64,000 bases of DNA from Pedobacter sp. BS3. Lineage in GTDB: Bacteria; Bacteroidota; Bacteroidia; Sphingobacteriales; Sphingobacteriaceae. Within the stretch, counting starts at the first letter, position 1. Every line of letters begins with the position of its first letter. Under the pieces are notes generated by a model. The model did no database searches. It saw only the letters and a program-made list of their open reading frames with translations, and was not told the origin of the DNA. Position numbers and translations under genes: made by a program. Below, in pieces: positions 1 through 64,000 of the stretch. Location: assembly GCF_008274585.1 (NCBI RefSeq), contig NZ_VTRT01000001.1:620001-684000 (forward strand). Direction: 5' to 3'.

Positions 1-1651
1 GGAAAGGTATCTCGGAATTATCGGGTGTGTTGGGTTTGATATATACTTTGAAGGGGCCGATGGATTTAGTTTCCAGCAGGCCTATGGCCGGCAGGGTTTG
101 TATGGCATTTAATATGCTGACGTACCCGTTTGTTGTGCTCAATTTAACAGTTACATTAGTTGCTGCGGTTAAAAAATTCTTCAGATCCAGGTAAAGCAGC
201 ACGGTATCGCCGGCAGGCAGCGTACCGCTACCATCATCGGTTACCGTAAGTTTTTGGTAGCGTATGGAGGGCGGCGATTTGGTTAAAGCCCGGTAAACAT
301 TTAAGCGGCCTTTACCCAGCATGCCTACATAAGCAGGATTTATATTATCGATATTATCGGATGTGATGCGCAACTGTTCGCCAACCTGCTGCATGGTGAG
401 TTCCGGGCGGTAGCTTTTTACCAGGGCTGCAGCGCTTGAAACCATCGGCGTTGCCATAGATGTACCCGATTTCTCACCATATTTACCATTATATATGGTG
501 CTGGTAATACCTGTTCCGGGCGCTGCTATAGAAACGTAAGCACCATAATTTGAAGATCCGCTTTTTTTATCGTTGCCGTTAACATTGGCAACTGCCAGCA
601 CGCCGCTATAGCCGGCCGGGTAGTCGGGCTCAGAAGTATTACTGTTTCCGGCGGCTGCTATAACCAGGCAGCCTTTATCTATGGCATAATTTACAATATC
701 CTGCCCAAACTGGCTGAAGGAACCACCCCATGAGCAGTTGATAATTTGTGCACCGTGGTCGGCTGCATATTTTACACCCTCAAAGCCGGTATAGATAGAG
801 GAGGCATCGTTATCCGCACCGGTTTTAACGATCATCAGTTTGGCGTTGAAGGCAATACTGGCTACACCGGTATGGTTATCGGAAACGGCCGAAGCAATGC
901 CGCTGACATGTACGCCATGGTCAGTGCTGTCACTTTTTACGTTCGGATCGTTATCCGGAGTCCAGTTGTTGCCGGATGCACCTACAAAGTCCCATCCGTA
1001 ATAATTGTCGATGTAGCCGTCGCCATCGTCGTCAATGCCATTAACGGGATCGGCCGTATTAATGTAAATGTTGGCAGCCAGGTCGGGGTGCGTGGTTTCA
1101 GAACCCGAATCGACAATGGCGATAATTATTCCCGAGGCATTGCGGGTAATGTCCCATGCCTGTGGCGCAGAAACCTGGCTCAACCAGGTTTGCAGTCCAT
1201 ACGACGTATCGTTGGGTGTATAGCTGGTGTGATAAATGTAGCTGGGTTCGGCATATTCAACCCGGGCATCTTGTAACAATTCATTAATGGCTGTTTGCAG
1301 TTTACTGCTATCCGCAATGTGTATGCTGTAAATGCGACTTAACCCAACCGGGTCAGCCTCTTTTAGTACAGTATTACCTCTCTTTAGGGATGAGGAAGTC
1401 GGCTTACCAAATTTTTTTTCAATAGCCAGTACATTAGTACTTTGCAGCTTTATAACAGGTTGCGCTTCTGCTGATGTTTGATCTTTACCTGTTGCCTGCT
1501 GACTTTGCTTAAACTTAACGATGATGACGCCGGGAAGGTAATTTTTCGCCTTAACGCCGGGCGGCAGCGCAAATGTGCGTAATGCAGGTTTAGGTTGTGC
1601 GTATGTAAACAGCACACTTAATAAAATGCCCGGAAGCAGCAGTTTCTTCAT
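1..1651 (-). CDS. S8 subtilisin-like serine protease, secreted (C-terminus beyond window)
   Basis: The minus-strand frame is open from the ATG at 1651 to the window edge, giving 550 visible residues. It starts with a signal peptide (about residues 1-19, ending in TYAQ) followed by an inhibitor-like propeptide (about 35-150). The subtilase domain carries the full triad: Asp181 in IVDSGS, His245 in HGVHVSG and Ser398 in SGTSMATP, with the oxyanion Asn in AAAGNSN. His is in a slightly unusual context (HGVH rather than HGTH). After the catalytic domain comes a beta-rich region (about 430-550) that runs off the window. A T9SS sorting tail would be expected further on but cannot be seen. It probably hydrolyses proteins outside the cell or at the surface. 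It lies downstream of the sigma/FecR pair on the same strand, but 349 bp away, so co-transcription is uncertain. Confidence 0.93.
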   Translation of the reverse strand, partial: MKKLLLPGILLSVLFTYAQPKPALRTFALPPGVKAKNYLPGVIIVKFKQSQQATGKDQTSAEAQPVIKLQSTNVLAIEKKFGKPTSSSLKRGNTVLKEADPVGLSRIYSIHIADSSKLQTAINELLQDARVEYAEPSYIYHTSYTPNDTSYGLQTWLSQVSAPQAWDITRNASGIIIAIVDSGSETTHPDLAANIYINTADPVNGIDDDGDGYIDNYYGWDFVGASGNNWTPDNDPNVKSDSTDHGVHVSGIASAVSDNHTGVASIAFNAKLMIVKTGADNDASSIYTGFEGVKYAADHGAQIINCSWGGSFSQFGQDIVNYAIDKGCLVIAAAGNSNTSEPDYPAGYSGVLAVANVNGNDKKSGSSNYGAYVSIAAPGTGITSTIYNGKYGEKSGTSMATPMVSSAAALVKSYRPELTMQQVGEQLRITSDNIDNINPAYVGMLGKGRLNVYRALTKSPPSIRYQKLTVTDDGSGTLPAGDTVLLYLDLKNFLTAATNVTVKLSTTNGYVSILNAIQTLPAIGLLETKSIGPFKVYIKPNTPDNSEIPF

Positions 1652-2000
1652 TAAGCTCAAATTGTATCAAAACTAAAGAAACTTTTAATTAATTAAAGCG
1701 GGGGAAATGTTAAAATGAATGGCACAAGCAAAACCTGAAAATAAAATAGTGATTTGCAACAGCCCGTTTCAGAAATAAAATACTATTGTTAAGTCAAAAG
1801 CCAAAAGCCAAAAGCCAAAACCCCGCAGGGCTCATTGAAGCCTCAGAAAGCAATAAGTGCACATCAATAATTAAAAACGGATAACACGTTTAAAATCAGA
1901 ATATCAAAAATGTACTAATCAGACAATTTATAATTGACTTAATATTAGATAAGTGCCTGCATGAGGATTTCGGGATCATTGTGCTGTACCGTTCATAAAA
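1652..2000. other. Intergenic region upstream of subtilase, with a 7-bp tandem repeat
   Basis: No gene is visible. At 1795-1820 there are about 3.7 copies of the heptamer CAAAAGC. The rest is AT-rich and must hold the promoter of the subtilase gene, but I see no clear TAnnTTTG box. Confidence 0.6.
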
Positions 2001-3053
2001 TCATTGATCGTTTTCTCTGCCTGGTAGGGGGATTTTTTTATGGTTGTCTGCCTGACAGCCATTGCCGGTTATGATCACTGCTTTTCCATCTGTTCTGAGT
2101 GTTGCATTAATGCTGATACATACCTTGCGTAAGAAGGTCACTACATCGTCGTCCGGCGTTTTCTTACCGTAAAACGTGCAGTTGTCTAAACGGCCTTCCA
2201 CGTAGATGGGCATATTGTATTCCCGCTGCATATCGGTAATGATGTCAGTTACAGGGGTTCCGTTATAAGTATATATACCGCTTCTGCGATCCAGCAGTTC
2301 AGCGGCATTGGGGTAATTCTCTTTGCGCAGAGTAACACTGCTTCGGTCAAATACCGCCCGCTGTTTGGGCGTCAGCTCCACTGCAGCTTCCTGTTGCAGT
2401 TCGCTGTTTACCAATACTTTCCCCGTAAGGAGTGTTACGGTGGCCTGTGTCATTTCAGGATAGGATTGTATGTTAAAGCCGGCGCCGAGCACATAGGTGC
2501 GTATGCTGCCTGCATGTACAATAAAGGGATGTGCGACATCCCTGGTTACCTCGAAAAAGGCTTCGCCGCTTAATGCTACTTCACGTTTGCCGCCGTAAAA
2601 GCGTTCAGGATACTTCAGCGTACTGCCGGGGCTGAGCCATATTGTTGAGCCATCTTCCAGGTGCAGGATTTTATGCTGCCCTTTCAGTGCGGCGGTTTGC
2701 AGCATCTCGGCAGGGCTGATGATATTAGCCAGCTCATTACGGTACAGGTACATGCATACGATCAGCAGCACAGCCACAACGCCCGATACATAGCGCAATG
2801 CCGCGATAATAAGCGGCCTGCGGGTTTTACGCAGGAACCGTCGTGCAGCGGCATGCTCGTCGAACTGTTTTAGCTGGTTGGTAAGCTGGTCGATATTGTG
2901 TTGCTGCATCAACTCCCAATACAGTTGCCGGTTATCTTCGCTCCGGGCTACCCATGCGTCCAGCTCCGCACGTTCGGCGTTGGTAAGTTCATTTTTACGC
3001 ATACGTCCGATGAGGTACGCTATACGCAGTCCGTGGTCAATGTTGTCGCTCAT
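2001..3053 (-). CDS. FecR family anti-sigma factor
   Basis: A 350-residue inner-membrane anti-sigma regulator. The N-terminal cytoplasmic part (about 1-80) binds the sigma factor, a single membrane segment lies near residues 88-106, and the periplasmic part has the FecR domain (about 120-220, with LEDGSTIWLSPGS and GEAFFEV signatures) followed by a C-terminal DUF4974-like domain (about 265-335). It lies 177 bp downstream of an ECF sigma gene on the same strand, the usual pairing. What is odd is the context: the SusC-type receptor that normally follows such a pair is absent, and the next gene downstream is a subtilase. Its receptor may be encoded elsewhere. Family assignment is firm; target genes are unknown. 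Confidence 0.93.
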   Translation of the reverse strand: MSDNIDHGLRIAYLIGRMRKNELTNAERAELDAWVARSEDNRQLYWELMQQHNIDQLTNQLKQFDEHAAARRFLRKTRRPLIIAALRYVSGVVAVLLIVCMYLYRNELANIISPAEMLQTAALKGQHKILHLEDGSTIWLSPGSTLKYPERFYGGKREVALSGEAFFEVTRDVAHPFIVHAGSIRTYVLGAGFNIQSYPEMTQATVTLLTGKVLVNSELQQEAAVELTPKQRAVFDRSSVTLRKENYPNAAELLDRRSGIYTYNGTPVTDIITDMQREYNMPIYVEGRLDNCTFYGKKTPDDDVVTFLRKVCISINATLRTDGKAVIITGNGCQADNHKKIPLPGRENDQ

Positions 3054-3230
3054 GGAGTATGCCTTTTATAGTGTATACCACAACAAAAGCGAAAAGTACT
3101 AAAGGGGATGAAAAAAAGTTTACATAAAAAAACAGCGCCCGTTTATCAGAATGCTGCCTATTATGGAGTAATGTGTTTTACTCCAATACCACGGGGTCGG
3201 AAAGAAATACCAAGCCGGAAGAATATTTTG

Positions 3231-3836
3231 TTAATGCCGCAACAGGTCGAACAGGGAAAGAGAGGCCAACAGCAATACAAACTGATACTGGTCAGGAGGC
3301 AGTTTATGTTTCAGTAAGGACAGTCCCCGCATTTTCTGGTTTTTAACCGTTTGCACCGATAATCCCATCTTATCGGCAATTTCCTGGTTGCTCATGTTTT
3401 CCAGGTAGCTCATGCTGATGATCTTGCTGCATTGTGGCGGCAGGTTCTTGATAGCCACGTAAATTTCGCGGGCTATTTCTACGCGTATCAGTTCGCTCAG
3501 GTAGTTGTCCTGCACTTCGCCCTGCTCCTGGCAGAACGCGGTATTGCGCTCGTTGGCGTGGGTGGATGTTTTCAGGAAATTGAGTGCTGCATTTTTAGTG
3601 GCCCGGTACAGAAAAGACTTGAGGTGCTGCTCATTCTCAAATTGCTCCTGCTTTTGCCACAGGCGCATAAAGAGGTTCTCTACGATGTCTTCGGCATCCT
3701 GCTGGCTGCTGACCAGCTTGTAGGCGAACAGGCAGAGGGCATTATAATAACACAGGTAAACCTGGCTGTAGGCATGCCTGTCCCCACGGTTCAATGCTTC
3801 CAGATCTAATTCTTTGTGCGGGAGTCCCTTTTCCAT
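3231..3836 (-). CDS. ECF RNA polymerase sigma factor (FecI-like)
   Basis: A 201-residue extracytoplasmic-function sigma-70 factor. Sigma region 2 spans about residues 20-90 (AEDIVENLFMRLW is the core-binding/-10 recognition segment) and region 4 about 130-182 (LPPQCSKIISMSYLENMS, then a helix-turn-helix with NQEIADKMGLSVQTVKNQ). It ends in a hydrophobic tail, as the second sigma factor in this window does. It is followed on the same strand by the FecR gene, so the pair forms a cell-surface signalling module: FecR holds the sigma factor until an outer-membrane receptor is occupied. Start is the ATG at 3836. The regulon is not evident from the neighbourhood. Confidence 0.93.
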   Translation of the reverse strand: MEKGLPHKELDLEALNRGDRHAYSQVYLCYYNALCLFAYKLVSSQQDAEDIVENLFMRLWQKQEQFENEQHLKSFLYRATKNAALNFLKTSTHANERNTAFCQEQGEVQDNYLSELIRVEIAREIYVAIKNLPPQCSKIISMSYLENMSNQEIADKMGLSVQTVKNQKMRGLSLLKHKLPPDQYQFVLLLASLSLFDLLRH

Positions 3837-4184
3837 TAACAGCTATGCTATACTTGGTATATAGCCATAAGCTATAAAAGTAGATATTATTTGTTTTAAA
3901 TCAAACTATTTAGGGTAATGCTATTTAGTATCTTTATTTTTAAACGGTTAGTGACTCCATGGCCTGAATATCGGACGATGAAAAGCGGCAAAGTTCTTTT
4001 AGCGGGGCGGCTGATGAATCCCATACATACATTAACGGACTATTTCCGTTCGCTGGTTTCAAAAAAATAAATCACCTGGAAAGTGGGCTTTTAGATTCGC
4101 GAAGCACTAAACATTTTTTCTGGCCCGCTTTTGGCTTGTAGCTGATATATCTGTTTATCTTAAAACATTAATTAAAAAAGAGTC
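3837..4184. other. Intergenic region between divergent sigma and NTF2-like genes
   Basis: It contains no convincing ORF, tRNA or repeat copy. It must hold the divergent promoters of the sigma gene (minus) and the NTF2-like gene (plus). A short imperfect palindrome built on TATAGC and GCTATA lies at about 3843-3877, next to the sigma start, and could be a regulatory site; this is weak. Confidence 0.4.
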
Positions 4185-4559
4185 ATGGAAAATCAAATTC
4201 TTCAACTGGAAAAGAAGTATTGGAAGGGAATGCAGGACGGTGATTTTGAAACGGTAAAAAGCCTGAGCCACTTCCCATGCATTGTAGCCGGAAAAAATGG
4301 GGTAAGAAGTGTGGACGAAGCCACTTTCAAAATGATGTTTGATTCGGGAAAGGACAGGCAGTTGAATGTCCTGAATATTTCTGACACGCAAATGCAGAAG
4401 ATCAATGAGGACAGCGCTGTTATTGCTTACCTTATTGAGTTGGAATACAATGTACAGGGAAAAAAGTCATCTGGTAAATGTGCCTGTACTTCAACCTGGG
4501 TAAAGGAAAATGGGAAATGGGTTTGTGCCCTGCATACAGAAACTGACCTACAAAAATAA
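4185..4559 (+). CDS. NTF2-like/SnoaL-like (DUF4440-type) protein
   Basis: A 124-residue cytoplasmic protein with no signal peptide. The pattern is that of the small cone-shaped NTF2-like fold: an N-terminal helix with the conserved LEKKYWKGMQDGDFETVKSL start, a strand pair in the middle, and C-terminal strands with STWVKENGKWVCALHTET, typical of DUF4440/nuclear transport factor 2 family proteins. Members of this superfamily are enzymes (isomerases, cyclases, hydratases) or simple ligand-binding proteins, so no reaction can be named. It is monocistronic, reads towards a bidirectional terminator, and has no functional link to its neighbours. Confidence 0.8.
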   Translation: MENQILQLEKKYWKGMQDGDFETVKSLSHFPCIVAGKNGVRSVDEATFKMMFDSGKDRQLNVLNISDTQMQKINEDSAVIAYLIELEYNVQGKKSSGKCACTSTWVKENGKWVCALHTETDLQK

Positions 4560-4662
4560 GCCACCTGGAAAGGCGGCTTCAGACCTTATGTGTGCAGAGA
4601 CTGACGCCGTTAAATTTAAATCTGTAATATTTTTCCTGAAAAACCTTTAAAAGGTATAAAAC

Positions 4663-4691
4663 AAAAAAACCACTCTGCTTGAGTGGTTTTT
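4663..4691. terminator. Bidirectional rho-independent terminator
   Basis: A perfect 7-bp stem (ACCACTC/GAGTGGT, 4669-4675 with 4681-4687, loop TGCTT) is extended by an A-tract on the left and a T-tract on the right. It therefore terminates both the NTF2-like gene (plus) and the tRNA-Asp/GIY-YIG transcript (minus). Confidence 0.85.
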
Positions 4692-4713
4692 GCTTCCCCT
4701 TCAGGGGTAAAAG

Positions 4714-4787
4714 CGGTCCGGACGGGACTCGAACCCGCGACCCCATGCGTGACAGGCATGTATTCTAACCAGCTGAACTACCGGACC
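4714..4787 (-). tRNA. tRNA-Asp (anticodon GTC)
   Basis: Read on the minus strand this forms a complete cloverleaf of 74 nt. The acceptor stem is GGTCCGG with CCGGACC, the D arm starts GTTCAGC, the anticodon stem CATGC/GCATG encloses the loop CTGTCAC with anticodon GTC, and the T arm has the loop TTCGAGT. The discriminator base is G, as expected for tRNA-Asp. The 3' CCA is not encoded. A terminator follows directly. A second, rearranged copy of its 5' half lies 255 bp upstream on the same strand. Confidence 0.97.
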
Positions 4788-4804
4788 AGTTTTGTATCAA
4801 TCTA

Positions 4805-5035
4805 TTATAGAAAGAACGATTTCTTTGTTTGTTTTTTGAGAAATAGCTCTCGCTTTTGAGCTTCACTTCTCGTTTCAAACTCCTCGAAATAAGCAACCTT
4901 CCAGGGAATCTTTTTTGAAGTATATTTAGATAAGCCCTGATTATGAAACAACAATCGCTTTTCTAAATCTTCAGTATATCCAATATAAAAAGAACTATCC
5001 TGTTCGCTCTGCAATATGTATGTTTTATATTTCAT
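4805..5035 (-). CDS. Small GIY-YIG nuclease family protein
   Basis: A 76-residue single-domain GIY-YIG (URI/UvrC-like) protein. The diagnostic elements are YILQSEQDSSFYIGYT (the GIY-YIG strands, here YIL and YIGY), the Arg in EDLEKRLLFHN, and a Glu-containing helix (EEFETRSEAQKRE) that supplies the metal-binding Glu. It ends with a Lys-rich tail. Family members cut DNA using one divalent metal ion; these short stand-alone forms are common in Bacteroidota and mostly uncharacterised. The ATG is only 6 bp after a fragment of the tRNA-Asp 5' half, and the intact tRNA-Asp starts 17 bp after its stop, so the gene lies between direct repeats of a tRNA. This suggests a small mobile or homing-like unit, but that is an inference. 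Confidence 0.88.
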   Translation of the reverse strand: MKYKTYILQSEQDSSFYIGYTEDLEKRLLFHNQGLSKYTSKKIPWKVAYFEEFETRSEAQKRELFLKKQTKKSFFL

Positions 5036-5041
5036 ACTTCT

Positions 5042-5104
5042 TGCGTGACAGGCATCCCCTCCCGAGTTATTCGGGATCGGGGTAACCAGCTGAACTACCA
5101 GACC
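5042..5104 (-). pseudogene. Rearranged partial tRNA-Asp (5' half) with inserted hairpin
   Basis: Read on the minus strand, 5104-5083 matches the first 22 nt of the neighbouring tRNA-Asp with one difference, and 5055-5042 matches 14 nt covering the anticodon loop including GTC. Between them the 6 nt GAATAC of the intact tRNA are replaced by a 27-nt hairpin (5056-5082; stem TCCCGA/TCGGGA plus CCCC/GGGG with a bulge). The T arm and 3' acceptor strand are missing, so it cannot form a tRNA. It directly precedes the GIY-YIG start codon and may form part of that mRNA's leader. Confidence 0.85.
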
Positions 5105-5198
5105 TTCCCGTTTGGGTTTGCAAATATAGCGTCTTTCTTTAGTTTTTCAATGAAAAAATAAAAAATCTTAAAACTGCTGTTCTCTAAACCGTAATCAG

Positions 5199-6272
5199 CT
5201 AAATAACAGCACCTTCCTTCATTTTTTCTGCGTTTTCGGCAAACTGAAGGGCATCAATAATTTCCTGAATATCGCCATCCATAATAGCAGGCAGGTTGTA
5301 TAAGGTCAGGCCGATGCGGTGTTCAGTGACCCGCCCCTGCGGGTAATTATATGTTCTGATCTTTGCCGAACGGTCGCCCGTTGAAACCATCGTTTTACGT
5401 TTAGCGGCAATATCGCCGTTATGTTTTTGCAGTTCCAGGTCATAGAGCTTATTGCGAAGCATCTCCATGGCCAGCTCCCGGTTAGCCAGCTGCGAGCGTT
5501 CCACCTGGCACACTACCACAATTCCGGTGGGCTTATGCGTCAGCTGAACTTTGGTTTCCACCTTGTTCACATTCTGTCCACCGGCACCACCCGACCGCGA
5601 TGTCTGCATCTCAATATCCGCGGGATTCAGTTCCACATCCACCTCCTCGGCTTCCGGCAAAACCGCTACCGATGCCGCCGACGTATGCACCCGTCCCTGC
5701 GTTTCCGTATCAGGAACACGCTGTACCCGGTGCACGCCAGATTCATATTTCAGCGTGCCGTACACATCCTCTCCCGAAACCTTCAAAATCACCTCTTTAT
5801 AGCCGCCAGCCGTGCCTTCCGTAACATCCATCACCTCCACTTTCCAGCCCTTGGTTTCAAAGTAACGGGTGTACATCCGGTACAGGTCGCCGGCAAACAA
5901 AGCCGCTTCATCACCGCCGGTTCCACCGCGAATTTCAACAATAGCGTTTTTGCTGTCCTGCGGATCTTTTGGTATCAGCATCAGCCTGATCTGCTCTTCC
6001 ATCGCCTCTTTTTTGTGCTGCAGCTCATCCAGGTCAAGCTTGGCCATTTCCCGCAGTTCCTCATCCTTCTCGGTAGAAAGCATGCGCTTATTGGTCTCAA
6101 TATTGCTGATCACATTGCGGTAAACACGGTACTCATCCACAATTTTGCCAAGATCCTTATATTCCTTGTTCAGCCGGGCAAACCGCTTCATATCGCTCAT
6201 CGTGCCCGGATCGCTCAGTTCGCGTTCAACCTCTTCCCACCGGTTTTTAATAGCTTCTAATTTATCTAACAT
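5199..6272 (-). CDS. prfA: Peptide chain release factor 1
   Basis: A 357-residue class I release factor that recognises UAA and UAG in the ribosomal A site and triggers hydrolysis of peptidyl-tRNA. The N-terminal domain is helical (about 1-100), domain 2 carries the codon-reading tripeptide PDT at 187-189 (the RF1-type PxT, which separates it from RF2 with SPF), and the catalytic GGQ is at 231-233 in [14 protein letters not shown]. Length is standard. The start is the ATG at 6272, giving the usual [16 protein letters not shown] opening. It is a housekeeping gene, transcribed in the same direction as the tRNA-Asp/GIY-YIG unit that follows 95 bp downstream. Confidence 0.98.
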
Positions 6273-6440
6273 CGTATTTTTTGAAAAGCAGGTGCACTAC
6301 CCCGGTTCAGCCATAGTCCCGCTTTCCGTTGCAATACCGCATTACATGCGGCATTTACACTTCAATCGGGTTTAGCTTACAACTGCCAGTGCAATAAATA
6401 AAGGATGCAAAAATACGGTATTTTGGCCTAACTTTTTAAT

Positions 6441-6562
6441 GCTTCTTTTTACGTAACTTTCACGCAAAGCCCGCAAAGGGATTACGCAGAGTTCGCAAAG
6501 AAAGCTTGATATTTTTAGCGTGTTATACTTGGCACTCTTGGCGTGGGATTTTTTCTCACGTA
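6441..6562 (-). repeat. Interspersed intergenic repeat of the 'LRALRE' type
   Basis: The gap between prfA and the next gene (6273-6600) contains a stretch with alternating GCGT/CGCAAAG words (CACGCAAAGCCCGCAAAGG, GTTCGCAAAG, GGCGTGGG). Read on the minus strand it gives a spurious peptide with ELCVIPLRALRES, typical of a repeat widespread in Bacteroidota intergenic DNA. It is bounded by inverted TCACG/CGTGA-like words. No second copy is present here, so the assignment rests on recognition of the word pattern. Confidence 0.55.
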
Positions 6563-6600
6563 TAGGCTGCAAACAACTACCAAACAATCCCAGCAATATA

Positions 6601-7422
6601 TCAGCGTGATTTATCTTCAGCCGGATAAACATACACTGTACTATCCGTTAGAAATACCCGGATTTTACTGCCTTCGGCAACCTGCTTAACATCCTTTACA
6701 GGTAATTTCTCGCTGCTGCTTTCATAAGTCTGGGTATTCATGCTCTTCCACACATTTCCGTACCGGTACATTAACCAATCATATTTTACCTGCAAATCCG
6801 TCAGGTTGTCTGTTAAAACGGTTTTGATATAAGCGCCAAAACGGTCGAACAGCAGAACACCCTGCCGGGCATCGTGCAGGTACACATACTGGTCGTTGGC
6901 AAGGAGGATATCCGGTGAGATATTGATACCGGTTTGCTGGTAAATATTTCCCGAGCGCTGGTCATCGTTAAAATCGTTGGTTAGCTTATGCAGCTCACGG
7001 TTATTCTGATCGTAGATCCAGTAACCATTATTGTTGGCCGTAGCAGCAAGCGTAACCTGTTTGTTAATATCCTTCCTGAAATTATAGCGGGCAATTTCGC
7101 TCAGGGTATTGTTAAGTACCACCAATTGCTGCAATCCGCTATAAAATAGGGTGATCCGCATCGGGTCGGTAACATCAAGTGAAGTAATTTCGCCAAAGCT
7201 TTTATTGCTGTATCGCCATAGCAATTTACCCGAAGGGCTATATTTTAACAATTCACCTTTTGCGGTTACCAGGTAAACCTGATCCAGGTTATCGGCTGCA
7301 ACGTGCACAGCCGGCACATCTATATGAACCGGATACGGAGCAGCTTGTGCAAAAGCCTGCAAGCAGGCCCACGTACCGGCCAGGAACAGAAACCATACAC
7401 ATAAGTGCTTACCCGTTATCAT
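6601..7422 (-). CDS. Exported protein of unknown function, propeller-like
   Basis: A 273-residue protein with a signal peptide (about 1-26, hydrophobic VWFLFLAGTWACLQAFAQA). The mature part consists of short beta-rich repeats of the kind found in NHL/PQQ-like propellers: DNLDQVYLVTAKGELLKYSP-like segments, then VTDPMRITLFYSG and LLFDRFGAYIKTV. At 273 residues it would make about six blades. It has no catalytic motif I recognise. It is divergent from the GH3 gene, with a 98-bp shared control region. The protein probably sits in the periplasm or is surface-anchored. Function unknown; similar proteins are hypothetical in related genomes as far as I know. Confidence 0.7.
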   Translation of the reverse strand: MITGKHLCVWFLFLAGTWACLQAFAQAAPYPVHIDVPAVHVAADNLDQVYLVTAKGELLKYSPSGKLLWRYSNKSFGEITSLDVTDPMRITLFYSGLQQLVVLNNTLSEIARYNFRKDINKQVTLAATANNNGYWIYDQNNRELHKLTNDFNDDQRSGNIYQQTGINISPDILLANDQYVYLHDARQGVLLFDRFGAYIKTVLTDNLTDLQVKYDWLMYRYGNVWKSMNTQTYESSSEKLPVKDVKQVAEGSKIRVFLTDSTVYVYPAEDKSR

Positions 7423-7482
7423 ATAGTATAATTTGACAACTTTTTAAAAGTTGTCAAATTTAGTATCAAATTTAGTATTAAC

Positions 7483-7511
7483 TGTGATTACAGCCGAAAA
7501 AAGTATCTTTG
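7483..7511 (+). promoter_or_regulatory. Bacteroidota-type promoter for the GH3 gene
   Basis: A perfect -7 box TATCTTTG (consensus TAnnTTTG) lies at 7504-7511. The expected -33 position holds only a weak TGTG (7483). The box ends 9 bp before the ATG at 7521, so the transcript leader would be only a few nucleotides. Confidence 0.55.
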
Positions 7512-7520
7512 CGTTTGACT

Positions 7521-9239
7521 ATGCAGAAAATTAAAATTGCGCTCCTGCTGTTAGGCATGAGCATTTCTACAGCTATCCAGGCACAGCAAAAAACACCGTT
7601 TACCGACTTGCTGACACAACAAAACGATTGGGTTGATTCCGTTTTTCATAAACTTCACCGCCGTGGACGTATTGCCCAACTGTTTTTTGTGCGGGCGCAT
7701 ACCGATAAAGGCAAAGCTTATGAAGATTCTATCGCAAATGTTATTGTTAAACAGCGCATCGGCGGACTGGTATTCTTCCAGGGTGGCCCGGTGCGTCAGG
7801 CCGGGCTGATCAATAAATATCAGTCGATATCCAGAACGCCGCTTTTAATTGCCCAGGATGGTGAATGGGGCTTGGGTATGCGGCTTGACAGCACCATCTC
7901 GTTTCCATACCAGATGACGCTGGGCGCCATACAGGATAATCAATTGATTTACCGCATGGGACTTGAGGTAGCCCGCCAGTTTAAACGGGTGGGAGTGAAC
8001 ATTAATTTTGCTCCTGATATAGATATCAACAATAATCCTAAGAACCCCGTGATCGGTTACCGCTCCTTTGGCGATAATAAATATAATGTTACGGCAAAAG
8101 GCGGCGCATACATGAAAGGTATGCAGGATGGCGGTTTGCTGGTTAGCCTGAAACACTTTCCCGGACACGGCGATACGGATGTGGATTCGCATTATGACCT
8201 GCCTCAATTAAAGTTCAACCGCGAACGTTTGGATTCCCTTGAAATGTATCCCTTCCGCGAACTGGTTAAACAAGGTGCGTCCGGCGTTATGGTGGCTCAC
8301 ATGAATATCTCGGCGCTTGATAACACACCCAACCTGCCGTCGACACTTTCGCGGCCTATTGTTACCGGCATCTTAAAAGAGCAGCTTGGCTTTAAAGGCA
8401 TTGTATATTCCGATGCGATGGAAATGAAGGGCGTGGTTAAATTCTTTCCCGGTGGCGAAGCCGATGTACGTGCCGTTATAGCCGGTAATGATGTTATCGA
8501 ATTATCTGAAAACAGCGAGCGTGCCATGAAGCTGGTTCGTAAAGCCATCCGCGAAAACCGGCTCACGTGGGATCAGGTAAATGCCAGCGCCCGAAAGATA
8601 TTGGTAGCCAAGTTCTGGGCCGGGCTTGATACCTTTAAGGCGTTGCCGGTAACCAACCTGGTTAATGAGCTGAATACACCCGAGGCGCTAAATCTTAAAC
8701 AGCAACTGAGCGACGCTGCCGTTACCGTACTAAACAGCGACAGCCTGCTTAAACATATCGACTACACTAAGCGTACCGCCCTGGTAAGCCTCGGTGTTAC
8801 CGATTTAACTACATTTCAAAGCGAGCTGGCCCGGACTTTCACCAATTCAACCAATTTTATTTTATCTAAAATAGCGTCGTCTGCTGATATGTCTAAAATG
8901 CTGGCCGAGCTGAAAAAATACGATCAGATCATTGTAGGTGTGCACGATTACCGTAAACGTCCGGGCAGCACATTAGATTACAACAGTCCGTTAAAAGTTT
9001 TTATAGCCAATTTAGCCCGGCTGAATACCATCACCTGTGTTTTTGCCAACCCATACACGGTTGCAGGTCTGCCGGGTATTGAGCAAAGCAAAACCCTGCT
9101 AATGAACTATGAGAACAGCGATGAAACGCAGAAAGCCGCGGCCAAAGTAATTAAGGGTGAAATCGGTGCCAATGGCCGGCTTCCGGTTAGCATCAATGTC
9201 TTTTACAAAAATGGCGATGGAATTGTGGTAGGGAGATAA
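7521..9239 (+). CDS. Glycoside hydrolase family 3, beta-N-acetylhexosaminidase-like
   Basis: A 572-residue exported GH3 enzyme (signal peptide about 1-21, ending AIQA). The TIM-barrel domain spans about 30-375 and carries the NagZ-type signature KHFPGHG at 211-217 followed by Ser-His at 223-224, which is the acid/base pair of beta-N-acetylglucosaminidases, and the nucleophile Asp298 in YSDAMEMKG. A second alpha/beta domain (about 390-555) follows. I chose the ATG at 7521 rather than the upstream TTG because it gives a clean signal peptide. Many Bacteroidota homologues continue into a serine beta-lactamase-like domain; this one stops just after LPVSINVF, and a degraded second copy of that 3' end lies 250 bp downstream. 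Likely substrates are beta-GlcNAc or related glycosides. Confidence 0.9.
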   Translation: MQKIKIALLLLGMSISTAIQAQQKTPFTDLLTQQNDWVDSVFHKLHRRGRIAQLFFVRAHTDKGKAYEDSIANVIVKQRIGGLVFFQGGPVRQAGLINKYQSISRTPLLIAQDGEWGLGMRLDSTISFPYQMTLGAIQDNQLIYRMGLEVARQFKRVGVNINFAPDIDINNNPKNPVIGYRSFGDNKYNVTAKGGAYMKGMQDGGLLVSLKHFPGHGDTDVDSHYDLPQLKFNRERLDSLEMYPFRELVKQGASGVMVAHMNISALDNTPNLPSTLSRPIVTGILKEQLGFKGIVYSDAMEMKGVVKFFPGGEADVRAVIAGNDVIELSENSERAMKLVRKAIRENRLTWDQVNASARKILVAKFWAGLDTFKALPVTNLVNELNTPEALNLKQQLSDAAVTVLNSDSLLKHIDYTKRTALVSLGVTDLTTFQSELARTFTNSTNFILSKIASSADMSKMLAELKKYDQIIVGVHDYRKRPGSTLDYNSPLKVFIANLARLNTITCVFANPYTVAGLPGIEQSKTLLMNYENSDETQKAAAKVIKGEIGANGRLPVSINVFYKNGDGIVVGR

Positions 9240-9282
9240 GATAAGTTTTAGTCTTTCTGCTTGTACCTTAATAAATATTCCC

Positions 9283-9424
9283 GCTTGCACTCGTTTGCAA
9301 AACGAGTGCATCAATCTCCGGCGTTTGCAACGCCGTAAGCGTAGCAAAAGTTTTAAAACTTTTCGTTATTTTAAGGCTTAAGTAGGCCCCAATTGCTCAA
9401 TGGTTTGGCTGAAACTTAAGCCAG
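9283..9424 (+). repeat. Three-hairpin interspersed element, copy 1
   Basis: Three hairpins follow each other: GCACTCGTTT/AAACGAGTGC (9287-9309), GGCGTT/AACGCC (about 9320-9334) and a wide GGCTTAAGT/ACTTAAGCC pair at the distal end. The same arrangement with high similarity recurs at 22624-22766. Together with the region up to 9593 this fills the gap between GH3 and the T9SS gene. It resembles REP/MITE-like non-autonomous elements; no transposase is nearby. Confidence 0.85.
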
Positions 9425-9429
9425 AAATG

Positions 9430-9520
9430 TGCTTCCGGTTAGTATCAATGTTTTTTGCAGAAATGGTGATAGGATGATGGTGGAGAGATGAGAAGTTGTA
9501 GTCTTCCGGATTTATGCTTC
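9430..9520 (+). pseudogene. Degenerate duplicate of the GH3 3' end
   Basis: The sequence from 9430 parallels 9178-9270 (the last codons, stop and trailer of the GH3 gene) with scattered, mostly synonymous-looking changes. In frame it would read LPVSINVF like the gene, then diverge to NGDRMMVER and a stop. The hairpin element at 9283-9424 sits between the two copies. It is not expressed as a separate gene. Confidence 0.75.
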
Positions 9521-9593
9521 TTTGATTCATATCAAAACGGAGCCGAAATATGTTCCTGTTTTACAGAAAAAATTTCGGCTCCGTTCAACGGAA

Positions 9594-11165
9594 TTACTCT
9601 ACTAATAGCTTAAATGGCTGATTGTGGCCAGCTTTTACTACATAAACTCCTGTTGCCGGTTTTGCTGATAGTTCTACCTGTACCTTACCTGATAATGCCT
9701 GAACAGTTTTTTTGTAAATTTCTTCACCTGACAGATCGCTGATGCTAATAGTTACCGGACCGGTTAATTTTTTATTGAGCGTAATACTAAATGAGTTGCC
9801 TTTAAGCGGATTTGGATATATTTTTTGCGGCGTATTGCTCAATGAAATGTCTGCTGTACTTATAGCCAGCTCTTTAGCTTTTCCATCGTTATCTACCTGC
9901 GTTAACCGGTAATAATTTGTACCGTTAGCCGGATTTCTATCCATGAACTGGTAGTCCTGTCGGGTTGTGCTGTTGCTTCCTTTTGAAGGTATTTTATCCA
10001 GTGTGCTAAACACCTTACCATCGGTGCTGCGCTCTAACAGGAAATAGCTGTTATTGCTTTCAGAGGCGGTAGACCACTTTAACGTTACTATGCCGTTTGC
10101 TGTAGCTGAGATAAAATCAATTAAGCTTACAGGCAGGGGAGCTGCACACACATCTCCTACCGTATATGTTACTGGATTACCAATGTTATTATTTTCGCCA
10201 GTGTTGTTCGTTGCTGAACCACGTCTGTACGTAAACTTTAGTTCAAGAGCAGTACCTGAGGTTTGATTATTCAAAGTGGCAGTAAGATAACCTGACGACG
10301 TATCGTAAGTCATTAGATTTCCGTTTACAATAGCAAAATCACAACCTGCTGCCGCACCTATACCATGAAGTGTAACGGTAACATTTCCGCTGCCATCTGT
10401 TTCTGCCCTCCATTCAAATTCATCGCCGGTAGTTGGTACGGCATTGCCTGCGCTCTGTCCGCACCATTGTGTTGTAAAACTTCCATTAACTGTAATTACA
10501 ACAGGACTTGACGTGGTTGAGCCGAGCATGTTATCTGTTGCTTTAGCAGTTATAGAATACGTGCCGGGCTGCACATTGGTCCATTGGAAAGTATATGGAT
10601 TACCGGTACTGGTAGATTCTCCAATTTTAGCAGACCCATTATAAAACTCTACTTTAGTAACTGTTCCGTCTTCATCGGCGGCGTTCGCGGAAATGTTTAT
10701 TGTTGCTGGTGAGGTGAAAGAATCAGAAGCAGCAGGCGATGTTAAAGATACCGTGGGTTTAATATTGACTGAACCACCAGAGCATTGCCCTACTATAAAC
10801 GAGTGTCTGTTACCACTATTGTCTTTATTGCCCGGGCCGTCGGGATTATTGTAAACAAAATAAAAATATATCACCTGCCCATCAGTCAAGCCAGTGAGTT
10901 CATACGGCACATTTGGAGTAGGGGTGTTGGCTCCAGTAGCGCCAGCGGGATCAGTGCCATAGAAAAATAATAAGGTAGTGCTTCCCGCTCCCGGTTTATC
11001 GGGAATGAAAGTCATGTATGTTTTGCCATCAGCCTGCGTTACCTGATAGTGGTAATCACCATCTTGTCCATTCCCACTACAGGCAGGTTCTTCTGCGGCC
11101 TTAACGCTAAAAGGCAGGTACAACAAGGTGCAAATAATTGCAATGATTGTAGTTTTCATTTTCAT
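9594..11165 (-). CDS. Secreted Ig-like protein with T9SS type A sorting domain
   Basis: A 523-residue protein. After a signal peptide (about 1-23) come a beta-sandwich module (about 28-130, Cys-flanked, with FYFVYNNPDGPGN), a bacterial Ig-like domain (about 135-228; PTVSLTSPAASDSF, VTKVEFYNGSAKIGE), a second beta module (about 230-345) and a fibronectin-like segment (about 350-440; LKWSTASESNNSYFLLERS). The C-terminus (about 445-523, YPNPLKGNSFSI to YVVKAG) is a type A sorting domain, so the protein is exported by the type IX system and attached or released outside. It lies downstream of two GH16 genes on the same strand but behind a 364-bp gap. It is likely an accessory glucan-binding protein; no catalytic motif is visible. 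Confidence 0.85.
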   Translation of the reverse strand: MKMKTTIIAIICTLLYLPFSVKAAEEPACSGNGQDGDYHYQVTQADGKTYMTFIPDKPGAGSTTLLFFYGTDPAGATGANTPTPNVPYELTGLTDGQVIYFYFVYNNPDGPGNKDNSGNRHSFIVGQCSGGSVNIKPTVSLTSPAASDSFTSPATINISANAADEDGTVTKVEFYNGSAKIGESTSTGNPYTFQWTNVQPGTYSITAKATDNMLGSTTSSPVVITVNGSFTTQWCGQSAGNAVPTTGDEFEWRAETDGSGNVTVTLHGIGAAAGCDFAIVNGNLMTYDTSSGYLTATLNNQTSGTALELKFTYRRGSATNNTGENNNIGNPVTYTVGDVCAAPLPVSLIDFISATANGIVTLKWSTASESNNSYFLLERSTDGKVFSTLDKIPSKGSNSTTRQDYQFMDRNPANGTNYYRLTQVDNDGKAKELAISTADISLSNTPQKIYPNPLKGNSFSITLNKKLTGPVTISISDLSGEEIYKKTVQALSGKVQVELSAKPATGVYVVKAGHNQPFKLLVE

Positions 11166-11529
11166 AACATTTGGTTTTAAGTTAACATTTAATTGATTAG
11201 CGGATTTACTACCTTATGCATAATAGTTAAATCATTGTACAATAGTAATTTGTAAAAATCATAGTGACGATTTTCTTACCCCAACAATACTGCAACATAA
11301 GCCTGAGATTTGTTTAAAAGTCAGATTTTCCATACTACATTTATACTACAGCAGGTAAAAAGTACTCCTGTAAATTCGCATCTAACCGGGCAATTCTGGT
11401 TGTAAGCTATGTTTGCATCTGTTCTACAGAGCAAAAATTACAGGATGAATGGGTGCTTTTTCTTTATTTTATCACCCCTTTACTACACGGCTATTGGCGA
11501 AGCAAAACGATTATCTGGCATGTGAAGCG
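11166..11529. other. Intergenic region between GH16 and T9SS protein genes
   Basis: I see no gene, RNA or repeat copy here. It is AT-rich and presumably carries the promoter of the T9SS protein gene and the end of the glucan-operon transcript. Confidence 0.4.
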
Positions 11530-12447
11530 CTATTGAGCGTTTTTTTGATAAACTTTTACATAATCTACATACATGTTCGCCTCGCCACCGGCCAGGCCTG
11601 TAATCTGGTTAATATCCCAAATTTGGGTGAAATTCCCCCCTACAGCTAAATTAAAAAGAATAGAAAATTCCTTGTTGAAATACTTTCCGGGCGATTTATC
11701 ATTTTCAACACTGGTAATATTCATCTCATAATATGGAAGAGCTTCGGGGTTTTTATCTAAATCTAAATACATCTTAATGGCCTGTTCATCCCATATAAGT
11801 GTGTATAAATGAAAGCCATCTTGTAATCCATAGCTTGCCGTAATATGCTTTGCATTACTTGCAACACTGTTGGCGTTTGGCCCCCAATGGCATGCTCCAT
11901 TAAAATATTTATCCTGCAAGTTGTTCTTAATTCCATAATCATTGCCCATCTCTACAATATCTACTTCACCGCTTTTGGGCCAACCTACCTGTGGAAAATC
12001 TGCTCCTAACATCCAGAAAGCGGGCCACAAGCCGTTTGCCGTTTTAGGGAATTTAATACGGGCCTCAAGCTTACCATACTTGAAGGAATATTTTCCTATG
12101 GTATTTATTCGCCCTGAGGTAGCTTTTTTGCCCATATAATTTTCCTTTTTCGCGGTAATGATCAAACAATTGCTACCTGTTTCGGGCTCTTTGCCAACAG
12201 AAATATTATCTTCTTTATAGTATTGTAGCTCACTATTGCCTCCGCCATCGCCATTTACTTCTATAGTCCAGTTGCTTTTATTTAATGTTGAACCATCAAA
12301 GAGATCTTCCCACACCAATTTATAACCTGTTTCTGCTTCGGTGTCATTATCGGGCGGCTGCTTTATATCCGACTCCCTGTTTTTACATGCTAAAAAAGGA
12401 GCAATGAATAACAGCGTTAATATGCTTTTTATAATTATCTTTTTCAT
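11530..12447 (-). CDS. Glycoside hydrolase family 16 lipoprotein (beta-1,3-glucanase type)
   Basis: A 305-residue lipoprotein (lipobox ending at Cys21, FLAC). The GH16 jelly-roll spans about 42-302 and contains the catalytic motif ExDxxE as GEVDIVEMG: Glu161 nucleophile, Asp163, Glu166 acid/base. The flanking GLWPAFWML and the C-terminal MYVDYVKVYQ are typical of bacterial laminarinase/lichenase-like GH16 enzymes. It cleaves internal beta-1,3 (or mixed-linkage beta-1,3-1,4) glucan bonds, probably at the cell surface. The start lies 2 bp after the stop of the upstream GH16 gene, so both belong to the SusCD operon. Exact linkage preference cannot be read from the sequence. Confidence 0.93.
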   Translation of the reverse strand: MKKIIIKSILTLLFIAPFLACKNRESDIKQPPDNDTEAETGYKLVWEDLFDGSTLNKSNWTIEVNGDGGGNSELQYYKEDNISVGKEPETGSNCLIITAKKENYMGKKATSGRINTIGKYSFKYGKLEARIKFPKTANGLWPAFWMLGADFPQVGWPKSGEVDIVEMGNDYGIKNNLQDKYFNGACHWGPNANSVASNAKHITASYGLQDGFHLYTLIWDEQAIKMYLDLDKNPEALPYYEMNITSVENDKSPGKYFNKEFSILFNLAVGGNFTQIWDINQITGLAGGEANMYVDYVKVYQKNAQ

Positions 12448-12449
12448 TA

Positions 12450-13301
12450 TTATTTCTTTTGATACAGGCGTACGTAGTCCACTTTCATTTGTACCGGCTT
12501 AGCGGGATTATTGAATATTGAATCATCGATTTGCCCTCCCCAGGTGCCACCTATTGAAAGATTAAGTATCACATAAAAATCGGCTGTAAATGGCCAAACC
12601 GCTAAGTCGTTAATATTATGGGGTTGATATAACCGGGTACTCTCTTTATCATCTATGTAAAAGATGATGCAGTCGTCGCCATCATCATAATCATTTAACC
12701 ATTCTATAGCATACGTGTGAAACTCTCCCTCAACTACTCCGGGATATTGCTTATTCTGCCAGTTCTGTCCGTTCGAGCCGTTTTTTTGTGCGGTGTGCAC
12801 CGCATGTGAGATCATGGTAGGATCTGAGCCGACATGCTCCATAATATCAATCTCGCCATACGTTGGCCAATATCCCACTTCGGGAAGCATCCAGAAAGCC
12901 GGCCACGTTCCTTTACCGGAAGGTAAGCTGATACGGGCTTCTATCTTTCCGTATTTCAAAAAGCCCTTTTTCTTGGAGTTTATCCTTGCCGATGTATATG
13001 AACAGTTATTGTAATCTTCTTTATAAGCAGTGATAACAAGATTTCCATCCTCTACTTTAACGTTCTTCTCCCTGTCGGTACAATACTGTTTTTCCTGGTT
13101 GCCAAACCCGGTACCGGTCTCATAATTCCATTTATCGGTATCTAATTTGGTGCCGTCAAATTCGTCAGACCAAATCAGCTCATATTTTTTTTCCTTATCT
13201 GTGTCTTTGGGCTTTGAGTTCTCTGACTTGCCGCACCCAAAGAATAGCAGGGAATAAGAAATGGCTGCAATTGAGAAACACCTGGCTTTTAATATATCCA
13301 T
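12450..13301 (-). CDS. Glycoside hydrolase family 16 lipoprotein (beta-1,3-glucanase type)
   Basis: A 283-residue lipoprotein (lipobox LFFGC, Cys23). GH16 domain about 40-282 with GEIDIMEHVG: Glu150, Asp152 and Glu155 form the catalytic set. The segment GTWPAFWMLP before it and NLSIGGTWGG after it are typical of laminarinases (EC 3.2.1.39/3.2.1.6 type). It is clearly related to, but quite different from, the GH16 gene that follows, so the two may have different chain-length or linkage preferences. Position: fifth gene-strand neighbour in the order SusC, SusD, lipoprotein, GH16, GH16. Confidence 0.93.
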   Translation of the reverse strand: MDILKARCFSIAAISYSLLFFGCGKSENSKPKDTDKEKKYELIWSDEFDGTKLDTDKWNYETGTGFGNQEKQYCTDREKNVKVEDGNLVITAYKEDYNNCSYTSARINSKKKGFLKYGKIEARISLPSGKGTWPAFWMLPEVGYWPTYGEIDIMEHVGSDPTMISHAVHTAQKNGSNGQNWQNKQYPGVVEGEFHTYAIEWLNDYDDGDDCIIFYIDDKESTRLYQPHNINDLAVWPFTADFYVILNLSIGGTWGGQIDDSIFNNPAKPVQMKVDYVRLYQKK

Positions 13302-13370
13302 CGCTTTATAATTTTTAGAATAGATAAGGTATACTTTTGTACACCTTATCTATTAACTGGTATAATAACC

Positions 13371-14150
13371 CTATTTTTTAGGCTTATAAATAAATACTCC
13401 ATCTATGTCAAGGGTTTTGCCTGCTACCCCGCCGCTAAGCATAGAGAACACATTTCCAGTTGTAATAGGATTACCCGGGCGGTATATCAATCCCTGTTTA
13501 GTAAATTCAGAAATCGGGATTTCAATATGGTGCCATTCGCCGTCACGGGTAAAATCTGTATAAGCAGGAGTTATTCTACCAGCACCTGCATCGTTAAATG
13601 CGGCTGGCCCTATAGCTACTCTATAGTCTGTTCCGCTGGCATCCCACAAGGCAACCACATGGGTAGCGTTATCTTTGCTTTTCATAGCCAAGTGTAATAC
13701 GTAATCGTTACCCACACCGCTAAGATCTAATTGTGCGCCTCCCGGATGACCATCAACATCCGGAGAAATACCAAACCCTGACCAGCCAGCAGGCGCTGCT
13801 ACCACCAAACTGGTCCATGGGGCCACTGCACCAAATGAGTTCGGGCCACTTGGGGTGCCTGCTGAATAGGTATTCTCCCATACATACAGAAATAGATTAC
13901 TGTCGTTCGGTCGGTAATCTTTAACTACTTTGCTACTAATCTTTGCTTCGGTTTCTGAGTCCATTGATAACAGGTAATAATTGCTTCCCTGCAAATAGGC
14001 GGTTACGTTAGTGTTACCATTATCATCGCCGTCGCCATCGCCGTTGTTGTCTTCCTGCTTCGGACCTTCGTTGCTCTTTTTTGAACAAGATGTAGTAAAT
14101 CCTACGAATAGTATCCCTACAAATAGTAATAATAATGTTTGCTTTTTCAT
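13371..14150 (-). CDS. Surface lipoprotein of glucan locus (SusE/SGBP-like position)
   Basis: A 259-residue lipoprotein (Cys22 in TTSCSKK) with a flexible Asp/Gly/Asn-rich linker (about 30-48) that would hold the ligand-binding part away from the membrane. The rest is a single beta-sandwich of about 205 residues ending in KTLDIDGVFIYKPKK. It sits between SusD and GH16 genes, where surface glycan-binding proteins are encoded in glucan utilisation loci. I infer that it binds beta-glucan outside the cell and hands it to SusCD. No catalytic residues are recognisable. The C-terminal half resembles the end domain of the 50.6-kb lipoprotein of the mannan locus (Trp-His-x-Ile-Glu-Ile-Pro-x-Ser-x-Phe and DIDGVF pattern). 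Confidence 0.75.
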   Translation of the reverse strand: MKKQTLLLLFVGILFVGFTTSCSKKSNEGPKQEDNNGDGDGDDNGNTNVTAYLQGSNYYLLSMDSETEAKISSKVVKDYRPNDSNLFLYVWENTYSAGTPSGPNSFGAVAPWTSLVVAAPAGWSGFGISPDVDGHPGGAQLDLSGVGNDYVLHLAMKSKDNATHVVALWDASGTDYRVAIGPAAFNDAGAGRITPAYTDFTRDGEWHHIEIPISEFTKQGLIYRPGNPITTGNVFSMLSGGVAGKTLDIDGVFIYKPKK

Positions 14151-14198
14151 GATTTTGCTTTTTTGATTAGTTTTTATTTTTTAATTGATTTGATTTAT

Positions 14199-15782
14199 TT
14201 ACTGTCCTAAATCGCCGAGATTAATTTCTTCTTCAGGAATGGGGAATAATTCACTTTTGCCCTTAATAAAGGTTGCTATATGCTGCTGTACCTCAGGTGT
14301 TTCTGTTGCTTTATAAGCATCCATAATTTCTTTGGCTACGCCCCAGCGGCATATATCAAACCAGCGATGTCCTTCCATTGCCAGCTCAACCCGGCGCTCA
14401 TGGCGTATAGCCTGGCGCAGGTCGTTCTGATTATCGCTGTAGCCTCTATAGTTGGGAAACTCGGGCAATATGGCGGTGTTGCCATTACGGGCCCGGTTGC
14501 GCACTTGCTCTAATGCCCATTTTGCCTTTGTCAGGTTATTGTTTTCGCAACAAGCCTCAGCATACATCAGCAGGGCATCGGCATAACGTATCACTTTATT
14601 GTTAATGGGCCCGCGGCTGGGATGTGTTAATGAGTATAGCGTGTTACCGGGGCCATCTTCCATCATGGCATATTTCCTGTTGAGATACCGGTCTCCTAAG
14701 TAAATTTCCTGTGCAGGCGTTTCAATCTGATCAGATGTAGGGTTTAATATGGTAACGTCTCTTCTTGGGTCACCGGTTTCATATTCATTATATAAGTTTT
14801 GTGTAGGCTTATTAAAACCCCATCCGCCTCCAAGCTTTGACGAGCGTGAACGGGTTAAAATAACACTGAATGTCCCTCTGGTAAATCCGAAACCTTCGCC
14901 ATAATCACTGGTGGGGTCTTCCATATATTGTATCTCAAAAATGGATTCAGGTCCGTTCTCACCACTCAATGTGAAGTTGTCTTTGTAATTGGTTACCAGG
15001 TGATATTCGCCCTGATCTTCGGCCTGTTTCACAATCTCCTGACCCCACTTTTCGGCTTCAGTATAGTTGTGAACGGTGAGATATACGTTTAGCAGCAGTG
15101 ATTGGGCTGCACCTGACGTTGCCCGCCCAAGATCTGTTGCGGGGTATTCGCTTTTGCGCCATAATTTACCGGCCGCATCTTTTAAGTCGCTGATAATGAA
15201 ATCATAAATTTCGGAAACTGGCGCTATAGGTTGTTTCCATTGATTGGAGCTTTCTATCACAAAATCTACTTTTGGCACACCGCCAAATACCCGCACTAAG
15301 CGTAAATAATAATATGCCCGCAGAAATTTGGCTTCACCAATTAACCGATCTTTAAGCCGCTGATCCATCGTTGCGTCAGGCGATACTTTTGGAATTTCCT
15401 GTAAGGCGAGGTTACACCGGGCTATGCCCTGGTATTGCGCCCGGTAAAAATCTAACAGAAAGACGTTATTAGACTGGGTTTTAAAATTTTCCATGTCGTA
15501 CACAGCCGCCATATCGCTAACATCCTGGCCGCCTTTCAGGGCATCGTCAGAAACCACATCGCCAATGAACCATTCGCTGAAATAGGTGGTATTGTATTCC
15601 CAGCCTAAAGGCGCATAAGCGGCATTTACAGATTGTATGGCGGTTTCGCCGGATGAAAAGAAATCGTCAAGCTTAGTAACGCCTGGTGAAGGTGAGAGAA
15701 GCCATTTTTTACAGGACACCAGCGTGAGTGATCCTGTGAACAGTAAAACGACGAATATTTTTTTGGATATGTTATTTTTCAT
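14199..15782 (-). CDS. SusD/RagB family outer-membrane lipoprotein (glucan locus)
   Basis: A 527-residue SusD-like lipoprotein (lipobox LVSC, Cys24) that caps the SusC channel and binds the oligosaccharide before import. The N-terminal SusD_N part (about 25-220) has IGEAKFLRAYYYLRLVRVFG with the TPR-like helices, and the C-terminal RagB part has YADALLMYAEACCE and IRHERRVELAMEGHRWFDICRWG. I place the start at 15782 and not at the longer in-frame ATG (15815), which overlaps the SusC stop and would bury the signal peptide. The gene starts 13 bp after SusC. Substrate inferred from the GH16 neighbours: beta-1,3-glucan oligosaccharides. Confidence 0.95.
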   Translation of the reverse strand: MKNNISKKIFVVLLFTGSLTLVSCKKWLLSPSPGVTKLDDFFSSGETAIQSVNAAYAPLGWEYNTTYFSEWFIGDVVSDDALKGGQDVSDMAAVYDMENFKTQSNNVFLLDFYRAQYQGIARCNLALQEIPKVSPDATMDQRLKDRLIGEAKFLRAYYYLRLVRVFGGVPKVDFVIESSNQWKQPIAPVSEIYDFIISDLKDAAGKLWRKSEYPATDLGRATSGAAQSLLLNVYLTVHNYTEAEKWGQEIVKQAEDQGEYHLVTNYKDNFTLSGENGPESIFEIQYMEDPTSDYGEGFGFTRGTFSVILTRSRSSKLGGGWGFNKPTQNLYNEYETGDPRRDVTILNPTSDQIETPAQEIYLGDRYLNRKYAMMEDGPGNTLYSLTHPSRGPINNKVIRYADALLMYAEACCENNNLTKAKWALEQVRNRARNGNTAILPEFPNYRGYSDNQNDLRQAIRHERRVELAMEGHRWFDICRWGVAKEIMDAYKATETPEVQQHIATFIKGKSELFPIPEEEINLGDLGQ

Positions 15783-15795
15783 GATAACTGATTTT

Positions 15796-18700
15796 TCAGA
15801 AGTTAATATTTGCACCCAACATCACAGTTCTGGCCTGCGGGTAGTTGCCAAAATCTACTCCGCTGCCTATTTCGGGGTCATAACCGGTATATTTGGTAAA
15901 GGTTAGCAGGTTGCTTGCGGCCAGGTAAATCCGGCACCGGTTTATTCCTTTTATAGAAGCCGGTAACGTATACCCGATCTGTACATTTTTAAGCCGCAGG
16001 TAAGCACCGCTTTCTACAAACCGGGTGGATGCAAACTGATTTACAGAACTGTACGGATTTGGAATATCGCCTCCGGAATTGTCTGGTGTCCAGGCATTTC
16101 GCATGCTGGTGCTTAGGGTTGCTTCCAGGCCGGTTCCTTCGGTACGCATACGCACGGCGTTAAAGAGTTGATTTCCATACACGCCCTGGAAAAATACCTG
16201 TACGTCGAACCGGTTCCAGTCGGCGCTCAGATTTAAGCCATACGTTAGCCAGGGAAACGGATTTCCGATCTTGGTTTTATCGGCATCGTCTATTTTGCCA
16301 TCGCCGTTCAGGTCTTTGTATTTGGCATCGCCGGCATGATAGGATATTGAACTGGCATCATAACCGTACAAATAGGCTAATGCTTCCTGGTCGGTTTTGT
16401 AAATGCCTTCGTATTCATATCCCCAAAGGGAAAATAGAGGTAAGCCCTGATCGCTTAGGGTGTATGTGCCGTAAATTTTTTGTCCGCCGTTTAACGCGGT
16501 AAGCTCATTCTTGATAACCGATGCATTTCCGGTTATGGCATAATTAAGCAGCTTTGTGCCTAAGGTTGCTTTGTTCTGATAAGTCAGGGTAAGCTCAATA
16601 CCCTTATTGCGCACCGTACCTACGTTTGCAATGGCATCATAACGGTTTCCTACATACGCGGGAGCCTTTACGGAGAGCAACATATCTTTGGTATCCCGCT
16701 GGAACAGATCAATGGTTCCGGAAAACTTACTTTTAAACAGGCCAAAATCTATTCCCGCATCCAGCTGCTCTGTTCGTTCCCACCGGCCGCCTTTATTTAC
16801 ATAGGTTAATATCGTAGCTCCATTGGCTAATTGCTGGTCACTGCCCAGTACATAATCTACAAAAGTAGGGCCGGTATTAAACATTTTAAGGGTGAAATTA
16901 TCCGAACCGATTTTTTCATTACCGATTTGTCCCCAGCCAACACGCAGCTTCAGGTAATCAATAACCGGTATGTTCTTCATCCAGCTTTCATCGCTTATCC
17001 GCCATGCCAGGGCTGTTGATGGAAAGTATCCCCAAAGGTTTTCAGGAAATTTGCTTGACGCATCGGCCCTGAAGTTAAAGGTAGCCAGATAACGATTGTT
17101 ATAGGAATAGTGAAGTCTTCCTAATAAAGAGAACATCCGGGTGCGTGCCACACCATCAGAAGAATAGGTTCTGTCTTCGGTAGTTTGCGATAAGTACCAG
17201 TTTGTGCTTTCAGGATTGAGAATAGATGCTCCCGAACCGCCGATAGTGTAATAATTGTATTCTTCGGTAGTTTGTCCACCCATTACAGAGAAGCTATGCT
17301 TACCAATATCCCTGGTATAGGTTAGCGTATTTTCAAACCGTAATGTTGAATTTCTGGTCATGCTGCTTGACAGGAAATTCTTGGTAGACTGGTCGTAATC
17401 AGAATATTGATAAGCATCTTTGAATAGCCTGTTTCGCGAGTTGGAAAGGTCGAGACTAACATCTGAGCGAAATAACAGGCCTTTTATCGGGGTGATCTCA
17501 ACAAACGCATCGCCGATAAGCCGCTCATTTTTATCTGACGGATGCGAATGCTCAACCATAGAGAATGGATTGGTAACATTTTTGAAGTTTGATGAGGCGC
17601 TGATTTGTCCGCTTAAATCTTTTCCATTCAGGTTTCTGGAGCCGGCGGGATAATGTGTGGGATCCCAGGGCGCCATAGCTAAAGCTGCCGATAAGATGGA
17701 GGCGCCGGGACTGGCATTATTATTCATGGCGTTGCGACCGTATGATGGAACAAACGATAGATTTTGCCCTACTTTAAGCCAGTTCTTAACCTGGTGCGCT
17801 GAATTAAAGCGTATGGTTAACCGGTTATAGTTTGATCCGATAATAGTTCCCTGCTGATTAAAATAACTGCTGCTGAAGGAGTAGCTGCTTTTGTCGTTAC
17901 CGCCATCAACTGAAAGGTAGTAGTTTTGGATGAGTGCATTTGGGTTAAATACTTCATCCTGCCAGTCGGTTTCAATGCCTGCATAGTTTAACCCATCCGG
18001 GTTTGATGAGGATTTTATAAGCGGGTAATATGGTGAACTGCCTAAGCGATATGCATTTAGCCAACGGTTGAACCCGTATTGATTGTAATAGTCTATTTGA
18101 GATTGTACGCGGTTTAAGTCGATAATAGTTTTGGCGAACTCTTTGCTTTTCATCAGCTCCAGCTTATTCCACCGGTTCTGAATCCCGGTATAGGCATCTA
18201 CAGAAATAGTTGCTTTACCGGTTTTTCCTTTCTTGGTTGTAACCAGGATAACGCCATTGGCTCCGCGTGAGCCATAGATAGCTGTAGCCGATGCATCTTT
18301 TAAAATTTCTGTTGATTCAATATCGTTAGGGCTCAAAAAAGAAATATCGCTTAAAATGATACCATCAACTACGTAAATAGGCGAGCTATCATTTACGGTA
18401 CCTATTCCGCGTATACGAACTACTGCCGGAGCCCCCGGTTGTCCGGAATTTGCATTAACAGTTACACCGGCAGCCCTCCCCTGCAACGCCTGATCCAGGC
18501 CTGCCGCGGGTGTTCGCTGTAATTGCTCTGCCTTTATAGAGGTTACAGCACCGGTTACGTCGCTTTTTTTCATAGTGCCGTATCCAATAGCTATCACCTG
18601 ATCCAGCATCTGGATATCGGGCTCTAAAACAATGTTAATAATTCCCTCTGTATGGATGGTTTTTTCCTGTTCCTTGAAGCCTACCGACGAAAATACCAGT

Positions 18701-18903
18701 GTCCTGCCTTGTTTAACCGGGATGGTGTATTTACCGTTGATGTCGGTTACAGTACCCTGGGCAGAACCTTTCACTTTAACACTTACTCCCGATAAGGGCT
18801 GCTTATCATCAGATGCCGTTACTGAGCCTGCTATATGTAGCTGTTGGGCTATGGCGGTCTGCAGCAGGAACAAGCCTGAAACTAATAAAGTTATTTTTTT
18901 CAT
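15796..18903 (-). CDS. SusC/RagA family TonB-linked outer-membrane transporter (glucan locus)
   Basis: A 1035-residue TonB-dependent transporter. Signal peptide 1-19, carboxypeptidase-D-like Ig domain (about 23-100; GSVTASDDKQPLSGVSVKVKG), plug domain (about 110-225; IGYGTMKKSDVTGAV and the SusC hallmark LKDASATAIYGSRGANGVILVTTKKG), then a 22-strand barrel ending in the C-terminal aromatic residue of GANINF. It has no STN domain, so it imports but does not signal to an anti-sigma factor. It forms the import complex with the SusD gene downstream. The likely cargo is beta-1,3-glucan oligosaccharides. Control probably comes from the divergent regulator at 19.6 kb. Confidence 0.96.
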   Translation of the reverse strand: MKKITLLVSGLFLLQTAIAQQLHIAGSVTASDDKQPLSGVSVKVKGSAQGTVTDINGKYTIPVKQGRTLVFSSVGFKEQEKTIHTEGIINIVLEPDIQMLDQVIAIGYGTMKKSDVTGAVTSIKAEQLQRTPAAGLDQALQGRAAGVTVNANSGQPGAPAVVRIRGIGTVNDSSPIYVVDGIILSDISFLSPNDIESTEILKDASATAIYGSRGANGVILVTTKKGKTGKATISVDAYTGIQNRWNKLELMKSKEFAKTIIDLNRVQSQIDYYNQYGFNRWLNAYRLGSSPYYPLIKSSSNPDGLNYAGIETDWQDEVFNPNALIQNYYLSVDGGNDKSSYSFSSSYFNQQGTIIGSNYNRLTIRFNSAHQVKNWLKVGQNLSFVPSYGRNAMNNNASPGASILSAALAMAPWDPTHYPAGSRNLNGKDLSGQISASSNFKNVTNPFSMVEHSHPSDKNERLIGDAFVEITPIKGLLFRSDVSLDLSNSRNRLFKDAYQYSDYDQSTKNFLSSSMTRNSTLRFENTLTYTRDIGKHSFSVMGGQTTEEYNYYTIGGSGASILNPESTNWYLSQTTEDRTYSSDGVARTRMFSLLGRLHYSYNNRYLATFNFRADASSKFPENLWGYFPSTALAWRISDESWMKNIPVIDYLKLRVGWGQIGNEKIGSDNFTLKMFNTGPTFVDYVLGSDQQLANGATILTYVNKGGRWERTEQLDAGIDFGLFKSKFSGTIDLFQRDTKDMLLSVKAPAYVGNRYDAIANVGTVRNKGIELTLTYQNKATLGTKLLNYAITGNASVIKNELTALNGGQKIYGTYTLSDQGLPLFSLWGYEYEGIYKTDQEALAYLYGYDASSISYHAGDAKYKDLNGDGKIDDADKTKIGNPFPWLTYGLNLSADWNRFDVQVFFQGVYGNQLFNAVRMRTEGTGLEATLSTSMRNAWTPDNSGGDIPNPYSSVNQFASTRFVESGAYLRLKNVQIGYTLPASIKGINRCRIYLAASNLLTFTKYTGYDPEIGSGVDFGNYPQARTVMLGANINF

Positions 18904-19089
18904 CTATAATGAAATTAAAGCGTGAAATCAGAATATGCGGGTTTTTCTTGCTGTGTGTAGCAGGCATTTGTTAATGCAAATGGCATCAACTGAAAACAAT
19001 GAATGAATGTAGTTTTTCCTTCCATATAAGTTTAATATTAATTAATTGGTTATCAGGTTGTATCCCGAAATACATCAGGATTGCATTTT

Positions 19090-19097
19090 CAAAGGTA
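19090..19097 (-). promoter_or_regulatory. Candidate promoter -7 box of the glucan SusC operon
   Basis: Minus-strand TACCTTTG fits the Bacteroidota TAnnTTTG box exactly and lies about 190 bp before the SusC ATG. No good -33 TTTG partner is seen at the usual distance, consistent with an activator-dependent promoter. Confidence 0.45.
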
Positions 19098-19243
19098 AAT
19101 ACAAATTATACAGGCGTTGTAATTTACTACTACAATATTACCCATACATTGCGGATTATGTGCGCTTAAATGCACTTTTAAGGTACTACAATACTACTAC
19201 ACAGTAAAACAAAGTTGTTTGCTGAATATAAATCGCAATATTT

Positions 19244-19412
19244 GGGGCTGACTAAAAAGCTCCCGTCATCCCGATCCCTCCCGTACATACGGGATTGGGA
19301 GAGGGATCTCCGCCAGAAGTGCTTAGGAAGAAGATTTTGCTTCGCAGCTGCTTCGTGGTCTCCTTCTAAGGTCGTCGAAATGACGCAGCTTTCTGACTTT
19401 TTGGTCAGCCCC
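19244..19412 (+). repeat. MITE-like element family A, copy 1
   Basis: 169 bp bounded by inverted repeats GGGGCTGACTAAAAAG and CTTTTTGGTCAGCCCC. A second copy (42865-42994) lies in the opposite orientation with strong similarity along its whole length. This copy carries an extra internal palindrome (CCCGTAcatacGGG region). No coding capacity. It lies in the 735-bp control region between the glucan SusC gene and its regulator. Confidence 0.88.
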
Positions 19413-19444
19413 TTGTTTAAGGAGCATGCTTTTACGTGCAAATA

Positions 19445-19576
19445 AGAGCATGTTTAAATTTCATGAAACAATGGTTTTATTGCTGCTGGTGGGGACACCA
19501 GCAGCGGTTGAAGCCCTGGATGGTGTCTTCACCGTCCATCCACAATTACTACATCTATGAAATTTAAACATGTTCT
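19445..19576 (+). repeat. MITE-like element family B, copy 1
   Basis: 132 bp with 20-bp terminal inverted repeats (AGAGCATGTTTAAATTTCAT at the left, one mismatch with the right end) and a strong internal hairpin GCTGCTGGTG/CACCAGCAGC, plus a second weaker hairpin. A second copy is at 23821-23926. It starts 32 bp after the family A element and ends 62 bp before the regulator gene. Confidence 0.9.
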
Positions 19577-19638
19577 AAGTGATGTGTTTATTTTGAATAA
19601 TTACTAAATTGCTTTATCAATTAACCAATAAAATCTGA

Positions 19639-22536
19639 ATGAGGTATTTATACTTACTAATTATAATTTGTTGTGTTAAAAGTCTGCAGGCACAAAATCC
19701 CATCGGGATTCCACAAATAAATACTTATGGAAGCCTGGATTATAGAGGTGGTACGCAGAATTGGGATATTGATCAGGATAAAAACGGCATTTTATATTTT
19801 GCAAATAACGAAGGGCTGCTAACTTTTGATGGCCGGCACTGGAATCTGTACCCGTTGCCTCATAAAACAATTGTGCGCTCGCTAAAAGTAAGCCGCGATG
19901 GTAAGATCTATGTAGGGGCGCAGGATGAGATCGGTTATTTTTTCCCGGATAAAAATGGTGTATTAAAGTTTCATTCCATACGTAATCTTATTCCCGAACC
20001 GGAGCGCCAGTTCTCTGATCTGTGGGATATTGTGGCATTAAAGGATGAACTATTCTTCAGAACCACCAATAAAATATTTTACCTGAGAGACGGCGTAATT
20101 AAGGTCTACAAGCCGCAACGTACCTGGGAGTTTATGGGCCAGGTGAATGGAGTTCTTTATGCCCAGGACAGTGGCAAAGGACTACTGACGTTCCAGGATG
20201 GTGCATGGCAGCCTGTTGTAACCGCTTCGAAACTTAAAGATTATATCACTGCCATTCTACCCTACCAGGGCGATACACTTTTGGTTACTACCCTAAAAAA
20301 CGGGTTGTTTTTGTTGGGTAAAAACTTCTTTGCAAAAAAAACCAGCCCGTACGATGCGAGTTTTAGCAGGTATCGTTTATACAAGGCCATACAGGTAAGT
20401 AACGACTGGTATGCTGTGGCTACCTCATCAGGAGGATGTTATATTATCGATAAGGCAGGACGCATTGTACAACAGTTTTCATCGGCTGAAGGCTTATACA
20501 AAAATAACCTGCGCAGCATTTTTATAGATCGTAATAAGAATCTGTGGCTTGGTCTTGACGATGGTATTAACTTCATCGCGTTTAACAATGCTATCAAGTA
20601 TATCTATCCCGATAAGGATAAGCAAACCAGCAGCTATGCCACGCTGATATACAATAATGTATTATACATTGGTACGTCTAACGGTGTATTTTATACTGCG
20701 CTGCAAGCTAATAACAAAGATCTAAGCTATTCTAAAAATCCTTTTAATGAATTTGCCAATACTGCGGGACAGGTTTGGAGCCTCCGGGAGATCAACCGGC
20801 ATGTACTTGTTGGGCACGAAGACGGGGCTTATGTGATAGACGGCGGTCAGGCTAAGCAGCTATATTCATCGCCGGGAACGTGGCTGTTTAACCCGCTTTC
20901 TTCTTACCCCACACAGCATATTATAGCAGGTACGTACGGAGGGCTGCAACTGATAACATTTCAGAATAACCAGTTCATCAACCGGGGACATATTACAGGG
21001 CTTAATAATGAATCGCTGCGGTTTCTGCTCATTGATAACGGTGTGATCTGGGCTTCGCACCCGTACAGGGGCATTTACAGGTTAAGGCTTTCGCCGGATC
21101 TGAAAAGCATCAGCGAGATAAAATTATATACCGAAAAAAATGGCTTGCCATCGGCGTTAGGTAATTGCATTGCCAAGATCAGGGGCAAAATTGTTGCGGC
21201 AACTACACAGGGTATTTATGAATACGATGCCAGATCAGACCGGTTCATTCCATCGGCATTTCTTACACCAATTTTAAAAAAGAACGTTTATCATTACCTG
21301 AAAGAGGATAAAGATGGTAATATCTGGTTCATCAGCTTTAAAAAAGTTGGCCTGGTTGATTTTAATAATCCTTCGGAAGATAGTGCCTACACTATTGTTC
21401 ATTTCCCGGAATTGAACTCGCAGGTGGTTGCAGGATTTGAAAATATCTATCCGTACGATGCCGAGAATATTTTTATTGGCGCCAATAAAGGGCTCATTCA
21501 CATTAATTATAAAAAGTACATACAAAACCTGAAACCTATTGATGTTATGCTATCGTTGGTAAAGGCTACGGGTAAGCAGGATAGTGTGATTTACGGCGGA
21601 TATTTTTTGAAAAACAACCGTATTGAGGCTGCACAGGATAAAAACCAAAAGGTAGAATTAACAAAAAATCTCAATTCGCTGCATTTTGAATATTCATCAA
21701 CCCTGTACGAGCAGCAAAACAATATTGAGTTTAGCTACCAGCTTAGCGGATTTGACAAGGAATGGTCGGCATGGAGCGCTAAGAGTGAGAAAGATTATAC
21801 CAATCTGCCTTACGGTAATTACACCTTTAAGGTTAAAGCCCGCAATAATTTAAGGAACGAATCGCCGGTTATTTCCTATTCGTTTTACATTAAGCCTGCG
21901 TGGTATGAAACGGTCTGGATCTATGCGCTTTACGTTATAGTATTGATCGGTCTGGTTTACCTGCTGATACGGCGGCAAAAGAAAAAGCATGAAAAAGCGC
22001 AGGCGTATCTTAAACACGTTCATCAGCTCGAAATTGAGCACAATGAAAAAGAAATTGTCAAGTTAAAGAACGAAAAGCTTGAAGCCGAGATCAGCTATAA
22101 GCAAAAGGAGCTGGCGACTACCAGCATGCACCTGGTGCAGAAGAATAAGCTTTTATTGAAAATAAAAGAAGTATTGCTGCCTTTAGTGAAGCTGGATGCC
22201 GTAGAGCATCATTCGGAAGATTTGAAAAAAGTGTTACGCTTACTGAATGACGCGGAACGGAGAGATGCCGATTGGGAACAATTTGCGGTGCATTTTGACC
22301 ATGTACATTCCAACTTTTTAAGTACACTGAAAGAAAAATTCCCTAACCTGAGTCCTAATGACCTTAAGCTGTGTGCCTACCTGAAAATGAATTTATCATC
22401 TAAAGAAATAGCACAGCTGATGAGCATTACCATTCGTGCTGTTGAAGTAAGCCGCTACCGGTTGAGGAAGAAATTACAGGTATCGTCAGATACCAATTTA
22501 TTTGATTACCTGATACAGGTGACCAGCCAGAAGTAA
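19639..22536 (+). CDS. Membrane one-component regulator: propeller/Y_Y_Y sensor with LuxR-like HTH
   Basis: A 965-residue regulator. Signal peptide (about 1-18), then a two-component-regulator-type propeller (about 30-660; repeated motifs such as DKNGILYFANNEGLLTFDG, DRNKNLWLGLDDGINF, DGNIWFISF), a triple-tyrosine Y_Y_Y domain (about 690-752), one membrane segment (about 757-777), a coiled coil (about 780-840) and a C-terminal LuxR-type helix-turn-helix (about 904-950; SPNDLKLCAYLKMNLSSKEIAQLM). There is no histidine kinase or receiver domain, so the protein must link periplasmic ligand binding directly to DNA binding by its cytoplasmic tail. It is divergent from the glucan SusCD operon and is the likely activator of it. 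Confidence 0.9.
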   Translation: MRYLYLLIIICCVKSLQAQNPIGIPQINTYGSLDYRGGTQNWDIDQDKNGILYFANNEGLLTFDGRHWNLYPLPHKTIVRSLKVSRDGKIYVGAQDEIGYFFPDKNGVLKFHSIRNLIPEPERQFSDLWDIVALKDELFFRTTNKIFYLRDGVIKVYKPQRTWEFMGQVNGVLYAQDSGKGLLTFQDGAWQPVVTASKLKDYITAILPYQGDTLLVTTLKNGLFLLGKNFFAKKTSPYDASFSRYRLYKAIQVSNDWYAVATSSGGCYIIDKAGRIVQQFSSAEGLYKNNLRSIFIDRNKNLWLGLDDGINFIAFNNAIKYIYPDKDKQTSSYATLIYNNVLYIGTSNGVFYTALQANNKDLSYSKNPFNEFANTAGQVWSLREINRHVLVGHEDGAYVIDGGQAKQLYSSPGTWLFNPLSSYPTQHIIAGTYGGLQLITFQNNQFINRGHITGLNNESLRFLLIDNGVIWASHPYRGIYRLRLSPDLKSISEIKLYTEKNGLPSALGNCIAKIRGKIVAATTQGIYEYDARSDRFIPSAFLTPILKKNVYHYLKEDKDGNIWFISFKKVGLVDFNNPSEDSAYTIVHFPELNSQVVAGFENIYPYDAENIFIGANKGLIHINYKKYIQNLKPIDVMLSLVKATGKQDSVIYGGYFLKNNRIEAAQDKNQKVELTKNLNSLHFEYSSTLYEQQNNIEFSYQLSGFDKEWSAWSAKSEKDYTNLPYGNYTFKVKARNNLRNESPVISYSFYIKPAWYETVWIYALYVIVLIGLVYLLIRRQKKKHEKAQAYLKHVHQLEIEHNEKEIVKLKNEKLEAEISYKQKELATTSMHLVQKNKLLLKIKEVLLPLVKLDAVEHHSEDLKKVLRLLNDAERRDADWEQFAVHFDHVHSNFLSTLKEKFPNLSPNDLKLCAYLKMNLSSKEIAQLMSITIRAVEVSRYRLRKKLQVSSDTNLFDYLIQVTSQK

Positions 22537-22623
22537 CGGGGTTTGCCTGGAATTGACCTACGCTAAGAATGCTGAAAAGCATCGAGGTGTTAAGTTAAAA
22601 GTCGAGTCCCGTATCCTGAATCA

Positions 22624-22766
22624 GCTTGCGCTCGTTTGCAAAACGAGTGCATCATTATCCGGCGTTTGCAACGCCGCAAGCACAACAAAAGCTCTAAAAC
22701 TTTTTCATTTATTTTAAGACTTAAGTTAGCCTGATGGCCCAATTGCCCGGCTGAAACTTAAGCCAG
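22624..22766 (+). repeat. Three-hairpin interspersed element, copy 2
   Basis: It matches 9283-9424 over its length: hairpin GCTCGTTT/AAACGAGT, hairpin GGCGTT/AACGCC and the distal ACTTAAG/CTTAAG pair. It lies in the 395-bp gap between the regulator and the methyltransferase gene, in the same orientation as copy 1. Confidence 0.85.
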
Positions 22767-22788
22767 TTTTGCAGTTTATTTTTTTCAA

Positions 22789-22850
22789 GTTTAAACAGCT
22801 TCATATTTTATATGTACAATTGTTTACCTTTAAGAAGGTTTAAACAGCTT
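22789..22850 (+). promoter_or_regulatory. Direct repeats GTTTAAACAGCTT upstream of methyltransferase gene
   Basis: The 13-mer GTTTAAACAGCTT occurs at 22789-22801 and again at 22838-22850, 49 bp apart (start to start), each containing the palindrome GTTTAAAC. The distal copy ends 81 bp before the methyltransferase start. They could be binding sites of a regulator; nothing else supports this. Confidence 0.35.
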
Positions 22851-22931
22851 TAATCCGGACAAAACAGGCTGGATAGCCATAAGGAAGCGATTTTTGTTAC
22901 AATTAATTTGATAAGAATACTACTAAAATAA

Positions 22932-23753
22932 ATGAAAAGTAAAATAACCGGAGGAGAAACAGTCCTTTTATTTGCAGCCAAAATATTGAATAAATACGAG
23001 GTGAAATACTACCAGTGTATCGAAACAGGATTTATTCAAACCGAGGAGCCATACTGGTTACAAGAAGCCTACTCATCAGCAATTACTAAACTTGATATTG
23101 GATTACCTTACCGAAATGAGTTGCTCAGGGATAAAACGGTAAAAATACTGATGGATAATTTTAATGTTCATGGAAGGTTTCTTGATTATGCCGGGGGGTA
23201 TGGGTTATTTACCAGATTAATGCGTGATAAAGGCTTTAATTTTTATCATACTGATATATATTGCCAGAATCTTTTTGCCGAAAATTTTGATCTGGCGGAT
23301 ATCAAAGAGCAAAGTCCAAAGTTTGAAGTGCTAACCGCATTTGAAGTGTTTGAACACATGGTTAACCCTAAAGATGAGATAAGCCGGCTGTTTTCATATT
23401 CGGATAATGTTCTTTTTTCAACAGAACTCCAGCCTGAAACTACGGTTAAGGGTATAAACCACTGGTGGTATCTTTCCCCTGAAACGGGACAGCATATCTC
23501 CTTCTTTAATCGTAATTCGTTAGAGTTTCTTTCAAAGAAGTTTGGCTATAACTTTTATTCAGATGGTGTTAGTACGCATTTATTTTCAAAAAGAAAATTT
23601 GCTGTGAATCCATTCAAAGAAAAAAGAGCTCCCTTTTTTATCAGAAAGATGCGCCGGATGGTTCATAATTATGAGCTGAAAAAATATCCTCCATTAGAGG
23701 GTCTGCTCCAAAGCGATTGGCAATACATTAAAGATAAAATAAACCAGCACTAA
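22932..23753 (+). CDS. Class I SAM-dependent methyltransferase
   Basis: A 273-residue cytoplasmic protein. The N-terminal segment (about 22-60; KYYQCIETGFIQTEEPYWLQEAY) is that seen in methyltransferases of surface-polysaccharide clusters. The Rossmann core follows: motif I FLDYAGGYGLFTRLM (about 85-99, DYAGGYG instead of the usual ExGxG), an acidic end of strand 2 (HTDIY) and FEVFEHMVNP as motif II/III. A C-terminal basic extension (KRAPFFIRKMRRM) could associate with membrane or lipid-linked substrate. It is the only plus-strand gene of the glycan cluster and converges on the FkbM gene, with a family B element between them. It probably methylates a sugar; the acceptor is unknown. Confidence 0.82.
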   Translation: MKSKITGGETVLLFAAKILNKYEVKYYQCIETGFIQTEEPYWLQEAYSSAITKLDIGLPYRNELLRDKTVKILMDNFNVHGRFLDYAGGYGLFTRLMRDKGFNFYHTDIYCQNLFAENFDLADIKEQSPKFEVLTAFEVFEHMVNPKDEISRLFSYSDNVLFSTELQPETTVKGINHWWYLSPETGQHISFFNRNSLEFLSKKFGYNFYSDGVSTHLFSKRKFAVNPFKEKRAPFFIRKMRRMVHNYELKKYPPLEGLLQSDWQYIKDKINQH

Positions 23754-23820
23754 CAGTTAGTAATTTCTGTCCGGTTAGAAGCTAAGGCTGATCTGATCTT
23801 TGAAAAGAAACAACAGCTTT

Positions 23821-23926
23821 AGAACATGTTTAATTTTATATATGTGGTCAGCCCCGGCCTCAGCCGCTGCTGGTGTCCCCACCAGCAGCAATAAGAACAT
23901 CATTTCGTGAAATTTAAATATGTTCT
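23821..23926 (-). repeat. MITE-like element family B, copy 2
   Basis: 106 bp, inverted relative to copy 1 at 19445-19576. Ends are AGAACATGTTTAA and TTTAAATATGTTCT; the central hairpin CTGCTGGTG/CACCAGCAG is preserved. It fills the space between two convergent genes and ends 6 bp from the FkbM stop codon, so its hairpin may serve as their shared terminator. It also contains GGTCAGCCCC, the end word of family A. Confidence 0.85.
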
Positions 23927-23932
23927 TACCCG

Positions 23933-24610
23933 TTAAGAATCTATATTCTTTAAAAAGTACGTTCTGCATGTTTTGGCATAAAACTCATAATTTTGTTTTA
24001 GCATATAGGCATACAGATCAGATTTAAAAAACGCTTCAAAATCCAGTTCACTCTCTACAAGCACCAGGGTTGGGCGAATTTTATCCCAATTATTAGATTG
24101 TAATATGCGGAAATCATAACCTTCGGCATCAATTGTTAAAAAATCTACAGACTGGTTCCCGGGCAGGTATTCATTAAGTATATCCTGCAGGCCGCGGGTT
24201 TGTACTTCTATGGTCTTTTCTATTCTATAGCCTTTTTCTCCATCCCGTTCATGAGCTATTTCGGGGATAAATGTGTTTAAAGCCGGCTCATTAAATATAT
24301 AGAAGGTAACGGTCTCGGTGTGGTCAGAAACCGGTATTTCGAGATTGATATCCTCGGGCCTTATCCGCTTAAAAAGTTCCATGCTGCCTGGCATTGCATC
24401 TATATTTATACCACGCCAGCCCATTTTATAAAATTTATAGGTGTTGGAGAACCGTTTGGGATGATGCGCCCCGATATCAATAAAGTAACCTTTCTGCCGG
24501 CCTTCAAAAAACCGGCCTAAGATACCATCTTCCCCTTCCTGGGAATATGATTCATTCAAATAATCCGGCTCTGGCTTTTTCTTTAAGCCTAATAGTGTTC
24601 TTAGTCCCAT
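23933..24610 (-). CDS. FkbM family methyltransferase
   Basis: A 225-residue SAM-dependent O-methyltransferase. The N-terminal SQEGEDGILGRFF, motif I GYFIDIGAHHPKRFSNT, the strand 2 signature GINIDAMPGS and the C-terminal VDFLTIDAEGYDFRILQ are all characteristic of FkbM proteins. It is the last gene of the minus-strand glycan run, 10 bp after a glycosyltransferase gene, so a methylated sugar on the same surface glycan is a reasonable inference. The family name comes from FK506 biosynthesis, but Bacteroidota members are mostly found in polysaccharide clusters. Confidence 0.9.
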   Translation of the reverse strand: MGLRTLLGLKKKPEPDYLNESYSQEGEDGILGRFFEGRQKGYFIDIGAHHPKRFSNTYKFYKMGWRGINIDAMPGSMELFKRIRPEDINLEIPVSDHTETVTFYIFNEPALNTFIPEIAHERDGEKGYRIEKTIEVQTRGLQDILNEYLPGNQSVDFLTIDAEGYDFRILQSNNWDKIRPTLVLVESELDFEAFFKSDLYAYMLKQNYEFYAKTCRTYFLKNIDS

Positions 24611-24620
24611 GACTATAATT

Positions 24621-25544
24621 TTATCTTAGTTTTAGCAGTCGCTTTATCCTGTACTTTAGTTTTCCTTTCTTTTTGGATCCGGCGCCAAAATCCCTATGAA
24701 GCAAAATCACATCGGCTTGTTTTTCGGGTAAAATATACCTGGGATGTTCAATGGAATGGGGCAAAGGTTCAAGAGGAAGGTTAGCGTTCGGATCATCGCT
24801 TGCAAAAGTATGCGTACCATCGGCTCTAAAGCCAATATTCGATACAAGATTGTAATTGGGAATAATGCATAAGCCGTTATTGAAAAAATTGCTGATGCCA
24901 ACCTGGTAGTCCCAGGTATCTATCATTCCTTGTTTTAACCGGTGAAAAATATCGCACCAGCCTTCAACGAGAACAAGGTCATTAAATATTTTGCTGAATT
25001 GCTCTTCAACTTCGCTTTCATGATATTGATTCAGCTCCACATCATATTGTTGCCAAACCCTTCTCCACGCGGCCCATCCCCAAACATGCACATTATTTGA
25101 AAAGTAATAGGTTGCGTTACCCCATTTTTTTCCGTAATGTAAATTACAGCCCGCTATGTGCCTGATGCGTGTATCGTGCCTGTAACGTTCAAGCATCAGG
25201 TCGCAGAACCTGAAGAAATCATTGCCCGGCAGGCAATCGTCTTCCAGTATAATGCCTTCATTTTCATGCTCAAAAAACCAGGTAACTGCCGATGATACGC
25301 CATACTTACACCCCATATTAGAATCTCTGTAAAGTATTTTAACCTCGCAGGGCCAGTCAACCTGTATGAGCTCCCTGGTGGCTTTGCATAACAGCGATTC
25401 ATTTTCACGGTCGGGTTTGGGGCCATCGGCAGCAACATATAGCCTGGGCGGTTTAGCCTCACGTATTTTTTCAAATACCCTGGCCGATGTATCAGGGCGT
25501 TTGTAAATAATAAATAAAACTGCTGAACGGGTTTGATACAGCAT
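24621..25544 (-). CDS. GT-A fold glycosyltransferase (HlpA-like)
   Basis: A 307-residue cytoplasmic protein with a nucleotide-sugar-transferase fold. The N-terminus (LFIIYKRPDTSARVFEKI) and the strand YVAADGPKPD are followed by the metal-binding acidic motif LEDDCLPGNDFFRF (about 96-109) and a conserved VWGWAAWRRVW acceptor-side segment. Proteins of this type are often annotated as 'hemolytic protein HlpA-like' or simply glycosyltransferase; I see no basis for hemolysis. The C-terminus is basic (KKKGKLKYRIKRLLKLR). The gene is 3 bp from the ABC transporter gene, implying one operon. Donor and acceptor sugars are unknown. Confidence 0.82.
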   Translation of the reverse strand: MLYQTRSAVLFIIYKRPDTSARVFEKIREAKPPRLYVAADGPKPDRENESLLCKATRELIQVDWPCEVKILYRDSNMGCKYGVSSAVTWFFEHENEGIILEDDCLPGNDFFRFCDLMLERYRHDTRIRHIAGCNLHYGKKWGNATYYFSNNVHVWGWAAWRRVWQQYDVELNQYHESEVEEQFSKIFNDLVLVEGWCDIFHRLKQGMIDTWDYQVGISNFFNNGLCIIPNYNLVSNIGFRADGTHTFASDDPNANLPLEPLPHSIEHPRYILPEKQADVILLHRDFGAGSKKKGKLKYRIKRLLKLR

Positions 25545-25547
25545 GGT

Positions 25548-27368
25548 TTACACTTCAAAGGTTTGCATATCGATCAGGCGTTTATATAAACCGTTATGTG
25601 CTATCAGTTCTAAATGTGTGCCTTGCTCAACAATCTGTCCGGCTTCCAGAACAATAATTTTGTCGGCATTCTGAATAGTGCTTAAACGATGGGCGATGAC
25701 CAACGTCGTGCGGTTCTGCATCAATTTATTCAAAGCATCCTGTACCAGGCGCTCTGATTCGGTATCCAGGGCTGAAGTAGCTTCATCCAGCAGCATGATA
25801 GGCGGATTGGTAAGTACGGCCCTTGCAATGTTAATGCGTTGTTTTTGTCCGCCCGAAAGTTTTACGCCCCTGTCGCCGATATTGGTTTGATAACCATGCT
25901 CGGTTTGCATGATGAAATCATGTGCGTTGGCAATGCGGGCGGCTGCCTCCACTTCTTCAAGAGTAGCGTTGGGCTTGCCAAAGGCGATGTTGTTAAAAAT
26001 ACTATCATTAAATAAGATGGATTCCTGGTTAACAAAACCCATCTGTGAACGTAAAGAGTTTGCTTTTATGTTGCGAGTATCTATATCATCAAAAAGTATA
26101 GCACCATTGTCAGGCTCAATAAAACGAGGAATCAGATCCATCAATGTAGATTTACCTCCACCCGAAGGGCCAACCAATGCGATGGTTTTGCCTTTGGGAA
26201 TAATTAACGAAATACTGTCGAGCACCTGTTTATCGCCATAAGCGAAACTTACATTTTTAAACTCGATGCTTTTATTGAAGCCATTTACCTCAACAGCATT
26301 AATGCCATCAATAACGGCAGGTTTGGTATCTATGAGTTCTAAGACCCGTTCGCCGGCAGCTATACCCTGATGAATATTACTAAAGGAATCGCTAATGGCT
26401 TTTACCGGACGTGTAAGCTGTGAGAAAATACCAATATATACGATGAACTGGGCTGATGTTAACTCGGATTGCTTATTTAATATCAGGTATCCGCCATACA
26501 GCACAATGCCGGCCACCATCAGGATGCTTAAAAACTGCGAGGTTGGCGATGCCAGTTGCTGCCGCCGGGCCATGGCCTTAACAATATTGGTGTAACGCCT
26601 GTTCTCTTCATTAAACTTCTGTTTCATGCGCTCGGCAGCATTAAACGCTTTAACGATTTTCATGCCGGTTAAGGTTTCATCCAGGTAGCTGATCATGATA
26701 CCGAACGATTGTTGCAGGTTAATAGCCTGCTGTTTAAGTGTTTTAACAATACGGGCTACTACCAAACCGGCTAAAGGCACTACGAGTAATGAGATCAGCG
26801 TAAGCTTTACCGATATATTCAGCAGCATAATCAGGTAAGCAATAATTTGCAGTGGCTCCTTAAAAACCACCTGTAGCGTACCCGTAACCGAAAATTGTAC
26901 TACCTGTACATCGTTGGTTACTTTTGACATGATATTACCCTTACGTTCATTATTGAAATAACCAAGATGGAGGTTGACCATATTGTTAAATACGGCTTTA
27001 CGTAAGTTGAGCAGGGTATGCGCTCTAAGGTTCTCCATGATCCGCTGGGCGAGATAAGTAAAAACATTAGCCAGTAATACTGAAATAACAATAACCGCAC
27101 AAACATATTGTAATGTTGCCCAGGCGCCATAATGATCAATAAAGTAGGAGGTATAATATTTAAACATACCCATAATATCCCATGCGGATGGAGCTGTGGC
27201 TGGCAGGGAAACACTTTTAGTATTATTAAACAGGGTATCGAGCAGAGGAGCTAACAACGCCAGGTTAAGCGTATTAAATACTACTGAAAGTAACGTTGCG
27301 ATGATATAAGGAATAGCAAATTTTTCGATAGGTTTAGCAAAGGAAAGAAGGCGGAAATAGGTCTTCAT
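25548..27368 (-). CDS. ABC exporter half-transporter (MsbA-like, permease fused to ATPase)
   Basis: A 606-residue type IV ABC exporter. Six membrane helices occupy about 1-330, with the coupling-helix region around KGNIMSKVTNDV. The ATPase domain (about 365-603) has Walker A GPSGGGKST at 400-408, the Q-loop, the signature LSGGQ at 504-508, Walker B IMLLDEA at about 524-530 and switch His560. It acts as a homodimer in the inner membrane and flips or exports lipid-linked substrates. Placed among glycosyltransferases, including two of the heptosyltransferase family, it probably moves a lipopolysaccharide or lipid-linked glycan. It is not necessarily the essential lipid A flippase, which may be encoded elsewhere. 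Confidence 0.93.
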   Translation of the reverse strand: MKTYFRLLSFAKPIEKFAIPYIIATLLSVVFNTLNLALLAPLLDTLFNNTKSVSLPATAPSAWDIMGMFKYYTSYFIDHYGAWATLQYVCAVIVISVLLANVFTYLAQRIMENLRAHTLLNLRKAVFNNMVNLHLGYFNNERKGNIMSKVTNDVQVVQFSVTGTLQVVFKEPLQIIAYLIMLLNISVKLTLISLLVVPLAGLVVARIVKTLKQQAINLQQSFGIMISYLDETLTGMKIVKAFNAAERMKQKFNEENRRYTNIVKAMARRQQLASPTSQFLSILMVAGIVLYGGYLILNKQSELTSAQFIVYIGIFSQLTRPVKAISDSFSNIHQGIAAGERVLELIDTKPAVIDGINAVEVNGFNKSIEFKNVSFAYGDKQVLDSISLIIPKGKTIALVGPSGGGKSTLMDLIPRFIEPDNGAILFDDIDTRNIKANSLRSQMGFVNQESILFNDSIFNNIAFGKPNATLEEVEAAARIANAHDFIMQTEHGYQTNIGDRGVKLSGGQKQRINIARAVLTNPPIMLLDEATSALDTESERLVQDALNKLMQNRTTLVIAHRLSTIQNADKIIVLEAGQIVEQGTHLELIAHNGLYKRLIDMQTFEV

Positions 27369-27445
27369 TAAAAATTAAATAATTCACAAAATTATAAAGA
27401 TATTTCCGATGTGATGTAGTTACACATAAAACTTACATTCATGTG

Positions 27446-28591
27446 TTATGATTGGGTGTATATCAGTTCGTTAAAGGCTTGCCATACTTGATCTACGGTA
27501 TTTATTGCCACACAAGGATATGTTTCGTTTTCTTTAAGTGGATAAATACAATTCCAGTTACAATTAAAACAAGGCAGCAGGGTATAAACAAATTTCATGT
27601 TTGCGGCGAGGTGTTCGGGGTAAGGGATAAACCGTTGATAATGGGCAACACCGTGAATACATAATACCGGAGTGTTACAGGCGGCGGCTATATGCACTGC
27701 ACTGGTGTCGTTTGTAATTATACAGGCTGCTCCGGCAATTAACTCAATAAGTTCAGGTAATGTGGTTTGCGCTACTTTGCTGCTTACGCGTTCTAAGGAC
27801 AATTCGCTGAGCATATTTTCAGCATGATGAATGTCTTGTTTACCACCGGCAATAACCAGCGACAAACCGGTTTGTTGAAGTATGCGTTTTGCAAGTGCAA
27901 TAAAATTAGTTGTTCCCCACTCCCGGCCAGCATAGCCCGCCCCAGGAAATAAAACTATATAGTTTCCGCGTTGAGCCTTTACGGGTAACCAGGGTTTATC
28001 GATATCAGCAGGCTGTCCGGTTACCCGTTCTATAAAGTATTTACTGCGTTCAAATTCAAAGTGTATATGTGCGGGTAATTGTAATTTACTGCTATAAAAC
28101 TTATCGGTTTTCCGTTTGTATTTAGGCAATATGCGCTCATTATCGCTTTGAAAGCCTATAATGGTTTTGGCGGCAGTAAGTGCGGCCATGCCATCAATCA
28201 TTAACGTACGGGAATAAGTAGGTTGTAATACTATGGTATAATTCCGTTTAAATAACTGCCATCCTATAGCCAGGCACTTCATAGGCTTATCATATATCTT
28301 ATCGGCTTGTATAAAAAATACTGCCGACAGATATTCCCGGTCATACACCGTTACCAGATCACGCCATACCGTATTGCCTAATAAATCAATTTCATAATCT
28401 TTAAATTTCTGCGACTGTTTAAGTATGGCGATATAATTTCTGAATAAGATATAATCGCCAATTTCATCGGTTTTGATGAGCAGTAAACGCTTATGTTTTG
28501 GTCTTAAAAATGCCAGAAACCGTAAAATAAACGGGAGTTTTAATAGAATAAACCGGCTTATTCTGAATGAATTTCTGTTTTCTATTTTCAT
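27446..28591 (-). CDS. Glycosyltransferase family 9 (heptosyltransferase-like)
   Basis: A 381-residue GT-B enzyme of the ADP-heptose:LPS heptosyltransferase family. The N-terminal domain starts LLIKTDEIGDYILFRNYI, the linker region has LFPGAGYAGREWG, and the C-terminal donor domain has CIITNDTSAVHIAAACNTPVLCIHG. A C-terminal cysteine cluster (PCFNCNWNCIYP, then TYPCV) follows and may bind metal or form disulfides. The gene starts immediately after the stop of the gene upstream (adjacent stop and start codons), so they are translationally coupled. It probably adds a sugar to a lipopolysaccharide core or similar glycan. Confidence 0.9.
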   Translation of the reverse strand: MKIENRNSFRISRFILLKLPFILRFLAFLRPKHKRLLLIKTDEIGDYILFRNYIAILKQSQKFKDYEIDLLGNTVWRDLVTVYDREYLSAVFFIQADKIYDKPMKCLAIGWQLFKRNYTIVLQPTYSRTLMIDGMAALTAAKTIIGFQSDNERILPKYKRKTDKFYSSKLQLPAHIHFEFERSKYFIERVTGQPADIDKPWLPVKAQRGNYIVLFPGAGYAGREWGTTNFIALAKRILQQTGLSLVIAGGKQDIHHAENMLSELSLERVSSKVAQTTLPELIELIAGAACIITNDTSAVHIAAACNTPVLCIHGVAHYQRFIPYPEHLAANMKFVYTLLPCFNCNWNCIYPLKENETYPCVAINTVDQVWQAFNELIYTQS

Positions 28592-30499
28592 TTATTTTGC
28601 TAAATCCTCAAAAAGCTGCTCAAGCTGTTGTTTTACTTTTTCAGGTGAATAAGCAGATATGGCCTCACCAGTTGCTGCATGTATGGTATTCCATAACGGC
28701 TCGTCATTATACAAACGGATAATGGCGTCGGCAAAGTCTTTCACATCATCTGCAATAAGCACATTTTGATCATGTATGAGGTTCATACCTTCTGCACCGA
28801 TGGTAGTAGAAACCGTTGGCAGTCCATATTCGAGGCCCTGTCCGATTTTACCTTTCATACCGGCGCCATAGCGTAATGGTGCTACAAAAACCCGGCTTTC
28901 CTTGAAATAAGATGATACGTTGGGCAAATATCCGGGTACAAAGACCTGTTCTGAAGCAAGAGCGTTCACTTCCGGCGGAGGATAGCTGCCCAACAAATAT
29001 AACGGGATATTTTTTTGATGCTGCCATACCAACGGCATAATTTCCTGTACCAGCCATAATGCGGCATCTACATTTGGCTGATGTTTATATCCACCAATAA
29101 ATAAAATACCCTGGCGTTCCCCGAAGGACAATACCGGCTGGACAATTTTGGGTGTATGAATATTGGGAATAACGTACACATTGCGGATACCTTGCTCTTC
29201 CAGGATATTTTTCTCGGTATGAGTAACCGTAATGGTAGCATCAGATTTACGGGCAATATCCAGCTCCTGCAATTTTGTTTTTAATGCTCCTTTGCGCAAT
29301 TTTTCATCCTGCTGTTGCTCCGCTTGTCGTAACATCCTGATGTAATGCAGGTCAACCGTATCAAAGATCAGCCTGATGTTTTTATTCTTACAGATAACCG
29401 GGCGATACTTTTTGTTAAGCGAGGGGCGGGAGATCCAGGCGTAATCGATAATTGACAAGCTGTTTTTAAGCTGACGGAGCATGGCTTTGCGGTTGGGCCG
29501 GTGCAGGATGCTGATCACGCCCATTGATTGCAATTCTGTGTAATAGGGTTCTGTAAGCTGGCCGTCGTCGGGAAGATAGATAACCTGCAAGTTGAGGCTG
29601 GTGAATAGTTTGATTAGCTCAAACAGGCGCTGTGCACCGGATGACTTATCGTAAGCGGGAAGATTATCTTCGATAATGAGGATAGTTTTTTTGCCGGGCT
29701 GTTTTTCAATTTTACCCGTGAGATGACGTTGATAAAAATGTTGTTTCCGGCCGGAACCGGATAATAGTGCTTTTGCCAGTTTGCCTGTTCCAAGCATGCG
29801 ATTTAAATACCGGAGATAATCTTTAGTGTTCAGACATTGTTTAAACCATTCGTGTTTCTCCTGGTAATATAAGGGATCGGGTGTGGTATGAGAATATCCT
29901 CCTTCTGTGAAGTGGGCCACAATAAGATCGTGAAATTCCTTTTTAAACTCCGTATCAGTCCAGCAACGGACATTCAGGTGATAATCGGCAAAAACAGGAT
30001 ATCTTGAATCATATAAATACTTGCTGAATACTGTGCGGGGATAAAATATAGCCTGATGGCATACATTTTCTTTGGTGATTTTGTAGGTGCTGTAAGGTTT
30101 TGAATAAGGTTTACCGTTAAATATTACCCCACCGTAATATATGGTGTTTTCATCCTTCAGAAAAGGTACCATTTGTGCAAACCCTTCCTTTAGAAAATCA
30201 TCAGCGCCTATAAAATATAACCATTTTCCACGGGCAATTTTTACCGATTTGTTCATGGCGTCATAAATGCCTTTGTCGGGTTCGCTTACCCACTGGTCAA
30301 TAACCGAAGCATTTTGAGCTATAATTTCCACCGTGTTATCAGTACTGGCGCCATCAATAATGATAAACTCTATCTGTGGGGTTTTATAGGTGCTGATATT
30401 GCTGATCAGTTGTGGTAATAATTTAGCTGCATTTCTTACTACGGTTATAATAGATAATACCGGTTGCTGATCAGTGTTGTATGAATCGGTTAATGCCAT
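28592..30499 (-). CDS. Two-domain glycosyltransferase (GT2 fused to GT4)
   Basis: A 635-residue fusion of two enzymes. Residues about 14-220 are a GT2 (GT-A) domain of the WcaA type: LSIITVVRNAAKLL, FIIIDGASTDNTVEII, and the metal site YFIGADDFL. Residues about 265-632 form a GT-B domain ending in a GT4 signature: ILFIGGYKHQPNVDAALWLV and VFVAPLRYGAGMKGKIGQGL, then EYGLPTVSTTIGAEGM. The two parts usually occur as separate proteins. The fusion suggests two consecutive sugar additions. It lies in a run of minus-strand glycosyltransferase genes with minimal spacing. Confidence 0.9.
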   Translation of the reverse strand: MALTDSYNTDQQPVLSIITVVRNAAKLLPQLISNISTYKTPQIEFIIIDGASTDNTVEIIAQNASVIDQWVSEPDKGIYDAMNKSVKIARGKWLYFIGADDFLKEGFAQMVPFLKDENTIYYGGVIFNGKPYSKPYSTYKITKENVCHQAIFYPRTVFSKYLYDSRYPVFADYHLNVRCWTDTEFKKEFHDLIVAHFTEGGYSHTTPDPLYYQEKHEWFKQCLNTKDYLRYLNRMLGTGKLAKALLSGSGRKQHFYQRHLTGKIEKQPGKKTILIIEDNLPAYDKSSGAQRLFELIKLFTSLNLQVIYLPDDGQLTEPYYTELQSMGVISILHRPNRKAMLRQLKNSLSIIDYAWISRPSLNKKYRPVICKNKNIRLIFDTVDLHYIRMLRQAEQQQDEKLRKGALKTKLQELDIARKSDATITVTHTEKNILEEQGIRNVYVIPNIHTPKIVQPVLSFGERQGILFIGGYKHQPNVDAALWLVQEIMPLVWQHQKNIPLYLLGSYPPPEVNALASEQVFVPGYLPNVSSYFKESRVFVAPLRYGAGMKGKIGQGLEYGLPTVSTTIGAEGMNLIHDQNVLIADDVKDFADAIIRLYNDEPLWNTIHAATGEAISAYSPEKVKQQLEQLFEDLAK

Positions 30500-30524
30500 A
30501 AGCGTTTAATGGTATAGACAAGGT

Positions 30525-31433
30525 TTACGGGTTGATAAAGTATTTGCGGGCATGGTTTAACTTGCTTATCCATGATTTCTTTTTGAAATAAAATAAAACA
30601 TTCATGTGGATAAGTACAAACATACCCAATGAGAATGAAGCTCCTGCTGTCAACCTGTTTTGCAGCAATGCCGCCAGTTTCCGGACGAATACCTGGTGCC
30701 GGCCAATAGCGGCCGATGCAAATTGTTGTACCTGCTGCACTTGTAATACAAGTTTATCCTGCTCTATGTTGGTTTTACGGGTATTCAATATGTTGGTGCT
30801 GGTTTGGGCATGTTGCCTGTATTTTACCAGTTTATTGGTTAGAAAATCAATAGTTCCATTATTACAGGCCTGGAAGGCCAGCCACCAGTCATGTGCAATG
30901 ACTTCCGGGAAAGGCATAGCCATTTTGGCAAGCTGCTTTTTCATGAGTATGGTATGGCCGGAGACACAATTCTCAAGCAGAAAGGGGCGTATATCCGCCC
31001 CCCGGTAAAAGTTTTTAATGTCAGATACCGATTTCCCTATAGAGATGCCGGCCTCATCAATTAATTCAGAGTCATGATAAATAAGCAAATGATCGCCAAT
31101 AAATTGCACCATTTGATGCAGTTTATTTTTATCCCATACATCATCCTGATCGCATAAGGCAATCAGATCGCCCTGGCACAAGGAAATAGCTTTTTCAAAA
31201 TTTTTAGTATATCCCAGGTTCTGGGTATTGTAAAAAATCTTTATCCAGGGATATTGGTTGCTGTAGCTTTCTAATATTTCTTTGGTGCTGTCGCCGGAAC
31301 AATCGTCAACGCATATCAATTCTACAGGATTGTAAGTTTGTTCAATAATTGAATTTAATTGCTCACGGAGGTACTGCGAACCATTATAGGTACATAAAGC
31401 TATAGATATTGTTGGCTGGGCTATGGTGTTCAT
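30525..31433 (-). CDS. Glycosyltransferase family 2
   Basis: A 302-residue GT-A protein. ISIALCTYNGSQYLREQL opens the nucleotide-binding domain, LICVDDCSGDSTKEIL carries the first Asp pair, and ALCDQDDVWDKNKL is the DxD metal site typical of rhamnosyl-/galactosyl-type GT2 enzymes. The C-terminus has one hydrophobic segment (about 265-285, SLGMFVLIHMNVLFYF) that may touch the membrane. It lies between a GT2-GT4 fusion and another GT2 in the surface-glycan operon. Confidence 0.9.
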   Translation of the reverse strand: MNTIAQPTISIALCTYNGSQYLREQLNSIIEQTYNPVELICVDDCSGDSTKEILESYSNQYPWIKIFYNTQNLGYTKNFEKAISLCQGDLIALCDQDDVWDKNKLHQMVQFIGDHLLIYHDSELIDEAGISIGKSVSDIKNFYRGADIRPFLLENCVSGHTILMKKQLAKMAMPFPEVIAHDWWLAFQACNNGTIDFLTNKLVKYRQHAQTSTNILNTRKTNIEQDKLVLQVQQVQQFASAAIGRHQVFVRKLAALLQNRLTAGASFSLGMFVLIHMNVLFYFKKKSWISKLNHARKYFINP

Positions 31434-31463
31434 GCAACCGGAATATGCACAAAATTATCCATA

Positions 31464-32459
31464 TTAACCATTATTTACAGGTTTATTGTGCAGTTGTTGC
31501 ATAATGGATTTTTTTATAGCAGTGAACGGTATAAATTGGAATTGCTCTTTGGCAGTTTGCCTGAAATCCCGTTTATACTTCTTAATCTGTTTAAAATTTT
31601 TGATAAACAACCCGGTTGCCTTATAATAAAAAAAATGCCCTAACGCCCAGCGTATGGTCAATGATGCAACTAAAATACCGGCCCACGCATATAACCTGAA
31701 GCCATCCAGGTGTAAATAATGCAGCTGTAATTTATTGCGTGTGCTGATAATTTTAATGTATTTCCTGGTACTGTGTTTCTTAATTGTTGCAGACACCAGG
31801 TGATGGCAAACTGCCTGATCTTCGTAATAGCATTTCCAGCCGCATTCCCAGGCCCGCAGGGACAGATCCAGGTCTTCCTGGTAGAAGGGTGAGAATAATT
31901 CGTTAAAACTTCCCAGGGCGATCAGCTTTTTACGTTCAACCAAAGCGTTTGCACCACTCAGATATAGTGTATAGATATCGCGGTTCGCAGAATCGAAAGG
32001 AACGTCCTTAAAGCTATTGATCTTAAAAACAGACGCTGACGGAAATTTACAGGCTTCGGCAATATGGTTGCTGTTTGCCTGCATGATTGTGCCCATTACA
32101 CCAAACGTATCCTGGTGATTAAAGTAGGGTAATACATGCTCAAAATAATCTTCATCAGGAATAATATCACTGTTCAGCAGCATGACCAGTTTCATTGACG
32201 CCCGGGCGATGCCACGGTTTATATTTTTTGAAAATCCGCCATTATGGGTGCCGGGTATACAGATAATATCCGGATAATTTTTTTGCAGGAACGGTACACT
32301 ATCGTCTGTAGATGCATCATCAGGGATGATAATTTCATAGAGACAACCGCTTCGGTTAAGTGCAGAAACCAGATAAGGCAAATTATTCTCAAGCAAATGC
32401 CTTCCATTATAGTTGGGAATAATAACTGATATGCTTAAATGCTTATTTTTCCCACTCAT
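31464..32459 (-). CDS. Glycosyltransferase family 2
   Basis: A 331-residue GT2 enzyme: ISVIIPNYNGRHLLENNLP, then IIIPDDASTDDSVPFL and the DxD-equivalent LLNSDIIPDEDYFEHV; the acceptor-side LSGANALVERKKL and FYQEDLDLSLRAWECGW are typical of rhamnosyltransferase-like members. A hydrophobic segment near 255-275 (LYAWAGILVASLTI) suggests membrane contact. It overlaps the GT9 gene upstream by 17 bp, so translation is coupled. Confidence 0.9.
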   Translation of the reverse strand: MSGKNKHLSISVIIPNYNGRHLLENNLPYLVSALNRSGCLYEIIIPDDASTDDSVPFLQKNYPDIICIPGTHNGGFSKNINRGIARASMKLVMLLNSDIIPDEDYFEHVLPYFNHQDTFGVMGTIMQANSNHIAEACKFPSASVFKINSFKDVPFDSANRDIYTLYLSGANALVERKKLIALGSFNELFSPFYQEDLDLSLRAWECGWKCYYEDQAVCHHLVSATIKKHSTRKYIKIISTRNKLQLHYLHLDGFRLYAWAGILVASLTIRWALGHFFYYKATGLFIKNFKQIKKYKRDFRQTAKEQFQFIPFTAIKKSIMQQLHNKPVNNG

Positions 32460-33441
32460 TTACAATACTGGCTATTTCTTCCGCAGCGATATGAAGCCAA
32501 TGGCTTTTGTGCTTATGTTCATGCTCTTCAACCCATTGTGATTTTGTTCCAATAGGATGCCAGCGTCCCGCATGGATGGGCCTGCTATTGCTATACAGGC
32601 CTAAGCTGTATATGCCTAATGCTGCCGCAATATGCAAAGGGCCTGTACTAGCTGCAAGCAAGCCATCGGCATGTTTTATAAAAGCGATAAACTGGTTTAG
32701 CGATAAGGCTCCCACAATGTCGGTTACGTCATTACTGTGTTGTTTAAGCCAGGCCGTAAGCAGCGGTTTTTCCTTATAAGTTCCGCTAACAAATATACGG
32801 AAGCGGTTTTTATCAATGTTGCTAATCAGCTCTGAATACTTATCCAGGCGCCATTCCCTGGCGCTGCCCCTTGATTTGGGATGGAGAATAAGGTTAAATT
32901 TATCAGGCGATAAAAGCTCGCGATAACGGTCTTCTAACACCGGGATTTTGGTGAGGTTGTAGTATTGCGGAATTTCCTGAATACCGGGAAGTTCATGTAT
33001 ACCTATTCCCTGTAATAGCATGAGGTTAAGCTGGGCCTCATGCAAATCTGAATTTTTCCTGCTCAATGTGATAAAGTTATTGCAGGAAAACCAGTGTGAT
33101 ATGCGGTTGTTGGTGCCAATACGGTTGGGAATACCTGATATTGCTGCCAGAAGCCCAAGGTTTTTGTCAGGATATACATGTATAAATGTATCGATCTGGC
33201 TTTTTCTTAAAAACGAAATCCGCTGGGTATATGAATCACGTAACAGCTCATCGTAATTAATAAAATGATCAATGGCAGAGCAGGCATTAATTACAGCTTC
33301 TGTATAGCTTCTTCCTAAAAATGATATTTCAACATCCGGCAGCTTTTCTTTAATGTAACCGCACATAGGCAGCGTTAAAACAACATCACCAATAGCATCT
33401 GTTCGGCTTATAAGTATATGCTTAGGAGGGGTATTGATCAT
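32443..33441 (-). CDS. Glycosyltransferase family 9 (heptosyltransferase-like)
   Basis: A 332-residue GT-B protein. ILISRTDAIGDVVLTLPM at the N-terminus and LAASTGPLHIAAALGIYSLGLYS in the C-terminal donor site are the family hallmarks; LILHPKSRGSAREWRLDKY lies between domains. It is distinct from the GT9 at 27.4 kb and lacks that protein's cysteine cluster. It overlaps both neighbours (20 bp and 17 bp), so it is tightly coupled in the operon. Activity is probably addition of a heptose or other sugar to a lipid-linked core. Confidence 0.9.
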   Translation of the reverse strand: MINTPPKHILISRTDAIGDVVLTLPMCGYIKEKLPDVEISFLGRSYTEAVINACSAIDHFINYDELLRDSYTQRISFLRKSQIDTFIHVYPDKNLGLLAAISGIPNRIGTNNRISHWFSCNNFITLSRKNSDLHEAQLNLMLLQGIGIHELPGIQEIPQYYNLTKIPVLEDRYRELLSPDKFNLILHPKSRGSAREWRLDKYSELISNIDKNRFRIFVSGTYKEKPLLTAWLKQHSNDVTDIVGALSLNQFIAFIKHADGLLAASTGPLHIAAALGIYSLGLYSNSRPIHAGRWHPIGTKSQWVEEHEHKHKSHWLHIAAEEIASIVNEWEK

Positions 33442-34342
33442 TGTAAAATGATACGGGATTATTTAATTTAAGTTTAAGAAGCCGGTAATTTTTATATTCA
33501 CCTATTCTGATGCCGGTGTATTGGTATATTTTGTTCAGAATTTTTTTACGTAATGAATAGCTGCTCATTTTAGCTATATCGGTTGTGAATTTCCAGTTCG
33601 TGCTTCGGATACGCTCAAGCATCACACCGGGATGCCCACCGGTAAACGGTTTTATCATACCTGCATTTCCATAGTCAAACGTTGCTGTTGCAACAGGAGG
33701 CTCATAAATGGCATTCTTATCATAATACTGATTAAAATTTCTGATCTTATTTACAAGGCCATGCGGAGGTTTTACCCAGCCATAGTGATATATGTAGGCA
33801 TCAATTAACTTAACATTTAGTTTTCTTCCATCAATTCTAAAGCCTTGGGCATCCCGGTATGAATGTATCCGTTTATCATTCCTCACAACGCGTATTTCCC
33901 TTCTGTACCAGTTTCTTGAGTCGGCAAAATAATCGTACGAACCGTAAAAATGAAGGTATTTAAACAGTAATCCCTCTATACGCTTATCGGTTAAACAGGT
34001 TTCCATTTCCTGCCTGATAAGGGGCAGATATTTTTCATGCACACATTCATCGCCTTGTATATAAAAGGCCCAATCTGCATCCGGCGATATAGCGTTAAAG
34101 GCTTTGTTTGTTTCTTCGGCAAATACCTTTCCTCCCTCTCTCAATTGCTCATCCCAGGTTGTATTAATAATTTTAATTTTGGGCGAATTTATATTGGCAA
34201 TAAGCTGGTTGGTGTTATCAGTGCTGTTTCCTGCAGCTACTATAAATTCATCACAGATGGGTAAAATAGAAGTTATTGCTTCAACAATTGCGTAATCGTT
34301 CTGTACAGCATTTCGTATGAATGTAAAACCGCTTACCTTCAT
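33422..34342 (-). CDS. Glycosyltransferase family 2 (WaaE/LgtF-like)
   Basis: I start this gene at the ATG at 34342, giving 306 residues opening MKVSGFTFIRNAVQNDYAIVEAI; the longer in-frame ATG adds 23 residues that do not fit the family. GT-A motifs: CDEFIVAAGNSTDNTNQLI and the catalytic-site strand WAFYIQGDECVHEKYLP. The type resembles beta-1,4-glucosyltransferases of lipopolysaccharide core assembly, but the acceptor cannot be told. It is the first gene of the minus-strand glycan operon; its promoter must lie in 34343-34542, where I find no clear box. Confidence 0.85.
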   Translation of the reverse strand: MKVSGFTFIRNAVQNDYAIVEAITSILPICDEFIVAAGNSTDNTNQLIANINSPKIKIINTTWDEQLREGGKVFAEETNKAFNAISPDADWAFYIQGDECVHEKYLPLIRQEMETCLTDKRIEGLLFKYLHFYGSYDYFADSRNWYRREIRVVRNDKRIHSYRDAQGFRIDGRKLNVKLIDAYIYHYGWVKPPHGLVNKIRNFNQYYDKNAIYEPPVATATFDYGNAGMIKPFTGGHPGVMLERIRSTNWKFTTDIAKMSSYSLRKKILNKIYQYTGIRIGEYKNYRLLKLKLNNPVSFYNDQYPS

Positions 34343-34542
34343 TATTATTTTATTTACCGGTCGTAAAAATAAACATTTATTACTAACGGAAACTGCAAAA
34401 AGGGTCGGCATCGTTAAGCGATCATTTTTAAATTCTATATAAAACGTTAATGTGCAACCTTGCGCTACACTACATGATAATTTTATCTATTCCTTACCTG
34501 CCATTAACTTAAATTTCATAGCTTAGCATTGTCAGGGATGTT

Positions 34543-35118
34543 ATGAACGACAAAGAATTATGGCCGGATGAAACTCTACTGGAATCGCTTTTAAAAGATG
34601 ATGAGCATGCTTTTAAGCTGATTTATCAACGGTATGCTTCCGGACTTTATGCGGCTGCATACAACCTGTTCAGGAATAAGCCCTTATGCGAAGATTTGAT
34701 CCAGGAGCTTTTTGCCGATTTATGGATCAAACGGAAAGACCTGAATATACAATCGCTTAAGCCTTATTTGTATATGTCGGTTAAGAACAGGGTGCTGATG
34801 TTGATACGCTCCGGAAGAGCAATGCTCGATGAATCTGCCCTTGAAAAACTGATAGCCGATTATGCCGCAGATGACCGGTTAAACATACGTGAGCTGAATG
34901 ATGTATTGAATCAGGGTATTGATAGTTTACCCGACAGATGCCGTGAGATTTTTCAGCTAAGCCGCCGCGAGCACCTGTCAAACAAAGAAATTGCAGAACG
35001 CTTAAATATATCCGTTAAAACGGTAGAAAATCAAATGACCATTGCCTTGCGTCGTTTACGCGAACAGGCCGGCGAATTTCTGGCAATTCTTATTATCTGG
35101 ACAATCTTCAGAATGTAG
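34543..35118 (+). CDS. ECF RNA polymerase sigma factor (FecI-like)
   Basis: A 191-residue ECF sigma factor: region 2 about 20-88 (LCEDLIQELFADLWIKRKDL) and region 4 about 122-175 (LPDRCREIFQLSRREHLSNKEIAERLNISVKTVENQ). It ends in a hydrophobic tail (FLAILIIWTIF) like the other sigma factor in the window. It is followed by FecR, an STN-type SusC and SusD in the same direction, a textbook trans-envelope regulation circuit: the receptor signals to FecR, which frees this sigma factor to transcribe the SusCD genes. The repeat at 35.14-35.23 kb separates it from FecR. Confidence 0.95.
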   Translation: MNDKELWPDETLLESLLKDDEHAFKLIYQRYASGLYAAAYNLFRNKPLCEDLIQELFADLWIKRKDLNIQSLKPYLYMSVKNRVLMLIRSGRAMLDESALEKLIADYAADDRLNIRELNDVLNQGIDSLPDRCREIFQLSRREHLSNKEIAERLNISVKTVENQMTIALRRLREQAGEFLAILIIWTIFRM

Positions 35119-35139
35119 CGTATTGCGTATTGAGCCTTA

Positions 35140-35232
35140 CACCCTAAACCTTCCGCCTGCCAGCCTTCTACCGCTATGTCCTTGCTTCTAATATTGCTTT
35201 CCGCTTTAAGCCTTCTGCTATCAGCTCCTAAA
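35140..35232 (+). repeat. Degenerate pyrimidine-rich interspersed repeat
   Basis: Between sigma and FecR genes lies a run of related words (GCCTGCCAGCCTTCTACC, TTGCTTCTAATATTGC, CGCTTTAAGCCTTCTGC, AGCTCCTAAAA). A similar run occurs at 63690-63738. The words resemble a widespread low-complexity intergenic repeat of Sphingobacteriaceae. No coding role. Confidence 0.5.
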
Positions 35233-35287
35233 ATTTTTTTCAAACACTTTAGGGGTTGCACCGCTGGTTTGCATCATACAGATAATA

Positions 35288-36214
35288 ATGCAGAAAAACA
35301 GGCCTGATAAAACACCCGGATATATTGAGACTTTGCTGACAACCTATTTTAAGGATATGCAGCAAAAAATCGCTTTATGGCATACTTCATCTTCTAACTT
35401 TGAGCAGGATTTAGTGTACGATAAGGTGCATCACGCTATTCAGTTATACAATAAACGTAAACGCATGCGTTGGTTTGCTGCCGCCGCCATTATCGTATTT
35501 CTTACCGTTTCAACGTTGTTTTATAGCCGGTGGTCAGCAATCAGCAACTTGGTAACACCTGTTGCCATGCTGGAGAAGCAATCTGCCACCGGGCAAATTA
35601 CCTTATTCACGTTGACCGATGGAACTAAAATATGGCTGAATAGTGGTAGTAAGTTATCATATCCCGAAAAATTTAATGGTGAGCAGCGTGAAGTCAGCCT
35701 CTCGGGTGAAGCATATTTTGAAGTAGCGCACACCGATAAACCCTTTATCATCCACACCGGAGATATTAAAACACAGGTTTTAGGAACGAGCTTTAATATC
35801 AGCGCTTACCAGGATGAAAAAAATATCCGTATAACCGTTTTGACCGGGAAAGTAGGTGTAGGTACAAAAACCGGTACAAAAACCATGTATCTGACACCAA
35901 ACCAGCAAGCCGTTTTTGATAAGGAACAGCATATTCTTACCCGTTATGACGATGTTGCCGCCAGCAGCGAAGTGATATGGCGTAATGATAAGCTGGTGTA
36001 TAAAAGTGTCAAGTTGGGAAAAGTGATATCTGATATACAACACCGCTATGATATACATATAAAAGCCGATAAACGTATACTGAATTGTACTATTTCGGTC
36101 GATCTGGGTAATAAACCGGCCGGCGAGGTAATGCAGATTTTAGCAGAAATTATAAACGGGACAAGTGTGTTGAAGAATGAACAATATATCTTAACCGGTA
36201 TAGGATGCCAGTAA
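35288..36214 (+). CDS. FecR family anti-sigma factor
   Basis: A 308-residue regulator with a cytoplasmic anti-sigma part (about 1-58), a membrane segment (about 62-80), a FecR domain (about 95-195; LTDGTKIWLNSGSKLSYPEKF, GEAYFEV, VLGTSFNISAY) and a C-terminal DUF4974 domain (about 230-300; KLGKVISDIQHRYDIHI). In the periplasm it contacts the STN domain of the SusC receptor encoded 169-180 bp downstream. Compare with the orphan FecR at 2.0-3.1 kb, which has no receptor gene next to it. Confidence 0.95.
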   Translation: MQKNRPDKTPGYIETLLTTYFKDMQQKIALWHTSSSNFEQDLVYDKVHHAIQLYNKRKRMRWFAAAAIIVFLTVSTLFYSRWSAISNLVTPVAMLEKQSATGQITLFTLTDGTKIWLNSGSKLSYPEKFNGEQREVSLSGEAYFEVAHTDKPFIIHTGDIKTQVLGTSFNISAYQDEKNIRITVLTGKVGVGTKTGTKTMYLTPNQQAVFDKEQHILTRYDDVAASSEVIWRNDKLVYKSVKLGKVISDIQHRYDIHIKADKRILNCTISVDLGNKPAGEVMQILAEIINGTSVLKNEQYILTGIGCQ

Positions 36215-36268
36215 TAAATTAATAACCTAAATTAAATAGCATATGACATAAAAGGATTACATAAAAAA

Positions 36269-36299
36269 GCCTCTGCCTGGTTGAAGCGGACAGAGGCAA
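36269..36299 (-). terminator. Hairpin between FecR and SusC genes
   Basis: GCCTCTG and CAGAGGC form a 7-bp stem. On the minus strand it is followed by a T-run, so as a rho-independent terminator it would work only in that direction; on the plus strand it is a hairpin in the FecR-SusC spacer that might moderate read-through or mRNA stability. Confidence 0.45.
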
Positions 36300-36394
36300 A
36301 AATGTCGAGTTAAAATGTATGCTGTCCAGGACCTTCCACAATCATGGATGTGGCATACTAATGTTCACCCATTAACATTTTAATGCCTAAAGTT

Positions 36395-39300
36395 ATGAAA
36401 AAATCTCTATTGTGTAATAGAGTGACCAACTATGCGCTAACTGTCATGAAAATCAGCACTTTGGTTTATATTACTACCTGTTGTTTGTGCTCTATGGCAT
36501 GGGCCAGCACAAGCTATGCACAACGATTAGCCGAGCAGAAGATCACCGTAAATTTCAAAAACATAAGGCTGGATGATGCCCTTGAAAAGCTGACCGAAGG
36601 CACAGGCTTTAAGGTAGCCTATTCAGATAACCTGATCAACGAGGCTGCACGTGTAAGTATGAAGATAAGTAACGGCAGCCTGTTACATGCGCTTCAGCAG
36701 CTGCTGGAGCCACAGCATCTTTCGTTTTCAGAAGTAGGTAACGTTATTGTACTTAAAAAAGCTCCGGCAGAGGTTCAGAAACCTGGAAAAACTATTCGCG
36801 GAACTGTAAAAGATACTACCGGCGCTACACTGGTAGGTGTAACCGTGCGGGTAAAAGATAAGCAAGGTTTGGGCACAAGCACCGATATTAACGGAAAATA
36901 TGTATTAGATGTTCCCGATGGTGCTGTGCTGGTGTTTAACTACGTAGGGTTCAGATCACTTGAAATACCAGTCGGTAAAAGAGAGGTGTTGGATGTGGTT
37001 TTGCATGCTGCCGATTCACGTTTAGAAGAAGTGGTTGTAGTAGGTTACGGAACGCAGAAAAAGATAAGCCTGGTTGGTGCACAATCTACTGTTAAGCCTA
37101 CTGATTTACAGCTTCCGATACGCAATCTCAGCACTTCATTAGGAGGACGGTTGGCTGGCGTAGTGTCGGTACAACGGAGTGGCGAACCAGGAGGCGACAA
37201 TGCCGATATCTGGATTAGAGGTATATCAACGTTTAGTAGCAGCTTAAGTAAACCCCTGGTATTGGTCGATGGTGTTCCCAGACCATTTGCCGATGTTGAT
37301 CCCGAGGATATTGAGAGCTTTTCCATTTTAAAAGATGCCTCTGCTACGGCCGTATATGGTGTGAGAGGTGCCAACGGTGTAATTCTAATCACTACTAAAA
37401 GCGGAACTCCCGGCAAGCCGAAATTCAACATACGGTATAACGAGGGAATTACCTCTTTTACCCAATTGCCCGAATTTGCCGATGGAGTAACCTACATGCA
37501 AATGGCTAACGAAGCGCTGACTAACCGCGGAAGTGCTCCCCGGTACACAGCAGAAGAAATTGAGGCAACCCGTACACAGTCAGATCCATACCTGTACCCC
37601 AATGTAAACTGGTACAATGAACTGTTTAATAAGTGGGGCGGTATGCGTCAGGCCAATATGAACATTAACGGAGGTTCAGACCGGGCCAATTATTATGTGG
37701 CAACAAGTTATTATGATGAAAAAGGTTTGTATAAAACAGATGAATTGGTAAAATACGATTCTGAAGTCAGGTATAAGCGTTATAACCTGACAACAAATCT
37801 TACCTTAAAGCCATCTAACAGTACCACTATAAAATTGGGCATACAAGGCTACCTGGCCAATGTAAATTATCCCGGCAGCAATTCGAGTGATATTTTTGAA
37901 AAAGCCTTTTTCATGACACCGGTGCTTAACCCGGTAAAATATCCCGATGGGCGTGCTGCTGATGGAACGGCTTCAAGCGTACAAAACCCGTATGCGTTGC
38001 TAACACAAACCGGATATGCCAATCAATGGCGGAATCAGCTATTCTCTAATTTAAGAGTAACGCAAGGGCTTGATGTTGTAACCAAAGGTTTGTCGGCCAC
38101 TGCCATGTTTTCGTTTGATGCATACAATTATGTAAGCCTGCGCCGGACTAAAACACCTACTACCTGGCTGGCTACCGGCAGAGATGCCGACGGCAATCTG
38201 ATATACCAGCAAACCCGTTTAGGCTCAGATTATTTAACTTACGCTAGGAATAATGAAGGTTCCAGGACATTCTACAACGAGATTGCTTTAAATTATACCC
38301 GCAGCTTTGGTAAACACGATGTAGGCGGGATGCTTTTATATAACCAGAGCGATGAGGTGAATACCCAGGCCGACGATTTAGAAACCTCGTTGCCGTTCCG
38401 TTTCAGGGGACTGGCAGGCCGAGCTACCTATGCCTACAATAACCGGTATTTTGCCGAGTTTAACTTTGGTTACAATGGCTCAGAAAACTTCCTTCCTCAA
38501 AAAAGATATGGCTTTTTCCCATCTGTAGCAGTGGGCTGGTTGCTCTCTGATGAAGATTTCTTTAAAGGAGCACGAGATGTTGTTCAAATGGCCAAAATTC
38601 GTTTTTCGCATGGAAAAGTAGGTAACAGCAATATTGGCGGCCGGCGATTTGCTTACCTGGGTACCGTAGAAAAATTGGGTACAGCAACAGCTCCTGTATA
38701 TTCCTTTGGCCGGTCACCAGTGGGTATGACCGGATATGATATTGGTGAATATGCGGTAGATGTAACCTGGGAAACATCTAAAAAAACTGACCTGGGCTTA
38801 GACCTATGGACATTGCATAATCAGCTAAACCTGCAGGTAGATTTATTTAAAGAACACCGCGAAGGAATTTTCCTCCGCAGAGCTTCGCTGCCGGCATACA
38901 TTGGTATGCGTAATAACCCTTACGGAAATGTAGGTGTTATAGACAATAAAGGTATAGACGGTTCAATGACCTATTCGGGTAAATTAGGCCAGAATTTCAA
39001 GTTCCAGCTGTTAGGTAATCTTACCTATAACAGGAACACTGTTGTAGAAGATGATCAGCCTGACCCGATTTATCCCTGGCTGGCAACAAAAGGTCGTAAG
39101 GTAGGTCAGCGGTTTGGATATATTGCCCTTGGGCTTTTTGAAAGCAATGAAGAAATTGCCAATAGTCCCAAACAATCCGGCGATGTTCGTCCTGGAGATA
39201 TTAAATTCAAAGACCTTAACGGCGATGGTGTGATAAACTCATACGATAATGCACCCATTGGATATGGACAGGTTCCGGAAATTGTGTATGGTTTTGGTTT

Positions 39301-39778
39301 TACCTTAGGATATAAAGCTTTTTCTATTTCCACGCTTTTCCAGGGAGTTGGTAATATGGACATCTGGTTAAACGGCGAAGGTTTAATTCCATTTCAGCAG
39401 GGATTAAGCCGGGGAAATCTCTTTAAAAATGTTACCGACAGGTGGACAGTTGATAACCCTAATCCGAATGCGTTTTATCCACGACTGGGTGCAGGAACTA
39501 TTAATGATAATTACACCCGCAGCACCTGGTGGATACAAAACGGTCGTTATTTGCGCCTTAAAACGTTGCAACTTACATATACGTTACCGAAGAGTTTCAT
39601 CAGCAAAGCCAAACTGCAAAATGCACAGGTCTTCTTTTCAGGAGTAAATCTCTGGACACTGAGTCCGTTTAAAATGTGGGATCCGGAGCTGGGTGACGGC
39701 AGTGATGCCGCTTATCCCGGCGGAGCCAGATATCCTAATATAGCAACATACAGTCTTGGCTTTAACTTGAATTTTTAA
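36395..39778 (+). CDS. STN-domain SusC/RagA TonB-dependent transducer
   Basis: A 1127-residue receptor. I prefer the ATG at 36395 (MKKSLLCNRV) to the one four codons earlier. A long signal peptide (about 1-42, ending SYAQ) leads to an STN signalling domain (about 48-118; KITVNFKNIRLDDALEKL), a carboxypeptidase-D-like domain (about 130-205), the plug (about 215-335; VVVGYGTQKKISLVGA and LKDASATAVYGVRGANGVILI) and the barrel ending in FNLNF. The STN domain talks to FecR at 35.3 kb, so binding of substrate is sensed here. Its partner SusD follows 13 bp downstream. The substrate is not known. Confidence 0.95.
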   Translation: MKKSLLCNRVTNYALTVMKISTLVYITTCCLCSMAWASTSYAQRLAEQKITVNFKNIRLDDALEKLTEGTGFKVAYSDNLINEAARVSMKISNGSLLHALQQLLEPQHLSFSEVGNVIVLKKAPAEVQKPGKTIRGTVKDTTGATLVGVTVRVKDKQGLGTSTDINGKYVLDVPDGAVLVFNYVGFRSLEIPVGKREVLDVVLHAADSRLEEVVVVGYGTQKKISLVGAQSTVKPTDLQLPIRNLSTSLGGRLAGVVSVQRSGEPGGDNADIWIRGISTFSSSLSKPLVLVDGVPRPFADVDPEDIESFSILKDASATAVYGVRGANGVILITTKSGTPGKPKFNIRYNEGITSFTQLPEFADGVTYMQMANEALTNRGSAPRYTAEEIEATRTQSDPYLYPNVNWYNELFNKWGGMRQANMNINGGSDRANYYVATSYYDEKGLYKTDELVKYDSEVRYKRYNLTTNLTLKPSNSTTIKLGIQGYLANVNYPGSNSSDIFEKAFFMTPVLNPVKYPDGRAADGTASSVQNPYALLTQTGYANQWRNQLFSNLRVTQGLDVVTKGLSATAMFSFDAYNYVSLRRTKTPTTWLATGRDADGNLIYQQTRLGSDYLTYARNNEGSRTFYNEIALNYTRSFGKHDVGGMLLYNQSDEVNTQADDLETSLPFRFRGLAGRATYAYNNRYFAEFNFGYNGSENFLPQKRYGFFPSVAVGWLLSDEDFFKGARDVVQMAKIRFSHGKVGNSNIGGRRFAYLGTVEKLGTATAPVYSFGRSPVGMTGYDIGEYAVDVTWETSKKTDLGLDLWTLHNQLNLQVDLFKEHREGIFLRRASLPAYIGMRNNPYGNVGVIDNKGIDGSMTYSGKLGQNFKFQLLGNLTYNRNTVVEDDQPDPIYPWLATKGRKVGQRFGYIALGLFESNEEIANSPKQSGDVRPGDIKFKDLNGDGVINSYDNAPIGYGQVPEIVYGFGFTLGYKAFSISTLFQGVGNMDIWLNGEGLIPFQQGLSRGNLFKNVTDRWTVDNPNPNAFYPRLGAGTINDNYTRSTWWIQNGRYLRLKTLQLTYTLPKSFISKAKLQNAQVFFSGVNLWTLSPFKMWDPELGDGSDAAYPGGARYPNIATYSLGFNLNF

Positions 39779-39791
39779 TCTGATAAATACA

Positions 39792-41621
39792 ATGAATATG
39801 AACAGACTAAGATATAGCATTTGTATTTTCATTTGCATATTGCTTACGGCTACTTCCTGCCAGAAAAATTTTCTGGACCAGGTTCCAGACGATCGGTTGA
39901 CTATTGAACAGGTATTTCAGCAATACACACCATCAGAGCAATACCTGGCTAATGTATACAGTTACATTAAAGACGATACCTACATTACCAACAGTACGCC
40001 ATGGATTGGCTTATCGGATGAAGGTGATGTTACCTACGACCGGCCCGGGTATCTGACATTTCTGATGAATATTGGTAACTGGAATGCCGCATCCGGTTAC
40101 TTTGACAATTATTATAGCGACTACTATAAAGGTATACGGTCTGCAACTACTTTTATTCAAAACATAAGTGGAAACCCGGAATACAGCCCCTCGCTGATTA
40201 TCAGAAGAATGGCTGAAGCCCGGTATGTAAGGGCATACCTTTATTTCTGCCTGCTGCGCACCTGGGGACCAATAACCATTCTGGGAGATGAGCTTATTCC
40301 CGGCGATCTTCAGCCCGGCGACCCCCAGTTAAGCCTGCCGCGTAATTCATACGATGAATGTGTAAATTATATTGTAAGCGAGCTTGATAAGGCAACGCAG
40401 GATTTACCAACGCATTTTACAGAACAGGGCGATGCCGAGATGGGCCGTGCTACCAAACTGGCTTGTATGGCGCTTAAAAGTCGTGTGTTGTTGTATGCAG
40501 CCAGCCCTCTGTTTAACGGAAATACAGATTACGCCGGTTTTAAAAATCCGGATGGAAAAGCATTAATTAACACGCAATATGATGCTCAAAAATGGGCAAG
40601 AGCAGCCAAGGCAGCCAAGGATGTTATTGATCTGGGTATTTTATCTTTATATAAAAAGAATAATGCACAGGGGCAGTTTGACCCTTTTATATCCTATCGC
40701 GATGTATTCCTGGATCCGTGGAATTCAGAATGGATCTTTGCCCGTATAGCGAATAATTTATCCGGTTATGAAAGAGCATTGACACCCCGGTTAGCAAGCG
40801 GATATTGCAGCACCGGGCCTCCCCAGCAAATGGTTGATTCATACCAGATGGCTAACGGGCTGCAACCTGTTTTAGGATATAATTCTGATGGATCGCCCAT
40901 TATTAATGCTGCTTCAGGGTATAAAGAAACCGGCTTTTCTACCGTTCAGGGCGTTGCCAATACATCTAATATGTACGCCAATCGTGAGCCCCGCTTCTAT
41001 GTTAGCGTAAATTACAATAATGCTCCATGGATCAATACCAGCGAAGGTGTAAAAATCATTCAAACATTTAACTCCGGGGAGTCTGGCCCAGCCGGTTCCT
41101 GGGATTATCCACGGTCCAGTTATTTTATTCGTAAAAATGTATCTCCGGCCAGTAATCCCCGCACAGGAGTATATGCAAGCCGGCCTTACCTGATGTTCCG
41201 TTATGCAGAAGTGCTGTTAAATTATATCGAAGCCCTGAACGAATACGATCCGAACAATGCCGATATATTGAAATACCTTAATGCTATCCGCGAGCGGGCT
41301 GGCGTGCCACAATACGGGACAGGTACAAATCCGTTGCCGGTACCAGGTTCGCAAGCAGCCATGCAGGAAGCTATTCGGCACGAGCGCAAAATTGAGCTTG
41401 CCTTTGAGCATTTACGTTATTTTGATACACGCCGTTGGAAAATTGCCGAGCAAACCGATGCCGGGCCGTTTTACGGTATGAACGTAAATGCCAATTTGCC
41501 GGATTTTTATAAACGGGTTGTTTTTGAAACCAGGGTATTCCGCAAAAGCTTTTACCTGTTTCCAATACCTCAAACAGAGATTAATAAAAACAAAAATCTG
41601 GTTCAGAACCCAGGATGGTAA
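39792..41621 (+). CDS. SusD/RagB family outer-membrane lipoprotein
   Basis: A 609-residue SusD-like lipoprotein (lipobox TATSC, Cys23). N-terminal domain with IIRRMAEARYVRAYLYFCLLRTWG and C-terminal RagB domain with YRLMFRYAEVLLNYIEALNEY-like helix and IRHERKIELAFEHLRYFDTRRW. It caps the STN-SusC transporter encoded upstream. It is longer than the glucan and mannan SusD proteins (527 and 542 residues), having extra loops around the binding region. Together with SusC it should import a medium-sized ligand. Confidence 0.94.
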   Translation: MNMNRLRYSICIFICILLTATSCQKNFLDQVPDDRLTIEQVFQQYTPSEQYLANVYSYIKDDTYITNSTPWIGLSDEGDVTYDRPGYLTFLMNIGNWNAASGYFDNYYSDYYKGIRSATTFIQNISGNPEYSPSLIIRRMAEARYVRAYLYFCLLRTWGPITILGDELIPGDLQPGDPQLSLPRNSYDECVNYIVSELDKATQDLPTHFTEQGDAEMGRATKLACMALKSRVLLYAASPLFNGNTDYAGFKNPDGKALINTQYDAQKWARAAKAAKDVIDLGILSLYKKNNAQGQFDPFISYRDVFLDPWNSEWIFARIANNLSGYERALTPRLASGYCSTGPPQQMVDSYQMANGLQPVLGYNSDGSPIINAASGYKETGFSTVQGVANTSNMYANREPRFYVSVNYNNAPWINTSEGVKIIQTFNSGESGPAGSWDYPRSSYFIRKNVSPASNPRTGVYASRPYLMFRYAEVLLNYIEALNEYDPNNADILKYLNAIRERAGVPQYGTGTNPLPVPGSQAAMQEAIRHERKIELAFEHLRYFDTRRWKIAEQTDAGPFYGMNVNANLPDFYKRVVFETRVFRKSFYLFPIPQTEINKNKNLVQNPGW

Positions 41622-41642
41622 AACGTTAAATGAAATGACGTC

Positions 41643-42851
41643 ATGAAGATAAAATCATTGTTATACATCGCTTTAATAATGTTTGCAGGGCTTTTCTTGT
41701 ACACCTGTAAATACAATACGGATATAGCTAATCCGGGCGATTACGTAAAAATTTATATGCCACAGGCAACAGATGCTCCGGCAAAGCGCACATTTGTAAT
41801 GGCTGATACCCTACAAACCATTATCTACGGTGCTGCCTATGGCGGAACAGATTATCCTGGAAATGATATCGAAGTTAGTTTTAAGGTAGACAACAGTCTG
41901 GTACAGGACTTTAACACCAAAAACGGAACTGATTATGCGGTAATGCCCCAGGGAAGTTATGAGCTGCAAACTACATCGGCCACCATTAAAAAGGGAGAGC
42001 TAAAAACGGCGCCCTTAAAAATCAAAATAAAAACGGCCGGAAGCCTGGAAGCATTTAAGCAGTATTTACTGCCGGTAAGTATTGAACAGGTAAGTGGTAA
42101 TTTACCAGTAAACGAGAATCTAAGAACCTCTTATTTTCTGGTTGAAGCCCAGCGGGATGGTATAAGTCTGAAAGTGATGTCGTATGGAAAAGGTAGCGGC
42201 TATAACGACATGAATGCTTTGGCTGCTTCAATTAATACCGTTAATCCGGATTTACTACTGGTACGTGAAATAGATAAAGGAACTACCCGTAATGGTAATA
42301 CCGATCAGCCGGCAATCTTATCCAAATTAATAGGGATGCCATATTATGCTTTTGCCAACGGACTGGATTATCAGGGAGGTAAATATGGATGTGTGGTTTA
42401 TTCAAAATTTCCCATTGTAGATAGTGCAGCCTATCAACTGCCTACTACTCCGGCAGAAAAAGGTCCTCTTGCTATTATTACCGTACAGGTAAATGATACG
42501 CATAAACTGGTTTTTGCCGGAACCCATCTCAATGCTAACGCAACATACAGAAGTACTCAAACGCCTGCTTTATTGAATATTATGAGTGCATATACAGATA
42601 TTCCGGTAATCCTGGCTGGAAATTTCAATGATAAGCCTGTAACAGGCGATACGTATGTACAAATGGCAACGCAGTTTAGCTTTCCGTGTACCACGTGTCC
42701 GGCCAATTACCCGGCAAGTGCTCCGGCCACCAATTCAGATTATATCATGTTTAAGCCATCGGCCAGCTTCAGGGTATTAGATTATACAGTGGCAGGTTCA
42801 TCAGTTAGTACACATTTACCTGTAATTGTGCAATTACAGATGTTTTATTAA
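41643..42851 (+). CDS. DUF1735-fused EEP-fold lipoprotein, catalytically degenerate
   Basis: A 402-residue lipoprotein-like protein (Cys22 in FLYTCK) with an N-terminal DUF1735/BT_3987-type beta-sandwich (about 30-165), found in surface glycan-binding proteins, and a C-terminal endonuclease/exonuclease/phosphatase (DNase I-like) fold (about 175-402). The catalytic set is damaged: the metal Asn of SYN is Gly182 (MSYGKG), the Asp of GDxN is Asn327 (AGNFND), and the Asp of SDH is Thr390 (SSVSTH). Glu209, His295, Asn329 and His391 remain. Hydrolysis is therefore unlikely and a binding role more plausible. It follows SusD by 21 bp; an intact EEP paralogue is encoded next. Confidence 0.87.
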   Translation: MKIKSLLYIALIMFAGLFLYTCKYNTDIANPGDYVKIYMPQATDAPAKRTFVMADTLQTIIYGAAYGGTDYPGNDIEVSFKVDNSLVQDFNTKNGTDYAVMPQGSYELQTTSATIKKGELKTAPLKIKIKTAGSLEAFKQYLLPVSIEQVSGNLPVNENLRTSYFLVEAQRDGISLKVMSYGKGSGYNDMNALAASINTVNPDLLLVREIDKGTTRNGNTDQPAILSKLIGMPYYAFANGLDYQGGKYGCVVYSKFPIVDSAAYQLPTTPAEKGPLAIITVQVNDTHKLVFAGTHLNANATYRSTQTPALLNIMSAYTDIPVILAGNFNDKPVTGDTYVQMATQFSFPCTTCPANYPASAPATNSDYIMFKPSASFRVLDYTVAGSSVSTHLPVIVQLQMFY

Positions 42852-42864
42852 ATAAATTGAATTT

Positions 42865-42994
42865 GGGGCTGACCAAAAAGTCAAAAAGCATCGTCATTTC
42901 GACGACCTTAGGAGGAGAAATCTTCTGCCTAAGTACTTCTGGTGGAGATCCCTCGACTACGTCTCGGGATGACGAGAGCTTTTTAGTCAGCCCC
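42865..42994 (-). repeat. MITE-like element family A, copy 2
   Basis: 130 bp in the opposite orientation to copy 1 (19244-19412), ends GGGGCTGACCAAAAAG and CTTTTTAGTCAGCCCC. It separates the two EEP paralogues and so inserted after or at their duplication. It lacks the internal palindrome of copy 1. Confidence 0.88.
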
Positions 42995-43026
42995 TTAAAG
43001 CTAATTCTTAAAAATAGCGTGCAGTT

Positions 43027-43866
43027 ATGAAAAGTGTTTTAGGTAATACCATAAAATTAACAGTTATATTATTGCTGACATGTGCTTGCAATAAAGCCAA
43101 AGAAGCACCTAAAGATCCGGTAAAACCGCCGGTAAATAAGGGGCTTATAGTTAAAGTAATGTCGTATAACATACATATCGGCAATCCGCCAAGTAAACCT
43201 GCTAATTACCGTGATTTGTCGGCCATTGCAAGTGTAATTAATATTGAAAAACCTGACCTGGTAGCGTTAAGCGAAGTGGACAATAAAACCCAGCGCTCTG
43301 GTGTAACTGTTGACCAGGCAAAAGAACTTGGGAAACTTACCGGCATGTATTACTTTTTTACTAAAGCAATGGATTACCAGGGTGGCGAATATGGCGATGC
43401 TGTTTTATCACGGTTCCCGATCCTGGAGAGTACCCGTTACGTACTTCCCACAACAGGATCTGGATTTGAACCCCGTTCTGTAGCCATGATCACCGTAGAA
43501 AAAGAAGGCCGTAAATTCCATTTTGCCGCAACACATTTAGATCATACCGCAGAGGACGCGAACCGTATTCTTCAGGCTAATGAGCTGGTAAAAATTATAA
43601 ACCAGCTTTCTATCCCGTTAATAATAGCCGGTGATTGGAATGCCCAACCCAGTTCTCAACCGATAGAGATATTAAAACAAACGCTTACGCCAACATGTGT
43701 CAATAATTGCCTGTTAACTTTTCCGGCTACTAAACCAGATCGTACAATTGATTATATCATGTATAAACCCCTGGAGAAATTCAAAGTATTAAATCTCCGA
43801 ACAGTAAATGAAACATACGCTTCTGACCATTTGCCATTAACTGCAGAGATAGAGCTTAAGTTTTAG
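43027..43866 (+). CDS. EEP-family phosphodiesterase/nuclease lipoprotein, intact active site
   Basis: A 279-residue lipoprotein (Cys21 in LTCAC) with a complete DNase I-like active site: Asn48 in VMSYNIHIG, Glu83 in LSEVD, His170 in ATHLDH, Asp203 and Asn205 in AGDWNAQP, Asp267-His268 in ASDHLP. It should hydrolyse a phosphate ester or phosphodiester with Mg2+, as in DNase I, sphingomyelinase or inositol-phosphatase relatives. The sequence shares LDYQGG-type and LPTT motifs with the upstream degenerate gene, showing that the two are duplicates. No DUF1735 domain is attached. Anchored to the outer membrane, it would act on an extracellular or periplasmic substrate. Confidence 0.9.
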   Translation: MKSVLGNTIKLTVILLLTCACNKAKEAPKDPVKPPVNKGLIVKVMSYNIHIGNPPSKPANYRDLSAIASVINIEKPDLVALSEVDNKTQRSGVTVDQAKELGKLTGMYYFFTKAMDYQGGEYGDAVLSRFPILESTRYVLPTTGSGFEPRSVAMITVEKEGRKFHFAATHLDHTAEDANRILQANELVKIINQLSIPLIIAGDWNAQPSSQPIEILKQTLTPTCVNNCLLTFPATKPDRTIDYIMYKPLEKFKVLNLRTVNETYASDHLPLTAEIELKF

Positions 43867-43883
43867 CATTGGCCTATGAAAAG

Positions 43884-43915
43884 AGCCCCGGAAGCTTGTA
43901 AAGAGCTTTCGGGCT
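43884..43915 (+). terminator. Hairpin after EEP gene
   Basis: AGCCCCGGAAGCT and AGCTTTCGGGCT pair with one bulge and one G-T wobble. The following sequence is only moderately T-rich, so termination is plausible but incomplete. Confidence 0.4.
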
Positions 43916-43987
43916 TCTGGACTGTACTTTATGGTGCAGCAGGGCATTTATTGTATTATCAATTCATATAAACCTTAAAATTAAATT

Positions 43988-45340
43988 ATGAAAAAGCTAT
44001 TAGTTATATCATTACTGGTAACCATGATGTACCGGTTAGATGCACAAATTATTATTACCGGCTTTTTAGTTGAGCCCCCCGGAACTGATGCACCAGCGGG
44101 AGGTGGATATGAGTATATTCAATTGAGGGCAACCCAGGATATAGATTTTGCTGCTACTCCGTATGCTGTTGTTGCAGGGGAAATAAGCGGGGGAACACCA
44201 AGCGCCTTAGGCTGGGCAGCCGGTGCAAGTTTAACCTATAAGTTTAATTTAACCAGCGGTACCGTTAATAAAGGTGATTATTTTTATGTAGGCAATACAA
44301 AAAAACTAATTAACGGAGCGGGGAGCACCGGTATCAGCTCAGCAAAATGGATACGTGTAAAAAGCACGGGAGATGAAACAGGAGATGATGGCATGGGTGT
44401 AAATGCCACCGCAGGTTTTTTGCCACAGGCTAAAAATTCAGCTTGCGGCATTGCTGTTTTTTCAGGCACTTTAATAGATGGAACAACTGTGCCGTTAGAT
44501 GCAGTATTTTATGGAGATAATATTGGTAATGCCTATATTACAAGCAGTGGCAATGGCTACCTGGTTCCTAAAAATGATCTTTATGACCCTGATCCGGGTC
44601 AGCCCAAATTTGGTATGGGTAGTAATACAATCTTAATTGGCCCTAAGGCAACTACAGATGACAATCATTTTTATATGCTGGGAGGTGTATATAATCTTAC
44701 AACCAACCATTGGGATGCTCCAAGGAGTGCCACATTAATTACATTAAGTTCAACTTCTACACTTGCTGATATTGAAAGTGGTACAGGTGCAAATATACTT
44801 CCCATAAAGCTCACCTCGTTCACTGCGCAAAAGCAGCAAAACGCGGTACGCTTATCGTGGTCAACAGCATCAGAAACCAACAATTCGCATTTTGAAGTGC
44901 TACGTTCTGACGGAGAGGCTTTTCAAGCCATTGGTATGGTACAGGGAAACGGTACTACCTCCGAAATGAATACTTATAATTTTACAGATAATAATCCTTT
45001 GCCCGGTATATCTTATTACCAGTTGCGGCAGGTAGATTTCAATGGTAAATCAGAACTTTCTAAAATTATCCCTGTAAATATCGAATTTAGTCAGCCGCAG
45101 ATAAGGGCTACAGGGCGGAGTAACACGCAGCATATTGAAATTTCGGTTTACTCGCCTCAGGCTGGTCGCGGCAAGCTACAGGTAACCGATGTAAACGGTA
45201 AAAAAATCGCGACTCAGAATATTAGCCTGGAAAAGGGCAATAATCAGTATACCATTCCGGCAAACTTATCTGCAGGCGTTTATATTGCAACGGCGGCTAT
45301 AGCCGGTAAAAAGTATGCTGTGAAGTTTATGCCGCAGTAA
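43988..45340 (+). CDS. Secreted lamin-tail-like protein with T9SS type A sorting domain
   Basis: A 450-residue protein: signal peptide (about 1-19, LDAQ), a lamin-tail-domain-like beta-sandwich at the start (about 20-130; IIITGFLVEPPGTDAP, then YEYIQLRATQDIDF), a less clear middle part (about 130-265), a fibronectin-like segment (about 270-360; LPIKLTSFTAQKQQNAVRLSWSTASETNNSHF) and a type A sorting domain ending in YAVKF (about 375-450). Lamin-tail domains are often attached to secreted nucleases and surface proteins; here none is fused. It follows the EEP genes and is the last gene of this locus. Role unknown; extracellular adhesion or substrate binding is likely. Confidence 0.8.
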   Translation: MKKLLVISLLVTMMYRLDAQIIITGFLVEPPGTDAPAGGGYEYIQLRATQDIDFAATPYAVVAGEISGGTPSALGWAAGASLTYKFNLTSGTVNKGDYFYVGNTKKLINGAGSTGISSAKWIRVKSTGDETGDDGMGVNATAGFLPQAKNSACGIAVFSGTLIDGTTVPLDAVFYGDNIGNAYITSSGNGYLVPKNDLYDPDPGQPKFGMGSNTILIGPKATTDDNHFYMLGGVYNLTTNHWDAPRSATLITLSSTSTLADIESGTGANILPIKLTSFTAQKQQNAVRLSWSTASETNNSHFEVLRSDGEAFQAIGMVQGNGTTSEMNTYNFTDNNPLPGISYYQLRQVDFNGKSELSKIIPVNIEFSQPQIRATGRSNTQHIEISVYSPQAGRGKLQVTDVNGKKIATQNISLEKGNNQYTIPANLSAGVYIATAAIAGKKYAVKFMPQ

Positions 45341-45424
45341 TCTCCGCACAAAAAGAATCAAAATATTGCTGTCAGCATAAACAAATCTTCTTTGATTTAA
45401 TTCAGAGGAGATTTGAATAACAAA

Positions 45425-45505
45425 TGAGGCTCAGGCCAAGCTTCGTGTCTTCACGAAGCTTCCCTTTATACCGGTTCGTGAAGACACGAACCGTTGCGTT
45501 AGGAT
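45425..45505 (+). repeat. Paired-hairpin REP-like element, copy 1
   Basis: Two perfect hairpins: AAGCTTCGTG/CACGAAGCTT (45438-45461, loop TCTT) and GGTTCGTG/CACGAACC (45473-45492, loop AAGA), followed by GTTGCGTT. A related copy is at 51720-51800. It lies in the 479-bp gap before the mannan SusC gene, 40 bp ahead of a terminator. Confidence 0.85.
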
Positions 45506-45530
45506 TTATTCAGAGAAGTTACTGTGAAAA

Positions 45531-45565
45531 AATACCCGGAAGGACTATCTTCCGGGTATTTTTTT
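45531..45565 (+). terminator. Rho-independent terminator of the EEP/T9SS locus
   Basis: Perfect 12-bp stem AATACCCGGAAG/CTTCCGGGTATT with a 6-nt loop and a following T-run. It separates the EEP/T9SS locus from the mannan locus. Confidence 0.9.
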
Positions 45566-45819
45566 AGCACACCCGCTGATATAAAGGTTTTGCCAGATTT
45601 TAATGAAAGCAAGGCTGTTTTAAGTGTCTGCACTTTATTTAATGCCAAATTTGTGTTAAAATAGTATTATCTCTATATCTCCGAAAATAGCTATTATAGC
45701 AACCTCTGCTACATTATGTCTGTATATCAATGTCATAATTTAACAAGTATTAGTCAAAAAAATATTATAAATGAGCGTGAATACTTTCCATCTTTGGGTC
45801 AACTAACCAGGTATAGATT

Positions 45820-48800
45820 ATGTTAAAAATTCTACAGATTTTCCTGCTATCGGCAGGATTGCTGACCGGGGGAATTCAGGTATTTGCACAGAATTCACCA
45901 AACAAGGTTGTCAGAGGAACAGTAACAGATTCAGAAGGGATTCCCCTGGCGGGAACATCTGTTTCTGTTAAAGGTAGTGCTTCGGGCACATTAACGGATG
46001 CCGATGGAAAATATACGGTCAGGGTGTCTGAAAATACGACCGTATTGGTGTTTACTTTTTTGGGAATGCAAACCCAGGAACGTATAGTCGGAAACCAGCA
46101 AATTATTAACGTAACCCTTAAACCGGTAGACCAACAACTGGAAGATGTGGTGGTTATTGGCTACGGAACGGTTAAAAAGGCCGATTTAACCGGTGCGGTA
46201 CAAAGCCTGAGTTACCAGGATTTGAACAGGGAAAACCCGGGAAATATATTATCGGCTATGCAGGGCAAGCTGGCCGGGGTAAACGTAACGCAAAATGACG
46301 GCGCTCCGGGAGCAGGACTGAGCATTAAAATCAGGGGAGCCAATTCATTCCTGGGCGGCACAGAGCCGCTGTACGTTATTGACGGAGTGCCCTTTAATGC
46401 CAGCAACAGCGATGCTACACCACAATCTATTGGTGAAGATGAAAAGCAAACCAACAATGTGATGTCGTTTTTAGACCCGAACGATATAGAAAGTATCGAT
46501 GTGCTGAAAGATGCTTCAGCGACAGCTATTTATGGTTCCAGGGGCGCTAACGGCGTGGTACTGATAACTACCAGAAAAGGAAAACTCGGAAAAGATAAAG
46601 TAGAGCTATCCGTTAATGTGGGAACGGCAAACGTATCTAAAACCATAAGAGTGCTTACGCCTTATGAGTATGCGCAATTTCAGAATCTTTCTTATGAAAC
46701 CGCCAATAAATACGATGGAACCAGCTATAATTTAAGATATCCCGACCTTTCACTTTACGAGAATGTGCATACCAACTGGCAGGATCAGATTTTCAGGAGA
46801 GGTGTCACTCAGCAATATAACGTCAATATCTCAGGCGCTACCGATGCTGGAAACCATCGCATTTCATTTAATTACCTGAACCAGGATGGAATTATTAACA
46901 ATTCAGATTACCGGCGATTGGGGTTGAGCTTAAACCTGAACAGAAATCTTGGTAAAATATTTAAGGTAGGAACCAGCACATCCGTATCGAATAATATTAC
47001 CAATGGCGTAAAAACAGGTACCGATAAATCGGATGCGGCAAGCGCCGGCGTAATCAGGTCGGCTACCTCCTTTCCGGCAACCATAACGGAAATAGAGCAA
47101 TACAGCGATTCGGGAGACTCTTATTTTATAACAAACCCCGTAATATATACCAACGATGTGCTGAACCGGGTAAATTCATATAACATATTTTCTTCCAATT
47201 ATGTAGAGGCAGCCATTTTAAAATCCTTGAAATTCAGGCAGAATGTCGGCATCAATTATGGATCGGGCAACAGGGATCAATATTATCCGAGAACAGTTTA
47301 TGAAGGCTTCGCATCAAAAGGCTGGGGTTTGAAATCAGATAATCAATACTCAAGCATTGTCTCAGAAAGCATTTTAACGTTCGATAAAACAGTTAGAAAG
47401 CACAGCTTTAATGTAGTGGGAGCTTCTACGTATGAATCGTCCCATTCGCAATGGAAACGTGCCGAAGGAAAAACGTTTCCTAACGATTTATTGCAAAATG
47501 AAAATTTAGAATCGGCAGAACAGGTAATGCCCATCAAAGGCGCCAAATCAGCTTCTACGCTGATCTCTTTCCTGGGAAGATTAAATTACGCTTTTGACGA
47601 CCGGTACCTGTTTACGTTCTCTTACCGGGCAGACGGTTCCAGCAAATTCGGCGATAACAACAAATGGGCCGGCTTCCCTTCGGCAGCCTTTGCCTGGAAA
47701 ATCAACAAAGAGCCATTCCTTAGCGATTCCAAAACCATTGACGATTTAGCACTGCGGTTAAGTTACGGTCAAACAGGTAACCAGGGTATTGGCGCTTATT
47801 CATCGCTTTCAAAGCTTACCGTATACAATTATCCGTTTGACGGAAACCTGCAAAGCGGTTTGGCAGACGATTTTTATTCAGGTCCGGCCAATTCCGAATT
47901 GAAATGGGAAACCACTACGTCATATAACCTCGGTTTGGATGTAAGCGTGCTGAAAAGCCGCGTCAACTTACACGTTGATCTGTACAAAAAACAAACCGAT
48001 GACTTGCTGCAATATGTTACTACGCCGTCGTCCACAGGTTTTGAGCGACAACTGCGCAACTCAGGGTCTATTGAGAACAAAGGGTTGGAAATCGCCATAG
48101 ACGGGCGTGTATTAAGCCGTGGGAATTTTGAATGGAAATCGGCGTTTAATATCGCGTTTAACCGCAACAAGATACTCGATTTAGGCGGGCCTACCGAACA
48201 ATACGCTACTAATATTTCAACCGGTGACCAACCGTTTATCCAAACGATAGGTCATCCGATAGGCGCTATTTACGGTTATGTGGAAGACGGTTATTACGAT
48301 AACGAGGCCGAAGTGAGAAACTCGCTGTTATATACCAACCAGGGCGATGAAATTATCAGGAGAACCATCGGTGAAATTAAATACAAAGATTTTGACGGCG
48401 ACCCTACAGCATTATCTACAAGCGACAGAACCTTTATCGGCGACGTGAATCCCAAATACACGTTTGGCTTCACCAATAATTTCAGGTATAAAAGTTTCGA
48501 CCTTTCTGTTTTCATTAATGGTGTTCAGGGGAATGATATCATTAACATGAATACCCGTTTCAATGCTAATATCGGTACACAGAAAAATGTTCCTAAAGCC
48601 ATGCTTGACGGTTCCTGGAAAGACGGACAGGATAACTCGAACGCAACCTGGCCCAAAGCGATGAGGCAGTTCTGGCGGACAATTTATTTCTCCAGAAGAT
48701 TTGTTGAAGACGGCAGTTTTGTACGGATCAAAAATCTTGCCTTGGGATATACGTTGCCAAAGCATCTCATCAAAGGAATCTCATCAGCAAAAATAACCTT

Positions 48801-48951
48801 TGGTGTAAGCAACCTGTATACATTCACCAACTACTCAGGATATGATCCCGAAATGAACAGCTACGGAACCAACCCGGCCCTGTTTGGAGTAGACCTGGGC
48901 GGTTATCCTAATTCACGGACTTATAATTTGTCAATACGTTGCGGCTTTTAA
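45820..48951 (+). CDS. SusC/RagA family TonB-linked outer-membrane transporter (mannan locus)
   Basis: A 1043-residue transporter. Signal peptide 1-23 (QVFAQ), carboxypeptidase-D-like domain (about 28-110; RGTVTDSEGIPLAGTSVSVKG), plug with VVVIGYGTVKKADLTGAV and LKDASATAIYGSRGANGVVLITT, and a barrel ending YNLSIRCGF. No STN domain. It forms the outer-membrane importer with the SusD gene that follows and, from the GH26/GH130 genes nearby, should carry manno-oligosaccharides. A CATCTTTG word about 25 bp before the start is one mismatch from the Bacteroidota -7 box. Confidence 0.95.
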   Translation: MLKILQIFLLSAGLLTGGIQVFAQNSPNKVVRGTVTDSEGIPLAGTSVSVKGSASGTLTDADGKYTVRVSENTTVLVFTFLGMQTQERIVGNQQIINVTLKPVDQQLEDVVVIGYGTVKKADLTGAVQSLSYQDLNRENPGNILSAMQGKLAGVNVTQNDGAPGAGLSIKIRGANSFLGGTEPLYVIDGVPFNASNSDATPQSIGEDEKQTNNVMSFLDPNDIESIDVLKDASATAIYGSRGANGVVLITTRKGKLGKDKVELSVNVGTANVSKTIRVLTPYEYAQFQNLSYETANKYDGTSYNLRYPDLSLYENVHTNWQDQIFRRGVTQQYNVNISGATDAGNHRISFNYLNQDGIINNSDYRRLGLSLNLNRNLGKIFKVGTSTSVSNNITNGVKTGTDKSDAASAGVIRSATSFPATITEIEQYSDSGDSYFITNPVIYTNDVLNRVNSYNIFSSNYVEAAILKSLKFRQNVGINYGSGNRDQYYPRTVYEGFASKGWGLKSDNQYSSIVSESILTFDKTVRKHSFNVVGASTYESSHSQWKRAEGKTFPNDLLQNENLESAEQVMPIKGAKSASTLISFLGRLNYAFDDRYLFTFSYRADGSSKFGDNNKWAGFPSAAFAWKINKEPFLSDSKTIDDLALRLSYGQTGNQGIGAYSSLSKLTVYNYPFDGNLQSGLADDFYSGPANSELKWETTTSYNLGLDVSVLKSRVNLHVDLYKKQTDDLLQYVTTPSSTGFERQLRNSGSIENKGLEIAIDGRVLSRGNFEWKSAFNIAFNRNKILDLGGPTEQYATNISTGDQPFIQTIGHPIGAIYGYVEDGYYDNEAEVRNSLLYTNQGDEIIRRTIGEIKYKDFDGDPTALSTSDRTFIGDVNPKYTFGFTNNFRYKSFDLSVFINGVQGNDIINMNTRFNANIGTQKNVPKAMLDGSWKDGQDNSNATWPKAMRQFWRTIYFSRRFVEDGSFVRIKNLALGYTLPKHLIKGISSAKITFGVSNLYTFTNYSGYDPEMNSYGTNPALFGVDLGGYPNSRTYNLSIRCGF

Positions 48952-48962
48952 AACAAATTGTT

Positions 48963-50591
48963 ATGAGAACATTATTTAAAAATACGATAAAGACATTTGT
49001 TATTGCAACGCTGGCGGTAACAACGGTCACCTCTTGTAAAAAAGCGTTAGAAGAAAAACCATATTCTTTTTTGTCGCCGAATAATTTTTACAAGAATGAA
49101 AGTGATGCGAAAATTGCGATAAACGGAGTTTATAATGTGCTGTATTCATGGGATTTATACAAGCAGCCGATATGGAATATGACCATGCTGGACGATGACC
49201 ATGTATCTGGTGCGGATTGGTTCCTGGGCACTTCAGGTGCGGGTAACTTTCAGGGATATTGGGGCGTAGACGGTCCCTGGGTAGGATTTTACTCCTTAAT
49301 ATCACGGGCAAACGTGGTGATAGAAAATGTAAGCAACATCACGGAGAATATAGATCCCGACATAAAAAACAGGATTATCGGCGAAGCGTATTGCCTGCGG
49401 GGATGGGCTTATTTTCAGCTGGTTCAGCTTTATGGTGAAATCCCGTTAAGAGATAAATCGCTTTCCGCCGACCCTAACCCCGATGTGCCCAAGTCTCCGG
49501 TGAAAGAGGTTTATGAATTCATTATTTCCGACTTTAAAAAAGCGGAAGAATTGCTTTTGCCGGAAGGAAATCCAAAATCCGGGGAACCGGGAAGAGTGAA
49601 AAGAGGTGTAGCCAAAGCGTTTTTAGCCAAGGTTTATCTTACCATGGCTTCGGGATCTTTGTCCAACGTCCAGATAAGCGTACGCGGCGGGCAAAACAAC
49701 GACATTTACACCTATACCAAAAGTGTGGTGGCCGGACTTGAAGGTTTAGACAGCAGGGAGTATTTTAAACTTGCCAGGGATAAAGCCGTAGAGCTGTTGC
49801 ACGATAATGAATATTCGCTTTTTACCAATTCGTGGAAAGAAATATGGAGTAAAGAAAACAGGAACAAAAAAGAGCACATGTGGGAGCTGCAATCCCTGGC
49901 CGGAACCGATTTGTTTACCAACAACATTAACGCTTATTTTTCGGCATATTCTACCTTTGGCCGGGGCGCTGTTTGGTTTACCAACAATCATTACAAAGAT
50001 TACGAAGCCACTGATTTAAGGGTATTGGAAGGTGTAAAGCACAACTATCAGAGTACTACCGGAACACGGTATTATTATCCCTCATGGGAAGCTGCCACCT
50101 ATAAAGTTGTTGGCGGCGTTACCTATAACAACAACGGCACAACAGACGACCGGGCGTACGTAATTAAGTATGAAGATGTAGCCGACCAAACCATAGCCAA
50201 CAGCGATGCCTATATCCCGTTATTGCGCTATTCGGAAGTTTACCTGATAGCTGCCGAGGCGGAAAATGAGCTGAGCACTACCCCATCTGACGATGCATAT
50301 ACCTATTTAAATGAAATAAGGAGTCGTGCGCATGCCAGTACGGTATCCGGCCTCAACCAGGAAGAGTTCAGAAGTTTCGTGCTGGCAGAACGGGCTCGTG
50401 AATTTGTGTTTGAAGGCATCAGGAGGTTTGATTTATTGCGTTGGGGAATTTACTTACAGGTAATGAATAAAATAGGAACCGGGCAGGATAACATCTCGAA
50501 GGTAAGAACAGAAAAACATCTGCTCTTCCCTATTCCAATTGGCGAAATGCTTTCTAACAAAGCAATTCATGAAAATAATAAGTTCTGGTAA
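48963..50591 (+). CDS. SusD/RagB family outer-membrane lipoprotein (mannan locus)
   Basis: A 542-residue lipoprotein (lipobox TVTSC, Cys25). The start is set at 48963 rather than 48939, because the earlier ATG overlaps the SusC stop and precedes a proper signal peptide. Conserved parts: IGEAYCLRGWAYFQLVQLYG and YSEVYLIAAEAENEL, then FRSFVLAERAREFVFEGIRRFDLLRW. It caps the SusC encoded 11 bp upstream and would bind manno-oligosaccharides at the cell surface. Confidence 0.95.
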   Translation: MRTLFKNTIKTFVIATLAVTTVTSCKKALEEKPYSFLSPNNFYKNESDAKIAINGVYNVLYSWDLYKQPIWNMTMLDDDHVSGADWFLGTSGAGNFQGYWGVDGPWVGFYSLISRANVVIENVSNITENIDPDIKNRIIGEAYCLRGWAYFQLVQLYGEIPLRDKSLSADPNPDVPKSPVKEVYEFIISDFKKAEELLLPEGNPKSGEPGRVKRGVAKAFLAKVYLTMASGSLSNVQISVRGGQNNDIYTYTKSVVAGLEGLDSREYFKLARDKAVELLHDNEYSLFTNSWKEIWSKENRNKKEHMWELQSLAGTDLFTNNINAYFSAYSTFGRGAVWFTNNHYKDYEATDLRVLEGVKHNYQSTTGTRYYYPSWEAATYKVVGGVTYNNNGTTDDRAYVIKYEDVADQTIANSDAYIPLLRYSEVYLIAAEAENELSTTPSDDAYTYLNEIRSRAHASTVSGLNQEEFRSFVLAERAREFVFEGIRRFDLLRWGIYLQVMNKIGTGQDNISKVRTEKHLLFPIPIGEMLSNKAIHENNKFW

Positions 50592-50608
50592 TTTTAAAAA
50601 GATTGAAC

Positions 50609-51637
50609 ATGAAAAATCTAAAACCAGTAGTGATAAGCATATTTGCTTTAGCTATGCTGTTTTCCTGCAAAAAAAACGAAGTGTCAAAGGAAAATACAGC
50701 ACCTCCGCAAGTCTCGTCCGTTACCAATTTAACCGACCGGGGTACCGCGTTAACCTTCTGCGACTTTGGCGATTGGATTATTATAAAAGGTTCGGGCCTG
50801 TCAACAACCAGTAAGATAGATTTCAATGGCGTTCTGGCAGCAGATTCTTTATTTTACGCGGACGATAGCACCATAACCGTTAAAATACCGGATATATTGC
50901 CCGATGTGTTGAATAATCCCATCACCGTATACACCAAATACGGAACGGTAACGTATCAGTTTCAGATTAAGCAGCCTGCGCCGGTTATTAATAATATTTC
51001 CCCCGCGGTAGGCGACCCCGGAGATATTGTAACCATAGCAGGATTGAATTTCATTAATCTTGTAAACGTTAAAATCGGCGATGCCGATGCGGAGGTAGTA
51101 TCGTCTACACCTACAGAAATTAAAATTAAGGTGCCGTCTGTTTCGTATGGTTATATCAGCGTACAAACTACCAGCGGTCAGGTGCAATCTTCGGGCATTT
51201 TTGGGTTTAAATATATTGTATATACAGATGCCCTGGCTTCTGATTGGATTTATAGTCTCTACAGTGCAGGTTACCAGGTAGTACAGGCCCCATCGCCGGT
51301 TTTAAGAGGCACATCAGCTATAAAAGTACTTTATACTACCGCATGGGGAGGTTTCAGGCTTAAAAAGAACACGGCTATGAGCTTAACCGGCTATAGCTCC
51401 TTAAAATTCTCTGTGTATGGAGAAGCTGAATCTGTAGGCAAAAAAATAAGGGTGTTTCTGAACAACAGTTCATCTACAGGCTATAAGGATATAACCATTA
51501 CCGAATCGGGTAAATGGATTACTTATGAAATCCCGCTATCTCAATTCGGCAACCTGGCCACTTTGAATTACATAGAAATCAAAGAGTTTTCAGGAAAAAC
51601 ACATACCATGTACGTTGATGATATTGTGCTGATGTAA
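50609..51637 (+). CDS. IPT/TIG-domain surface glycan-binding lipoprotein (mannan locus)
   Basis: A 342-residue lipoprotein (MKNLKPVV start at the ATG 50609; a TTG two codons earlier is not needed; lipobox LFSC, Cys20). Two IPT/TIG beta-sandwich domains (about 35-115 and 120-200; PVINNISPAVGDPGDIVTI) act as spacers and a C-terminal beta-sandwich (about 205-342; WGGFRLKKNTAMSL, KWITYEIPLSQFG, TMYVDDIVLM) resembles a carbohydrate-binding module. This architecture is typical of surface glycan-binding proteins downstream of SusD. It probably binds beta-mannan for the SusCD complex. Confidence 0.85.
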   Translation: MKNLKPVVISIFALAMLFSCKKNEVSKENTAPPQVSSVTNLTDRGTALTFCDFGDWIIIKGSGLSTTSKIDFNGVLAADSLFYADDSTITVKIPDILPDVLNNPITVYTKYGTVTYQFQIKQPAPVINNISPAVGDPGDIVTIAGLNFINLVNVKIGDADAEVVSSTPTEIKIKVPSVSYGYISVQTTSGQVQSSGIFGFKYIVYTDALASDWIYSLYSAGYQVVQAPSPVLRGTSAIKVLYTTAWGGFRLKKNTAMSLTGYSSLKFSVYGEAESVGKKIRVFLNNSSSTGYKDITITESGKWITYEIPLSQFGNLATLNYIEIKEFSGKTHTMYVDDIVLM

Positions 51638-51685
51638 AAGCGAATTGGATTAGTGTAAATTCGATGAATAAAGATTAGCGATCGG

Positions 51686-51800
51686 GCGAAGCTCCAGCTT
51701 CGTCCGTTTTACACTTAAGCCTCTGGCTTCGGCCAGGTTTCGTGTCTTCACGAAACTTCTCTGATACTGGCTCGTGGAGACACAAACCGGGGCGTTGGTA
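51686..51800 (+). repeat. Paired-hairpin REP-like element, copy 2
   Basis: It matches copy 1 (45425-45505) in AGGTTTCGTG/CACGAAACTT (51735-51758, loop TCTT) and in a decayed second hairpin (51769-51788, about GGCTCGTG...CACAAACC), followed by GGCGTT. A separate CGAAGCT/AGCTTCG hairpin precedes it. It lies just after the mannan glycan-binding protein gene. Confidence 0.75.
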
Positions 51801-51814
51801 GTACCAGGGAACAA

Positions 51815-51881
51815 GAAGGTAGCTCAAAAGTAAAATAGCACCGTCATTTCGACGATCCCGAAGAACTTTCGAGCTACCTTC
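51815..51881. repeat. Short palindromic element with GAAGGTAGCTC ends
   Basis: 67 bp flanked by GAAGGTAGCTC and its exact complement GAGCTACCTTC. The inside has GTCATTTCGACGA, also present in family A elements, so it may be a relative or a fragment of one. No coding capacity. Confidence 0.6.
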
Positions 51882-51884
51882 CCT

Positions 51885-52178
51885 TATATAACCTGAGTTC
51901 GATTAATATTTAACTGATTATTAACAGATTGCTTCACCCCTGCACACATTTTCCACGCTTCGGTTCGCAATGACGCTCCTATTTTCGTCTTTGCGAGGAC
52001 GATAGGACGAAGCAACCGAACGAAGTGAGCTCATGAATACCACTAAAAACATAAAAAAACAATGAATAACCGAGCAAAGCGAGCTCATGAATGCCATTGG
52101 AAAACCATAAAACCCTAATGAATAATCTTTGTTAGTCCTGTTTTGAGCAGGATTATTAATCGAACTCAGATTTATATA
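51885..52178. repeat. MITE-like element overlapping the AraC stop codon
   Basis: About 294 bp with roughly 24-bp terminal inverted repeats: TATATAACCTGAGTTCGATT at the left and its near-complement at 52154-52178. The inside has the words CTTCGGTTCGCAATGACG and CTTTGCGAGGACGATAGG and two diverged tandem copies (about 54 bp) of a unit with GAGCTCATGAAT. The right end reaches into the last codons of the AraC gene. Confidence 0.8.
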
Positions 52179-53050
52179 AAAATCCGTGTTCCGCTGTAAT
52201 CCTGCCTGAACTCGGTTGGCGTGCAACCTTTTTTCTTTTTAAAAATCCGGTTAAAGTTAGAGATGTTGTTAAATCCGCAGTTGTAGGAAATTTCGGCAAT
52301 GGTATGCGTGGTTTCAATTAACATCCGGGTGGCGTGTCCCAGGCGTATTTCATTCAAACTATCAATAAAGGTTACGCCCGTCCGTTTCTTGATAAACCGG
52401 GAAAAAGAAACCTCGGTCATATTAACCAGCTTCGCCACATCCTTTAAAACAATCGGTTTGTCGTAATTGGTATTCATATAATCAAACGCCTTATCTATCC
52501 GGCGGCTGCTGTATGAAACGTTGGCCTCAGTAAAGCCCGCATCCGAAAGCGAAGACATTCCTCTGCTGGTTGATAAATCGTGGAGAATAAGCAGCAAAGA
52601 AATAACCGAATCAAACCCACTTTTCTTATCCAGCGAAAGTATTCTCGGGGCAATGCTTTCTATGGTTTCACGTGAAAAAGTGATGCCTTTTGCGCTTCTT
52701 TCGAACATCTTCTTCATAAAATGAAGCTGGTTTCTTTTGAGCAGCTTTTCATCAATAAGGTCCCTGTGCCACTGTATGGTGATTTCGGTGATGCACTCGC
52801 TTTTACACTCATGTGTAAACCAGGCATGAGGAAGATTCGGGCCCACTAAAACCAGTTCCATGTCGTCAATTACCTCGATGTGGTCGCCTACAATTCTTTT
52901 GGCGCCTTGGGCATTCACAATTAGGTTCAGCTCAAACTCCTCATGATAATGCAGGGGGAAGTTAAATTCCTTTTTTACCCGTGAAAACAGCGTGAAGCAA
53001 TCATTTTGGGTTAAGGGAGTAATTTCTTTGGTAATGGCCGGATTATTCAT
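52172..53050 (-). CDS. AraC family transcriptional regulator (mannan locus)
   Basis: A 292-residue cytoplasmic activator: cupin-like sensor domain (about 20-110; FNFPLHYHEEFELNLIVNAQG with metal-site-like His residues) and two helix-turn-helix motifs at the C-terminus (about 185-285; LKDVAKLVNMTEVSFSRFIKKRTG and IAEISYNCGFNNISNFNRIFKKKKG). It is divergent from the GH26 gene with a 218-bp shared region and probably switches the mannan genes on in response to a sugar. The last residues (RIFI) and the stop lie inside the end of a repeat element. Direct ligand unknown. Confidence 0.9.
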   Translation of the reverse strand: MNNPAITKEITPLTQNDCFTLFSRVKKEFNFPLHYHEEFELNLIVNAQGAKRIVGDHIEVIDDMELVLVGPNLPHAWFTHECKSECITEITIQWHRDLIDEKLLKRNQLHFMKKMFERSAKGITFSRETIESIAPRILSLDKKSGFDSVISLLLILHDLSTSRGMSSLSDAGFTEANVSYSSRRIDKAFDYMNTNYDKPIVLKDVAKLVNMTEVSFSRFIKKRTGVTFIDSLNEIRLGHATRMLIETTHTIAEISYNCGFNNISNFNRIFKKKKGCTPTEFRQDYSGTRIFI

Positions 53051-53268
53051 AAAGTGAATAGTAGCTTTAACTAATTAAAAAGATAAATAAATATAATACC
53101 TGTAGGATATTTTAGCAAAAAATAAAATATGTTTATGAAGGGCTATTCGCCATTTTATAATCTTTAAACAGGTCAATTAGGACAAAAAAACAAATTAAAA
53201 GGTTAAAAAAGTATTATATCAGACCGAACCTTTGTAGCTATTATTGGATAATTATAAACCAGAAGAGA

Positions 53269-54420
53269 ATGACCATCAGAACGCTTTGTTTTTTAACGGT
53301 ACTATATATGACAATGCAATCGTTCACCGCTGACGTTATTGCACAGCCCATAGATAAAAAAGCCTCGAAAGAAACCAAAGCGCTGTACAAAAATCTTCAT
53401 ACCGTTACTAAAAAAGGCATTATGTTCGGGCATCAGGATGATTTGGCTTATGGCGTAAACTGGAAATATGAACCCGGCAGAAGTGACGTAAAAGATGTTG
53501 TGAACGATTATCCTGCTGTTTTCGGCTGGGACATCGGCGGTATAGAACACGACAAAAAGGAAAACCTGGATAACGTACCATTTGATAGTATCAGAAACTA
53601 CATCAGGGAAGTTTACGGGCGGGGAGGCATTAACACTATAAGCTGGCATTTGGATAATCCCGTGAGTTTGGGGCAAGCCTGGGACACCACAAAAGCCGTT
53701 GCCAGCATATTGCCCAATGGCAAAGCGCATCAAAAATACCTGCTCTGGTTAGACCGGGTCGCAGGCTTTTTAGAAAGCCTTAAAACAGACCAGGGAGTTT
53801 ATATTCCGGTGCTGTTTCGCCCGTTTCATGAGTTGAACGGAGCCTGGTTTTGGTGGGGGGAAACCCACTGCACTAAAGAGGAATACATTACCCTGTGGCG
53901 TTTTACGGTAGATTATCTCATGAATAAGAAAAATCTTCATCATCTTATCTATGTATTCAATACCAACAGCTTTAAGGATGAAGCCGAATTTTTAGAGCGT
54001 TATCCCGGAAACAATTACGCGGATATTGTGAGCTTTGATGTGTACCAGTTTGCTGCAGCTAACGCTTCGAAAGCTGCGCTGAAAAAATCCTCGCTTCAGT
54101 TCCAGGAGCAATTAAAGGATAATTTAATGGTCTTAACAGCCGTATCTAAGCGGAAAAATAAGCCTGCCGCTTTAGCGGAAACTGGTTTCGAAGCACTCCC
54201 CGATGACACCTGGTGGACACAAACCCTGTTCCCGGCTATCAAAAATTTCCCGATAGCTTACGTGCTGGTTTGGAGAAACCACGGACTCAATTCAGAAAAT
54301 AAAATGCATTATTATGCACCGTATCAGGGTCAGGCATCTGCCGAAGACTTCAGGCAGTTTTACCGGTCAGGGAAAATGCTGTTCCTGAAAGAAACAGGCA
54401 AATTAAAGCTATACCAATAA
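53269..54420 (+). CDS. Glycoside hydrolase family 26 beta-mannanase
   Basis: A 383-residue exported enzyme (signal peptide about 1-26, VIAQP). The TIM-barrel has the GH26 catalytic pair: Glu188 (acid/base) in FRPFHELNGAWFWWG and Glu304 (nucleophile) in ALAETGFE. The Trp-rich subsite after Glu188 and the His-rich WHLDNPV are typical of endo- and exo-beta-1,4-mannanases. It cleaves mannan, glucomannan or galactomannan, probably to mannobiose in the periplasm since no lipobox is present. It is the first gene of the plus-strand mannan operon, 4 bp before the symporter. Confidence 0.95.
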   Translation: MTIRTLCFLTVLYMTMQSFTADVIAQPIDKKASKETKALYKNLHTVTKKGIMFGHQDDLAYGVNWKYEPGRSDVKDVVNDYPAVFGWDIGGIEHDKKENLDNVPFDSIRNYIREVYGRGGINTISWHLDNPVSLGQAWDTTKAVASILPNGKAHQKYLLWLDRVAGFLESLKTDQGVYIPVLFRPFHELNGAWFWWGETHCTKEEYITLWRFTVDYLMNKKNLHHLIYVFNTNSFKDEAEFLERYPGNNYADIVSFDVYQFAAANASKAALKKSSLQFQEQLKDNLMVLTAVSKRKNKPAALAETGFEALPDDTWWTQTLFPAIKNFPIAYVLVWRNHGLNSENKMHYYAPYQGQASAEDFRQFYRSGKMLFLKETGKLKLYQ

Positions 54421-54424
54421 TTGT

Positions 54425-55810
54425 ATGATAAGTCCCAAATTAAGTATAAAAGAAAAGGTGGGATACGGATTTGGCGATTTCGCGTCGTCCATGTTCTGGA
54501 AAATCTTCTCCGTTTACCTGCTTTATTATTACACCGATATCTTCGGTTTATCTGCCGCGGTAGTTGGCACCATGTTCCTGGTAACAAGAATCTGGGATAC
54601 CGCGTTTGACCCCGTTATAGGAATTATTGCCGACAGAACAGAAACAAAATGGGGAAAATTCCGGCCGTTTATCCTTTGGGTGGCTGTTCCTTTCGGGTTA
54701 ATCGGCGTGTTAACGTTTGCTGCTCCTGAACTTGGCAGCAACGGAAAGGTAATCTATGCGTACATTACATATACCTTAATGATGATGGTTTATTCCGCCA
54801 TTAACGCTCCGTATGCCTCGCTGATGGGCGTAATGACCGCTGATATTAAGGAGCGTACTACCTTATCCACCTATCGTTTTGTATTTGCCTTTGCCGGAAG
54901 CATTTTGGTTTTGGCTACTGCCGAACCATTGGTAGATTTTTTTGGCAACTCTTTAAATGTACCGGTCGCTAAAAGCTGGCAATTTACAGTTGCCGTTTTC
55001 GCGGTAATTGCCTGTATGCTCTTTCTGCTGACTTTTTCGTGGACAAAAGAACGCATAGCACCTGTAAAAGAGCAGAAAAATGCCCTGTCTGAAGATTTAC
55101 AGGATTTAGGAAAGAACAAGCCCTGGTTTATTCTTTTAGGTGCGGGAATTGCCACGCTGATATTCAACTCGCTAAGAGACGGTTCGGCCATTTATTATTT
55201 CAAATATTACATCGTTAACCAGGAAGCATTCAGCGTTCCGGCACTGAATATTGCTATAAATTACAGTAGCCTTTACCTGGTTTTAGGACAGGCTGCAAAT
55301 ATTGTAGGAGTAGTGATGGCCAAACCCGTATCAGATAAAATAGGCAAGAAAAAAACATTCGCTTTGGCGATGCTTATTGCTACGATTTTAAGCGGCTTCT
55401 TTTACTTCTTCAACGAAACGGATATCACCCTGATTTTTATTTTCCAGTTTTTAATCAGTATATGCGCCGGCAGCATATTCCCTTTACTATGGTCAATGTA
55501 CGCCGATATTGCCGATTATTCTGAATGGAAAACAGGCAGGAGAGCAACGGGACTTATTTTTTCCTCATCATCCATGTCGCAAAAGCTGGGCTGGACACTC
55601 GGCGGAGCATTAACCGGCTGGTTATTAGCCCTGTTTGGCTTCAAAGCGAATATGGTCCAGGCAGAGGCCATGCAAACAGGATTAAAAATGATGATGAGTC
55701 TGGTACCGGCATGCGGAGCAATAATATCTACCTTATTTATTCTTTTTTATAGCCTGTCTGATGAGAAGATGCAGCAGATTGCCGATGAACTGGCAGAAAG
55801 GCGAAAATAA
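54425..55810 (+). CDS. GPH-family sugar:cation symporter (mannobiose uptake)
   Basis: A 461-residue inner-membrane transporter of the glycoside-pentoside-hexuronide:cation family (MFS fold, about 12 membrane helices). It begins KEKVGYGFGDFASSMFW, typical of GPH proteins, with AFDPVIGIIADRTETKWGKF as the loop 2-3 signature and DYSEWKTGRRATGLIFSS in the second half. From its position between the mannanase and phosphorylase genes it should import mannobiose across the inner membrane. Specificity is inferred from context. It starts 4 bp after the mannanase stop. Confidence 0.93.
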   Translation: MISPKLSIKEKVGYGFGDFASSMFWKIFSVYLLYYYTDIFGLSAAVVGTMFLVTRIWDTAFDPVIGIIADRTETKWGKFRPFILWVAVPFGLIGVLTFAAPELGSNGKVIYAYITYTLMMMVYSAINAPYASLMGVMTADIKERTTLSTYRFVFAFAGSILVLATAEPLVDFFGNSLNVPVAKSWQFTVAVFAVIACMLFLLTFSWTKERIAPVKEQKNALSEDLQDLGKNKPWFILLGAGIATLIFNSLRDGSAIYYFKYYIVNQEAFSVPALNIAINYSSLYLVLGQAANIVGVVMAKPVSDKIGKKKTFALAMLIATILSGFFYFFNETDITLIFIFQFLISICAGSIFPLLWSMYADIADYSEWKTGRRATGLIFSSSSMSQKLGWTLGGALTGWLLALFGFKANMVQAEAMQTGLKMMMSLVPACGAIISTLFILFYSLSDEKMQQIADELAERRK

Positions 55811-55848
55811 CCCATACAATCTATTAGAAAACCATTAACACTGAGCAG

Positions 55849-57018
55849 ATGACTGAGTTCGAGTCAAGAAAAAAGTTGATACAACATCAACATGAAGAAT
55901 TGTTGAATAAGAAAAACCATAAGATTGAGCCCGGGAATGGAATTTTTTTCAGGTATGAAAATCCGGTATTAACCGCCGGGCATATCCCTCTAAACTGGCG
56001 GTTCGATTTTAACGAGGAGTCCAATCCGCACTTTATGGAACGGATAGGCATAAATGCGGTTTTCAATGCCGGGGCGATAAAGCTTAACAATAAATTCTGT
56101 TTGGTTGCCCGGGTGGAAGGCGCAGACAGGAAATCTTTTTTTGCCGTTGCCGAAAGCGATAACGGCATAGATGGATTCAGGTTTTGGAACGAACCGGTTG
56201 TATTAGGTGAGACGGAAAACCCGGACGTGAATGTGTACGATATGCGGATAGTTGCGCATGAAGATGGCTGGATTTACGGAATATTTTGCACAGAAAGAAG
56301 AGACAAAGGTGCCCCCGAAGGCAACCAAAGCGCAGCCATTGCACAGTGCGGTATTGCCAGAACAAAAGACCTGAAAAAATGGCAACGGCTGCCCGATTTA
56401 AAGACCAATTCCCCGCAGCAGCGTAACGTAGTGCTGCATCCGGAATTTGTAAATGGAAAATATGCCTTCTATACACGTCCGCAGGACTCATTTATCGAAG
56501 CCGGGAAAGGCGGAGGAATTGCCATTGGATATTGCTCATCGATAGAAAACGCGGTAATTGACGAAGAAATAATCCTTGACCGGAAACAATACCATACCGT
56601 TTATGAAGCCAAAAACGGGCAGGGCCCTTCGCCGCTCAAAACGCCTTTAGGCTGGCTGCATTTAGCCCACGGGGTAAGAAATACAGCGGCGGGATTGAGG
56701 TATGTACTCTATATGTTCCTCACGGATTTGAATGATATAACCAGGGTAATCAGGAAACCGGGGGGATATATCATTGCTCCCGAAGGAGAAGAACGTATTG
56801 GCGATGTTTCTAACGTTGTGTTTGCCAATGGCTGGATAAAAGACGGCGACCAGGTATATATTTATTACGCGTCCTCCGATACCCGGATGCATGTGGCAAC
56901 CACTACCATTGAAAAACTGCTGGATTATGTAATGCATACGCCGGAAGACGGGTTCACTTCCGGCAATTCCGTAAAGGCTATTTTAGCGCTCATAGAGAAA
57001 AATTCAGGCCATGTATAG
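55849..57018 (+). CDS. GH130 4-O-beta-D-mannosyl-D-glucose phosphorylase
   Basis: A 389-residue cytoplasmic enzyme. It converts mannosyl-beta-1,4-glucose and phosphate to alpha-mannose-1-phosphate and glucose. The five-bladed propeller has the subfamily 1 signatures: [10 protein letters not shown] near the start, [13 protein letters not shown] around Asp131 (the position reported as catalytic in the Bacteroides fragilis enzyme) and [30 protein letters not shown] is the phosphate/sugar-binding part. Length fits the family. Together with the epimerase it forms the known route for beta-mannobiose in Bacteroides. There is no signal peptide, in agreement with a cytoplasmic role. Confidence 0.94.
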
Positions 57019-57191
57019 TGTTAAGTTAAGTTGATTGCCAGTTTTTTGACTTTTTAATCCCGGATGGTCGTACTATCGCCAAGTCAATTTCGCTACGCTC
57101 AATTTTTTGAATTATTGATGTGTGTGTGTTTGTTTTATAAGGAATCAATGAGCCCTCCGGGGTTTTTACTTTTGAATTTTGATTTTTTAAC

Positions 57192-58382
57192 GTGAATATC
57201 TACCAGGAAATAGAACAGGAGCTTTTTAATATACTGGATTATTGGGAAAATAATGCGGTTGATAAAGCGCATGGAGGCTTTTACGGAAGAAGAAATCAGC
57301 AGAACGAACTTATTCAAAATGCGGTTAAAGGTTCGGTGCTGAACAGCCGGATTTTATGGACCTTTTCCGCTGCTTTTAAATATACCGGGGCGCAAAAGCA
57401 TTTGCTTTTAGCGGAGCGGGCTTATGCGTACATCCGCGATTATTTTTACGATACCGTTTATGGCGGTGTTTACTGGACGGTTGACTATGCAGGGAATCCA
57501 TTAGATACTAAAAAGCAAACCTATGCCTTATCTTTTGCCGTTTACGGATTATCCGAATATTACAGTGTTTCTCAAAACGAAGAAGCGCTCCAACTGGCTA
57601 TCAGGATATTTGAGACAATAGAGGCTCACTGCTTTGATACAGAAAACGGTGGATATTTTGAGGCGTTCGGAAGGGACTGGTCTGAAATACCCGATTTACG
57701 GTTAAGCGATAAAGATGCCAACGAGAAAAAAACCATGAATACGCATCTGCATATCCTGGAGGCGTACACCAATTTATACCGCTATTGGAAAAGCGACAGA
57801 TTGAAAAACCAGCTAAAAGGTCTGTTGCAGGTTTTTGAAGGGCATATTATCCATCCTGAAACCTTTCATTTAAACCTATTTATGGACGAAAAATGGCGGT
57901 ATAAAGAACATATTATTTCTTACGGACACGATATTGAAGCATCCTGGCTACTGCAGGAAGCTGCTGAAGTATCGGGAGAGCAAGGTAATATGGAAACTGT
58001 TATGAAACTTGCCTCGGCAGCAAGAGAAGGACTTTTGGCAGATGGTTCGCTGATGTATGAAAAAAATCTGAGCGTCGGACATCAAATAAAAGAAAAACAT
58101 TGGTGGGTACAGGCCGAAGCAATGGTTGGTTTTTATAACGCGTTTCAGCATACAAAAGATGAATCATACTACAATACCTTTCAGCAAGTATGGGCGTTTA
58201 TAAAAGCACATATCCTGGATAGAAAGAATGGTGAATGGTTATGGGGGGTAGATGCGCAAAACAAACCGTTACCAAACGAAGATAAATTAGGCCTGTGGAA
58301 ATGCCCTTACCATAATGTAAGAGCCTGTTTAGAAATACTTCGGAGAAACAGTGACTCTGCCACTGAGCAGTTTAGATACTAA
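57192..58382 (+). CDS. Cellobiose (mannobiose) 2-epimerase, AGE family
   Basis: A 396-residue (alpha/alpha)6-barrel enzyme of the N-acylglucosamine 2-epimerase superfamily. It interconverts beta-1,4-mannobiose and mannosylglucose (and cellobiose to glucosylmannose). Catalytic histidines are in SYGHDIEASW (His246) and WKCPYHNVRACLE (His374), and NTHLHILEAYTNLYR is the family's central motif. Translation starts with GTG at 57192. It is separated from GH130 by 173 bp containing a T-rich stretch, but the pair acts in one pathway: epimerase makes the substrate for the phosphorylase. Cytoplasmic, no signal peptide. Confidence 0.93.
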   Translation: MNIYQEIEQELFNILDYWENNAVDKAHGGFYGRRNQQNELIQNAVKGSVLNSRILWTFSAAFKYTGAQKHLLLAERAYAYIRDYFYDTVYGGVYWTVDYAGNPLDTKKQTYALSFAVYGLSEYYSVSQNEEALQLAIRIFETIEAHCFDTENGGYFEAFGRDWSEIPDLRLSDKDANEKKTMNTHLHILEAYTNLYRYWKSDRLKNQLKGLLQVFEGHIIHPETFHLNLFMDEKWRYKEHIISYGHDIEASWLLQEAAEVSGEQGNMETVMKLASAAREGLLADGSLMYEKNLSVGHQIKEKHWWVQAEAMVGFYNAFQHTKDESYYNTFQQVWAFIKAHILDRKNGEWLWGVDAQNKPLPNEDKLGLWKCPYHNVRACLEILRRNSDSATEQFRY

Positions 58383-58407
58383 CCATAAGATATTGTAAAA
58401 TTATAGC

Positions 58408-58440
58408 AAGATAATCGACAAATAATAGATTATCTTATTG
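58408..58440 (+). terminator. Hairpin after the epimerase gene
   Basis: AAGATAATC and GATTATCTT form a perfect 9-bp stem with an 11-nt loop, followed by TATTGTAATCTT. It is a plausible weak terminator or RNA-stabilising structure after the mannan operon. Confidence 0.5.
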
Positions 58441-58504
58441 TAATCTTACATATTTTGCATTATGCAACCTAATCCAATTCAGAACAAACGTATCTAGTTT
58501 TTTT

Positions 58505-58611
58505 CGTCATTGCGAGGCTGTATGGGGTTGTGCGAGCCGAAGCAATCTGCCAATTAACAATGAGATTGCTTCACTCTGTCCACAATCCCAATGCTTCAGT
58601 TCGCAATGAGG
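58505..58611. repeat. Interspersed CGTCATTGCGA repeat
   Basis: The element is bounded by CGTCATTGCGAGG and TTCGCAATGAG and contains an inner inverted pair AGCAATCT/AGATTGCT. This word set is a common intergenic repeat in Bacteroidota and resembles the inside of the element at 51885-52178. It fills part of the 350-bp gap before the SGNH gene. Confidence 0.75.
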
Positions 58612-58732
58612 CCACATTGTTTTTAGATGCGCTTGTCCTGAACCCAGAAAACGGTTAAGTCTTACCATTTATTGTAAAAACCCTGACATATCGCTAAAAT
58701 CTTATTTTTGAATGATTATTTTCGATTCTGAA

Positions 58733-59482
58733 ATGAGAAAAGCTTTTTCACTTACACTGGCAGGTTGTTTGTTTCTCGCGTCGTGCAGCAACAAAATCAC
58801 TTCGTTAAAAACCATTGCCAGGGCTGATACTGCCGGAACAATCTCTACCACCATACCTGTAACGCAACATCGCGATAAGCATTACGACTGGGATAAACGC
58901 CATCAGCAAGTGTTGGCGTTGAATAAAGAACGTCCGCCGAAGGTTGTTTTTATCGGTAACTCCATTACACATTACTGGGGCGGCGAGCCTGTTGACCCGC
59001 TTAGCCGCGGCGCTGATTCCTGGGACGAATATTTTAAATCTAAAGATGTACGAAACCTGGGTTTTGGCTGGGACCGCATTGAAAACGTATTGTGGCGGGT
59101 TTACCACGGTGAGCTGGATGGATATAAAGCCTCGCATATCACCTTGCTGATGGGCACAAACAATTTACCGGTAAGTACCGATGAGGAGATAATCACAGGC
59201 CTTGAATTTTTGATACAGGCTATAAAACGACATCAGCCGAAAGCGAAATTCATGCTGATTAGTATACTTCCACGTAAGAATTATGAACAGCGTATCATGT
59301 CTCTCAATGAACGCATCAGACAACTGGCCGGAAAACTGAACGTTAATTACATACCTGCCCATAAGTTGCTGGCTATTGACGGCGGAAAGCCAAATCCTGA
59401 GCTGTTTACGGCCGATGGCGTACATCCCAACACGGCGGGTTACCGCGTACTGGCGCCATTAATCAACTCATACCTCAACTGA
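58733..59482 (+). CDS. SGNH/GDSL-type esterase lipoprotein
   Basis: A 249-residue lipoprotein (lipobox FLASC, Cys18). I take the ATG at 58733 as start; the ATG seven codons earlier would add residues before the signal peptide. SGNH motifs: block I FIGNSITH with nucleophile Ser77, block III GTNNL with Asn143, and block V DGVHPN with Asp228 and His231. The GNS form instead of GDS puts it with the platelet-activating-factor-acetylhydrolase-like group. It may remove acetyl groups from mannan backbone sugars, which would let GH26 act on acetylated mannan; this is inferred only from position downstream of the mannan genes. Confidence 0.85.
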   Translation: MRKAFSLTLAGCLFLASCSNKITSLKTIARADTAGTISTTIPVTQHRDKHYDWDKRHQQVLALNKERPPKVVFIGNSITHYWGGEPVDPLSRGADSWDEYFKSKDVRNLGFGWDRIENVLWRVYHGELDGYKASHITLLMGTNNLPVSTDEEIITGLEFLIQAIKRHQPKAKFMLISILPRKNYEQRIMSLNERIRQLAGKLNVNYIPAHKLLAIDGGKPNPELFTADGVHPNTAGYRVLAPLINSYLN

Positions 59483-59579
59483 GGTTAATTTAAAAGTAAA
59501 GAAGCATGCTCGGGGCAACCTGCGATTGAGAGCATTTCAATAAAAGTACAGTTAATATCAACTCAATACATCCACAATC

Positions 59580-60791
59580 ATGAAAGAAACTTCATTACAA
59601 CGGCGCAAATTTTTAGGACTGGTATCTAAAGCCGGATTGCTCAGTGTATGCCGGTTCCCTTTATCACGCAACACAGGCGAACCGGCCGAAGATGAGCACG
59701 TTTTTTTAACGCAGCCTTACCTGCAAAACCCGTGTTTTGATGCTATGACCATCAAGTGGATTACCAATAAACCTTGCTACGGTTGGGTGGAATATGGCCT
59801 GGATGAAAACCTGGGGCAAAAGGCGGAACGTATTGAGCTTGGCCTGGTAGAGGCCAATAATCGTATCCATACCATACAGCTTAGCAACCTGAAACCCGGC
59901 ACAACGTATCATTATAAAGTGCTGTCTAAGGATTTCGTGAAGTATGACCCATATAAGATAATATACGGAAAAACTATAGAAAGTAAGGTTTACAGCTTCA
60001 CCACGCCTGCCGAACATGCTGATTCGGTATCGTTACTGGTGCTGAACGATATCCATGACCGCCCGGCGTCCATACCGTTTTTAATGAACATGAACGGCAA
60101 TGACCCGTATGATTTTGTGTTCTTTAATGGCGATATGTTCAATTACCAGAGCGATGAACAGCAAATCATCGACCACATGCTGACGCCTTGTACCGATGTT
60201 TTTGCATCGGTAAAGCCGTTTATGTACATCCGGGGAAACCACGAAACCCGTGGTAAGTTTGCCCGGCACTTGAATGATTATTTTGAAAATATAGATCAGG
60301 CCAACTATTTCTCATTTACCCGTGGTCCGGTACATTTTATCACGCTGGATACCGGCGAAGATAAACCGGATGACACGCCGGTTTACGCGGGTATGTGTGC
60401 ATTTGACGACTATCGCAGGCAGCAGGCTGCATGGCTTGAAAAACAGCTGCAAAGCCGTGAATATAGAAAAGCGCCGTTCCGGGTGGTATTTATGCATATT
60501 CCGCCATACCATTCCGGCGACTGGCATGGAACCATGCACTGCCGCGAATTGTTTGCCCCGTTATTTAACAAGCATAAAGTTGACCTGGTGATTTGTGGTC
60601 ATACCCACCGCTGGGGCGTTTATGAGCCGGATCCTGCACAGCATCATTTCCCGATCATTATTGGTGGTGGGCCGCAGGAAGGAAAGCGCACTTTAATTAA
60701 GCTGCGGGCAGACCGGCATCAGCTCAACCTGTCTATGCTGGCCGATAATGGGAAGGAAGTAGGCAAGTATCACTTGCAGGCGAAACGATAG
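59580..60791 (+). CDS. Tat-exported metallophosphoesterase
   Basis: A 403-residue protein with a twin-arginine signal (QRRKFLGLVSKAG, residues 7-19), an Ig-like N-terminal domain typical of purple-acid-phosphatase-type proteins (about 40-145) and a calcineurin-like metal-binding domain (about 150-380). Metal ligands: Asp157 and His159 in NDIHD, Asp185 in NGDMFNY, Asn220-His221-Glu222 in RGNHE, His306 in MHIPP and His341, His343 in GHTHRW. It hydrolyses phosphate esters in the periplasm with two metal ions folded in before export. It follows the mannan genes by 97 bp from the esterase, but a role in mannan use is not evident. Confidence 0.9.
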   Translation: MKETSLQRRKFLGLVSKAGLLSVCRFPLSRNTGEPAEDEHVFLTQPYLQNPCFDAMTIKWITNKPCYGWVEYGLDENLGQKAERIELGLVEANNRIHTIQLSNLKPGTTYHYKVLSKDFVKYDPYKIIYGKTIESKVYSFTTPAEHADSVSLLVLNDIHDRPASIPFLMNMNGNDPYDFVFFNGDMFNYQSDEQQIIDHMLTPCTDVFASVKPFMYIRGNHETRGKFARHLNDYFENIDQANYFSFTRGPVHFITLDTGEDKPDDTPVYAGMCAFDDYRRQQAAWLEKQLQSREYRKAPFRVVFMHIPPYHSGDWHGTMHCRELFAPLFNKHKVDLVICGHTHRWGVYEPDPAQHHFPIIIGGGPQEGKRTLIKLRADRHQLNLSMLADNGKEVGKYHLQAKR

Positions 60792-60887
60792 CTAAAATTA
60801 ACAAACGTCCAAAACGCAGGAATTGAAATTTACGGCAGTATTTTCTTCCGGGTAATTTTTATGACAACCATTATACGGACTTTATTC

Positions 60888-62609
60888 CTAATCCCCACCG
60901 CCCGTACTGGCCGTTATAGCCTCGCCGGGTTTGCCGATGGTTTTATAAGCGCCTTCGCCTTTTAATATGGCAGCCAGCCGGGTTTTATCGGTCAGTATAT
61001 CAGTAGCTGTTTTTAGCTCGGTATCGTTGGCAAAGCTGTTTTCCATACGCCCTTTCTGGAAATAGTAACGTGAAACAATTTCATTTTCCAGCAATTGTTT
61101 AATCTCAGGCTTGAATTGTGTCAGGTCATTCTTTTTGCTGTAAAATACCTTGTGTTTCAGGGCTTCAAACTCAGATTTAATATCTTCCAGCTTATGCTCT
61201 TTGGTAGCTTCGGTTTGTAAATCGGTTAACAGCTTCTCTGTACGTGTGCTGTAATTATAATCCTTATTCGACAGATAGTTTACAAAATTGGCGTAATCCG
61301 CATCAGATAATCGGAACGTTTTTGCCGGAGCAATGCCGGTATGCGCATTACGGAACGAGGTAGCGTAGTCAAAAATCAGGTAGCGGGTGATCAGCGTTTG
61401 CGCTATCGGACTAAGCATTCGTGGTTTTACATAAATATCAGGATAAATGCCGCTGCCATCGTAAACGGAACGCCCGTCGCTGGTTTTGTATTCGCTAATC
61501 AGCGAGTCGGCTACCTTTTCCACATCGCCATCAGGGTTTCGGTGCGTGTAATCCAGCGCCTGTATACATCTTCCGGAAGGTGTATAATATTTGGCAATGG
61601 TAACTTTAACCAGCGTATTGTATGGCAGGTTAAAAGTTTGTTGTACCAGTCCTTTGCCGAAGCTGCGTTGCCCGATAATTACCGCCCGGTCCAGATCTTG
61701 TAAAGAGCCGGCCAGGATTTCTGAAGCCGAGGCTGAACGATTGTTAACCAGAACAGTGAGCGGCAGGTTGGGTTCCAGCGGTTCGGCAAATGTTTTATAG
61801 CTGATACTTTTTTCGGCATTACGGCCTTTTTGAGTTACTACCAGCACGTCTTTGGGCACAAACAGGTTTATAATTTTAACAGCTTCCTGCAAAATGCCGC
61901 CGCCATTGTATCGTAAATCGAGCACCAGGCCATTCAGGTTATTTTTTTTGAGTTCCGTTAAGGCGTCTTTGACTTCCTGTGCCGAGTTTTCAAGAAATTT
62001 ATCCAGCTTGATATATCCAATGTTATTGGCAAGCATGCCATAGTAAGGTACATTAGGCTGGGTAATTTCTTCACGCACAATGTTTTTGGTGATGGGTGTG
62101 GTTTCTCCCGGGCGATTAATAAGCAATTTAAGCGGTGTTCCGCGTGAGCCTTTGAGCAGGTTGCTTACCTCTTCGCTGGTTTTATCTTTCAGGGTAACGC
62201 CATTGATTTGCAGCAACTCGTCACCGGCACGCACATCGGCTTTTTGTGCCGGGAATCCCTGGTAAGGCTCAGAAATAATTACTTTACCATCACGCGACAG
62301 AATGGATGCACCAATACCGCCATAATGCGTGCTTACATATTTCATGCGGTAATCCTCAATGTCAGATTCGGGCACATATTCAGTGTACGGATCCAGATCT
62401 TCCAGCATGGCATCAATGCCGGTTCGCATCAGTTTGGTAGAATTGATATCGTCTACATAATTGATGTTCAGTGTTTTATAAACAGAAGCAAAAATATCGA
62501 GGTTTTTTGACAGCTGAAAAAGGTCGTCGCTGAAAGCAAACGAGGCCGCAGCAGCTACAACACAGCTAAAAATGATACGCTTTTTTAGTAAAGAGATCTT
62601 TCCCGGCAT
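60888..62609 (-). CDS. S41 family C-terminal processing protease
   Basis: A 573-residue periplasmic/outer-face serine protease. N-terminal membrane anchor or signal (about 11-27), N-terminal helix bundle, PDZ domain (about 93-170; GGIGASILSRDGKVIISEPY, GDELLQINGV) and catalytic core with the Ser-Lys dyad: Ser296 in NNRSASASEILAG and Lys319 in GQRSFGKGLVQQ. GLVLDLRYNGGGILQEAV is the conserved strand before it. It degrades or trims proteins from their C-terminal end. It converges with the metallophosphoesterase gene and is unrelated to the mannan locus. Confidence 0.93.
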   Translation of the reverse strand: MPGKISLLKKRIIFSCVVAAAASFAFSDDLFQLSKNLDIFASVYKTLNINYVDDINSTKLMRTGIDAMLEDLDPYTEYVPESDIEDYRMKYVSTHYGGIGASILSRDGKVIISEPYQGFPAQKADVRAGDELLQINGVTLKDKTSEEVSNLLKGSRGTPLKLLINRPGETTPITKNIVREEITQPNVPYYGMLANNIGYIKLDKFLENSAQEVKDALTELKKNNLNGLVLDLRYNGGGILQEAVKIINLFVPKDVLVVTQKGRNAEKSISYKTFAEPLEPNLPLTVLVNNRSASASEILAGSLQDLDRAVIIGQRSFGKGLVQQTFNLPYNTLVKVTIAKYYTPSGRCIQALDYTHRNPDGDVEKVADSLISEYKTSDGRSVYDGSGIYPDIYVKPRMLSPIAQTLITRYLIFDYATSFRNAHTGIAPAKTFRLSDADYANFVNYLSNKDYNYSTRTEKLLTDLQTEATKEHKLEDIKSEFEALKHKVFYSKKNDLTQFKPEIKQLLENEIVSRYYFQKGRMENSFANDTELKTATDILTDKTRLAAILKGEGAYKTIGKPGEAITASTGGGD

Positions 62610-62692
62610 GATTCACAAATTAAGCGATTAAATGTACGAAATCTTTCGCTTTGGCGGGAAAGAATAATGGGGATAAAATTAATGCACGGGCG

Positions 62693-62908
62693 CTATAGCC
62701 TGTTGTTATCCAGGTTTGCCAGGCTTTTTTTCAGTGTGAACACCACATATTCGCGGCTGCGTTTTAGCCGTTGCATTAAATGCTGTATTAACGATTCTTC
62801 CTGGCCGGGTGTAAAACTTAAATCTTCGTCAGAAAGATGATTGTATTTGCGCCTGAGCTTGATTTTTAAAATATTCCAGTCGCTGTCGCTGATATTAAGT
62901 TCTGCCAT
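62693..62908 (-). CDS. CsbD-like small protein
   Basis: A 71-residue cytoplasmic protein that I start at the ATG 62908 (MAELNISDSDWNILKIK); a GTG five codons upstream is an alternative. The pattern W...K.KLRRKYNHLSDEDLSFTPGQEESLIQHL matches the CsbD general-stress-protein family (W-x(2)-IKGKLKQ, LTDDDL, G.EDELIG) although the first Gly is missing. Family members are induced by stress and their biochemical role is unknown. It lies between S41 protease and the outer-membrane barrel gene, divergent from the latter. Confidence 0.7.
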   Translation of the reverse strand: MAELNISDSDWNILKIKLRRKYNHLSDEDLSFTPGQEESLIQHLMQRLKRSREYVVFTLKKSLANLDNNRL

Positions 62909-63011
62909 AACGTTATTTGGCACAAAAATAAAAAATTAAACCTATTTATCAGAAATGAGTTTTATCAAGTATTATTGGAGAAAATTTAACCTTGTTTAAT
63001 TTGAATGACAC

Positions 63012-63611
63012 ATGAAAAAGATCCTTTTATCAGCATGTATACTGGCCGTTACTATCCTATCGGCACATGCGCAATCGTTTAATTTAGGTATTAAAGCGGG
63101 TATTAACAGCTCTAAGCTGAGCACAGATTTTGCCAAGGAAGAAAACCGTCTGGGATACCAGGTAGGTTTGTGGGCACGTTTGGGAGCCGCTGGTATTTAT
63201 GTGCAGCCGGAAGCTTATCTGGGCAGCAAAGGTGGTAAGTTTACTGCTTTTGATAATGGCAGCGGCGAGCAGCAGGCCGATGCAAAAGTAAACTTTACTA
63301 CACTGGATATCCCGGTTCTGGTAGGCACTAAGATCGGGTTCGATAAAGCTAACCTGCGGTTTATGGCCGGCCCGGTAATTTCATTTAACCTGGATAAGGA
63401 TAGAAAATTCAGCTCTGCATACGATCAGGCAACAGATATAAAGAACTATAAAAACCAGGCCTGGGGCGGACAATTGGGCGCCGGTGTAGATTTAGGCAGC
63501 TTTTCTGTGGATATACGCTATGAAGCCGGCCTGAGCAACATCAGCAAAAGCGATAAATACGATCAGAAAACCAATCTGTGGCACTTTAGCCTGGGATATA
63601 AGCTGTTTTAG
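63012..63611 (+). CDS. Outer-membrane beta-barrel protein (PorT/OmpW-like)
   Basis: A 199-residue protein with a signal peptide (1-20, AHAQ) and alternating amphipathic strands forming a small outer-membrane barrel. NLGIKAGINSSKLSTDF and GYQVGLWARLG open the barrel and WHFSLGYKLF closes it with the terminal aromatic residue. Such proteins are typically eight-stranded and of unknown cargo. It is monocistronic. A nested-hairpin terminator follows. Confidence 0.85.
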   Translation: MKKILLSACILAVTILSAHAQSFNLGIKAGINSSKLSTDFAKEENRLGYQVGLWARLGAAGIYVQPEAYLGSKGGKFTAFDNGSGEQQADAKVNFTTLDIPVLVGTKIGFDKANLRFMAGPVISFNLDKDRKFSSAYDQATDIKNYKNQAWGGQLGAGVDLGSFSVDIRYEAGLSNISKSDKYDQKTNLWHFSLGYKLF

Positions 63612-63624
63612 CTGATCTGTGGCA

Positions 63625-63685
63625 GGTTACGAGCTGTAATGTTATGGCCCTCATAACTCATAACACACAGCTCGTAACCCTTTTT
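63625..63685 (+). terminator. Nested-hairpin terminator after barrel gene
   Basis: GGTTACGAGCTGT (63625-63637) pairs with ACAGCTCGTAACC (63667-63679); inside is a second hairpin GTTATG/CATAAC. A short T-run follows (63681-63685). Confidence 0.65.
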
Positions 63686-64000
63686 GTTACTTTTGAAATC
63701 GCTTTCTGCTTTAAGCCTTTGCTTTTAGCTCTTTAAAAGGCTAATTCCTAAAAGTTATCAGAATTAACCCTGGCATTGTCCCGGCTTAATTAAACCCAAT
63801 TGCAGCGGATACCGGCCTGTGGCTAATGCCCGGGATGGATGAGGGCAGGGTTGCAGGCGTATGAGCGAAAAGTGGGACTATCTGTTCAAAAGCGGTACAG
63901 GCCGTGCTTTTCAAAAAAACAGAATACACTCGTTGTACAAATATGCATTGATAGATACTGCTCTCATAATCAGACTATTGATTGTTAAAAATTAAAATTC
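63686..64000. other. Window end without a recognisable gene
   Basis: 63690-63738 is a second run of the degenerate CTTTAAGCCTTTGC-type repeat (compare 35140-35232). 63780-63860 is GC-richer with GCCCGGG palindromes. An ORF of 44 codons (63861-63995) is present but resembles nothing I know and has no promoter or other support. Confidence 0.4.

Follow-up and report, generated by a model that had tools for sequence, protein, structure and literature searches.

Small GIY-YIG nuclease genes in duplicated tRNA genes of Pedobacter and its relatives look like an undescribed kind of selfish genetic unit

Why does a small nuclease gene stand between a broken and a complete copy of the same tRNA gene? 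This arrangement was met on the minus strand of the window, the whole 64,000-nt stretch of Pedobacter sp. BS3 DNA analysed here (assembly GCF_008274585.1, contig NZ_VTRT01000001.1, positions 620,001 to 684,000; the genome is G000 in our labels). A sequence-only reading of the window had described a tRNA-Asp remnant with a palindrome, a 76-residue gene and a complete tRNA-Asp, all on that strand, and this anatomy proved exact (Table 1). The terminator that it had placed after the tRNA is present as a terminator-like hairpin, read by eye.

The window ORF matched PF01541 (65.2 bits, E 6.5e-18), and the complete tRNA-Asp(GTC) was the only tRNA-Asp among the 30 of 42 genome tRNA matches that were read. 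Intron families gave no match within positions 4400-5400 at E values up to 1; a complete tRNA adjoins the gene instead. The upstream ORF is presumably prfA, and the sequence 5' of the remnant is promoter-like by what we take to be the Bacteroidota promoter consensus. The TATATTTGCA motif, promoter-like and in the same place, also precedes tRNA-Asp at three sites of relatives that are empty of the gene (L326, L330 and L333).

Table 1. Positions of features at the window locus and at related loci; unless a contig or tRNA positions are given, numbers are window positions
Feature	Position	Strand	Evidence
tRNA-Asp remnant, tRNA positions 1-22 (one difference)	5083..5104	-	sequence comparison
27-nt palindrome CCCCGATCCCGAATAACTCGGGAGGGG in place of tRNA positions 23-28 (six bases, GAATAC)	5056..5082	-	
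Palindrome core, TCCCGA-ATAAC-TCGGGA	5060-5076	-	
tRNA-Asp remnant, tRNA positions 29-42; six bases separate it from the ORF	5042..5055	-	
GIY-YIG nuclease gene, 76 aa, Asp clade of the tRNA-linked class	4805..5035	-	
Complete tRNA-Asp(GTC), 17 bases past the ORF	4713..4787	-	ARAGORN; Rfam tRNA, 67.1 bits, E 3.1e-14
Terminator-like hairpin and T run, 3' of the tRNA	4663..4690	-	by eye
Upstream neighbour, presumably prfA; marker of the conserved tRNA-Asp site in relatives	5199..6272	-	
Promoter-like TTG-N19-TATATTTG, immediately 5' of the remnant	5121..5150	-	sequence reading
Gene-less broken tRNA locus L077	G000:C4:27178-27304		
Gene-less broken tRNA locus L067	G000:C23, near 132380-132565		
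Palindrome in broken tRNA-Met	replaces tRNA positions 39-48		
Palindrome in broken tRNA-Asn	replaces tRNA positions 26-35		
Palindrome in broken tRNA-Leu(TAA)	replaces about 28-44		
Palindrome in broken tRNA-Val	replaces about 29-45		
Palindrome in broken tRNA-Arg(CCT)	mostly after position 21 or 26		
Palindrome in broken tRNA-Ser(GGA)	mostly after 13, sometimes 36		

The BS3 genome contained five PF01541 genes at E 0.001. One of them was uvrC-sized (625 aa) with no tRNA near, and the four small ones all adjoined a tRNA (Met, Asp, Asn and Leu). Given 42 tRNA matches, and with gene places assumed to be independent, a same-strand tRNA within 500 bp of all four would be expected by chance with a probability of about 5e-10. 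All four were accompanied by a palindrome-broken sequence of the matching tRNA, as judged by eye; the Leu remnant was short and gave no fragment match in the similarity comparison, and the Asn gene had an internal TAG.

Matches to the window protein at E 1e-8 were found in 73 of the 201 genomes of the order, with the full set of matching loci fetched, and PF01541 was searched in 61 genomes of the family, the family loci being those among the matches listed. In the protein tree, two kinds of small GIY-YIG gene separated, a tRNA-adjacent class and a longer sister class. Repeat loci (L002, L006, L012, L100, L116, L118, L101 and L108) were omitted. The tRNA-linked class had a same-strand tRNA within 500 bp at 101 of 107 fetched family and order loci; four of the six exceptions were at the edge of the fetched stretch and two were inner (L141 and L165). 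A further 27 loci, comprising 12 window-protein matches and 15 family PF01541 matches, were sorted by sequence before the tRNA lookup, and 15 of the 19 that belonged to the class had a tRNA within 500 bp, with two at edges and two without (L427 and L431). Combined, 116 of 126 class loci were tRNA-linked, and six of the ten misses lay at stretch edges, the remaining four being the inner loci just named. The preference of this subfamily for tRNA neighbours, on which the sequence-only reading had made its mobile unit depend, was thus borne out.

In the longer sister class, a tRNA within 500 bp was found at 0 of 32 and 0 of 8 loci (0 of 40 together), the first of these counts being partly a matter of construction because the two classes were initially sorted by tRNA nearness. 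The independent parts of the comparison are the protein tree, the loci chosen by window-protein similarity alone and the 27 loci that were sorted by sequence first. Broken parts of the adjacent tRNA lay near the gene at 96 of the 101 linked loci (reversed and complemented controls, 0 and 1 of 101) and at 11 of the 15 added ones (controls, 2 and 0 of 15). Overall, broken copies were present at 107 of 116 linked loci (controls, 2 and 1 of 116), and 9 of 116 showed none; decayed copies could fall below the ARAGORN or BLAST thresholds.

Across the phylum, a profile of the class matched 175 of 395 genomes, in 96 of 171 genera. The best 30 phylum-wide loci among the matches listed, one of which (L216) is the Met locus of BS3 itself, had a tRNA within 500 bp in 28 cases. 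The full 27-mer of the window occurred a single time in the 4.81-Mb genome, at the window locus, even when three mismatches were allowed. Since this 27-mer is unique, all four small genes lie by a tRNA and the anatomy recurs in scores of genomes, the window arrangement is not due to chance; the window unit is one case of a large recurring system. No vehicle was evident, since for a Met-type query the phage and plasmid records were almost empty: one weak match in 50,697 phage records and three weak plasmid records, on which a phage or plasmid vehicle was set aside.

The tRNA-linked class is divided according to tRNA identity. A tree of 106 proteins was built with one protein per locus, leaving out those with an unreadable tRNA label, genes missed by the motif, the Met-type loci of named genomes and the added 27 loci. 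Its 16 isoacceptor labels required 19 changes, against a minimum of 15 and a mean of 74.6 for shuffled labels, with 0 of 200 shuffles as low. The 23 Met proteins, which came from two families, formed a single clade (100/99), and Asp, Asn, Ala, Arg(CCT), Leu(TAA) and Val showed two to four label changes each. The window protein fell in the Asp clade with mixed support (97/38), and the order of its unit is the reverse of that of the other Asp units.

The Met-type alignment was also scanned against named genomes, and the best 79 loci, which were kept, came from Pedobacter, Cyclobacterium, Niabella, Gracilimonas, Balneolaceae, Rhodothermia, Ignavibacteria, a KSB1 MAG and others. Among these best 79 loci, 62 had a same-strand tRNA within 400 bp, and in all 62 it was tRNA-Met (one being a broken CAT call). 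Nine of the other 17 lay near stretch edges, and three of the eight inner ones had a tRNA-Met at 414-646 bp. Judged from these sequences, each small nuclease lineage appears to be dedicated to one tRNA isoacceptor gene. The alternative offered at the outset, that the hairpin-bearing tRNA half is a tRNA-like leader of the gene, leaves the isoacceptor-specific clades unexplained, as it does the opposite order of gene and tRNA at most loci.

The usual order in Met, Val, Leu, Asn, Ala, Gly and the other Asp units was intact tRNA, terminator, gene and broken tRNA. Arg and Ser units and the window Asp unit mostly followed the order of broken 5' part, gene and intact tRNA, with two Arg loci (L125 and L131), where the tRNA lies upstream, as exceptions. 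Both layouts are what would be expected of insertion into a tRNA gene with duplication of a tRNA half. At least two full genes were present at 17 of 107 loci. At L040, four tandem units stood behind three intact tRNA-Asp genes, and at L120 (G220:C1:2859000-2864500) eight near-identical tandem units with a period of about 398 bp stood behind one tRNA-Leu(TAA). The palindrome stem had decayed in the final two units of L120. Pedobacter psychrophilus carries a tandem Met array.

The site itself was compared across 29 genomes with a prfA match, 13 of which, BS3 included, had a tRNA-Asp after prfA. An intact tRNA-Asp and no detected fragment had been predicted for relatives lacking the gene, and this was found in 10 of the 12 relatives, whose empty sites held one to three intact tRNA-Asp copies; the target is therefore uninterrupted in most of them. 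Of the other two, G012 carries a unit at the prfA site, with a partial gene match (1-59 of 78), and G003 has a gene-less scar. The same-genus genome G001 had no tRNA at the prfA site.

The G003 scar (L327), read by eye, has the palindrome GACCGAGGGCTCGGTC and a 3' piece of tRNA-Asp between the promoter and an intact tRNA-Asp, and lacks a GIY-YIG gene. In BS3 itself, palindrome-broken copies of tRNA-Trp and tRNA-Asn lie directly 5' of the intact tRNA, and neither place has a GIY-YIG match (Table 1). Fragments without the gene, which the sequence-only reading had held to count against a mobile unit, thus do occur, after prfA in G003 and at the Trp and Asn copies of BS3; we read them as scars or as gene-less, non-autonomous versions. 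A 100% copy of tRNA-Val positions 33-76 was also observed 15 kb from the tRNA-Val gene (G000:C1:391316-406275), which is what the distal end of an element integrated at the tRNA would look like.

Most broken tRNA copies carry a short palindrome, at a tRNA position that is largely fixed for each isoacceptor (Table 1). In Met units the identical ten bases were replaced in Bacteroidota, Balneola-type, Rhodothermia and KSB1 loci, in most of the remnants that were readable; no full fragment pair could be read in about half of the 62 Met loci. The position varies between far lineages, the Asp units of more distant families losing T-arm bases. The stems covary: in a set of 34 distinct Met palindromes, pairing held in 99.0% of stem cells versus 92.9% after shuffling, and cells with double changes numbered 15 versus 3.2 (0 of 500 shuffles as high), confined to two of the six stem pairs. 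The recurrence of palindromes at like sites excludes the hairpin as a one-off insertion. Replacement of the anticodon arm was considered as well; it holds for Val, Leu(TAA) and partly Ala, and fails for Met, Asn, Arg, Ser and the window Asp.

Palindromes of the same kind also occur away from the units. The core pattern of the window palindrome was found at 70 sites in the BS3 genome versus 0 for a backward-read control, so the proposed search for the hairpin gave a divided answer: the 27-mer is unique, yet its core belongs to a genome-wide palindrome family. The initial proposal of a small tRNA-directed, homing-like unit that leaves one working tRNA is thereby supported in its main part, while the hairpin is not private to the unit. 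TCCCGA palindromes had a median of 40.5 copies in 18 carriers versus 2 in 22 other genomes (p 5.8e-7), and of 38 versus 2 outside fetched loci (p 1.6e-6), where the 18 carriers were hand-picked among genomes that have class genes, in most cases on the strength of TCCC-type palindromes already seen there, and the 22 lacked the class as judged by window-protein or PF01541 matches and not for every clade (19 without a window-protein match at E 1e-8; G002, G007 and G028 with two PF01541 matches each). The difference persisted within two genera (p 0.004 and 0.013). Exceptions among the genomes without a match were G071 (34 copies), G034 (18), G077 (15) and G065 (12).

Two Met stems, TCCGCC and TCCGTT, were counted reciprocally over the same 20 genomes. 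The raw counts of TCCGCC were 42, 36, 27, 8, 5, 5 and 4 in the seven Met-locus carriers and at most 3 in the 13 others; outside fetched tRNA loci they were 38, 34, 23, 7, 4, 3 and 2 versus at most 3 (p 2.5e-4). TCCGTT reached 15, 12 and 8 in its three Met-locus carriers and at most 4 in the 17 others, and outside fetched tRNA loci 14, 11 and 3 versus at most 4 (p 0.007). The backward-read controls reached 3 for TCCGCC and 12 for TCCGTT. The palindrome family that matches the gene-linked copy was thus clearly dispersed in five of the ten genomes (G000, G053, G133, G123 and G213), modestly in G036, and not in the other four (G061, G169, G221 and G177), where the 2-4 copies outside tRNA loci did not exceed the number in some genomes that lack the stem.

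The surroundings of the dispersed copies were inspected too. No tRNA-like flanks were seen by eye in 19 fetched stretches, and a BLAST comparison of 15 palindrome loci with the genome's own tRNAs matched the window locus alone. The dispersed palindromes are not the tips of longer hairpins, significantly complementary flanks being present in just 1 of 32. In BS3, TCCCGATTTGCAATCGGGA is repeated many times with an identical loop (e.g., L180 and L187), and the two copies that were read lie in longer, similar intergenic sequence away from tRNA loci. At L200 and L212, pairs of palindromes in opposite orientation stand about 80-86 bp apart and resemble REPIN doublets. L214 (G000:C12:102764-102837) was discarded as a further remnant, with a weak tRNA match (29.2 bits) and no palindrome seen; it is a pseudo-tRNA or an unusual tRNA.

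Six residues of the protein, Y6, Y17, G19, R27, H31 and E63, which we take to be catalytic, were invariant across 17 aligned rows. The AlphaFold model of the window protein had a pLDDT of 90.6. By sequence, the closest solved structures were UPF0213 (1zg2 and 1ywl) and SLX1 (7wme and 7cq2), and by fold SLX1 (6sei, TMq 0.73), with I-TevI at about 0.6. Ten close pairs of genes were compared. Seven of them had a dN of 0.06-0.15 and a dS from 0.26 to saturation, the pair L135/L139 had dN/dS values of 0.016/0.247, and two Ser pairs were too close to tell (0.011/0.025 and 0.022/0.078). With dN below dS in close pairs, the gene is maintained as a protein under purifying selection. SLX1 is a cutter of branched DNA according to the PDB titles, and by analogy a hairpin or branched substrate would be plausible for the tRNA-linked class.

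On balance, we lean slightly toward viewing the unit in the window as one of a family of homing-like GIY-YIG units that are tRNA-specific and coupled to REP-like palindromes. Cleavage, mobility and a role for the palindrome are what we infer beyond the observations. The nuclease would cut its tRNA gene, or a hairpin formed by that gene, where the unit is absent, and repair templated by a unit-bearing copy would insert the GIY-YIG gene together with a duplicated stretch of tRNA. Such an insertion would rebuild one complete tRNA and leave the other half over. In the window, insertion after tRNA-Asp position 42 would leave the native 5' half in front of the gene and, behind it, a complete tRNA in which the 5' half brought by the unit is joined to the native 3' half. 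The leftover half would then be broken by the genome's REP-like palindrome at a site largely fixed by the isoacceptor; this would abolish tRNA function and hamper loss through direct-repeat recombination, and the structure that the nuclease itself recognizes is probably marked, or formed, by the palindrome. Repeated cutting and recombination would produce the tandem arrays.

Since the adjacent intact tRNA retains the very bases that are lost to the palindrome, a nuclease that simply cut this site as duplex DNA would attack its own host, and the true substrate must differ from that duplex site. It may be branched, hairpin or single-stranded DNA, or a site that spans the palindrome; cutting may otherwise be regulated. 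That the GIY-YIG nuclease not only homes into one tRNA gene but co-evolves with and spreads its own REP-like palindrome is a tentative reading, which we place on the doubtful side. On this reading, the boldest one, the palindrome in the displaced tRNA half would be an immunity mark or a recognition structure. The lack of dispersal outside tRNA loci in four of ten genomes lowered our estimate of this palindrome-spreading reading slightly.

The same four genomes, with little or no dispersal of the Met palindromes outside tRNA loci, would suit an account that we find rather unlikely, in which the GIY-YIG genes are tRNA-homing units and the palindromes are bystanders: REP-like elements that are moved by another enzyme (e.g., RAYT) or by replication slippage, insert at any site that tolerates them, and are tolerated in the spare tRNA copies from GIY-YIG-driven duplication. 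Palindromes do occur in the gene-less broken Trp and Asn tRNAs and elsewhere in the genome, and Bacteroidetes have RAYT subclasses with "atypical secondary structures" (PMC6006769). However, random tolerance would not lead one to expect a palindrome site that stays near-constant for a given isoacceptor between genera, and even between phyla, and the abundance of TCCCGA tracks the presence of the GIY-YIG class within two genera. A crude motif scan of 1.26 Mb (26%) of the BS3 genome revealed no Y1-transposase-like frame; a separate RAYT may still be encoded elsewhere in that genome.

The arrays, in which between one and three tRNAs are intact and as many as eight gene units occur, could instead be taken to serve the host: the nuclease would provoke tandem tRNA amplification when the tRNA is attacked or limiting, and broken copies would be by-products. 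SegB of phage T6, acting against Septu, provides a precedent (PMC13096335), and the purifying selection on the gene would fit. Most of the extra tRNA copies in the arrays that were read are broken, however, so amplification would seldom raise tRNA dosage, and presence is patchy, with the 73 of 201 order genomes matching the window protein. We judge a host-serving role improbable.

The isoacceptor specificity, and the tandem broken-tRNA repeats upstream of some genes (L001, L041 and L174), would also be compatible with a toxin-antitoxin-like pair in which the tRNA itself is the substrate of the GIY-YIG protein, and this protein is restrained by the broken, palindrome-bearing tRNAs as decoy RNAs. 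This is very improbable in our view: the closest relatives by sequence and fold (SLX1) act on branched DNA, the commoner layout places the remnant downstream of the gene, the tRNA fold is disrupted by the palindromes, and the dispersed palindromes would be left unexplained. Ordinary tRNA duplication and decay beside an unrelated small gene, or an assembly artefact, carries practically no weight, for although tRNA genes do duplicate in tandem (L328, L330 and L334), linkage at 116 of 126 loci versus 0 of 40 in the sister class, a tree that follows tRNA identity, broken copies at 107 of 116 loci and the same arrangement in the one-contig genomes G220 and G513 speak against it.

The homing-like units set out above can be placed among known elements. 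Genomic islands and prophages that integrate at tRNA genes insert into them and restore the 3' end with a carried copy; they use tyrosine integrases and are kilobases long, whereas the units here are about 0.3-0.4 kb with one nuclease gene. Mobile ORFs of fungal mitochondria consist of an endonuclease ORF and a duplicate of the interrupted gene end, and mitochondrial GC clusters and double-hairpin elements are mobile short hairpins. These mitochondrial cases concern protein genes of an organelle; here, tRNA genes are involved. We know of no nameable kind of element that combines an isoacceptor-dedicated GIY-YIG gene, a rebuilt tRNA, a palindrome at a recurrent site and a dispersed palindrome family, and the small nuclease genes in duplicated tRNA genes look like an undescribed kind of selfish genetic unit. 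The mechanism we hold to be about as likely as not. Searches of the open-licence PMC literature brought up no paper on the system, and the available part of a survey of the GIY-YIG superfamily (PMC1564403) contains no description of such units.

If the palindrome-spreading reading is correct, these units constitute a new class of selfish elements in Bacteroidota and neighbouring phyla, with essential and conserved tRNA genes as targets. A nuclease family that is divided by isoacceptor, rebuilds the tRNA and has the spare half marked by a palindrome would join three so far separate fields, those of homing endonucleases, tRNA-gene integration and REP-type palindromes, and would offer a testable source for the dispersed palindromes in these genomes. 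It would also account for the tandem GIY-YIG/tRNA arrays, which probably disturb assemblies as well, and would yield a set of very small nucleases that are perhaps naturally specific for tRNA genes.

UPF0213 and SLX1 are the closest structures; the tRNA-linked class is nearer to them than to I-TevI, and its proteins, about 76-100 aa long, form a clade of their own. No tRNA link is seen in the longer bacterial GIY-YIG class beside this clade (0/40). The closest known systems are SegB and REP/RAYT, neither of which has all the features of the tRNA-linked units. SegB and the other Seg-type GIY-YIG nucleases of T-even phages are likewise free-standing and tRNA-adjacent and drive the tandem amplification of tRNA segments by recombination, and the tandem arrays described here resemble the SegB-driven amplification in phage T6 (PMC13096335, in the part accessible). 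In that part of the source, Seg-type genes are phage-borne and reported without tRNA isotype preference, whereas those here are chromosomal and isoacceptor-dedicated, and hairpin-broken tRNA copies and a palindrome family are not mentioned there. REPs and REPINs with their RAYT (REPtrons) are, as far as the accessible parts of PMC3733652 and PMC6006769 go, likewise short, dispersed and genome-specific palindromes tied to a nearby nuclease-like gene. RAYT is an HUH tyrosine enzyme, whereas the gene here is GIY-YIG; the same parts of these sources do not mention targeting of tRNA genes, and the palindromes here lack the GTAG tag. If the palindrome-spreading reading holds, the units described here, with essential tRNA genes as their anchor, would have arrived at a lifestyle like that of REP/RAYT a second time and by an unrelated route.
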